This document shows positions 1 through 37,108 of a DNA stretch of 37,108 nucleotides, in pieces; the first letter of the stretch is position 1, and each line of letters starts with the position of its first letter. Source of the DNA: Pseudomonadota bacterium (GTDB lineage Bacteria; Myxococcota_A; Polyangia; Polyangiales; JAKSBK01); the NCBI GenBank assembly GCA_022361155.1, contig JAKSBK010000581.1:1-37108 (forward strand). Reading direction: 5' to 3'. The notes under the pieces were generated by a model. It was given only the letters and a program-made list of their open reading frames with translations. It searched no databases and had not been told where the DNA came from. The translations under genes were made by a program, and so were the position numbers.

Positions 1-102
1 GATTCAACACGGCGGCCATGATTCAACACGGCGACCATGATTCAACACGGCGGCCATGATTCAACACGGCGACCATGATTCAACACGGCGACCATGATTC
101 AA
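1..102. repeat. 19-bp tandem repeat array, cut by window edge
   Basis: Five head-to-tail copies of the 19-bp unit GATTCAACACGGCGRCCAT occupy 1-95, followed by a partial unit to 102. The only variation is G or A at one position. The array starts at the window edge, so its true length is unknown. The last partial unit carries the TGA stop codon of iscS (reverse complement of TCA at 99-101), so the array begins at the 3' end of that gene. The core TCAACACGGCGGC recurs as TCAACACAGCGGC in the array at 16,804. Confidence 0.93.
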
Positions 103-1325
103 TGGGCCTCCCACTGGATCGAGCTCATATCGATACCTTCCTGGTGCATTTCGAACAAGGGAGACATGTCACGCAAGCGCTTCACGTGCTCAACGACGAG
201 CTCACCCACGTAGTCGACTTCCTCTTCGGTATTGAACTTACCCAAGCCGAAACGAATCGAGCTATGAGCCAGCTCCTCGCCGACGCCGAGCGCGCGCAAC
301 ACGTAGCTCGGTTCCAGGCTGGCACTCGTGCAGGCGCTCCCGGAGGATACGGCCACGTCCTTGATCGCCATCATGAGCGCCTCGCCTTCGACGAAAGCAA
401 ACGAGACATTGAGATTGCCGGGGAGGCGGTGAGGATCGCCGGCACCGTTCAAATAGACTTCGTCGAGATGGTCGCGCAGGTGCTGATGCAGTCGCTGCCG
501 CAACCTCAGCAGGCGTTGGGCGTCGTCGTGCCGTTCTCTGGCCACGAGCTGCGCGGCCCTACCGAAGCCCACGATGCTCGGAACGTTCAGGGTACCGGAG
601 CGCATGCCTCGCTCGTGTCCGCCCCCGTCCATCTCGGCAACCAAGCGTGCACGGGGTTTGGATCGGCGCACATACAGCGCGCCCACGCCTTTCGGCCCGT
701 ACATCTTGTGGGCGGAGAAGCTCGCCAGGTCGACCTTCATGGACTCGACATCGAAGTCCACTTTTCCGGCTGCTTGGACTGCATCGCAGTGAAAGAGAAC
801 ACCCTTTTCGCGGGTCACCTCTCCGATTTCGGCAACGGGGTTGATTGTGCCAATTTCGTTATTGGCAGCCATGATCGAGACGACAATGGTCTTGTCCGTA
901 ATAGCGCGGCGGACGTCGTCCGGATCCACCAAACCGTCGCGTCTCACGTCCAGATAGGTAACCTTGAAGCCGCGTTTCTCGAGCCGCTTGCAGGTGTCGA
1001 GCACGGCCTTGTGCTCGGTTTTGGCCGTGATGATGTGGTCACCCTTCTCCTTGTAGAATTCTGCGATGCCCTTGAGAGCCAGGTTATCGCTTTCGGTTGC
1101 GCCCGAGGTGAACACGATCTCCTTTTCGCTGCGGGCATGGATCAACTCGGCGATCTGCTCGCGAGCGTACTCCACGGCCTCCTCGGCGACCCAGCCGAAC
1201 ACGTGATTGCGGCTGGCAGCGTTGCCGAACTTTTCCGTGAAATAGGGCAGCATGGCCTCGAGCACCCGCGGGTCCACCGGTGTCGTGGCGTGGTAGTCCA
1301 TGTAGACGGGGAGCTTGACGGTCAT
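99..1325 (-). CDS. iscS: Cysteine desulfurase IscS/NifS
   Basis: PLP-dependent enzyme (class V aminotransferase fold) that removes sulfur from cysteine, giving alanine and an enzyme persulfide used for Fe-S cluster assembly. The 408-residue protein begins [16 protein letters not shown], as in IscS. Visible landmarks are TSGATESDN (PLP phosphate region), [15 protein letters not shown], the PLP lysine in [12 protein letters not shown], and the catalytic cysteine loop [17 protein letters not shown]. The ATG at 1325 is chosen because it follows a purine-rich site (GAGGAGAAGAG) and matches the family start; the open frame runs 45 codons further upstream inside the regulator gene. It lies 17 bp behind the MerR-type gene, so they form an operon. 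An iscU-like scaffold gene could follow beyond the left edge. Confidence 0.96.
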
Positions 1326-1342
1326 GATCGTTACTCTTCTCC

Positions 1343-1885
<543 letters not shown>

Positions 1886-1897
1886 CGATCCAGTCGA

Positions 1898-1925
1898 CTT
1901 ACTCTTACGTATGCGTAAGGGTTAG
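1898..1925. promoter_or_regulatory. Candidate MerR operator/promoter
   Basis: Perfect dyad CTTACGTATGCGTAAG at 1904-1919 (6-bp arms, 4-bp centre). It extends to 12-bp arms with 10 of 12 pairs matching over 1898-1925. It lies 13 bp upstream of the regulator ATG at 1885. MerR-type regulators bind such dyads between the -35 and -10 elements, so this is the likely autoregulatory operator of the merR-iscS operon. The flanking hexamers are poor sigma-70 matches. Confidence 0.6.
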
Positions 1926-2064
1926 ACTACGGCTATATGTAAGTCTGGGCATCGACCATGTCAACCGGGAGCGCGAGGGAAGCGCGAGGCGTCCCGCCGC
2001 CGAACGCCAGGTGTCCGCCGGGCCATGCCGGCCAAAAGCGAAGTAATTTTGGACCCGTTCTGGC

Positions 2065-2080
2065 TGGCATGACTTGTGCC
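2065..2080 (+). promoter_or_regulatory. Possible sigma-54-type promoter of comEC
   Basis: TGGCATGACTTGTGCC has the GG-N10-GC spacing of a -24/-12 element and differs from the consensus at about one base in each half. It ends 29 bp before the ATG at 2110. A single weak match of this kind can occur by chance. Confidence 0.2.
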
Positions 2081-2109
2081 TAGCGTTGCGCTGAACCGTC
2101 CGCGGCGGG

Positions 2110-4491
2110 ATGGACCCCGCAGGCGGCGGCCGAGCCATGTCCCTCATCGTTCCGATAGCGGTTGCCTGGCTGCTGGCGTTGCTCCTTTCGGCTTGGAGCG
2201 TGGGCCACGACTTGCGGCTCGAGCTCGCTCTCGCGGCGCTCGCCTTGGCGTGCTGCGCTCTCCTTGCTGCGGGTGCCGGCGCGAGGCGCTGGGACCTGTG
2301 GGGTGGAGTGCTGTCGCTGGCGACGTTGCTGGCGGGGCTGAGCCTCGGCGATGCGCCACAACCTCGCGTCGCCTACCCGGAAGCCGGCCTGTATCGGCTG
2401 CGGCTCAGGGTGCAGCAGGTTCGCCATGGGCCGGGCAACGAGGCCAGCACGCGGGCAACGGTGCTCGAAGGAAGTCGGGTGGCAGACCACCGCCCGCTGT
2501 TGCCGGGCACGCGCTTGCTCATCGGGCCCCGTCCCCTGCTCGAGGGGAGCGAAGTTTGGCTCCTGGCCCATGTGCGGCCCCTCACGAGCTTCCGCAATGC
2601 GACGGCTCGCCGACAGCCGCGCTCGTCGCATCCTATTGACGGCCTTGCCTGGATACCTGAGGTGTCACCCGTGCGCAGTGTCGGTATTTCGACACCGAGC
2701 CTGCTGGTCAGGCTCAGGCAGCGCGTGAGAACACGGCTCACGAAAACGCTGCAGCCGCGAACGGCCGGCATCGCGCGCGCGCTCATCCTGGGCGATGGGC
2801 GTGCGGTGCAAACCGCCGACAGGCAGGCGGTGCGGCAGGCAGGCCTCTCGCACATCCTGGCTGTTTCAGGGCTGCACGTGGCGATCATGAGCGGCGTGCT
2901 CGTGACGCTGCTGCGCCTGTTGCTGCTGCGCTGCGGGTGGCTCGCGAGGCGCTTCGAGGCCCGGCGGCTGGCGTGCCTGCTGGGGGCTCCGCTCGCGCTC
3001 GGTGTGGCAGCATTCGCGGGTGGCGCCCCGAGTGCGTGGCGGGCCGCCATCACGGCTGCGCTTGGCTGGTTGTTGGTCGCCGCAGGCAGGAAGCCGGCAC
3101 CCGGGCCCTTGACCGCCGCTGCCGGACTCGCCTTCACCGTTGCTGCGCCCCAAGATGCAGCCCGGCCGGGGTTTCTCCTCTCCATCGTCGCAACCGCCGC
3201 GCTCGTGTCCGCGGCTCCCGCTCGTCGCGCCCGCTTCGCCGACCGCTTGCTGCAGGCTGCGGTCTTGAGCATCAGGGTGACGCTGGCCACTGCTCCCATT
3301 GTGTTGTGGTGCTTTGGCAGCTTGCCGCTGATAGGCGTCGTTGCCAACGTCGTTCTGGCTCCCGCCGCGGCCCATGTAGTGATCCCGCTTGCGGCGCTGC
3401 ACTCCGCTGTGGCCCTTGTGGCGCCCGGTGCAGCTGGGCCCACCGGCTGGCTCATGGAGCACACAAGCGGGGCCTTCATCGCTGCCTGCGGCTGGTTCGG
3501 TGAGGCGCCCGGGGTCGATGTGCCACCGCTCAGCCCGCTCCAGGGCACCGTGTTGGCCGTCGCAGCGCTGACCTTGCTGGCGTTGCGCAGCTGGCCCAAG
3601 CGCGTGTGGGCCGCGATCCTGGCCACGGTTGTCCTTTTCGCGTTCGAAGTGTGGCAGCACCATGTGGGACAGCCCCGGGACGTGTTGCGCGTCACCTTCG
3701 TGGATGTGGGTCAGGGGGATGCGGCACTCATAGATCTGCCGGACGGCCGGGCCATGCTGATCGACGCCGGAGGCAACCCAGGCGGCGGCCCCGATCCCGG
3801 GACCCGGGCGCTGCTACCGCTTCTGGGAGAACGACGCCGCTCCCGCATCGACGTGGTTGCCATAACCCACCCACACCCGGATCATTACGGAGGGCTTGCC
3901 TCGCTGGTCGATCGCATACCCATCGGTGAGCTGTGGGACACGGGGCAGGGCAGCGCCGAGCAGCCTGACGGGGAGGCCGACAAGCTGTTCGCTCGTGCGC
4001 GGGGGCGCGCAACCCGTGTCATCGGTCCAGGAGAGCTTTGCGATCGACCTCGGCAGGCGGGCGGCGCCCGCATCGAGGTGCTGTGGCCGTGTCCCGGCTA
4101 CGATCCAGGTCTCGATCTGAACGACAACTCGCTGGTGATTCGTATCGCCTTTGGCCGCCATCGCTTCTTGTTCACAGGCGACATCGAGCGCGAGGCCGAG
4201 AAGGCGCTCGTGCGGCAAGGGATCGATCTGCGGGCGGATGTGCTCAAGGTTCCGCACCACGGGTCTCGTACGTCCACCGATCCGACTTTTCTGGCGGCGG
4301 TGTCACCCAGGCTCGCCGTGCTGAGCACAGGGCGGGGCAATCGCTTCGGGCACCCGCACGCCGAGGTAGTACAGCGCCTCACGGCAGCAACGCGCAGACT
4401 CTTGCGCACCGACGAGGACGGTGGCGTGGTGGTCACCAGCGACGGCAACGAGCTCCGGGTTCGGACCTGGAGGGAGCAGATGGGTCCTTAG
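2110..4491 (+). CDS. comEC: ComEC/Rec2 DNA-uptake channel protein
   Basis: Inner-membrane channel that moves single-stranded DNA into the cell during natural transformation. The 793-residue protein has N-terminal membrane segments, an OB-like periplasmic segment (about 80-190), the Competence domain with the hallmark AVSGLHVAIMSG near residue 250 and many membrane helices up to about 515, then a metallo-beta-lactamase domain (VTFVDVGQGDAALID, THPHPDHYGGL near 585, FTGDIE, KVPHHGSRTS). Length and domain order match full-size ComEC. An in-frame ATG at 2137 (MSLIVPIAV) is an alternative start. The stop TAG is formed at the edge of the 161-bp repeat that begins at 4488. Confidence 0.94.
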   Translation: MDPAGGGRAMSLIVPIAVAWLLALLLSAWSVGHDLRLELALAALALACCALLAAGAGARRWDLWGGVLSLATLLAGLSLGDAPQPRVAYPEAGLYRLRLRVQQVRHGPGNEASTRATVLEGSRVADHRPLLPGTRLLIGPRPLLEGSEVWLLAHVRPLTSFRNATARRQPRSSHPIDGLAWIPEVSPVRSVGISTPSLLVRLRQRVRTRLTKTLQPRTAGIARALILGDGRAVQTADRQAVRQAGLSHILAVSGLHVAIMSGVLVTLLRLLLLRCGWLARRFEARRLACLLGAPLALGVAAFAGGAPSAWRAAITAALGWLLVAAGRKPAPGPLTAAAGLAFTVAAPQDAARPGFLLSIVATAALVSAAPARRARFADRLLQAAVLSIRVTLATAPIVLWCFGSLPLIGVVANVVLAPAAAHVVIPLAALHSAVALVAPGAAGPTGWLMEHTSGAFIAACGWFGEAPGVDVPPLSPLQGTVLAVAALTLLALRSWPKRVWAAILATVVLFAFEVWQHHVGQPRDVLRVTFVDVGQGDAALIDLPDGRAMLIDAGGNPGGGPDPGTRALLPLLGERRRSRIDVVAITHPHPDHYGGLASLVDRIPIGELWDTGQGSAEQPDGEADKLFARARGRATRVIGPGELCDRPRQAGGARIEVLWPCPGYDPGLDLNDNSLVIRIAFGRHRFLFTGDIEREAEKALVRQGIDLRADVLKVPHHGSRTSTDPTFLAAVSPRLAVLSTGRGNRFGHPHAEVVQRLTAATRRLLRTDEDGGVVVTSDGNELRVRTWREQMGP

Positions 4492-4648
4492 GGCCCGCGG
4501 AAGAATAATCCATCCATTTCGCCGGTTCTGACCACCGCTGGCTATGTTGCTCCTCCTCGAAGTATCCCCAATGCTCCTCGTCGTCGAGCCTCGCCAGCGG
4601 CGCCCAGTCCTCACCGAAACACCCGAGTCATTCTTCCGCGGGCCCTTA
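4488..4648. mobile_element. 161-bp MITE-like repeat, copy 1
   Basis: The element has inverted ends AGGGCCCGCGGAAGAAT (4490-4506) and its exact reverse complement (4630-4646), flanked by TTA on both sides. A second copy at 32538-32698 has the same length and differs at about 8 positions. No transposase is present, so it is non-autonomous. The minus strand contains the core motif PLAR-x-DDEE-x-W shared with other repeats in this window. The left TTA plus the first G of the element forms the comEC stop codon. Whether TTA is a target duplication or part of the element cannot be settled with two copies. Confidence 0.88.
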
Positions 4649-4722
4649 CCTTCGAACGGGTCCTCGGCTCGATCGGCGGATCCGCCTGCGCATGCGCTGG
4701 CGCGAGCGTCCGGAGGTGGCCG

Positions 4723-5988
4723 TTGAAGTTCGTTCACGCTGCCGACCTGCATCTGGACAGCCCAATGGTTGGGCTCAGGCGCTACGAAGGCGCGCCAGTC
4801 GAGGAGATCCGCGCCGCCACGAGGCGAGCGCTGGAGAATCTGGTTGAGCTCTGCATAGCGGAGCGGGCAGAGCTCTTGCTGCTGGCCGGTGATCTGTACG
4901 ATGGCGACTGGCGGGACTACTCGACAGGCCTCTTTTTCGCCGCGCAGATGTCGCGGCTGCGAGAAGCGAGCGTGCGGGTCGTGTGGATCCGCGGCAACCA
5001 CGACGCTGCCAGCCAGATTACCCGCCACCTGCGTCTGCCCGAGGGTATGCATGAGCTTTCACCGCTCGAGCCGGCAACCTGCACGCTCGAGGATCTGGGT
5101 GTCGCCGTGCACGGCCAGGGCTTCGCCAAGCGGGCGATCACCGCGGATCTTGCCGCGACCTATCCGGAGCCCATCCCGGGCCTGTTCAACATCGGCCTGT
5201 TGCATACGTGCCTTACCGGGCGGGTCGGCCACGATCCGTATGCGCCTTGCACCACGGAAGCCCTGGTCAACAGGGGCTACGCATACTGGGCCCTAGGACA
5301 CGTGCACCGGCGAGAGATCGTGTGCTCCGACCCCTGGATCGTGTTTCCGGGCAACCTGCAGGGCCGGCATGCGCGCGAGGTGGGCGACAAGGGCGCAACG
5401 CTGGTGACGGTCCAAGACGGCGCGGTGAGCCGGGTTGACCACGTAGCTCTGGACGTCGTGCGCTTCTGCCGCTCGGAGATCGACCTCAGCGACCTCGGCA
5501 GCCCCGACGACATGCTGGAGCACGCGCGCCGGCTCCTGGAGCGGGCCGCCGCAGCGGCCGAAGGGCGCACCCTTGCCGCGCGGATCGCGCTGGTGGGCAG
5601 CGGGGCACTTCAGCAGCGCCTGGAGGCCGATCCGGAACGATGGGAAAACGAGGTTCGCGTGCTCGCGACCGACCTCGGCGGCTACGGCGTGTGGCTCGAA
5701 CGCCTGGACTTCGTTCCCGGGCCTTTGGCCAGCGATCCCACGACCCAGGGTGCGGAGGTGCTTCAGCGCCTGCTCGGGTCGATGCATCGGCTCAGGCGAG
5801 AGCCTCGGGCGCTGGAGGCGCTGATGAGCGAGCTCGGCCCGCTACGCAGCAAGCTGCCACCCGAGGTGCGGGCGGCTCCCGAGGGCGAGGGCCTGCGCCT
5901 GGACAGCCCGTCCGCTCTTGGAGCCCTGCTGGACGACGCGGAGCGCTTGCTGCGCAGCAAATTGGTACCAGCGGACGAACGGTCGTGA
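4723..5988 (+). CDS. yhaO: YhaO-type metallophosphoesterase (Mre11/SbcD-like)
   Basis: A 421-residue DNA repair exonuclease subunit of the calcineurin-like phosphoesterase superfamily. Metal-binding motifs are in order: D8-x-H10 in HAADLHLDSP, GDLYD at 56-60, RGNHD at 90-94, and GHVHRR with its histidine pair near 192-195. The C-terminal part is helical, as in YhaO. Start is TTG at 4723 behind a strong GGAGGT site. The stop overlaps the GTG start of the next gene (GTGA), so the two are translationally coupled and probably form a Mre11-Rad50-like complex acting on DNA ends. The 74 bp before the gene, after the 161-bp repeat, hold no feature beyond the ribosome site. Confidence 0.9.
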   Translation: MKFVHAADLHLDSPMVGLRRYEGAPVEEIRAATRRALENLVELCIAERAELLLLAGDLYDGDWRDYSTGLFFAAQMSRLREASVRVVWIRGNHDAASQITRHLRLPEGMHELSPLEPATCTLEDLGVAVHGQGFAKRAITADLAATYPEPIPGLFNIGLLHTCLTGRVGHDPYAPCTTEALVNRGYAYWALGHVHRREIVCSDPWIVFPGNLQGRHAREVGDKGATLVTVQDGAVSRVDHVALDVVRFCRSEIDLSDLGSPDDMLEHARRLLERAAAAAEGRTLAARIALVGSGALQQRLEADPERWENEVRVLATDLGGYGVWLERLDFVPGPLASDPTTQGAEVLQRLLGSMHRLRREPRALEALMSELGPLRSKLPPEVRAAPEGEGLRLDSPSALGALLDDAERLLRSKLVPADERS

Positions 5989-8900
5989 GACTGCTCGAGC
6001 TCGCGTTGCTCGCGTTTGGGCCGTTCAGCAACCTGACCCTGAGCTTCCGAGCCCCGGGGCCCAAGCTCGTCGTCGTGCACGGCCGCAACGAGGCGGGCAA
6101 GAGCACCGTGCTCCGGGCGGTGTCGGCACTTCTGTACGGGATTCCCCGCAGGACGACCGACGTGCAGGTGCATACCGCCTCGGCACTGCGCATCGGAGGC
6201 GTGCTTGAACTCGAGGACGGCACGGAGCTGCACCTGGTTCGGCGCCGGAGCGATTTCGCCGATCTGCTGGATCCCGCCGGTCAACCCATGGATGAGGCCG
6301 TGTTGACGCGCGCCCTCGGAGGCCTGCCGCAATCGCTCTTTGGGGCCATGTTCGGCCTGAGCCATGACAGCTTGAGGGAGGGCGCGGATGCGTTGCTGCG
6401 CGGTGGAGGCGACGTTGGAGAGAGCTTGTTCGACGCGTCGCTTGGAGGACGTGCGGTGCATGACGTGCTGGGCGAGCTGCGCCGGGAATCGGATGCCTTG
6501 TTTCGTCCGCGCGGAAAGAGCCCCAGGCTCAACGTGGCGCTTCGGCGCCTGCGTGAGGCCAAGGAGCGAAGCCGCAAGGCTGGTCTGGGCCTTGACGCTT
6601 GGCTGCAGCAAGAACAGGCGATCGCCCAGGCCGGCAGCGAGATCGAGCAGCTGAAGCAGCGACGGCACCGGCTGCGCGTGGAGCACAAGGGCCTGGAGCG
6701 GGCGCGGCAGGTGCTGCCGCTCTTGGGACGACTGCAGCAGCTGCGAGGGAAGCGCTCGGCGCTGGGCGACGTGGTGTTGCTGCCGAGCAGCGCCAGCAGC
6801 GAGCGAGTCGAGCTGCAGCGCAAACTGCTGGCTTGTCTCAGCGAACGCCAGCGCGTGGAGCAGGATACCGCCACGCTCACGCTGCGCAGGCGAGAGCTCG
6901 TCGTGCGCGAGGAGCTGGCTCAGGTGGACGAGCCTACCATGGAGGCTCTGACTGCGGATTTCGGCCGCTTCCGCGCGGCGGCCTCGGACCTGCCACGCCG
7001 GCGCGCCGAGGCCAAGGCGCTGCGGGAGGAGGTCAGAACGTCGCTCGACCGACTCAGCTGCGTAAGGAGCATCGATCAGGCCAGGGAGACGCGCGTGCCG
7101 TCGGCGCTTCAGGCACGGATTCGCAGGCTTGCGCACGAACAGGGTGCCCTGGAGGCTTCGATCTCCCAACTCGAGCGCAACGCCGGCAACCGGCGGCGCA
7201 AGCTGGACGCGCTGGCAGCACAAATGAGCAGCTTGCCGGCCGTGCAAGGGCTCGAGCCGTTGCGGCGCGCGCTCGTCGCGGCGCAGGGCCTCGGGGACAT
7301 CGACTCCATCATCGGGCAGCGTCGTGCCGAGCGCGAGCAGATCAAGACCCGGACCGAGGTCGAGGCCGCGAGCCTCGGTTTGTCGAGCGCCGATCCCGCG
7401 GCGCTTGTCGCGCTGGCCTTGCCGGGGATCGAGACGGTCGAGCTTCATGCAAGCCAGCAGCGGGAACGCGACGCGCGTCGTGCCGAGCTGACTCGCCGCG
7501 AGCGCGAGCTGCTTCGCAGCAAGTCGGATACGCAGCAGCAGATCGACGAGCTTCGCCGCCAGGGGGACGTGCCGACGGAGTCCGAGCTCGGCGAGCGCCG
7601 TCAAGCGAGAGCCCGGGCGTGGCAGCAGCTGCGGGCGCACATGGGCCGGCCGGCGCGAAACGACGTTCCGGGCATTCCGGCAGCGCCGTTGGGGTGTCAG
7701 CCCGGCGAGCGGGTGACCCCGGCCGGACAGGGCAGCGACTCCGCTTGCGGCGATCGGGTGCTCGCTTACGAGCAGCTGGTCGCCGAAACAGACGAGATTG
7801 CCGACCGGCTGCGCAGAGAGGCCGGCCGCGTGGCCAAGCTCGCCGGGCTGCTCGCCGCGACAAGCCGCCATGACAACGACAGCCAGCGCTTGCAAGCCGA
7901 ACAGCGGGAGCTTACCGGGTCCGAGCAGGCGGGTCAGCGCGCCTGGAACGAGCTGTGGTCCCCCCGCGGACTGTCACCCGCTTCGCCGGTCGAGATGCGC
8001 GGCTGGATGGCGCGATTTCAGGAGCTCAGAGCGCAGGCCATGCGCCAACTCGAGCTCGATCGCGAGCTCGAACGCCTGGTCGCGCGGCGCCGGCAGCAGC
8101 GCGCGTTGCTCCGCGAGCGCTTGGGCGAGGCGGGCCGGTGCCACCAGGCCGAGCAGTCCACCGATACGCTGGGTCCTGTGATCGACCAGGCGCTCGCGCT
8201 CGTGGCCGAGCTGGAGCAGCGCGCGTCGCAAGCGCGCATGCTCGCTCAGAGCTTCCAGATCGAGCAGGCCGAGCTAGGGGACCTGGAGCGTGAAGTCGGC
8301 GACAGCACCCTTGCGCACGCGACGTGGTCTGCGAGCTGGAAGGAAGCGATCGTGCAGCTTGGGATTCCGGCCGAGGCGACGCCGGCCGAGGCGTTGGCCG
8401 AGCTCGACGCCTTCGTGAACGTGCGAAGCAAGCTCGCGGAGCTCGACCGCCTCGAGAGGCGCATCGGCGCCATGGAGCGCGACGGCGAGCGGTTTCTGGC
8501 GCGCGCGCGAGAGCTCGCGGAGCGGACATGCCCGGAGCTTCGAGATTTGCAGCCCGAAGTCGCGGCGGAGCGCTTGTTGCGCATGCAGCGAAACCACAAG
8601 CAGCGCTTGGAGGCGAGGCGGCGCCTGGACGAGGATCTCGCCGACAAACGCGAGCTCCTAGCCGAGCTGAGCGGCCGCGAAGCTCAGGCACAGCGGGGCC
8701 TCGCGCTGCTCATGCAGGCGGCCCGCGCCACCAGCATCGAGCGACTCGAGCTCGCCGAACAGCAATCGGAGGCTGCTCTGCGACTGGACTCGGAGCTTTT
8801 GGAGACCGAGGCTCAACTGCTGGCCGCCGGTCAGGGGGCTGGCCTCGAGACGCTGCTGGCCGAAACACGCGACCTCGATGTGGATGCGGTCGGCGTGCGC

Positions 8901-9599
8901 AGCGCGGAAACGGAGAGCGAGCTCGAGCAGATCGAGCAGGAGCTAGAGCGCGCGAGCGAGATCCTGGTGAGGAACGAGGCCGGGCTCGCTCTGCAAAAGG
9001 ACCGATCGGCGGCTCAGGCAGCTGCCGAGGTGCAGCACTGCGTCGCCGAAGTCGCGGCCCACGCCCGGGGTTACCTGCGCGCGCGACTCGCCACGCTCGT
9101 GCTCGAGCGCGAAATCGAGCGCTATTGCAACGAGTATCAGGCGCCCCTGCTCGCGCGCGCGAGCGAGCTTGTGCAAGCGCTCACGCTGGGCCGTTACACG
9201 CAGGTTCATGCCGCGGTCGATAGCCGCGGAGGGACCGCCTTGCGCTGCGAGCGCAACGATGGAGTCCAGGTGCCCGTAGACGGCTTGAGCGATGGAACGC
9301 GCGATCAGCTGTACTTGGCGTTGCGACTGGCCAGCCTCGAACGCTATGCCGCGCGCGGCTGCGGATTGCCGCTGGTGCTCGATGATGCATTGGTGCACTT
9401 CGACGATAAGCGCGCTGCCGCGGCGCTGCGCGTGCTTTCGGACCTGACCCGGCGCACGCAGGTGCTCTTGTTCACTCACCACACCCAGGTCGTGGATCTG
9501 GCCCGCAAGGCGGTTGGACGGCAATTGCTGCTCGAGCGGGACCTGCCCGAGCCGACGCAGCCCAGACCCGCGCAACCGGCGCTGCCGCTCGGACCGTAA
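5985..9599 (+). CDS. yhaN: YhaN-type SMC/Rad50-like AAA ATPase
   Basis: A 1204-residue ATPase partner of YhaO. It starts VRLLELALLAFGPFSNL, and Walker A GRNEAGKST lies at residues 33-41. A very long charged, leucine- and arginine-rich middle (about 180-1050) is typical coiled coil. The ABC-type signature region LSDGTRDQLYLALRLA is near 1100, Walker B LPLVLDDALVHFD near 1130, and the switch histidine pair in FTHHTQ follows. The frame is open upstream to 5640, but that part lies inside yhaO. The GTG at 5985 overlaps the yhaO stop and matches the family N-terminus. Sbc/Rad50-type proteins tether and process DNA ends; this role is inferred from the family. Confidence 0.91.
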   Translation: MRLLELALLAFGPFSNLTLSFRAPGPKLVVVHGRNEAGKSTVLRAVSALLYGIPRRTTDVQVHTASALRIGGVLELEDGTELHLVRRRSDFADLLDPAGQPMDEAVLTRALGGLPQSLFGAMFGLSHDSLREGADALLRGGGDVGESLFDASLGGRAVHDVLGELRRESDALFRPRGKSPRLNVALRRLREAKERSRKAGLGLDAWLQQEQAIAQAGSEIEQLKQRRHRLRVEHKGLERARQVLPLLGRLQQLRGKRSALGDVVLLPSSASSERVELQRKLLACLSERQRVEQDTATLTLRRRELVVREELAQVDEPTMEALTADFGRFRAAASDLPRRRAEAKALREEVRTSLDRLSCVRSIDQARETRVPSALQARIRRLAHEQGALEASISQLERNAGNRRRKLDALAAQMSSLPAVQGLEPLRRALVAAQGLGDIDSIIGQRRAEREQIKTRTEVEAASLGLSSADPAALVALALPGIETVELHASQQRERDARRAELTRRERELLRSKSDTQQQIDELRRQGDVPTESELGERRQARARAWQQLRAHMGRPARNDVPGIPAAPLGCQPGERVTPAGQGSDSACGDRVLAYEQLVAETDEIADRLRREAGRVAKLAGLLAATSRHDNDSQRLQAEQRELTGSEQAGQRAWNELWSPRGLSPASPVEMRGWMARFQELRAQAMRQLELDRELERLVARRRQQRALLRERLGEAGRCHQAEQSTDTLGPVIDQALALVAELEQRASQARMLAQSFQIEQAELGDLEREVGDSTLAHATWSASWKEAIVQLGIPAEATPAEALAELDAFVNVRSKLAELDRLERRIGAMERDGERFLARARELAERTCPELRDLQPEVAAERLLRMQRNHKQRLEARRRLDEDLADKRELLAELSGREAQAQRGLALLMQAARATSIERLELAEQQSEAALRLDSELLETEAQLLAAGQGAGLETLLAETRDLDVDAVGVRSAETESELEQIEQELERASEILVRNEAGLALQKDRSAAQAAAEVQHCVAEVAAHARGYLRARLATLVLEREIERYCNEYQAPLLARASELVQALTLGRYTQVHAAVDSRGGTALRCERNDGVQVPVDGLSDGTRDQLYLALRLASLERYAARGCGLPLVLDDALVHFDDKRAAAALRVLSDLTRRTQVLLFTHHTQVVDLARKAVGRQLLLERDLPEPTQPRPAQPALPLGP

Positions 9600-9820
9600 G
9601 ACGTCGCCTGAGGGCCCGGGCCCGTGATCAGGAGCAGGGGCTGGGTCCGGTGCTGGGCCGGGATCGGGATCGGGATCCGACACGGGATCTGGCACGGATC
9701 GGGATCGCTGTCTTCAGCCTCGGCCCCTGTCTTCGGCCTCGGGTACCCGTGGACGGGTCGATGGAATTGTCCAATCGCGGGATATTCCGGATAAGCCGGA
9801 GTCTCATGCTACGATTGCTT
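9600..9820. other. Intergenic region upstream of the PDZ lipoprotein
   Basis: No gene is seen. GATCGG-rich direct repeats occur around 9660-9710. A weak sigma-70-like pair is TTGTCC (9767-9772) and GATAAG (9790-9795) with a 17-bp spacer, which could serve the downstream lipoprotein gene. Confidence in that promoter is low. Confidence 0.3.
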
Positions 9821-9886
9821 CGAGTCATCCCGCCTCGAGTCATCCCGCCTCGAGTCATCCCGCCTCGAGTCATCCCGCTTCGAGTC
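9821..9886. repeat. 15-bp tandem repeat array
   Basis: Four copies of CGAGTCATCCCGCCT (the last ends in TT) at 9821-9880, then a partial unit to 9886. The array ends 19 bp before the ATG at 9906, so it lies in the leader of the lipoprotein gene. Copy-number change here would alter promoter or leader spacing but not the coding frame. Confidence 0.92.
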
Positions 9887-9905
9887 GTTCTGGTTGGATC
9901 CACTC

Positions 9906-10733
9906 ATGAAACCGGATACGCCCGATACGCTGACATGTGTTGGCCACACGCCTCGCCGTTACGTGTCGGCGGCCGCGCTGCTGCTTGCGTTTTCCAGTGC
10001 GGCCGCCGGCGGCTGTGCGTACCCGCGGCGCACGACCCGCGTCCAGCCCGCCGTAGGTACCATCAAAGCGGCGGACCGGCCCGACAACCTTTGGGAGCTG
10101 CGGCTCGAGAGCGCCGATGTCCCGCCTCGCAAGGCATCGGGGCACCGCTGGGACGATGACGGCAGCAAGCCCGACCCCTTTTTTCGCCTGCAGATCGACG
10201 GTCGCGAAGTGTGGCGAAGCCCAACGCGGCCCGACACGCTGCAGCCGGCATGGCGTTCGCCCCTGCCACGCAACATCCACATCACACGCCGATCGCGTTT
10301 GCAGCTCGAGCTCTGGGACGATGACGGCCCCTCGGCGGATCCCATCGGTGTCATGCAGCGGCGGGGTCTGCCGGCGTCGATGGTGATTGGCGCGAGCACG
10401 CGTTTGTCCTTTCGCAGCATGGCGGTGGTGACGCTTTCGCTGCACCGGGCCAAGGCGCACCGCGGCATCGGCATCCGGTTGTTCGAGGTCCATAGCGACG
10501 AGCTGAGGGTGCTCGAGGTCGAGCCCTACTCGCCGGCGGCGCGTGCAGGCATCAAGATCGACGACCGCATCGTGGCCATCGGCGAGCAGGCCGTTGCCGA
10601 GCTAGGCGAGCAGGCAGCGGTCGGCCAGCTATCCCTTGCCGCAGACAAACAGGCCGCGCTGAGCGTCGTGGGAGCCGACGGACGCACGCGCAAGGTCAAC
10701 CTGGACTCGGGCTATCTGTGGCTCACGATGTGA
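9906..10733 (+). CDS. Lipoprotein with C2-like and PDZ-like domains
   Basis: A 275-residue predicted lipoprotein. A signal peptide with hydrophobic core YVSAAALLLAFSSAAAGGC ends at a lipobox cysteine. A middle beta-rich stretch (DPFFRLQIDG, then LQLELWDDDGPSADPIG) looks like a C2-type fold. The C-terminus (VLEVEPYSPAARAGIKIDDRIVAI) is a PDZ domain that binds peptide ends. A TTG at 9894 could add four residues. The 15-bp repeat array lies directly upstream. There is no clear operon partner, and the next genes are convergent. Function beyond envelope location and probable protein binding is not evident. Confidence 0.72.
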   Translation: MKPDTPDTLTCVGHTPRRYVSAAALLLAFSSAAAGGCAYPRRTTRVQPAVGTIKAADRPDNLWELRLESADVPPRKASGHRWDDDGSKPDPFFRLQIDGREVWRSPTRPDTLQPAWRSPLPRNIHITRRSRLQLELWDDDGPSADPIGVMQRRGLPASMVIGASTRLSFRSMAVVTLSLHRAKAHRGIGIRLFEVHSDELRVLEVEPYSPAARAGIKIDDRIVAIGEQAVAELGEQAAVGQLSLAADKQAALSVVGADGRTRKVNLDSGYLWLTM

Positions 10734-10735
10734 GG

Positions 10736-11385
10736 TCAGCGCTCCCACGTCAAGACGGCGACACCACGGACGGTGAAGAGGTTGACGGTATTGGCGCACG
10801 ACGCCGTCTTCAGGCCCTCGTCGAAGCCAAGCTCGACTTCTGTCGGCGAGCCGCGAGGCTTCGACGTGATGGCTACGACGGTGGCGGTGCCCAGCGTGTC
10901 CTTGGCACAACCTTGCTGGTGCTCCTGTAGCGAGGTCCGTCCCCATGTGCAGCTTGCTCCTGCTACCTGCGAAATACGACAGGTACAGGCGTGGGGCTGT
11001 CGGTCCTGGTGCCATCGCCGAGCTGGCCGTGGCGGCTGTTACCCCAGCAGCGTGCGGAGCCGTCTGCGAGCCACGCGCACGTGTGGGCCCCGCCGGCGAC
11101 GATGCCACCCTCGGGGCTCATATGCGTCACCCCGCCCGGGCCGACTCCGCTTGCTGAACCGGCATCATCGCAGCCGGCGTCGATCTTGTTCGGCACCACA
11201 AGCGAGCCATCGCGGGCGCCGTGGCAGCCAGGCACGCAAAGCAGCACAAGGAGCGTACCGACGGCGCGAGCCGAGCTCGTGGGCGCTCGCCTCGTGAGCG
11301 CTGCCAGCAACAAAGCTGGTACCGCTTGCCAGGGAGCGTTGCCGCCGGAAAAAGAAACGCCACAACGTTGGGACTTGGTTCTCAT
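10736..11385 (-). pseudogene. RCC1-like repeat lipoprotein, frameshifted
   Basis: The first part (11385 down to 10963) encodes a long basic N-terminus, a hydrophobic segment with lipobox VPGC, a low-complexity linker and one RCC1/BNR-type repeat (GGAHTCAWLADGSARCWG, then GQLGDGT). The frame then stops just after TPVPVVF. A second frame carries on without its own start codon from about 10975 to a TGA at 10736-10738, with coherent sequence (QVAGASCTWG, TVVAITSKPRG, LFTVRGVAVLTWER). Adding one T to the TTT run near 10970 would join them into one protein of about 215 residues. This is either a real frameshift or a homopolymer sequencing error. The ATG overlaps the peroxidase stop (ATGA), so the genes are coupled. 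Confidence 0.6.
11297..11334. repeat. Solo end of the 186-bp repeat plus signal-coding flank
   Basis: GTACCGCTTGCCAGGG at 11319-11334 is identical to the terminal inverted repeat of the 186-bp element. The match continues beyond the element end: 11297-11334 aligns with 12676-12713 at about 33 of 38 positions. On the minus strand it encodes APWQAVPALLLAAL in the N-terminus of the RCC1-like lipoprotein, next to NPWQAVLVLLPAAL in the peroxidase. The other end of the element is not seen here. Confidence 0.7.
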
Positions 11386-12911
11386 GGTGCCGAGGTGTCG
11401 GCTGTCAGCTCGGCGGGAAGGTCGGCACCAGTGAGTGTCTCCAGGAACGCCTTCAAGTCGGCCTTTTCGCCTGATTCGAGATTCAGCGGCACGATCACCG
11501 CATCTTTGACGCCCGCGAAGCCGGTGTCGTCGCCCCCGCGGTCGTAGAAATCAATGACGTCCTCGAGCGTGGCGAGCTGGCCCGCGTGCATGTATGGGGC
11601 GGTCAGTGCGATCTGGCGAAGGCCCTTGGTGCGGAATCTGCCCCGCTCCACCGCGAGCGGATCGGCGGCTAGACCGGCCAACTTCGTGTCCCCAAAGGTA
11701 GCGTCATCACTGAAGTCGCCCCTCGTGTTGAAGATATCACCCAGCAGGCCCTTCAGGTCTCCGAATCTTCCGAGGTCTTCCGCGGGCACGTTCATGCCAC
11801 TTTGGGCGATCCCCAGGTTGTGGAACGTGTCGTCCGAGAAGTGCGCGTTGTCGTGGCATCGATTGCAGTTGGCTTTGCCGACGAAGAGCTTGAGTCCGCG
11901 CTTGGCTGCCGAGCTGATAGCCGCGTCGTTGCCGGCAACAAACCTGTCAAAGGGAGCATCCCGCGCCACGAGCAAACGCATGTATGCGGACAGAGCCTTG
12001 CCCACATTGGCAACGACCCGGTTGACGTGGGCCTGATCCGCGGCGCTCATCCTCTCCCATGGGCCGTCGGGATCGGTGGCGACCTTCTTGGGTTTGCCCA
12101 TCGCTGGAAAACGCGTGGAGCCGGAGCCAAGCGCGGGGTCCAGAGGGGTGCCGGTAAAGACACTGTTGTAGTCGTCCCTGTACTTATCAAACACCACGTG
12201 GGCTACGCGCAGGCGCGTAGAATTGAAGATCACACCCGCTTCGAATACTGCGCGGGGCAACGACCATTGCGCATCGAATCGCCCAGCCCAGTTGGTCCAT
12301 TTGTAGAACGCGGAGTTGACCACCGGCGGAGAGTTGCGCCGGTGGTAGCCCGTGCCCAAGGAGACATTGTTGGGAAGGCTACGCTGGTCGTCGAATGCCG
12401 GTCCATCGTGGCAACTTCGGCATGCGATCTTGCCTTCTTCGCCTTCCGCTCCAAGACTGCTGGCGACCTTGATGGGACCGGCCCAGGACTTCTCGAAGAA
12501 GAAGCGTTGCCCCAACCTTGCCGCCGCTGCAGCGTCTGCGTGCTTGTTGCTCGGGTCTACCGGCACGGCGGGCAGCGGCGAGAGCCTCGAGTACGCTGTT
12601 ATCTCCTCCGGAGTGAATACGGGGTCCCCGCACACGGCGTCGCCGGCTTCAGAGCCCCCGCAACCCGCAAAGCTGAGCGCTGCCGGCAACAGGACTAGTA
12701 CCGCTTGCCAGGGATTATGCTGGATTCCCGCCGGCTCTGACGGCCGCCGGCGGTGTTGCACCTCCTCGAATATGCGCTGCACCGCATCGAAATCAACCGC
12801 AGTCTTCGTCGGTGCGCCTTGCCAGCGACCGACAGCCCTCGACGCCAATCGATCACAACCCCTGGCAAGCGGTACTAGTAGCAATTCCTTTGGTAATTCC
12901 TTGTCGAGCAT
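11382..12911 (-). CDS. Di-haem cytochrome c peroxidase/MauG-like lipoprotein
   Basis: Periplasmic di-haem protein of the CcpA/MauG superfamily. Two haem c sites are visible, CRSCH (near 220) and CNRCH (near 370), with conserved LGQRFFFEKSW, SPPVVNSAFY, the MSAADQAHVNRVV region and APYMHAGQLATLEDVIDFYD. Expected role is peroxide reduction or another two-electron oxidation. The lipobox LSFAGC directly follows a segment whose coding DNA is the end of the 186-bp repeat (12694-12879), so the original start has been replaced. The open frame passes right through the repeat. ATG at 12911 is taken as the nearest upstream start; ATG at 13079 is also possible. The stop overlaps the start of the RCC1-like gene. 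Confidence 0.82.
   Translation of the reverse strand: MLDKELPKELLLVPLARGCDRLASRAVGRWQGAPTKTAVDFDAVQRIFEEVQHRRRPSEPAGIQHNPWQAVLVLLPAALSFAGCGGSEAGDAVCGDPVFTPEEITAYSRLSPLPAVPVDPSNKHADAAAAARLGQRFFFEKSWAGPIKVASSLGAEGEEGKIACRSCHDGPAFDDQRSLPNNVSLGTGYHRRNSPPVVNSAFYKWTNWAGRFDAQWSLPRAVFEAGVIFNSTRLRVAHVVFDKYRDDYNSVFTGTPLDPALGSGSTRFPAMGKPKKVATDPDGPWERMSAADQAHVNRVVANVGKALSAYMRLLVARDAPFDRFVAGNDAAISSAAKRGLKLFVGKANCNRCHDNAHFSDDTFHNLGIAQSGMNVPAEDLGRFGDLKGLLGDIFNTRGDFSDDATFGDTKLAGLAADPLAVERGRFRTKGLRQIALTAPYMHAGQLATLEDVIDFYDRGGDDTGFAGVKDAVIVPLNLESGEKADLKAFLETLTGADLPAELTADTSAP
12694..12879. mobile_element. 186-bp MITE-like repeat, copy 1
   Basis: Perfect 20-bp inverted ends: ACTAGTACCGCTTGCCAGGG (12694-12713) and its reverse complement (12860-12879). 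A copy in the opposite orientation at 32711-32896 has the same length and differs at 7 positions. It has no transposase. The minus-strand frame that enters the peroxidase is open through the whole element (motifs GRWQGAPT, RIFEEVQH, PSEPAG, NPWQAV). A second frame shows SLARRTDE, the core also found in the 161-bp repeat. No clear flanking duplication is visible. Confidence 0.9.
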
Positions 12912-13138
12912 TCTTTGCCGCCCTTCCAGACGCCAGGTATCTGAAACACGCCATCCCGAGTGCGAGCATTCGCCGCTCGAGCGTTTGTTGTCGTCTGTTT
13001 CGGTTACGCGTGCCGGGACCAGAAGTTCCGCCGAGATACGAGCGAAGCACCTGCTTCCAGAGTCGGCGAGCGTGGCCACAAGGCGGCGGACCGAAGTCGA
13101 GATCAGCCGAGTGGGAGCGAATCAGCGGCGATGCCAAC

Positions 13139-13807
13139 TCAAGGGCGCCGGGACCTCAGGTCAAGGAACCGTGCGCCCAGGAGCAACCCGAAAGCCCCCA
13201 AGAGGAGCATTGGGAGGATGTGGCCGTACGCAACGTGCCGCGGATGCCCTACGGGGCACCACAGGTCGACCAGCATTGCAGCCGCTGCGCCGGCCGCGAC
13301 TCCTAGCGCAGCGCCCAGTATTCTCGGGTGAACGGGGTCCGAACCGCGCTTGGCATAGACCCACGCTACCAGAGCAATCGTGCCCATGGTGAAGGAGATC
13401 GCGAGGCACTTATTGCCGAACCTGTCAGGCCAGTCGGCGAGTCCCGAGTCAAACAACGAGGTGTAGAGGGTCTTCCACACGAAAACGGCCGCTGGCGTCG
13501 CCAAGGCCACGCACAGCAGTAGCCCCGCCGGGCGCCCCAAGCTCGACCGCCCGCGAGCAGCTGCAAGCCATGCCGCGGGCGCTGCGAGCGCTGCGGTACC
13601 TAGCGCGGTCCCGACCAGAAGAGACAGAGGCCGGGGCGCTCCCCACTCGCGAATACCTCCGACGAGGAGGAACTCCGCAACCATCAGGCCGACCGCCATC
13701 AGGGCGAGACACCAGTTCGTGCGCCGGACGTCCCGGCGCACGCTCGATGGCTCCGCAGCCACTTTGCGCAGCACAGCCTCACGCAGGTCTTGGCTTGGCA
13801 CTTCCAT
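13139..13807 (-). CDS. NrsF/DUF1109-like membrane anti-sigma factor
   Basis: A 222-residue protein with about six hydrophobic helices after a short N-terminal cytoplasmic segment. The C-terminal signature CPVGHPRHVAYGHILPM and further cysteines (TNWC, LLLCVA, GNKCLA) fit the DUF1109 family. Its member NrsF holds the ECF factor sigma-F at the membrane in Caulobacter and responds to metals and oxidants through cysteines. The gene lies 13 bp behind an ECF sigma factor gene in the same direction, the expected arrangement for a sigma/anti-sigma pair. The 260 bp between it and the 186-bp repeat (12880-13138) hold no gene I can support. Confidence 0.82.
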   Translation of the reverse strand: MEVPSQDLREAVLRKVAAEPSSVRRDVRRTNWCLALMAVGLMVAEFLLVGGIREWGAPRPLSLLVGTALGTAALAAPAAWLAAARGRSSLGRPAGLLLCVALATPAAVFVWKTLYTSLFDSGLADWPDRFGNKCLAISFTMGTIALVAWVYAKRGSDPVHPRILGAALGVAAGAAAAMLVDLWCPVGHPRHVAYGHILPMLLLGAFGLLLGARFLDLRSRRP

Positions 13808-13820
13808 ACAAGTCTTCCCT

Positions 13821-14390
13821 TCAATCCCTCCCAGCTCGTCCGCGGAGCGCTACCCGAATCGCAGCGTACGCCCTATGGGTGAGCGCCTTGACCGACGGGA
13901 CCGTGGTTCCCATGACCTCGGCGGTCTGGGCTAGGGACAGGCCGTCCAGCTTCACGAATTCAAAGGCAAGGCGTTGCGCGCGGGGCAGGTCCGCCAGGAT
14001 ACCGTCGAGGGCGGCGCTCGATTGTTTCAATTCCATGAGGGTGTCTGCCAGCTCCTGCACCTCGAGGACGGGTTCCAACTCCTCGCGCAAGAGGCGACGC
14101 CGGCCAGAGCATCGCAGATGGTCCATCCACAGCCGAAGCGCGATCGCTATGGCCCACGTGCTGGCGGAGGCGCCGCGCCTGAATTGGCCGCGCGCACGGT
14201 GCATACGGATGAACGTTTCCTGCACGAGGTCTTCCGCAACCGATGTATCCGTCAGCCTGCGCCTCAACACGCCGTACAGGACCGGAGACAGCTGGTCATA
14301 GACGATCTCGAAGGCTGCGTCGTCCCCGTCGGCATACCGGTCCATGGCCGCGCTGGCAGCATCGGGGGCGATGGTAGAGGGTCGCAGCAT
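13821..14390 (-). CDS. ECF RNA polymerase sigma factor (sigma-F-like)
   Basis: A 189-residue group IV sigma-70 factor. Region 2 covers about 17-90 (GDDAAFEIVYDQL, SVAEDLVQETFIRMHRARGQF). Region 4 covers about 125-180 (LADLPRAQRLAFEFVKLDGLSLAQTAEVMGT with helix-turn-helix). It is followed after 13 bp by the NrsF-like gene. The first ATG is used; ATG at 14345 (MDRYADGD) would remove 15 residues and is also reasonable. A GGAAC motif lies just before the start, too close to be a full ECF promoter. The peroxidase and RCC1-like genes downstream on the same strand are possible targets of this pair; that is inference. Nothing codes convincingly between 14391 and 14675. Confidence 0.9.
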   Translation of the reverse strand: MLRPSTIAPDAASAAMDRYADGDDAAFEIVYDQLSPVLYGVLRRRLTDTSVAEDLVQETFIRMHRARGQFRRGASASTWAIAIALRLWMDHLRCSGRRRLLREELEPVLEVQELADTLMELKQSSAALDGILADLPRAQRLAFEFVKLDGLSLAQTAEVMGTTVPSVKALTHRAYAAIRVALRGRAGRD

Positions 14391-14675
14391 CTTCGTCTAT
14401 TGTTCCGGAGCGGCTGACTGACTATCGGTGAATACGTTCATCATGACGAGGAGTTCCGGTCAGATTCCCGCACCCGAGGTCCGCCTCCGATCCGAGCAGC
14501 ACCCGACGGGACCTTCGCAGTCGCACGCAGCGCTGCAAGTCCAGCGTTTGGGTTCGTGTCGTCCAGCGGTGTTGCGCCGCCTTCGAATACAGAGAGTATT
14601 CGCGCGAGAGCGCGCCTTGCTGGCCGGGCGCCTCGAAGCCGGCCTGGCAATGCTATTTTGATCCGACGCCTTGGC

Positions 14676-16784
14676 TCATATTTCGGCGAGCAGGACCATT
14701 TCCTCGGCAATGCGGTCCACCGACGGCACTACCGCATCCATCAGCTCCACGTTGTACGGAATGGGCACATCCGGCGCAGCCACCCGCTGCACGGGAGCGT
14801 CGAGATCGAAGAACGCCTCCTTGGCGAGCACGGCAGCCACCTCGGCGCCGAAACCGGCGGTCAGCATATCTTCGTGCACGATCAAGCAGCGGCCCGTCCT
14901 GCGGACCGACTCGAGCACCCGGTCCTTGTCCCAGGGAACCAGCGTGCGCAGATCCAGTACCTCGGCGTCGACACCGGACTGCTCGGCTGCTCGCTGGCAG
15001 CGCTCTACCAGCGCACCCCAGGTGACCACGCTCAGCTGCGTTCCGGGCCGTGCCACGCACAGCTTCCCCAGCGGCAGGACGTAGTGGTCACCCGGATAGG
15101 GCCGCCGCGCGCTCGGGGCGTCCAGCAGGTTGCGGTACTCGAAGAACACGCTCGGGTTATCGCTGCGCATGGCCGCGCGCAAGAGGCCGACCGCGTCCTC
15201 GGCGTTGGAAGGGCAGATCACCTGCCAGCCGACCGCGTGGGCAAAGATCACCTCGCTCGTGACGCTGTGCCAGGGATCACCGCACTTGAAGAAGCCGCCG
15301 GGCAAGCGCACCACGATCGGCGCGGCAAAGCGGTTGTAGGTGCGCCAGCGAATCGTCCCGCAGTTGTTGAGCTGTTCGGTGGCGGGATCGGCGTACTTTC
15401 GGAACTGGATCTCGGCCACCGGCAATAGCCCAGCTGCAGCCATGCCCACAGCGCGGCCGACGATGCCCTCTTCCGAGAGGCTGGTGTCGAACACGCGCGC
15501 CTCGCCGAAGCGTTCGTGCAGTCCCGTGGTGGCGGCGTGCACCCCACCCTTGGGGCCAACGTCCTCTCCAAACACGAGGCACTTGGGATTGGTCGCGAGC
15601 TCGACTTCCAGCGTGCGCCGAATCGCGGCCACCATGTTGATGCGACGCGGCTCCGGCTCGGGCAGCGCGCTGGACGCCGGAAAGCGATGACCCTCGGGCG
15701 CGAGCCCGCCCTGCAGGGCCACATCGGGGGAGCCATCGGGCCGGCGCTCGCGAAAGACGTAACGCCGGATGCTCCCGGGGTCGGGCTTGGGGCGTGCGCT
15801 GACCCGCTTCAGCGCCTCCGCTACTTCCCCCGCGGCGCTCTGCTCCTGCGCCTGCCACTCGCTCTCGGAAAGCAGCGCCGGCACCAGGTAGTCATGGAGC
15901 CTGTTCAAGGGGTCGGACGCCCGCTCTCGCTGCAGCTCCTCGGGCGACTTGTAGGCCTGCGTGTCTTGACCCGAGTGCCCGCTCAGACGAGGCACCGTCA
16001 GACGGATCAGGGCCGGTCCCCGCTCCTGTCGCACCGCGGTCACGGCGGCATGGAGCTTGGCTGCCGCTTCGGCAGGATCGCTGCCGCTGCCGTCGAAGAT
16101 CTGCAGGCTGGCGAACGACTGCAGATTCTCGGCGATGTTGCCCCCGGGGGTCTGCTTGTCGGCGGGCACGGAAATCGCGTAACGGTTGTCCTCGATGTAG
16201 AAGAGCAAGGGCAGGCGCAGGGTCGTCGCCATGGTGAGCGCCGACCAGAAGCCGTTGGTCGCTACGGCTCCCTCGCCGCCCAGGACCGCGGCCATCGCGC
16301 CCGCATAGGCCGGCTCACCAAGCTGCTTGCGACGGTACACGAGCGCCTGGGCCCAGCCGGCGGCAGGCGTGAACTGCGACCCGACGTCACCGGACATGGG
16401 CAAGACCGTGGCCTTGGCGCCTTGGAGCCGGCCAGGCAGGTTGCACACGACTCCGATGTCCCTGCCGTTGCTGAACCCGCCGGAGAAAGCCATGGGGCCC
16501 GCCAGCGCATCGTCGAGCGACAGACCCAGCGTCAGCAGCAGGGGCCGCGAGCGATAATAGGCGCTGGCGGCATCGTGCGGGTGGCTGAGCAGGCTGCCCA
16601 AGAGCACCTGCGCCAGATCGTGGCCGCGCGCGGTGAACTGATACAGTACGCGCTTGCCGGGGTAGAGCTCGGTCTCTTCGACGTGATCGAGGGCTCTCGA
16701 GCGGAGCACGAAGCGGGTGACCGCCCTCCAGTCGAAGTTCGGATCAAGCTCTGCGCCGAGCTCGTCTGCGGACACGGCTTCCAC
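14676..16784 (-). CDS. Fused E1 alpha/beta of a branched-chain 2-oxoacid dehydrogenase
   Basis: A 702-residue thiamine diphosphate enzyme. The N-terminal half is E1 alpha-like: YYRSRP, MSGDVGSQFTPAAGWAQA, and the ThDP motif GGEGAVATNGFWSALTMA running to IEDNRYAIS. The C-terminal half from about residue 385 is E1 beta-like: FGEDVGPKGGVHAAT, FDTSLSEEGIVGRAVGMA, VVRLPGGFFKCGDPWHS, and a transketolase C-terminal domain with IVHEDMLTAGFGAE. The closest function is decarboxylation of branched-chain 2-oxoacids, feeding E2 acyl transfer; substrate is inferred from the family. No E2 or E3 gene is in the window. Start is GTG at 16784 with a weak ribosome site. A tandem repeat array lies just upstream. 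Confidence 0.9.
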   Translation of the reverse strand: MEAVSADELGAELDPNFDWRAVTRFVLRSRALDHVEETELYPGKRVLYQFTARGHDLAQVLLGSLLSHPHDAASAYYRSRPLLLTLGLSLDDALAGPMAFSGGFSNGRDIGVVCNLPGRLQGAKATVLPMSGDVGSQFTPAAGWAQALVYRRKQLGEPAYAGAMAAVLGGEGAVATNGFWSALTMATTLRLPLLFYIEDNRYAISVPADKQTPGGNIAENLQSFASLQIFDGSGSDPAEAAAKLHAAVTAVRQERGPALIRLTVPRLSGHSGQDTQAYKSPEELQRERASDPLNRLHDYLVPALLSESEWQAQEQSAAGEVAEALKRVSARPKPDPGSIRRYVFRERRPDGSPDVALQGGLAPEGHRFPASSALPEPEPRRINMVAAIRRTLEVELATNPKCLVFGEDVGPKGGVHAATTGLHERFGEARVFDTSLSEEGIVGRAVGMAAAGLLPVAEIQFRKYADPATEQLNNCGTIRWRTYNRFAAPIVVRLPGGFFKCGDPWHSVTSEVIFAHAVGWQVICPSNAEDAVGLLRAAMRSDNPSVFFEYRNLLDAPSARRPYPGDHYVLPLGKLCVARPGTQLSVVTWGALVERCQRAAEQSGVDAEVLDLRTLVPWDKDRVLESVRRTGRCLIVHEDMLTAGFGAEVAAVLAKEAFFDLDAPVQRVAAPDVPIPYNVELMDAVVPSVDRIAEEMVLLAEI

Positions 16785-16803
16785 CGCCAGCTACCCGCTC
16801 TCC

Positions 16804-16887
16804 GTCAACACAGCGGCTCGAGTCAACACAGCGGCTCGAGTCAACACAGCGGTTTGGGTCAACACAGCGGTTTGGGTCAACACAGCC
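16804..16887. repeat. 18-bp tandem repeat array
   Basis: Two copies of GTCAACACAGCGGCTCGA (16804-16839), two of GTCAACACAGCGGTTTGG (16840-16875) and a partial unit to 16887. It starts 20 bp before the GTG of the E1 gene, between two divergent genes. The core TCAACACAGCGGC matches the core of the array at 1-102. Confidence 0.92.
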
Positions 16888-17190
16888 TCCGGCCACTCAG
16901 GCCACGATCCCCAACCAAAGGGCCCTAACCATTGTACCACTTGCGGCGAGCGGGTGGTCCGTGCCAATCCAGCATGCGGCTGGCGCGGGCTCGGTCGGCC
17001 CCGGTCGCGGTAGCTCGGGCGCGCGGCGCAGTCGTGGCATGCCGTTTGGCCCGCGCTGCGTGTGCCAGCCCGGTGTGTGATCCTGTGTGCGTGATCCGGC
17101 GTGCGTGACCCGAGCTGCGCGAGGCGGCGCTCAGGAGCCCCCGCGCTCGACCGCGTTCGGGCGCCCCGACAATCTGCTAGCATATTGCAC
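16888..17190. other. Intergenic region between E1 and paaA
   Basis: Divergent intergenic space that should hold the paaA promoter. Three imperfect direct repeats of about 14 bp (GTGTGTGATCCT, GTGTGCGTGATCCG, GCGTGCGTGACCCG) lie at about 17072-17112. I see no gene and no convincing sigma-70 pair. Confidence 0.35.
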
Positions 17191-18189
17191 ATGAGCGACA
17201 TGCCTGCGACCGAGCCGTCCGAAAAAGAGCGCGCGTTTCAGGCCCGTATCGATGCCGGTTTGAAGGTCGAGCCCAAGGACTGGATGCCTGATGCCTACCG
17301 CAAGCAGCTGATCCGGATGATGTCGCAGCACGCGCATTCCGAGTACGTGGGCATGCTGCCAGAAGGCAACTGGATTACCCGGGCTCCATCGCTGCGTCGC
17401 AAGCTTGCCCTGCTGGCCAAGGTCCAGGACGAAGCCGGACACGGCTTGTATCTGTACAGCGCAACCGAAACGCTGGGGGTCGGCCGGAAGGAGCTGCTGG
17501 AAGCGCTCTTGAGCGGCCGAGCCAAATACTCGAATATCTTCAACTATCCGAGCCTGAGCTGGGCGGATATCGGCATGATTGGCTGGCTTGTGGACGGGGC
17601 GGCGATCATCAACCAGACCATGCTCGCGCGCTGCTCCTACGGCCCGTACGCGCGTGCCATGGTCCGTATCTGCAAGGAAGAGAGCTTCCACCACAAACAA
17701 GGGTTCGAGATCGTGGCGAAGATGGCCAAGGGCTCGCCCAAGCAGAAACACATGGCGCAGGATGCGCTCAACCGCTGGTGGTGGCCGTCGCTCATGATGT
17801 TCGGCCCTTCCGACAAGGACTCGCCCCACAGCGCCGTCTTGCTCAAGTGGCGCGTCAAGCGCCGCTCGAACGACGAGCTGCGGCAACGCTTCGTTGACAC
17901 GCGTGCGGTTCAAGCACGTCTGGTCGGCCTTCGGATCCCGGATCCGGACCTGCGCTACGATCCGAAGACCGGCCATTGGCACTACGGTCCGATCGACTGG
18001 GACGAGTTCTTCCGCGTGATCAAGGGCGGGGGACCCTGCAACCGGGATCGGCTGCGGGCTCGCCGCAAGGCGCACGAGCAAGGGGCTTGGGTACGGCAGG
18101 CCGCCGCTGCGTATGCCCGGAAGCGAGCGCCCCAGCAGGAAGCCGGCAGCACAAGGAAAACAGGCAACGATGTCGACCAACGACGGTGA
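17191..18189 (+). CDS. paaA: Phenylacetyl-CoA epoxidase subunit PaaA
   Basis: Catalytic subunit of the multicomponent monooxygenase that epoxidises the ring of phenylacetyl-CoA with oxygen, the key step of aerobic hybrid phenylacetate breakdown. The 332-residue ferritin-like protein keeps the di-iron ligand motifs: E51 in HSEYVG, QDEAGHG (E81, H84), and [11 protein letters not shown] (E163/E164, H167). The conserved N-terminus [19 protein letters not shown] supports ATG at 17191 rather than the longer frame from 17101. The ribosome site is weak. It overlaps paaB by 20 bp and leads the operon paaABCD. Confidence 0.96.
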
Positions 18190-18490
18190 CCGGCCCTCGA
18201 GCTGGCACTCCGATCAATGGCCCTTGTGGGAAGTCTTCGTGCAGCCAGCCACCGGCAAACCCCACGAGCATGCTGGCAGCGTTCACGCACCAGACGCCGA
18301 GCTTGCGCTTCAAAACGCGCGCGATGTCTACACCCGCCGCAGCGAGGGAACCAACCTCTGGGTCGTTCCGTCCGAAGCGATCGTGGCGAGCCTGGCCGAG
18401 GACGCGGAGGCCTTCTTCGATCCTGCCGATGACAAGATCTACCGCCATCCCCAGTTCTACAAGGTACCACGGGGGACCAGGGACCTATGA
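18170..18490 (+). CDS. paaB: Phenylacetyl-CoA epoxidase subunit PaaB
   Basis: Small structural subunit of the phenylacetyl-CoA epoxidase, 106 residues, the normal size. Conserved features are WPLWEVFVQ at the N-terminus, [26 protein letters not shown], and [13 protein letters not shown] at 18170 lies inside the end of paaA (20-bp overlap), and the stop overlaps the paaC start (ATGA), so synthesis of the subunits is coupled. Confidence 0.95.
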
Positions 18491-19281
18491 CCCGCAGGTA
18501 CACGCCGGATACCTTGCCCGGCGAGCTCAGGCCGAGCGTGTTCGAGTACCTTCTGCGGCTGGGGGACGACAGCCTGATCCTGGGTCATCGCCTATCCGAA
18601 TGGTGCGGCCACGCGCCGATCCTCGAAGAAGACATCGCCATCAGCAACGTGGCGCTGGATCGGATCGGTCAAGCGAGCCACCTGTTGAAGCTGGCCGGAC
18701 AGATCGAAGGCAGCGGCCGGAGCGAAGACGATCTGGCGTTCTTCAGGGACGAAACCGACTTCCGCAATCTGCAGCTGGTCGAGCTTCCCAAGGGCGACTA
18801 CGGCTTCACCATCGCTCGCCAGCTGCTGTTCGACAGTTACAGCGTGCTGCTGTTCGACCAGCTGCGCTCGAGCCGCCTCGAGCCGCTGGCCGGCATCGCT
18901 GCCAAGGCGCTCAAGGAGTGCCGCTACCACGTGCGCCACGCCCGGGAGTGGATGCTGCGCTTCGGCGACGGAACCGAGGAGAGCCACCAGCGCGCCCAGC
19001 AGGCCCTGGACACGCTCTGGCCCTACACCGCGGAGCTCTTCTGCTCGGATAGCATCGAGCAAGCGATCGCAGCGGCCGGCGTGGGTCCCCTGGGCAGTTC
19101 GTTGGAGGCCGATTGGCGGGAGGGCATCGAGGCGGTAATCGCCGAGGCTACCCTGAAGCTGCCGCCGGAAGACCTGCGCCTCGGTGGCGGCCGCAGCGGG
19201 CTGCACAGCGAGCATCTCGGGCATCTGCTTGCCGAGATGCAGATCCTGCCGCGCTCGTACCCAGGGTTGTGCTGGGGGTAG
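18487..19281 (+). CDS. paaC: Phenylacetyl-CoA epoxidase subunit PaaC
   Basis: Structural, ferritin-like partner of PaaA, 264 residues. Typical motifs are EYLLRLGDDSLILGHRLSEW, CGHAPILEEDIAISNVALD, and KECRYHVRHAREWMLRFGDG. The gene starts at an ATGA overlap with paaB and ends 13 bp before paaD. It contributes to the AC core of the complex and is not expected to be catalytic itself. Confidence 0.95.
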   Translation: MTRRYTPDTLPGELRPSVFEYLLRLGDDSLILGHRLSEWCGHAPILEEDIAISNVALDRIGQASHLLKLAGQIEGSGRSEDDLAFFRDETDFRNLQLVELPKGDYGFTIARQLLFDSYSVLLFDQLRSSRLEPLAGIAAKALKECRYHVRHAREWMLRFGDGTEESHQRAQQALDTLWPYTAELFCSDSIEQAIAAAGVGPLGSSLEADWREGIEAVIAEATLKLPPEDLRLGGGRSGLHSEHLGHLLAEMQILPRSYPGLCWG

Positions 19282-19294
19282 AGACACGCACGGC

Positions 19295-19828
19295 ATGACC
19301 GCGGATAGCAAGACACGGAAGACCACGCAGGAGGTTCGCGATCTCCTCAAGCAGGTACAGGACCCGGAGCTTCCAGGCATCAGCATCGTGGACCTGGGCA
19401 TGGTCCGCGAGGTGTGTGTCGCCGGCCACGGCAGCGTCAGGGTCGACATCACGCCAACCTACTCCGGCTGTCCGGCGCTGAAGCTGATCGAAGACCAGGT
19501 CCTCGCGGTCCTCGCTGCAGGCGGTTTCTCGAACGTCGTCATGAATACGGTCTTTTCGCCGGCCTGGACCACCGACTGGCTGAGCGACGACGCTGCCGCG
19601 AAGCTGCGAACCATGGGCATCGCGCCGCCCGGTCCCGTGCCTGCCGAGCGACCGCAGCGCAATCCCCTGTTGCGTTTGCGTGTCTTGCCTGCCGATGAGC
19701 CGGTGCCCTGCCCCTGGTGCGGGTCCAGCAGCACAGCGCTACGCAGCCGGTTCGGCGCCACCGCCTGCAAGGCGCTGCACTACTGCGACGGCTGTCAGCA
19801 ACCCTTCGAGCACTTCAAGCCGCTGTAG
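19295..19828 (+). CDS. paaD: Phenylacetate degradation protein PaaD
   Basis: MIP18/DUF59-type protein of 177 residues, thought to help mature the Fe-S or di-iron centres of the epoxidase system. The N-terminal domain has DPELPGISIVDLGMVREV and PTYSGCPAL. The C-terminal tail has a zinc-ribbon-like set CPWCG, then CDGC. ATG at 19295 is chosen by family match; the frame is open to 19184 inside paaC. It is the last gene of the operon. The reductase gene paaE, which normally follows, is missing: the next gene is convergent (DUF3501). Confidence 0.94.
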   Translation: MTADSKTRKTTQEVRDLLKQVQDPELPGISIVDLGMVREVCVAGHGSVRVDITPTYSGCPALKLIEDQVLAVLAAGGFSNVVMNTVFSPAWTTDWLSDDAAAKLRTMGIAPPGPVPAERPQRNPLLRLRVLPADEPVPCPWCGSSSTALRSRFGATACKALHYCDGCQQPFEHFKPL

Positions 19829-19839
19829 CTTCGCTTCTT

Positions 19840-20430
19840 CTAGTTCGCGTGGTTGCCGAGATCCGCGAGCAGCTGCTGGCGGGTGGCGGCGCTGATCACC
19901 ATGCGCGAGGTGTAGTGCGGGTGGATCACCTCGATGGCTACCAGCGCGCCGGGGTTGTTCAGCTCGCGCTGGGCCGCTTCCGAGACCTCGAACGTTACGT
20001 AGTTGACGGCAGGGGTGCGGCCGGGCTCTTCTCCGGGCTGGCGCCTGAAACGGGCACGCACGCGTTGCGCCCCGAAGATCAGAAAAAGGTGCTGCTCCAG
20101 GTCCGAGAGTTGACGGGCCTTGCGCCGGCGCTCGACGCGGTCCTCGTATTCGACAAACAGCGTCGCCGAGAGCGCTCCGGGCTCGGGGATCAGCTCGTTG
20201 TAGGTTTCGAGCTCGTGGGCGATCGCGTCGTTGTCCGTGATCCGTTCCGCACGCAGCATCTCTTGAATCTGCAAGAGCACGGTGTCGTGATTCTCGAAGA
20301 CCAGCGACAGGTGCTGGCCCAGCTGCACCCGGCGGGCGCGCTTGAGCGCGATCACCCGGTTGCGAAAGCGCGCACGCACGACCTCGTACTCGCCGAGAGG
20401 CAACAATTCCGACCGTTCAACCTTGCGCAT
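19840..20430 (-). CDS. DUF3501 family protein
   Basis: A 196-residue protein matching DUF3501 (MRKVERSELLPLGEYEVVRA, HDTVLLQIQEMLRAERI, YNELIPEPGALSATLFVEY, YVTFEVS). It has no cysteine clusters or membrane segments. It is the last gene of a four-gene minus-strand operon after the Fe-S oxidoreductase (9-bp gap). The biochemical role is unknown. The context with rubrerythrin and a Fur/PerR-type regulator suggests peroxide or iron stress. Confidence 0.85.
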   Translation of the reverse strand: MRKVERSELLPLGEYEVVRARFRNRVIALKRARRVQLGQHLSLVFENHDTVLLQIQEMLRAERITDNDAIAHELETYNELIPEPGALSATLFVEYEDRVERRRKARQLSDLEQHLFLIFGAQRVRARFRRQPGEEPGRTPAVNYVTFEVSEAAQRELNNPGALVAIEVIHPHYTSRMVISAATRQQLLADLGNHAN

Positions 20431-20439
20431 GGCGGCACA

Positions 20440-21918
20440 CTATCCCTTGGAAGCGGGACCGCAAGGCGGCAGCCCGTAGGCTCGATTGAGCAGCTCGACG
20501 GGATGCCAAACGTCCACGCCAAGCTCGCCGGCGAGTCGTTGGCCTGACAGCGGGCAGTCCGAGCTGATCACGTCGTACTGCCCCGCCCGCATGCCCTGCG
20601 TCAACTTGCGGCAATAGCGGCGACCCAGCTCGTAGTATTGCGCTTTCATACCCCAGGTTCCGTCCACCGCGGAACACTCTTCGATCAGGTCCACCTCGGT
20701 GCCAGGCACTTTCGACAGCAAGATTCGCGCGGGCGCGCCGATCTTTTGGGCCCGCAGGTGACAGGCCGCGTGATAGCCAACCCGACCGAGGGGCGCGGCA
20801 AATTCGCGGCTCAGGGTCTTGTCGCGCCAGCGCAGGCGCAAAAACTCCATGAGATCCCAGGTGTGCTCGGAGACCTGCTGCGCCTCGGCAGTGCCAAGCA
20901 GGCGCGGAAGCTCCTTTTTCAGGACGTAGCTGCAGGTCGGCCCCGGCACGACCACGGGGATGCCTCGGGCCACCAGCGGATAGAGCGCATCGACGTTGCG
21001 CCGGGCCTTGGTCAGCGCCGAGTCGACGTCGCCGCCATCGAGGTTCGGCATGCCGCAGCAGGTCTGTGTGCCGGGAAAGGACACCTCGAAACCGTTGTGC
21101 TCGAGTACCTGCGCCGCGGCGATCCCCGTTGACGGCATGTTGTAGTCGGTCGTACAGGTCACGAACAATGCCACGCGCTCCTCGCCGTTTGTGGTCGCCA
21201 ACGCCGTCCGACCTCGCGTGGCCCCGCTGCTGCCAGCAAGCGACCCGGCCCTACGGGCAAACCAACGTCTGAAGGACACCGGGGCAAAGGGCGGAAGATT
21301 GAACTCCGCGCTGATGCCTGTGGCACGTTGCTGGATCTTGCGCAGCAGGCGGTTTTCGTTGACCAGGTTGGCAAGCCGAGCTTGCGGGCCCGAGCTCAGG
21401 CGCCCGAGCAGCTGCGGCTCGCCGAGCACGCGGTCCTGAAACCGCACGCCCCGGGCACGCGCGCGCTGCGCCTTGTGCCGCAGCATCAGGCGCGGAAAAT
21501 CGAGCACGAACGCGTGCCCGTCGTCGGGCGTGTAGGGACACTTGAAGTAGCATAGCTTGCACTGGTAGCACAGGTCGTTGACCGCCTCGCAATCCTGTGC
21601 CGTGAGCGCTTCCGTCTCTCCATGGCCCGCCTGCTCGTGCGCGTCGATACGGCGGAACAGCTCCGGGAACGCAGGGCAGTAGCCGACGCACATGCGGCAG
21701 CTGTGGCAGACGCTGAAAACGCGACTGAGCTCGACGTCAAGGTCGCGCCGGTCCCAATAGCGGGCGTCCCCGGGCTCCAAGCTCGGTGGTTGTTCGGGTC
21801 TCACGATCGCCCAACTCTTCGTCCAGAATGCCCGCGGATCGGGCTCCGGCGGGGCACGACCTGGCTCGTTCGCCGGTCGGCGGCCCCAAGCAGAAAGCCG
21901 CGCGAACGGACGCAGCAA
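20440..21918 (-). CDS. HdrD/GlpC-like Fe-S oxidoreductase with two CCG domains
   Basis: A 492-residue soluble oxidoreductase. Two 4Fe-4S ferredoxin-type clusters are encoded near the N-terminus (CHSCRMCVGYCP and CYQCKLCYFKCP). These are followed by two cysteine-rich CCG domains (TQTCCGMPN, then YHAACHLRAQ with SDCPLSG), as in heterodisulfide reductase subunit D and GlpC. It would pass electrons between a quinone or carrier and a thiol or protein partner. It lies 6 bp downstream of rubrerythrin and 9 bp before DUF3501. I infer that it supplies or receives electrons for the rubrerythrin, which lacks its own rubredoxin domain. Confidence 0.9.
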   Translation of the reverse strand: MLRPFARLSAWGRRPANEPGRAPPEPDPRAFWTKSWAIVRPEQPPSLEPGDARYWDRRDLDVELSRVFSVCHSCRMCVGYCPAFPELFRRIDAHEQAGHGETEALTAQDCEAVNDLCYQCKLCYFKCPYTPDDGHAFVLDFPRLMLRHKAQRARARGVRFQDRVLGEPQLLGRLSSGPQARLANLVNENRLLRKIQQRATGISAEFNLPPFAPVSFRRWFARRAGSLAGSSGATRGRTALATTNGEERVALFVTCTTDYNMPSTGIAAAQVLEHNGFEVSFPGTQTCCGMPNLDGGDVDSALTKARRNVDALYPLVARGIPVVVPGPTCSYVLKKELPRLLGTAEAQQVSEHTWDLMEFLRLRWRDKTLSREFAAPLGRVGYHAACHLRAQKIGAPARILLSKVPGTEVDLIEECSAVDGTWGMKAQYYELGRRYCRKLTQGMRAGQYDVISSDCPLSGQRLAGELGVDVWHPVELLNRAYGLPPCGPASKG

Positions 21919-21924
21919 AAAGGC

Positions 21925-22344
21925 TCAGTCGAGGTTGTCCAGCGCCTTTTGAAAGCGCCCGGCGTGCGATTTCTCGGCTTTGGCGAGCGTCTCGAACCAC
22001 TCCGCGATGTCTTCGAAGCCCTCCTCCCGCGCGGACCTGGCCATGGTGGGATACATCTCGGTGTATTCGTAGGTCTCGCCTGCTACGGCAGCCGCGAGGT
22101 TCTTGTCCGTGCCCCCGATCGGTTTGCCCGTCGCCGGATCGCCCACCTGCTTCAAGTAGTCAAGGTGACCGTGCGCGTGCCCGGTCTCACCGTCGGCGGT
22201 ATCGCGGAACAGGCCGGCCACGTCGGGATAGCCCTCCACATCCGCGACCTTGGAAAAATAGAGGTAGCGCCGGTTGGCCTGGGACTCGCCGGCAAACGCG
22301 TCCTTGAGGTTCTGCTCGGTCTTGGATCCTTTCAACTGAGTCAT
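21925..22344 (-). CDS. Rubrerythrin without rubredoxin domain
   Basis: A 139-residue ferritin-like di-iron protein that reduces hydrogen peroxide. Ligand motifs are [35 protein letters not shown] and [10 protein letters not shown]. The usual C-terminal rubredoxin module with two CxxC pairs is absent, so an external electron donor is needed. The start [13 protein letters not shown] overlaps the stop of the Fur/PerR gene (ATGA), so the regulator and the enzyme are translated together. Repression by that regulator at the operator near 22889 is the likely control. Confidence 0.94.
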
Positions 22345-22898
22345 GGCTCTCCTTGCCCCGTCGTGTTGACGGTGTCGTTGTCGCCCAGAATCGGGCATCC
22401 GGAGTTGGGACTACTGCAAGTTGACTTCTCGGTGGTTGGCGTGGCCTCGCCGCAGCGCTGGCACAGCCCCCGGTAGATCGTTTCGACACGATCCACAGTG
22501 AAGTGAGCAAGCACGCTCGCCAGCTCGCCCGCGGCTGGCTCGCCCACGGCTGCTGGGCGCGCCACGTCGTAGATGATCCCGCAGCGGTCGCACTGGGCGT
22601 GGTCGTGCGGGACAGGGTTCGGATCGAAACGCGACGCGCCCGCAAGACTGAGCTGCCTGCACTGGCCCAGCGAAACCAGTGTCGCGAGGGTATTGTAGAC
22701 GGTGGCGAACGCCATGGAGGGAAACTCGCGCCGCAAACGTTCGTAAAGCCTCTGTGCGCTGGGGTGGCCAGGGTCCCGTGCCAGGCATCGAACGATGGCG
22801 AGCCGTTGCGGCGTCAGCTTGAATCCGGCTTCACGCAGCGCCGCTGTCGCGCGCCGCACACGTTCCTCCGGGCCTTGGAACCCATCATTTAGAGACAT
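22341..22898 (-). CDS. Fur-family regulator, PerR-like
   Basis: A 185-residue Fur-superfamily repressor. The winged-helix domain is clear (GFKLTPQRLAIVRCL, MAFATVYNTLATL), followed by the metal region HDHAQCDRCGIIYD and a second pair CQRCG, giving the structural zinc site. A cysteine-containing tail (STCSSPNSGC) extends beyond the usual length of about 140-150. It leads an operon with rubrerythrin, so PerR-type peroxide sensing is more likely than plain iron control. The start codon lies within a dyad operator, so the transcript may be nearly leaderless; no Shine-Dalgarno site is visible. Confidence 0.88.
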   Translation of the reverse strand: MSLNDGFQGPEERVRRATAALREAGFKLTPQRLAIVRCLARDPGHPSAQRLYERLRREFPSMAFATVYNTLATLVSLGQCRQLSLAGASRFDPNPVPHDHAQCDRCGIIYDVARPAAVGEPAAGELASVLAHFTVDRVETIYRGLCQRCGEATPTTEKSTCSSPNSGCPILGDNDTVNTTGQGEP

Positions 22899-22911
22899 TC
22901 TAAATTAGATG
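22889..22911. promoter_or_regulatory. Overlapping Fur/PerR-type dyads
   Basis: TTAGAGACATTCTAA (22889-22903) is a dyad with perfect outer 5-bp arms. It overlaps the perfect dyad TCTAAATTAGA (22899-22909). Both resemble 7-1-7 Fur/PerR boxes in an otherwise GC-rich region, and the first covers the start codon (22896-22898) of the regulator gene. Likely autorepression site of the perR-rbr operon. Confidence 0.65.
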
Positions 22912-22940
22912 CCATCCTTTAGGGCCTCGATGCGTGGATG

Positions 22941-25219
<2,279 letters not shown>

Positions 25220-25223
<4 letters not shown>

Positions 25224-25930
25224 GCTCGACCGAGCCTCGGGGAAGCGCCAAGGTGCGCCTCGAGAGAGCGAAACAACGCCAGCCCATCGTCGCTGCCGAG
25301 CAGCGCCTCAGCGGCCCGCTCGGGATGGGGCATCAGCCCGAGCACGTTGCGGCGCTCGTTGTAGATGCCCGCGATCTCAGCCAGCGAACCGTTGACCGTC
25401 GGCTCCCTGCCCAGCACCCCGTCGGCGCTACAATAGCGGAAAGCTACCCGTTGCTCGGCCTCCAGCACCGCCAGCGTGCCGGCATCGCAGTGGTAGCGTC
25501 CTTCGGCGTGGGCGATCGGCATGCGCAGCACCGTGCCGCGCCGCAGGCCAGCGGTGAACACTCCGGGCGCCTCCACCCGCACGGTCACGTCCCGGCATTC
25601 AAAGCGCAGCCGCAGGTTGCGGGTCAAGGCTCCTGGCAACAGCCCAAGCTCGGTCAGAATCTGAAACCCATTGCAGATGCCGAGCACGGGACCTCCCCGC
25701 GCCGCGAACTCCCGGAGCGCGCCCGCGATGGGACTGAAGCAGGCGATGGCGCCGCAGCGCAGGTAGTCGCCGTACGAGAAGCCGCCGGGCACTACCACCG
25801 CGTCCACGGGGCCAAGCTCGTGTTCCTTGTGGAACACATAGCGCGCGTCTGCACCCGCGATATCCCGCAGCGTGTACAAGGCATCCCAGTCCGCGTTCGA
25901 CCCCGGAAACACCACGACCGCAACTCGCAA
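25220..25930 (-). CDS. purQ: Phosphoribosylformylglycinamidine synthase subunit PurQ
   Basis: Class I glutamine amidotransferase that supplies ammonia to PurL, 236 residues. The N-terminus is [15 protein letters not shown], the nucleophile cysteine sits in [13 protein letters not shown], and the His/Glu pair in MPHPERA. The start is set at TTG 25930 because AGGAGGTG lies six bases before it and the protein then begins exactly as in the family. The longer open frame to 26068 has no such support. Translationally coupled to purL. Confidence 0.95.
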
Positions 25931-26028
25931 TACGACACCTCCTGGCGGTTTGGCCGCGAGCATAGGGGCACGATGCAAGCGATGCAACGAATCCGCGCTG
26001 CAGGCACGCCGCTTCCCGAGAATCCCGA

Positions 26029-26253
26029 TCAAGCCCACCACCGGCGGCCCGCCGCCCCGTTCCGGCAAGGAAACTCAGCTAGCCACATGACGGTCTCGAG
26101 CGATGCCGGACCGCGCTCCATGTCCAGGATCACGAAATCGAAACCAGCCAAGCCGGCGGCCTCGACAACGGTGCGGTCGCACGATTTCATGAAGGGACCG
26201 ATCACGCAGCCCCCGCTATCGAGCTTGTTTTGAACTCTTGCGGCAGTGTCACG
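26029..26253 (-). pseudogene. Remnant of an HpcH/HpaI-type aldolase
   Basis: An open stretch without a usable start codon encodes NKLDSGGCVIGPFMKSCDR and VVEAAGLAGFDFVILDMERG, then PASLETVMWLAEF. This is the N-terminal signature of HpcH/HpaI aldolases (2-keto-3-deoxy sugar acid or 2-oxo-diacid cleavage). Homology ends abruptly after MWLAEF, and a TGA follows at 26029-26031. Only about 60 of some 250 residues remain, so it is a relic. It lies downstream of the GH172 gene on the same strand and probably was the last gene of that sugar operon. The rest of 25931-26411 shows nothing further. Confidence 0.72.
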
Positions 26254-26411
26254 GGGTGGTGTTCGGTCGGGCAGGCCGTGAGCCCCGCTGCCCGGCGCCG
26301 CCGGAGGCCGGCGTGGCTAGGACCGCTCGAAATTCCAGGACCCGATGTCTACGAGTATGTGGAGTCTGGCGCTGTCTTACGCCGGCAGCCTACCTGTTGA
26401 CGCGGAAAGAG

Positions 26412-27542
26412 TCAGTTGACTTCCAGGAAATCCCGGTCGGGTAAGCGTGGAAACGGTACCGTCGGCAGCGTCTGGTACCAGAACGCGACAGTCGAGATGT
26501 CATCCTGCAACGGCAGATACCTACGCTGGCCGCTATCTCCCCCCCAATGGCCAAAGTCCCTCCAACCCAGAGCCTGAATATCCACCTTCAAGCGCTTCTC
26601 AAACCGAACCGGATCCACGATGTGCCAACGATACATCCCGAAGCGTTGCTGCGATCTATAGACCCCATCGGGCCTCTGGATTTCTGGAACACCCGCATAC
26701 GCCGTCGTGTATTCCGCATACGCGCTGTCCCGTCCCTTGACGGCGACGCCCACGTCGAAGTTGAACGCGCCCAGAAAGTAGTCCTCCGTACCCGTGCCAC
26801 AAATAGTGGGAAAGTCCGTGTCGTCGTCCAGGAAGAACTTGATTTCACCCTCACCCCACCATCCCGAGTTATTGACGCCACGAGCCATATACGTGCCAAC
26901 ATAGTGGCCGTGTCCCTGAACCCCGTCGACCAGCGTGTGCAATTCCTTGTATCCTACCGGATTGCTGCGACGAAACTGGGCATGGAAATAGGCGCAGTCC
27001 TCCGGAACGGAGGTCTCGGTGTAGCTGATTTGATAATAGACAATGGCCGCCTGCAATGGGTCGCGGTTCTCAAGCGTGATCCGAGCACACTTCCGATAGG
27101 GCATTTCCCAAAAGCAATTGAAGGCAAGCCCCGGGTTTACACACACCGGCAACGACGTAACCTGAGCATAATCTTCCAGCCCACAGCAAAAAAAATCGCC
27201 AATGGGCACCTCTACGGAGGGCTGATCCTGCCCATCCCAATGCATGCGTAGGATCAAGTCGCGCTTCCTTGGACCGATGGTTGTGATCCAAATCTGCTGA
27301 ATGGCGCCGGGCTCGTGGATATCCGCCAGCACGAAACTCCCCTCCGGCGGGATCTCGATTGACGGCGAGATCTTCCACCCCTGGCCCAAGCCCCGAGCCG
27401 GCACAGCGCCCGTCCCCTGGGTTGCCATGCCTCCCTTCCCAGGCTCGCCGGTGAAATTCTCAGCTGAGATCGAACGGCTCTTGGCCGACGACAACCGCGA
27501 TAGATTGCCCAGATTCATACCCAACCCATCAAAATCCGCCAT
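26412..27542 (-). CDS. GH172/DUF2961 family glycoside hydrolase-like protein
   Basis: A 376-residue protein matching DUF2961, now glycoside hydrolase family 172, whose known members act on fructofuranosyl or arabinofuranosyl linkages. Family features are SRSISAENFTGEPGKGGMA, IHEPGAIQQIWIT, LRMHWDGQDQPSVEVPIGDFF, GEGEIKFFLDDD and TICGTGTEDYFLGAF. The start at 27542 is supported by a GAGGAT site. No signal peptide is visible, so it appears cytoplasmic. It lies 141 bp after the GPH transporter gene and fits intracellular breakdown of an imported oligosaccharide. Base composition is clearly lower in GC than purL or paa genes. Confidence 0.85.
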   Translation of the reverse strand: MADFDGLGMNLGNLSRLSSAKSRSISAENFTGEPGKGGMATQGTGAVPARGLGQGWKISPSIEIPPEGSFVLADIHEPGAIQQIWITTIGPRKRDLILRMHWDGQDQPSVEVPIGDFFCCGLEDYAQVTSLPVCVNPGLAFNCFWEMPYRKCARITLENRDPLQAAIVYYQISYTETSVPEDCAYFHAQFRRSNPVGYKELHTLVDGVQGHGHYVGTYMARGVNNSGWWGEGEIKFFLDDDTDFPTICGTGTEDYFLGAFNFDVGVAVKGRDSAYAEYTTAYAGVPEIQRPDGVYRSQQRFGMYRWHIVDPVRFEKRLKVDIQALGWRDFGHWGGDSGQRRYLPLQDDISTVAFWYQTLPTVPFPRLPDRDFLEVN

Positions 27543-27683
27543 TAGAATGATCCTCGCCTGCTCGGGCACCTGGTTATTGCTGGCGCGCTGCGCGCGGTCG
27601 TACCCGCGGCCTACCCGGGCGCAAACCCGGATCGGAATTCCGGCCGCGAGCACTAGAACACGTGGGCCGCAACACGTTCGCTC

Positions 27684-29033
27684 TCACTCTTCCGCACGCA
27701 ATGCCCTCAGACGCGCAGCGTTTTCTTCTACCACATCGCTGCTCAGTTTCATGCGCTGCAGGATCACAGCCGTGGCCACAAAGCCGACGGCCGGAACAAG
27801 CGTGAACACGACGAGAATGCCGGAGACCGTCTCGGCGCTCTGATCCACCCCCCCACTGAGGTAGCCGTAGCCGGCCAACAGATGGGTGGCCAAGCCGCCC
27901 CCGAGCGCCAAGCCAACTTTGAGGGAGAACAGCGTGAAGGAAGAGATCAGGCCATCCAAGCGACGCTTGTTCTTGAGCTCACCGTAGTCCGTCACCTCCG
28001 CCATCGTAGAGAAGATCAGCGGCGCCATCATCTGATTGAAGAAGCCCACAAAAAACTGCATGCCCATGATCACCGCAATCCAACTCGGGGCGATCAAGTA
28101 AGTTGCCGCCGATAGCACGGCGCTTATCAAGCACAGCATTACCCAGGCGCGCTTCTTGCAGATCAGCAGGGTCAGTCGATTGGCGAAGGCGCTGCCCAGC
28201 ATGCCACCGATCATCCATAGGGACAGGAAGAGCGGTACCAGGCTTGCGGCATCGTCGGCGTAGTAGGTGAGGTAGTAGACTCCCGTGGTTCCCTTCACCG
28301 TCTGCGCAGTCACCATGACGAAGACGGCAAGACCCAACAGCACCCACTGGTCGTTTCGGAACACTTGCATTAGGTCGCTCTGGATATCGCGCAACCCAAC
28401 GTTGGCAGGTTTGACTCGCTCCCGGGTACTACCAAAGCAAACGAGAAACAGCATCACGGACAGCACCGCCATCACAGTCATAGCCAACCGGTAGCCCAGA
28501 GCCTTGTCGCCCTTCCCCAGGAAATCGGCCAGCGGAATCAGCAGGGCTGTAACGACGAGGCCGCCACCCGTGGCCGCGACAAAGCGATAGGAGTTCATCG
28601 ATACGCGCTCCTTGGGATCCGCGGTCATCACGCTTCCCAAAGCAAAGTAGGGAATATTGGTCGCGGTGAAAAGCACCATGAGGCCTGCGTACGTAGCGTA
28701 CGCGTAGAGTATCTTGCCCTCCATATCGAGGTCCGGAACGGTGAAGACCACTACGGACATGACGGCGTAGGGCACGCAAAGAAACAACAGAAAGGGGCGA
28801 TACTTTCCCCAGCGGCTATTGGTCCTGTCTACGATCGCCCCCATAAGGGGATCTGTAATGGCATCAAAGATTCGTACAAAGAGGAAGATGGCGGTCACGG
28901 TGGCCGCCTCGAGTCCATAGACATCGGTATAGTAGTATGCGAGCAGCAAGACTACGGACTGGTACACGAAGTTTCCGGCAGTGTCGCCTAGACTGAATCC
29001 CACCTTCTCTCGTATGCTCAGCTTGGCGTTCAT
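27684..29033 (-). CDS. GPH-family sugar:cation symporter
   Basis: A 449-residue membrane transporter with about 12 helices. It has the glycoside-pentoside-hexuronide family signature: KVGFSLGDTAGNFVYQ at the N-terminus, DAITDPLMGAIVDRTNSRWGKYRPF after helix 2, and NIPYFALGSVMT. It would import a sugar or glycoside with a cation. ATG at 29033 matches the family start. The TGA of the beta-helix remnant overlaps this ATG (ATGA), so the two were once a coupled operon. GC content is lower than in the surrounding housekeeping genes (33 of 60 bases in the line from 28861). Confidence 0.92.
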   Translation of the reverse strand: MNAKLSIREKVGFSLGDTAGNFVYQSVVLLLAYYYTDVYGLEAATVTAIFLFVRIFDAITDPLMGAIVDRTNSRWGKYRPFLLFLCVPYAVMSVVVFTVPDLDMEGKILYAYATYAGLMVLFTATNIPYFALGSVMTADPKERVSMNSYRFVAATGGGLVVTALLIPLADFLGKGDKALGYRLAMTVMAVLSVMLFLVCFGSTRERVKPANVGLRDIQSDLMQVFRNDQWVLLGLAVFVMVTAQTVKGTTGVYYLTYYADDAASLVPLFLSLWMIGGMLGSAFANRLTLLICKKRAWVMLCLISAVLSAATYLIAPSWIAVIMGMQFFVGFFNQMMAPLIFSTMAEVTDYGELKNKRRLDGLISSFTLFSLKVGLALGGGLATHLLAGYGYLSGGVDQSAETVSGILVVFTLVPAVGFVATAVILQRMKLSSDVVEENAARLRALRAEE

Positions 29034-29283
29034 GTCCAGTCGGGTTTCGGGGTAGCCTCCCCGGCCCGGTCGATCGAGATGCCGGAATAGGGAACGTCCT
29101 GAATGCTGTTGTTGATGATCACGCCGCGCTCGGCCCACAGGCTGGTAATACGGGGGCGTCACGATACACGGTCGACACATGCTTGACTAGGTTGTTGTCG
29201 GCCGCTGACGGCCGCCAGCTGGGCGCGGTCGCAGCGCCGTGGAAGCGGCAACCGTTCGCCTCGAACTTGGTGACCGATGCGGG
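29030..29283 (-). pseudogene. C-terminal remnant of a right-handed beta-helix protein
   Basis: Two short open frames encode typical parallel beta-helix sequence: SVTKFEANGCRFHG and ADNNLVKHVSTVYRDAP in one frame, then RITSLWAERGVIINN and SIQDVPYSGISI in the next. One extra C in the run at 29152-29156 would join them, so a single-base loss (or a homopolymer read error) broke the frame. On the left of the reading direction the homology stops at a TAA (29284-29286) inside a 21-bp repeat that also occurs at 34342. The remnant ends in an ATGA overlap with the GPH gene. Such proteins are often polysaccharide lyases or glycosidases. Confidence 0.7.
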
Positions 29284-29288
29284 TTAGC
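29268..29288. repeat. 21-bp dispersed repeat, copy 1
   Basis: TGGTGACCGATGCGGGTTAG plus C at 29268-29288 matches 34342-34362 at 19 of 21 positions. On the minus strand each copy starts with a TAA or TAG stop. This copy lies at the right edge of the sugar cassette. Confidence 0.6.
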
Positions 29289-29371
29289 TCTTGCGGGACC
29301 CGCTTGCTCCGGGTTGAAGATCGGCGTTCTGAAACTGGCCGGGCCGGCAGGCTCCGCGGTAGCGTGGCCTT

Positions 29372-30409
29372 GTGCGCCTGAAAGGTTGGCTTGCGGCGGT
29401 TGTGGTGTTGTGTGCGTCCCAAGCACGAGGTCAGCAGCTTCCGTGTCTGCACGAGGACGCGCTGGCCAGGGCGGCTTCCCGTCTGATTGCGAGTGAGGGT
29501 CCAGCCACCGCGCAGACGGTGGGGAGCGCGGCTCGGGCGGAGGGTTCGGACCTGGTGGATGTCGAGGCGCTCGTCGTACCGGGCGAAGGCCACAAGCGCA
29601 TTCGGGCCTGGCTGCTCGAGCTCCGGCGCCGGTCGGACGCGATGCTGGTATGCGGCAGAGCGCAGGGACTCGGCCAGACGCTTGTCCTTGCTGCTGCTCG
29701 GGGCGGCGCGCTGGGAGTTGGGACGGAGCGTCGCGCAACGAATGGCAGCTTGCGGCTGTGGGGACGTCTCGCGCCAGGTTTCCACACTCCGGCAATCGTG
29801 CTTGCCGATTCGCGAGGGGAGTTGCAGCGCTTTGTACCCGAAGCAGCAGAGCTCGCGCGAGGTTTCCTCCTGCCGCTGCCGCTCTTGCCGGCACACATCC
29901 AACTCGTAGCGACCGGGCCGGTCGGACCCCGGCCTGTGGCTGAGCGCATCGTGGGAGCGGCGAGAGCCGACGCCGGTTTCGGTGCGGCGCTGCTTTTCAA
30001 TCCACTGCGTCCTTTCAATTCACCGCACCGAAGTCCCAAGCTGTTGCTCGCCGAGCTGCGTGAGCGGGCACGACTTCCGCGGCTGCGCCACAACCGCTTG
30101 CTGGCCGAGCTTGCCGCCCGGCAGGCGGAACGGGTATGCCGCGAGGGTCGTGTGGCCCACGAACTCACTCCCGGAGCCGGACCGCGGAATCGGTTGGCCC
30201 GTGCTCGGGTCCGCGCGCGGCTCGTGGGCGAGGCGCTGGCGCGGGCAAGGACGCCGGCGCTAGCCTTCTCGGCGCTGGCTCGCAGCCCATCGCACAGAAT
30301 GAGCCTCAGTGATCGACGGTTCACAGATGTGGGGGTGGGCTCGGCAGTGGATGCCCAGGGGCGCTGCTGTTTGGCCATCGTGCTGGCGGCCTGGCCGCGA
30401 TTCATGTGA
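29372..30409 (+). CDS. Secreted CAP-domain (SCP/PR1-like) protein
   Basis: A 345-residue exported protein. The signal peptide is LKGWLAAVVVLCASQARGQ. The C-terminal third (about 220-345) fits the CAP domain: LLLAELRERARLPRLRHN, LAARQAERVCREGRVAHEL, LVGEALARA, SPSHRMSLSDRRFTDVGVG. The N-terminal part (about 25-215) has no recognised domain. CAP proteins are usually secreted and can be lipid-binding or protease-like; the function here is open. Start is GTG at 29372, fixed by the signal peptide, with a weak ribosome site. It has no operon partner. Confidence 0.75.
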   Translation: MRLKGWLAAVVVLCASQARGQQLPCLHEDALARAASRLIASEGPATAQTVGSAARAEGSDLVDVEALVVPGEGHKRIRAWLLELRRRSDAMLVCGRAQGLGQTLVLAAARGGALGVGTERRATNGSLRLWGRLAPGFHTPAIVLADSRGELQRFVPEAAELARGFLLPLPLLPAHIQLVATGPVGPRPVAERIVGAARADAGFGAALLFNPLRPFNSPHRSPKLLLAELRERARLPRLRHNRLLAELAARQAERVCREGRVAHELTPGAGPRNRLARARVRARLVGEALARARTPALAFSALARSPSHRMSLSDRRFTDVGVGSAVDAQGRCCLAIVLAAWPRFM

Positions 30410-30908
30410 GTCCGTCCTGTGGCAGCGGACCACACAGGCGTCGACAGCGCGCGACCGCGACGCCACTGTCCTACGGCGCGACACGGATGTCATAGCCGGG
30501 CGCTCCTTTCCTTGTCGTCCACATCGGGTGGCCTCCGCTCGGAGTCCCCAAAAAAGCAGTGCGTCGCGTCTCGATAGACGCGACGTGGTGGGAGACAGCA
30601 GCGCTGGCACCCTTCTTGCTGCAGAAACCGACAGCTAGCTTCACCAATACCCGTATCGCTTACTATGCTTAGTCCCCTGGCTTGACACTGCAACGCTTGA
30701 CTTGACGGAACCCGCTGCCCGGCGGGTTCTGCGTTTGCAGTAGATGCTTTCGCTTGCCGTTCTCCGTGCCACACGACCGAAGCACGGGACGGCGAGAAGC
30801 CGCGGCGGCCGTACCGGCCACCGCGGCTTTGTGCTTCCAGGGAGCCGGCGAGCCCCACCGCGGCTTTGTGTTTCCCTAGCAGGGGCTCTGACGGGATAAT
30901 CGCACGGG
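30410..30908. other. Non-coding region with several hairpins
   Basis: No gene is supported in these 500 bases. A perfect 10-bp stem CGTCGCGTCT/AGACGCGACG with loop CGAT lies at 30562-30585. An 8-bp stem GAACCCGC/GCGGGTTC lies at 30708-30729, followed by TGCGTTT. A long imperfect stem AGCCGCGG/CCGCGGCT lies at about 30791-30823. The sequence CACCGCGGCTTTGTG occurs twice, 36 bp apart, near 30819 and 30855. The region could encode a small RNA, but no promoter can be fixed by eye. Confidence 0.4.
30541..30585 (-). terminator. Terminator-like hairpin on the minus strand
   Basis: Read on the minus strand, the perfect 10-bp stem at 30562-30585 is followed by CACTGC and six T residues. The T-run starts six bases after the stem, which is far for an intrinsic terminator. 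No minus-strand gene is known just upstream, so it may end an unannotated RNA or block antisense transcription into the CAP gene. Confidence 0.35.
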
Positions 30909-31349
30909 ATGCGCTTGTGCCCGGTTTTCGTTGCGTGTGTCGGCTCGTGCCTGGGATGGCTGAGCATTGCGGGGTGCATGCCGATCGGCAGTGATTTGCG
31001 ACGCGCCGAGGCGCTTTACAGGGAGGCGCGCTACGAGTCCGCGTTGGTTTGGCTACGGGAGCTGGAGCGCGACGAGGGGCAGATGGAGGCCGCTACCCGC
31101 GTCGATTTCCACTATCTTCGCGGTATCACAGCCTTTCGTCTGGGAATGCGCGACGATGCGCTGCACTTCTTGGCCATCGCGCGCGAGCTACCCCTGGCTT
31201 CGCGTCTGCGGCCGAGCTGGCGTGAAACCCTGCGCCGAACGCTCGCCGCGCTCACCGCCGATCGGGCGTTCGTGATGCCCGACAACCCGCCTCGAAATAC
31301 CCCTCATGGCGCGGGCAAGCTCTCCTCGGAAACGCCCGACGCGGGCTAG
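30909..31349 (+). CDS. Small lipoprotein with TPR-like helices
   Basis: A 146-residue predicted lipoprotein. The signal peptide (MRLCPVFVACVGSCLGWLSIAGC) ends at lipobox SIAGC. The mature part has helical repeats typical of tetratricopeptide units (RAEALYREARYESALVWLRELE, FHYLRGITAFRLGMRDDALHFLAIAREL). It resembles scaffold lipoproteins of the myxobacterial envelope, but no named family is recognised. Its TAG stop shares the palindrome CTAG with the stop of the convergent YdcH-like gene. Confidence 0.72.
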   Translation: MRLCPVFVACVGSCLGWLSIAGCMPIGSDLRRAEALYREARYESALVWLRELERDEGQMEAATRVDFHYLRGITAFRLGMRDDALHFLAIARELPLASRLRPSWRETLRRTLAALTADRAFVMPDNPPRNTPHGAGKLSSETPDAG

Positions 31350-31543
31350 ATGGAGGCGCGCAACCCAACGAGCGCATCCTTGGCGGCGAGCTTCAGCTTC
31401 TTCAGCTCCGCCATGCGACGTTGCTCGGTCGGAGTCAGCAGCGCCCTGCGCCGGTACTGATCCACTTCGCGCTTGAGCGCGAGATGCTCGCGCGAGAGCT
31501 CATCGAGTTGGCTCTGCTGGTCCGAGCTGGCCGATTTTGGCAT
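31346..31543 (-). CDS. YdcH/DUF465 family small coiled-coil protein
   Basis: A 65-residue protein matching DUF465: SREHLALKREVDQYRRR, then LTPTEQRRMAELKKLKLAAKDAL. Members are short helical hairpins of unknown function. The gene is convergent with the TPR lipoprotein, and the two stop codons overlap in CTAG at 31346-31349. The 209 bp between its start and lolA hold no other gene. Confidence 0.82.
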   Translation of the reverse strand: MPKSASSDQQSQLDELSREHLALKREVDQYRRRALLTPTEQRRMAELKKLKLAAKDALVGLRASI

Positions 31544-31752
31544 TGACTATCCTCCCGTTGGCCTCTCGTGCCGAGTAAGCAAGAAAGCAAGAGAAGACCC
31601 AGGGGCCAACTGTCCTGATGCACGATGATATACGAGGGGGCACCTCGGAGGCAAGGTGGGTCATCCACCACCCTGTTCCCGCAGGTGCGAGTTCTGCGTT
31701 GACTGAATACGGTGCCGGCGATACCTGTCAGACACGTGGAGGCTCGCGATCG

Positions 31753-32541
31753 ATGACCAGTACCACGAATCACAGACTTGGTTCGGGTTCCGGAACCGGG
31801 AAACACCACCAGTATGGCTCGTCGACGCGCCTTGCCAGCGGCGCCCGGCCCTCGTCGATCCGATCGATCCTTGGCATCGCCCTCGGGTGCGCCCTGTGTT
31901 TCAGCGTGACCACTTTCGGCCAAACCAGCGTGCCTGCCGATCCCGCGGTGGTCGCAGGCGTGGTTCAGGCGTTCTACGATCAGACGCAGACCTTGCAGGC
32001 CCATTTTCATCAGACCTACGTGCACCGCTTGTACAAGCGCGCCGAGCGCTCCAAGGGTCGAGTCGCATTCAAGAAGCCGGGCAAGATGCGCTGGGACTAT
32101 GCGCAGCCCAACGGCAAGATCGTTGTCAGCGACGGCAGCAAACTGCTCGTGTACGAGCCGGGAGACCAGGGGGAGCGTGGTCAGGTCTACGAACAGTCCT
32201 TGGGGGAAGCTCAGCTACCGCAGGCACTGTCGTTTCTGCTCGGCCAGGGTCTCCTGACTCAGGATTTTCATCTGCGATCGCTCGACTCCCGGCGTCAAGG
32301 CTATCCAAGCGGCCACGTTCTGGAATTGCGCGCAAAGCAACCAAGCCCGCACTACGAGCGCATCCTGTTCTATGTCGAGCAAGATGCACGCTTGAGGGGA
32401 CTGGTGCGCCGGGTGCTCATCGTGGACCACGACGGTAATCGCAACCGCCTCGACTTCAGCAAGATGAGCTTCAATCGAAGAGTGCCCGATGCGCGCTTCG
32501 CGTGGACACCTCCCAAGGGCACGCGCAAGATCACGCCTTAG
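31753..32541 (+). CDS. lolA: Outer-membrane lipoprotein carrier LolA
   Basis: Periplasmic chaperone that carries lipoproteins from the LolCDE complex to the outer membrane. The mature part shows the LolA pattern: VVQAFYDQTQTLQAHFHQTY, GRVAFKKPGKMRWDYAQPNGK, VSDGSKLLVYEPGDQ, and the late VDHDGNRNRLDFSKM. The start at 31753 has a GGAGG site ten bases upstream; the open frame continues to 31618 without support. The N-terminus before the hydrophobic signal core is unusually long (about 38 residues) and contains a fragment of the repeat family at 31806-31856. The TAG stop lies at the edge of the 161-bp repeat, as in comEC. Confidence 0.88.
   Translation: MTSTTNHRLGSGSGTGKHHQYGSSTRLASGARPSSIRSILGIALGCALCFSVTTFGQTSVPADPAVVAGVVQAFYDQTQTLQAHFHQTYVHRLYKRAERSKGRVAFKKPGKMRWDYAQPNGKIVVSDGSKLLVYEPGDQGERGQVYEQSLGEAQLPQALSFLLGQGLLTQDFHLRSLDSRRQGYPSGHVLELRAKQPSPHYERILFYVEQDARLRGLVRRVLIVDHDGNRNRLDFSKMSFNRRVPDARFAWTPPKGTRKITP
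31806..31856. repeat. Core fragment of the 161-bp repeat family
   Basis: On the minus strand, GGCGCCGCTGGCAAGGCGCG and its flanks match the core of the 161-bp repeats and the fragment at 33686. In the matching frame it reads PLARRVDEPYWW. No inverted ends remain. It lies inside lolA between the start codon and the signal-peptide core, so it has been absorbed into the coding sequence. Confidence 0.65.
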
Positions 32542-32698
32542 GGCCCGCGGAAGAATAACTCATCCATTTCGCCGGTTCTGACCACCGCTGGCTACGTTGC
32601 TCCTCCTCGAAGTATCCCCAATACTCCTCGTCGTCGCGCCTCGCCCGCGGCGCCCAGTCCTCACCGAAACACCCGAGTTGTTCTTCCGCGGGCCCTTA
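32538..32698. mobile_element. 161-bp MITE-like repeat, copy 2
   Basis: Same length as copy 1 and about 95% identical (8 differences seen by eye). Inverted ends GGGCCCGCGGAAGAA and reverse complement are flanked by TTA on both sides. The minus strand has an open frame across the whole element (PRARRDDEEYWGYFEEEQ, then SEPAKWM). The left junction CCTTAG ends lolA with Pro-stop, exactly as in comEC. It is only 12 bp from the 186-bp repeat that follows. Confidence 0.9.
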
Positions 32699-32710
32699 GG
32701 ACATCACAGG

Positions 32711-32896
32711 ACTAGTACCGCTTGCCAGGGGTTGTGATCGATTGGCGTCGAGGGCTGTCGGTCGCTGGCAAGGCGCACCGACGATGACGGCGGTTGATTT
32801 CGATGCTCTGCAGCGCATATTCGAGGAGGTGCAACACCGCCAGCGGCCCTCAGAGCCGGCGGGAATCCATCATAATCCCTGGCAAGCGGTACTAGT
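32711..32896. mobile_element. 186-bp MITE-like repeat, copy 2
   Basis: Perfect 20-bp inverted ends (32711-32730 and 32877-32896) as in the copy at 12694, in opposite orientation, with seven internal differences. The frame with GRWQGAPT and RIFEEVQH is intact here too, although no host gene uses it. It lies just after the 3' end of the Crp/Fnr gene (stop at 32917), so it fills the space between two convergent genes together with the 161-bp copy. Confidence 0.9.
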
Positions 32897-32916
32897 CCGG
32901 GTCCCGAGGAGGTGCT

Positions 32917-33621
32917 CTACGGTATTGGCTCCAACGCTGTGGGATCGGAGATAACGAGGCCGCCTTCGTGCTTCCTCAGGAGGCCCTCACGTTCCCAGTC
33001 GCGCAGATGGCGGTTCACGAACTCGCGCGTTGCCCCGATGTAGTCCCCGAATTCCTGCTGGGTCAAACGGAAAGGGATACGGACGCTGCCGTCCGAACGC
33101 TCGGACCCAAAGCGCCCTGCGAAATCGAGCAGGCACGCTGCCAGGCGTTGTTGCACCGACCGCGACGCGTCCTTGTGCTTCTGGCTAAGCCTGCGCACGC
33201 GCCCGACCGACACTTCAGCCAGCTGGGCCATCAGGGCTGTCGAAGAAGCCAGCGTCCGTTGCAGCGGGGCTGCAGACAACGCAACCAATCCTGTCGACGC
33301 AAGCGTGGTGACGTCGGCCGAGCGCGTCCCCTCACCAAAGAAAGCGAGCTCTCCAAACACCTCCGTTGGGCCCATGACGGAGTAGATGGTGTCGTCGCCG
33401 TCCTCGCGTGCCGAGAACGCCTTCAAGTAGCCGAACTCCACGATGAACAGCTCACTGCAGCGGTCGCCTTGGCGAACGACCCTCTCGCCGCGCCCAAACA
33501 GCTGTCGGCACGCTACTTCGCACAGTCGGGCCAACACCTGATCGTCGAGTACGGAAAACACGCGATTCGAGCGCAGGATCCGTATCGCCTCACCGGGAGG
33601 AAGCTCGTTGCAGCGAACCAT
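32917..33621 (-). CDS. Crp/Fnr-family transcription regulator
   Basis: A 234-residue regulator. The N-terminal cyclic-nucleotide-type sensor domain spans about 15-130 (FGRGERVVRQGDRCSELFIVEFGYLKAF, TEVFGELAFFGEGTRSADV). A dimer helix follows, then a winged helix (LTQQEFGDYIGATREFVNRHLRDWEREGLL at about 180-212). It lacks the spaced N-terminal cysteine set of FNR. The ATG at 33621 follows an AGGAG site. It is monocistronic, with the 186-bp repeat 20 bp beyond its stop. Target genes cannot be told from the sequence. Confidence 0.93.
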   Translation of the reverse strand: MVRCNELPPGEAIRILRSNRVFSVLDDQVLARLCEVACRQLFGRGERVVRQGDRCSELFIVEFGYLKAFSAREDGDDTIYSVMGPTEVFGELAFFGEGTRSADVTTLASTGLVALSAAPLQRTLASSTALMAQLAEVSVGRVRRLSQKHKDASRSVQQRLAACLLDFAGRFGSERSDGSVRIPFRLTQQEFGDYIGATREFVNRHLRDWEREGLLRKHEGGLVISDPTALEPIP

Positions 33622-33925
33622 TGCCGGCTCCTAGTGTCCTGGAACGGTGGTTAGAAGCTGCCGCACCATAACCTGTGCAGAGCGCAGAGGACCGGGTGCC
33701 GTTGGCAAGGCGCGACGACGAGGAATACTGCGGGTCTCACTCCGGCACATCTGGTCTCAGAAAAAAGAAAGACTGCGTCCACGGCCAGGGCCCAGGATGT
33801 GTATCACAAACCCGACGCCAGCTCGCCCAGCCCACAATACACTCTCACCACATTTTTCTCAGGAGATCCAGGCGATCATGGCGGGATCAAGCGAAGGATC
33901 TCTGTTCCAGGGCACCTGAGCTCGG
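33622..33925. other. Intergenic region upstream of the Crp/Fnr gene
   Basis: No gene is supported. It should hold the regulator promoter. It includes the repeat fragment at 33686-33735 and a moderately AT-rich stretch (33750-33870, with an A-run near 33760). No clear Crp/Fnr half-sites are seen. Confidence 0.35.
33686..33735. repeat. Core fragment of the 161-bp repeat family
   Basis: Plus-strand GTTGGCAAGGCGCGACGACG with flanks matches the 161-bp core and the fragment in lolA. In the matching frame it reads PLARRDDEEYCG. The ends of the element are missing. Confidence 0.65.
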
Positions 33926-34240
33926 TCAGACAAGGTCTCGCCCCGCTGCCACAAACGCGTCGATAACGCCATAAGTGTTAACTAGTTCATACGTGAGCGC
34001 GCCCTTTGTGGCGTAGTCTTGCTTCAGCGACTCGCTGATCTCGAACGTCGCGTTTCGCCGGGATCGCGGGGACGGGAACGAAGGGGGCCTCGGGAGGGCA
34101 TCCTTGGGGGGGGCTCGGGAGGGCGTCCTTGGGGGGGCTCGGGAGGGCATCCCCGGGAGGGCATCCCCGGGAGGGCATCCCCGGGAGGGCATCCCCGGGG
34201 GGCGACCTGGGGGGATCCCCGGGACGGAACCCCGAAGCAT
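33926..34240 (-). other. Possible gene tail merging into a GC-rich array
   Basis: The last 40 or so codons (33926-34062) look protein-like (TFEISESLKQDYATKGALTY, then VNTYGVIDAFVAAGRDLV) and end in TGA. Upstream the same frame runs into the G/C-rich repeat array and gives only Pro/Arg-rich low complexity. It may be the 3' remnant of a gene whose body was lost. I do not recognise the family. Confidence 0.25.
34089..34196. repeat. Nested G-rich tandem array (24/25-bp and 14-bp units)
   Basis: Two 24-25-bp units starting CTCGGGAGGGC at 34089 and 34114, then four exact 14-bp units GGGAGGGCATCCCC at 34141-34196. The 14-bp unit holds its own dyad GGG...CCC, and the strand is rich in G-runs. Related but imperfect G-rich sequence continues to about 34315. 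Confidence 0.9.
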
Positions 34241-34341
34241 GCACCCCCGGCAGGTATCGGGAGGGCACTGCGGGGGCGGGTATCCCAGGGGGGGCGCCCG
34301 GGGGCCTTCCGTTCGACTTATTGGACGATTGGGCCGGAGGC

Positions 34342-34362
34342 TGGTGACCGATGCGGGCTAAC
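34342..34362. repeat. 21-bp dispersed repeat, copy 2
   Basis: Matches 29268-29288 at 19 of 21 positions. The minus-strand TAG within it (34358-34360) is the stop codon of the GT4 glycosyltransferase. Confidence 0.6.
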
Positions 34363-35542
34363 GCAGCCAGGCCTCGAGCGTGGGCGCGATAGTGGGCCAC
34401 GTCAGCGAGCGGCCGAGTTGCTGTCCGGCTTGTGTGATCGTTGCTCGAAGGGCGGCGGAAGCCCGGAGGCGATCGATGGCCGTGCCCAGGGCTGTCACGT
34501 CGTTTTCTGGTACCATCAGCGCTTGCTTTTCGTGCTGCAGGATGGATGGGATGCCGCCGGTGTCGCTGGTAATGAGCGGCAGGCCGCAGCGTAGGGCTTC
34601 GAGCAGTGCGGTGGGCATGCCTTCGCTGCGCCCGGAAGCGAGGGTGCGTGAGGTGCACAGGTAGGCGTCGCAGGCATGCAGCCACGCGTGTTTTTCGGAG
34701 CCGGCTTGTTCTCCGACGAAACGAACTGGAGCGCCCAGCAAGGCCGCTTGACGTTGCAGGTAGCTCTGCTCCGGCCCCGAGCCCACCACGATCCACTCCA
34801 GGTCCTGCCGGCCTGTCAGGGCGCGGATTCCAAGCTCGAGGCCCTTGATTGAAACAAGGCGCGCGATGCTGAGCAGAGCGAAGCGTCGTAGCTTGAGGCG
34901 GCGGCGCAGTAGCTCCCGGTCGCAGGGCGAGCCCGAGCAGGGATCGATACCCATGGGTTGCACGTGACAGCGCGGGCTGGCGGCCGTTGCCGCGCTCTCG
35001 GAGAGCCAACCAAGGAAGCGCTCGCGTTGTGCCGTCGCTACGAAAAGCAGCGAATCGCAGCTTAGGAGCAGCCAGCTCGCCAGGCTGCGCCGCATCGGTA
35101 GCGTCTCGAGCAGATGTAGATCGGCCGAGTGGAACACGCCTAGGTGCGGCCGCGGCACCTTCATGGCAGCTGCGACCAGAGCGCAGGGCAGCGCCCAGTG
35201 GCTCACCGTGCAGCTCCAACGTCGAGCGGCTACTAGCGTGCTCAGTGACAGCGTGGTTGCGAAGGGCGCCAGGCCCAGCCAGGCTAGCGGGCTGCGATGC
35301 AGGTTGTCTGGTACGCCTGCACCGTAGAAGGTGCGCGACCAGCGCCGCGGCCTCATGTAGGGCACCCGACGCACGATGATCCCGGGCTCATGCGAATCGA
35401 GCGCGGGTTCCACAGGCTCCGGGCAAAGGACCTCGACGCGATGGCCAAGGCTCGCCAGGGCGCGCGCAAAGCCCTCCACGAAGCAGCCCGCCGTGTCTCC
35501 GGGCCAACGTGGAAAGCTAGTCGTGAGCATCCCTACCAGCAT
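34358..35542 (-). CDS. GT4-type glycosyltransferase
   Basis: A 394-residue GT-B glycosyltransferase. The N-terminal domain starts MLTTSFPRWPGDTAGCFVEGFARAL and holds GHRVEVLCP. The C-terminal domain has SIARLVSIKGLELGIRAL, WIVVGSGPEQSYLQ, RFVGEQAGSEKHAWLHACDAY, and the donor-binding EGMPTALLEALRCGLPLIT with SDTGGIP. It likely transfers a nucleotide-activated sugar to a surface polysaccharide or glycolipid. It follows the GT2 gene with a TGATG junction (ATG 35542; GTG at 35545 is an alternative). The stop lies in the 21-bp repeat. Confidence 0.9.
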   Translation of the reverse strand: MLVGMLTTSFPRWPGDTAGCFVEGFARALASLGHRVEVLCPEPVEPALDSHEPGIIVRRVPYMRPRRWSRTFYGAGVPDNLHRSPLAWLGLAPFATTLSLSTLVAARRWSCTVSHWALPCALVAAAMKVPRPHLGVFHSADLHLLETLPMRRSLASWLLLSCDSLLFVATAQRERFLGWLSESAATAASPRCHVQPMGIDPCSGSPCDRELLRRRLKLRRFALLSIARLVSIKGLELGIRALTGRQDLEWIVVGSGPEQSYLQRQAALLGAPVRFVGEQAGSEKHAWLHACDAYLCTSRTLASGRSEGMPTALLEALRCGLPLITSDTGGIPSILQHEKQALMVPENDVTALGTAIDRLRASAALRATITQAGQQLGRSLTWPTIAPTLEAWLR

Positions 35543-36465
35543 CACGAGCTCGAGCGCCTATAGGCAGCGGTAGGCAGGCTGACCTCGTCATCTCGCCGAA
35601 TTGCCAGGCAGGCTTGGGCACGTTCCACAGGGCGGTTCGCATGGGCAGGGCGGTTCGCATGGGCAGGGCGGTTCGCGTCGGCAGGGCGGTTCGCATGGGC
35701 AGGGCGGTTCGCGTCGGCAGGGCGGTTCGCGTCGGCAGGGCGGCGGGCTCGAGCTCGCCGCCAGGTTGAGCGCAGGGCACCTGTTGCCACGACGTAAGGG
35801 ATGACGAACAGCGCGTGGCGTAGCCCCACACCGCTGCGTTCCATTCCATAGATGGGTTTCACGGTCACTTGCGCCAGCCGCAACCGGTGTTGGGCAACGC
35901 GAGCGAGCAGATCGTTGGGGTAGCCGTATCGAGGCCAAAGTGTATCGAGCCCAAGGCGCCGAGCGGCGCGGCGCTTGATCGCGCTGTAGCCGCACTGCGA
36001 GTCTCGCACGGGCAGTCCTGTACCGAGGCGCGTGAGCGCGGACAGCGCGTGGTTTCCAAACCAACGCAGCCGTGGCATTTCGCTGCGTGCGAGCGGGTGG
36101 GACAAACGGTCGCCTGTCACGTAGTCGGCATCCCCGGAGGCGATCGGCACCAGCACGGAACGAAGGTCCTCCGGATCCATCTGCCCATCTCCGGCCATCA
36201 CGGCCACTGCATCGGCCCCGAGCTAGAAGGCCCGAGCATATCCCGTGACGACGGCTGCCCCGACTCCGCGGTTGCAGTCGTGCTTGAGCAAGTGTAGGCG
36301 TGGCTCCCAAGCCAGCTGGACCCGCTCCGCGGTCGAGTCTGAGCTCGCGTCGTCGACGACCACGATGTCGTCGACGAAGCTCGGGATCCCTCGCACAGCC
36401 CCGACGATCAGCGTTTCCTCGTTGAAGGCCGGGATCACCACCGCCACGCGTAAGCCCTGAAACAT
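35542..36465 (-). pseudogene. GT2 (DPM1-like) glycosyltransferase with in-frame TAG
   Basis: Family 2 GT-A glycosyltransferase that would use a polyprenyl-phosphate or sugar acceptor. From ATG 36465 it reads MFQGLRVAVVIPAFNEE, VDDIVVVDDASSDSTAE, HDCNRGVGAAVVTGYARAF, then TAG at 36223-36225. The same frame continues with LGADAVAVMAGDGQMDPEDL (the catalytic region), TGDRLSHPLARSEMP, GYSAIKRRAARRLG and a hydrophobic segment. Family members usually have E, K or Q at this position, so one base change (GAG or CAG to TAG) explains it. The C-terminus carries six 6-residue repeats RPA[DH]AN from an 18-bp array. It may be a pseudogene, a suppressed stop or a read error. ATG 36207 could restart the second part but would omit the nucleotide-binding half. 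Confidence 0.82.
35631..35743. repeat. 18-bp tandem repeat array inside the GT2 gene
   Basis: Six copies of an 18-bp unit, GGCGGTTCGCATGGGCAG or GGCGGTTCGCGTCGGCAG, at 35631-35738, plus a partial unit. The two unit types encode H or D in the repeat RPA[HD]AN. The length is a multiple of three, so copy-number change would keep the frame and vary only the tail of the glycosyltransferase. Confidence 0.93.
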
Positions 36466-36944
36466 GAGCGGCCTGCTTCTAGCGTGACAGCAAGCGATGT
36501 GCCAGGTCCGGGAGCAGCGGCTGCATCGACGACCGCAGTCGTGTCCGAAACCCGGACCGAACGCGCCTGCAGCTCTGCATGGCGCAGCGGACGTAGTCCG
36601 TGGAGCCAGCACGAGAGGTAGGCGCCCAATCTCCATTGCACTTGGGGCGGCGCGCAATACTGCACGCAAAGCCTAGAAATGCATGTTGTGCAGCGCAGCG
36701 GTTGGGGCGGGGGGTGCACGCAGGGGGCCCTAGGTTTCCCTGCTTGACGCAAAGCGGGCGGCCGTTCGTGTCAATGAATGGAATCGTTCCACCTCCAACT
36801 CCGACGGACTGGGAGCCCAGCCCCAGCCACCTGCGCCTGGCGCCCCCCCGCCCTGACCGGCTTGAACGGCTCCTCCACCGATACCCCCTGGCCACCAAGA
36901 CCACCCCAGCCAGCTCGACCGCCCAGGCCGCCGGCCTATCGGAT
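36466..36944. other. Region upstream of the GT2 gene, no confident gene
   Basis: A minus-strand open frame at 36479-36904 (141 codons) has a cysteine-rich middle (RPLCVKQGN, PPACTPRPNRC, ARRPKCNGDW) and ends 13 bp before the GT2 start. Third-position GC is not clearly biased, and another frame is open across the same DNA. I therefore leave it as unresolved. Confidence 0.25.
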
Positions 36945-37108
36945 TGTCAGTCGGCACGATACCTGCCACTACCCAGTACGACACGAACCCAGAGCCAGCA
37001 AACTGCTGCGATGTCTATTCCCTGTACTACTCGGTCGAGGGTGTCGACGACGGCTTCATCTACTCCAACGGCAGCGGCGCCACCGAGCAGCGGGGCGGCG
37101 GGGCGACC
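36945..37108 (+). CDS. Unrecognised coding frame running off the right edge
   Basis: One plus-strand frame from about 36945 to the edge has strong GC preference at third positions and protein-like sequence (GTIPATTQYDTNPEPANCC, then YSLYYSVEGVDDGFIYSNG). An in-frame TGA lies near 36862 and no ATG follows it, so the true start, or a frameshift, is unclear; TTG 36945 is only a formal start. The adjacent Pro/Gly-rich and cysteine-containing sequence suggests a secreted protein. Family unknown. Confidence 0.35.

Follow-up and report, generated by a model that had tools for sequence, protein, structure and literature searches.

Stop-like landing sites of a probable IS5-type MITE and a hairpin core shared by families with different ends

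Two genes in the 37,108-nucleotide stretch of DNA analysed here (the window), comEC and lolA, close on the same Pro-stop at the exact point where a short repeat begins, which raises the question of whether the repeat supplies their stop codons or had landed on stops already present. As an earlier note on this DNA had described, both frames end CCT-TAG at the first base of the repeat (stops at 4489-4491 and 32539-32541). The last codons are GGT CCT TAG in comEC and ACG CCT TAG in lolA, and in both genes the TAG consists of the TA of a TTA duplication followed by base 1, a G, of the element. Both copies of what that note called a 161-bp repeat are real and are 95% identical to each other, but the element itself is 155 bp long, the rest being a TTA target-site duplication on each side. 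The element starts with GGGCCCGCGGAAGAAT, and its other end is the reverse complement. Both comEC and lolA are genuine genes, as judged from their domain content, and a simple gene finder called each with exactly the end at the element junction. The features of the two sites are listed here.

2110..4491, plus strand: comEC, with a Competence (PF03772) and a metallo-beta-lactamase domain
4488..4490, no strand: target-site duplication TTA, left of copy 1; the same TTA flanks both sides, an arrangement that recurs in many copies
4489..4491, plus strand: comEC stop TAG, from the duplication's TA and the element's first G
4491..4645, minus strand: MITE copy 1, 155 bp, ends GGGCCCGCGGAAGAAT / ATTCTTCCGCGGGCCC; the core (G·A) strand is on minus
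4530..4605, minus strand: conserved core hairpin region, R1-type, of copy 1, placed by hand from the element sequence
4646..4648, no strand: target-site duplication TTA, right of copy 1; the next base is C, not G
4723..5988, plus strand: sbcD-like metallophosphoesterase gene, downstream of copy 1
31618..32541, plus strand: lolA ORF, with a LolA domain (PF03548) from residue 122
32538..32540, no strand: target-site duplication TTA, left of copy 2
32539..32541, plus strand: lolA stop TAG, also present in the reconstructed empty site
32541..32695, minus strand: MITE copy 2, 155 bp
32696..32698, no strand: target-site duplication TTA, right of copy 2, followed by G (ancestral TAG)

Diverged remnants resembling the core hairpin lie at 31805-31860 and 33680-33735. 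Because the first of these falls within the lolA ORF, 5′ of the LolA domain, the true start of lolA is probably downstream of 31618.

The window is contig C581 of a metagenome-like draft genome of 5.41 Mb in 608 contigs, with 65% G+C, in which the terminal 16-mer of the element has 208 matches with up to two mismatches, against 4 for a reversed control. About 100 or more copies are present in this genome, some broken by contig ends, and at least 40 are well scored. Terminal inverted repeats, scored as 12 or more complementary bases among the 16 at the ends, are found in 87 copies. Perfect 3-bp duplications (n = 43) are mainly TTA (23) and TAA (14), with C before the duplication and G after it in most copies whose flanks were fetched. 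One-ended copies are also numerous (e.g., L092, L114, L115 and L145); they keep one terminus, and their interior breakpoints vary.

Duplication of TNA or TA within CTNAG or CTAG is a trait of the IS5 family (IS427/IS1031-like elements), and the duplication and target of the element are taken here to be those of IS5-type elements. Like IS5-family MITEs, the element is short and non-coding, with terminal inverted repeats and a duplication of this kind, and near-identical ends occur on a partner IS in a relative with a single-contig assembly of 11.3 Mb (G178). This relative holds an IS of about 890 bp in six copies, with matches to DUF4096 and DDE_Tnp_4, ends GAGCGCCTAACAAAACC and TTA on both sides, and the core-bearing MITEs of the same genome have GAGCGCCGAACAAAACC ends between TTA flanks. 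Because its ends are near-identical to those of these MITEs and it makes the same TTA duplication, the IS is their likely mover, and for this relative the evidence of a partner is direct. By analogy, the same kind of transposase would have moved the family in the window's genome. One difference from IS5-family MITEs is that no IS5-type transposase with these ends, and no match to DUF4096 or DDE_Tnp_4, was found in the 608-contig draft of the window's genome; four DDE_Tnp_1 loci in it were considered and set aside for want of matching ends. The element also differs from such MITEs in that it does not look like an internal-deletion derivative, since coding sequence takes up most of the IS of the relative, in which no copy of the core was seen. 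A decayed transposase C-terminus was likewise rejected, because the segment is absent from that IS, whose orfB reads to the IS end.

The repeat is thus very probably a non-autonomous IS5-type MITE whose landing site resembles a stop codon and whose insertion the stop survives. In this model, a DDE transposase would recognise the terminal GGGCCCGCGGAAGAAT repeats and insert the element into C-TNA-G, mostly CTTAG or CTAAG, with duplication of the three middle bases. CTTAG and CTAAG are scarce inside the genes of this 65% G+C genome, yet overlap TAG and TAA stops. An insertion at a stop would leave the protein unchanged and persist, because TAA lies within the duplication or because the G of the element rebuilds xT TAG. 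Insertions inside genes would be lost, and those in comEC and lolA would be two that preserved the stop.

The distribution of copies bears on this directly. Among 57 copies with usable flanks, 18 lie exactly on a called gene stop, 36 are intergenic, three are read-in and none is inside a gene; about a third of the copies are thus at a stop codon. At perfect CTWAG targets, 11 of 18 occupied sites are at a stop compared with 6 of 71 unoccupied sites (Fisher p = 6e-6), where genes were called by a simple home-made finder trained on the fetched sequence and the unoccupied sites came from 0.5 Mb of it. An independent gene-calling method based on frame scores gave 13 of 22 against 6 of 72 (p = 2e-6). 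The reconstructed targets at stops are mainly CTAAG, in nine cases, and CTTAG, in two. These results agree with the suggestions that the coincidence at gene ends exceeds chance and that the element targets a stop-like TTA/CTTAG site. At least one copy (C95:13108) occupies a site common to two convergent genes, which is TAA in one direction and TAG in the other.

The excess at stops remains when sites inside genes are left out (p = 5e-4), which argues that target availability alone is not the whole explanation, although the intergenic null is inflated because the gene finder misses some genes. Much of the excess probably comes from selection against gene disruption, through loss of disruptive insertions, to which a true insertion preference for stops may perhaps be added. 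Alternatively, copies at stops may be retained because a 3′ hairpin is of benefit in protecting the mRNA end or in ending or processing the transcript. Both strands do fold far better than shuffled sequences (−71.4, z = −7.0; −90.7, z = −8.5), the core is deeply conserved, and the intergenic copies, too, tend to lie just downstream of stops, being nearer an upstream stop than free CTWAG sites are (p = 0.019). A 3′ hairpin, as envisaged in the earlier note, is therefore structurally plausible, but the element is not a standard intrinsic terminator, since the stem is followed by no U-tract at either window copy (GGGCCCUUACC / GGGCCCUUAGG; UUACC / UUAGG next). Survival of non-disruptive insertions by itself also predicts the excess, and retention for such a benefit is considered unlikely. 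At stop sites the core strand is antisense to the gene in 13 copies and in the same sense in 4 (p = 0.049), which is a hint only.

Whether the element makes stops, as opposed to landing on them, can be judged from empty sites, which were reconstructed by removing the element and one TTA; relatives within the same order were compared, and because these include no genus- or family-mate, no empty site was seen directly. For 17 of the 18 copies at stops, the reconstructed target already contains the stop, either as TAA in the duplication or as a TAG that the G of the element restores. The empty lolA site reads ACG CCT TAG GAC, with the stop intact, and each of the 11 lolA orthologues from other genomes stops at that residue or no more than two away, several of them with Pro-stop. 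The remaining case is comEC, where the right flank is TTAC, so that TAG needs the G of the element and the joined frame would otherwise run 66 codons further. Of seven comEC orthologues, five stop no more than 8 residues from the same alignment point and two extend 20 and 24 residues beyond it, none of them 66. Because the orthologue ends are this near, a new stop and a G-to-C change that arose later in the comEC flank are equally likely, and comEC is the sole candidate, from its flanking sequence, for a stop made by the element. The proposal that genes are cut short by the element, which would give them a standard Pro-stop terminus, draws on this one flank; the stops that predate insertion, the untrimmed lolA orthologues and the short comEC differences make it very improbable, and the Pro common to both C-termini is explained by the CC that precedes the TTA target.

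The interior of the element contains a conserved core hairpin, which was found in 49 of 184 genomes of the order, the window's genome included (E <= 1e-4; at most 26 scored copies per genome), and also, in other phyla, in four loci of metagenome assemblies labelled Burkholderiales/Bordetella and Thermoanaerobaculia. In an alignment of 51 core sequences (A4) fitted to a model, both partners have changed in 19 of 20 pairs (200 cells), and the covariation score is 0.61, compared with 0.17 for shuffled and at most 0.11 for slid alignments. The covariation of the six innermost pairs was not built in, because those pairs lie outside the model that made the alignment. Between the stems, 5′-C GA C GA C GA G-3′ opposes 5′-C GA G GA G GA G-3′ to give three tandem G·A steps; their letters are retained, according to the pair considered, by 29-40 of 42 foreign copies. 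Because T·C mismatches would arise on the other strand, the conserved fold is a property of one strand. A small conserved peptide in the minus-strand frame (GEDWAPLARRDDEEYWGYFEEEQHSQRW...), as in protein-extending palindromic elements, is scarcely credible: most of 150 copies keep the frame open and crude omega is 0.42 among 38 copies, but base pairing accounts for the conserved letters, given the compensatory double changes and the ladder of G·A pairs that foreign copies keep, no Pfam protein family matches the internal frame, and the copies lie between genes, not within them.

The termini around the core vary between genomes, and most of the resolved ends begin with G beside TA or TNA. The same situation is found within the window, where a second MITE family has the core in common with the 155-bp family and has different termini.

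32715..32892, plus strand: copy of the second MITE family, 178 bp, ends GTACCGCTTGCCAGGG, TA duplication in CTAG; core strand plus; about 16 bp downstream of copy 2
12698..12875, minus strand: copy of the second MITE family with the same core, inverted relative to 32715-32892

Four of nine scorable copies of this second family are on stops, and its excess at stops, with sites inside genes left out, is not significant (p = 0.22). A further family of about 178 bp (L146, L152, L076 and L067) has similar GGGCCCGCGGAAGAATAACTCG ends and a different interior.

The core may be, on a reading offered tentatively, an undescribed strand-specific module, with three tandem sheared-type G·A steps between covarying stems, that keeps its fold, swaps its ends and rides different IS5-type transposases; since its fold depends on G·A pairs in one strand, it would act as single-stranded DNA or as RNA. 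Rfam 15 gave no gathering-level match over the window and, at E <= 1, none of relevance in nine loci. No copy of the core was found in viral contigs by exact pattern search or in plasmids with the L263 copy as query, and the core sequences tried had no exact match in the open-access literature, an earlier description elsewhere being possible. If this reading is correct, the core would be a hairpin parasite of many MITE families in several phyla that changes its ends. A passive deletion derivative would hardly be expected to have a covarying core with changing ends, and the question arises of whether the reader of the hairpin is the transposase, host repair or RNA processing.

In IS870-type elements, the stop of the element's own ORF is made by the CTAG target; insertion at CTAG makes TAG at the junction there as here, but in the present case host genes keep their own stops. 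REPIN/REP sequences of RAYT (Y1) transposases were rejected as relatives because no target-site duplication is expected of them and the element has clear TWA duplications, and so were Rickettsia-type palindromic elements, which lie in frame inside protein genes, where none of the 57 copies was found. The element resembles Correia, RUP, ERIC and YPAL, the small palindromic mobile repeats of bacteria (PMC2229807), in being 100-200 bp long, with a long stem-loop, and in having many, mainly intergenic, copies. Unlike them, the main family duplicates TWA instead of TA, is G+C-rich and concentrated on stops, and has a structured core common to families with different ends. QMITE2 of Coxiella lies next to a stop, at a gene's 3′ end, where its in-frame insertion adds 33 residues to one protein (PMC5896051); the location is similar, but there the protein is lengthened, whereas the present element has the stop itself as its target and leaves the protein as it was. 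A transposon whose target overlaps the stop, and whose first base restores it, can spread through a compact G+C-rich genome and do little harm. The stop-preserving MITE is a variant on known IS5-type MITEs, and the structured core with exchangeable ends is most worth following.

Other repeats were observed in addition. On contig C173 (L096:170-250), a 30-bp unit, GGGCCCGCGGTCGATGGACCCGGCGCCTTA, occurs in tandem beside an element end, which suggests slippage or repeated insertion at one site. Within the window, short tandem repeats of 15-19 bp, such as GATTCAACACGGCGRCCAT and GTCAACACAGCGGCTCGA, are found at 1-102, 9817-9891, 16804-16893 and 35628-35771.
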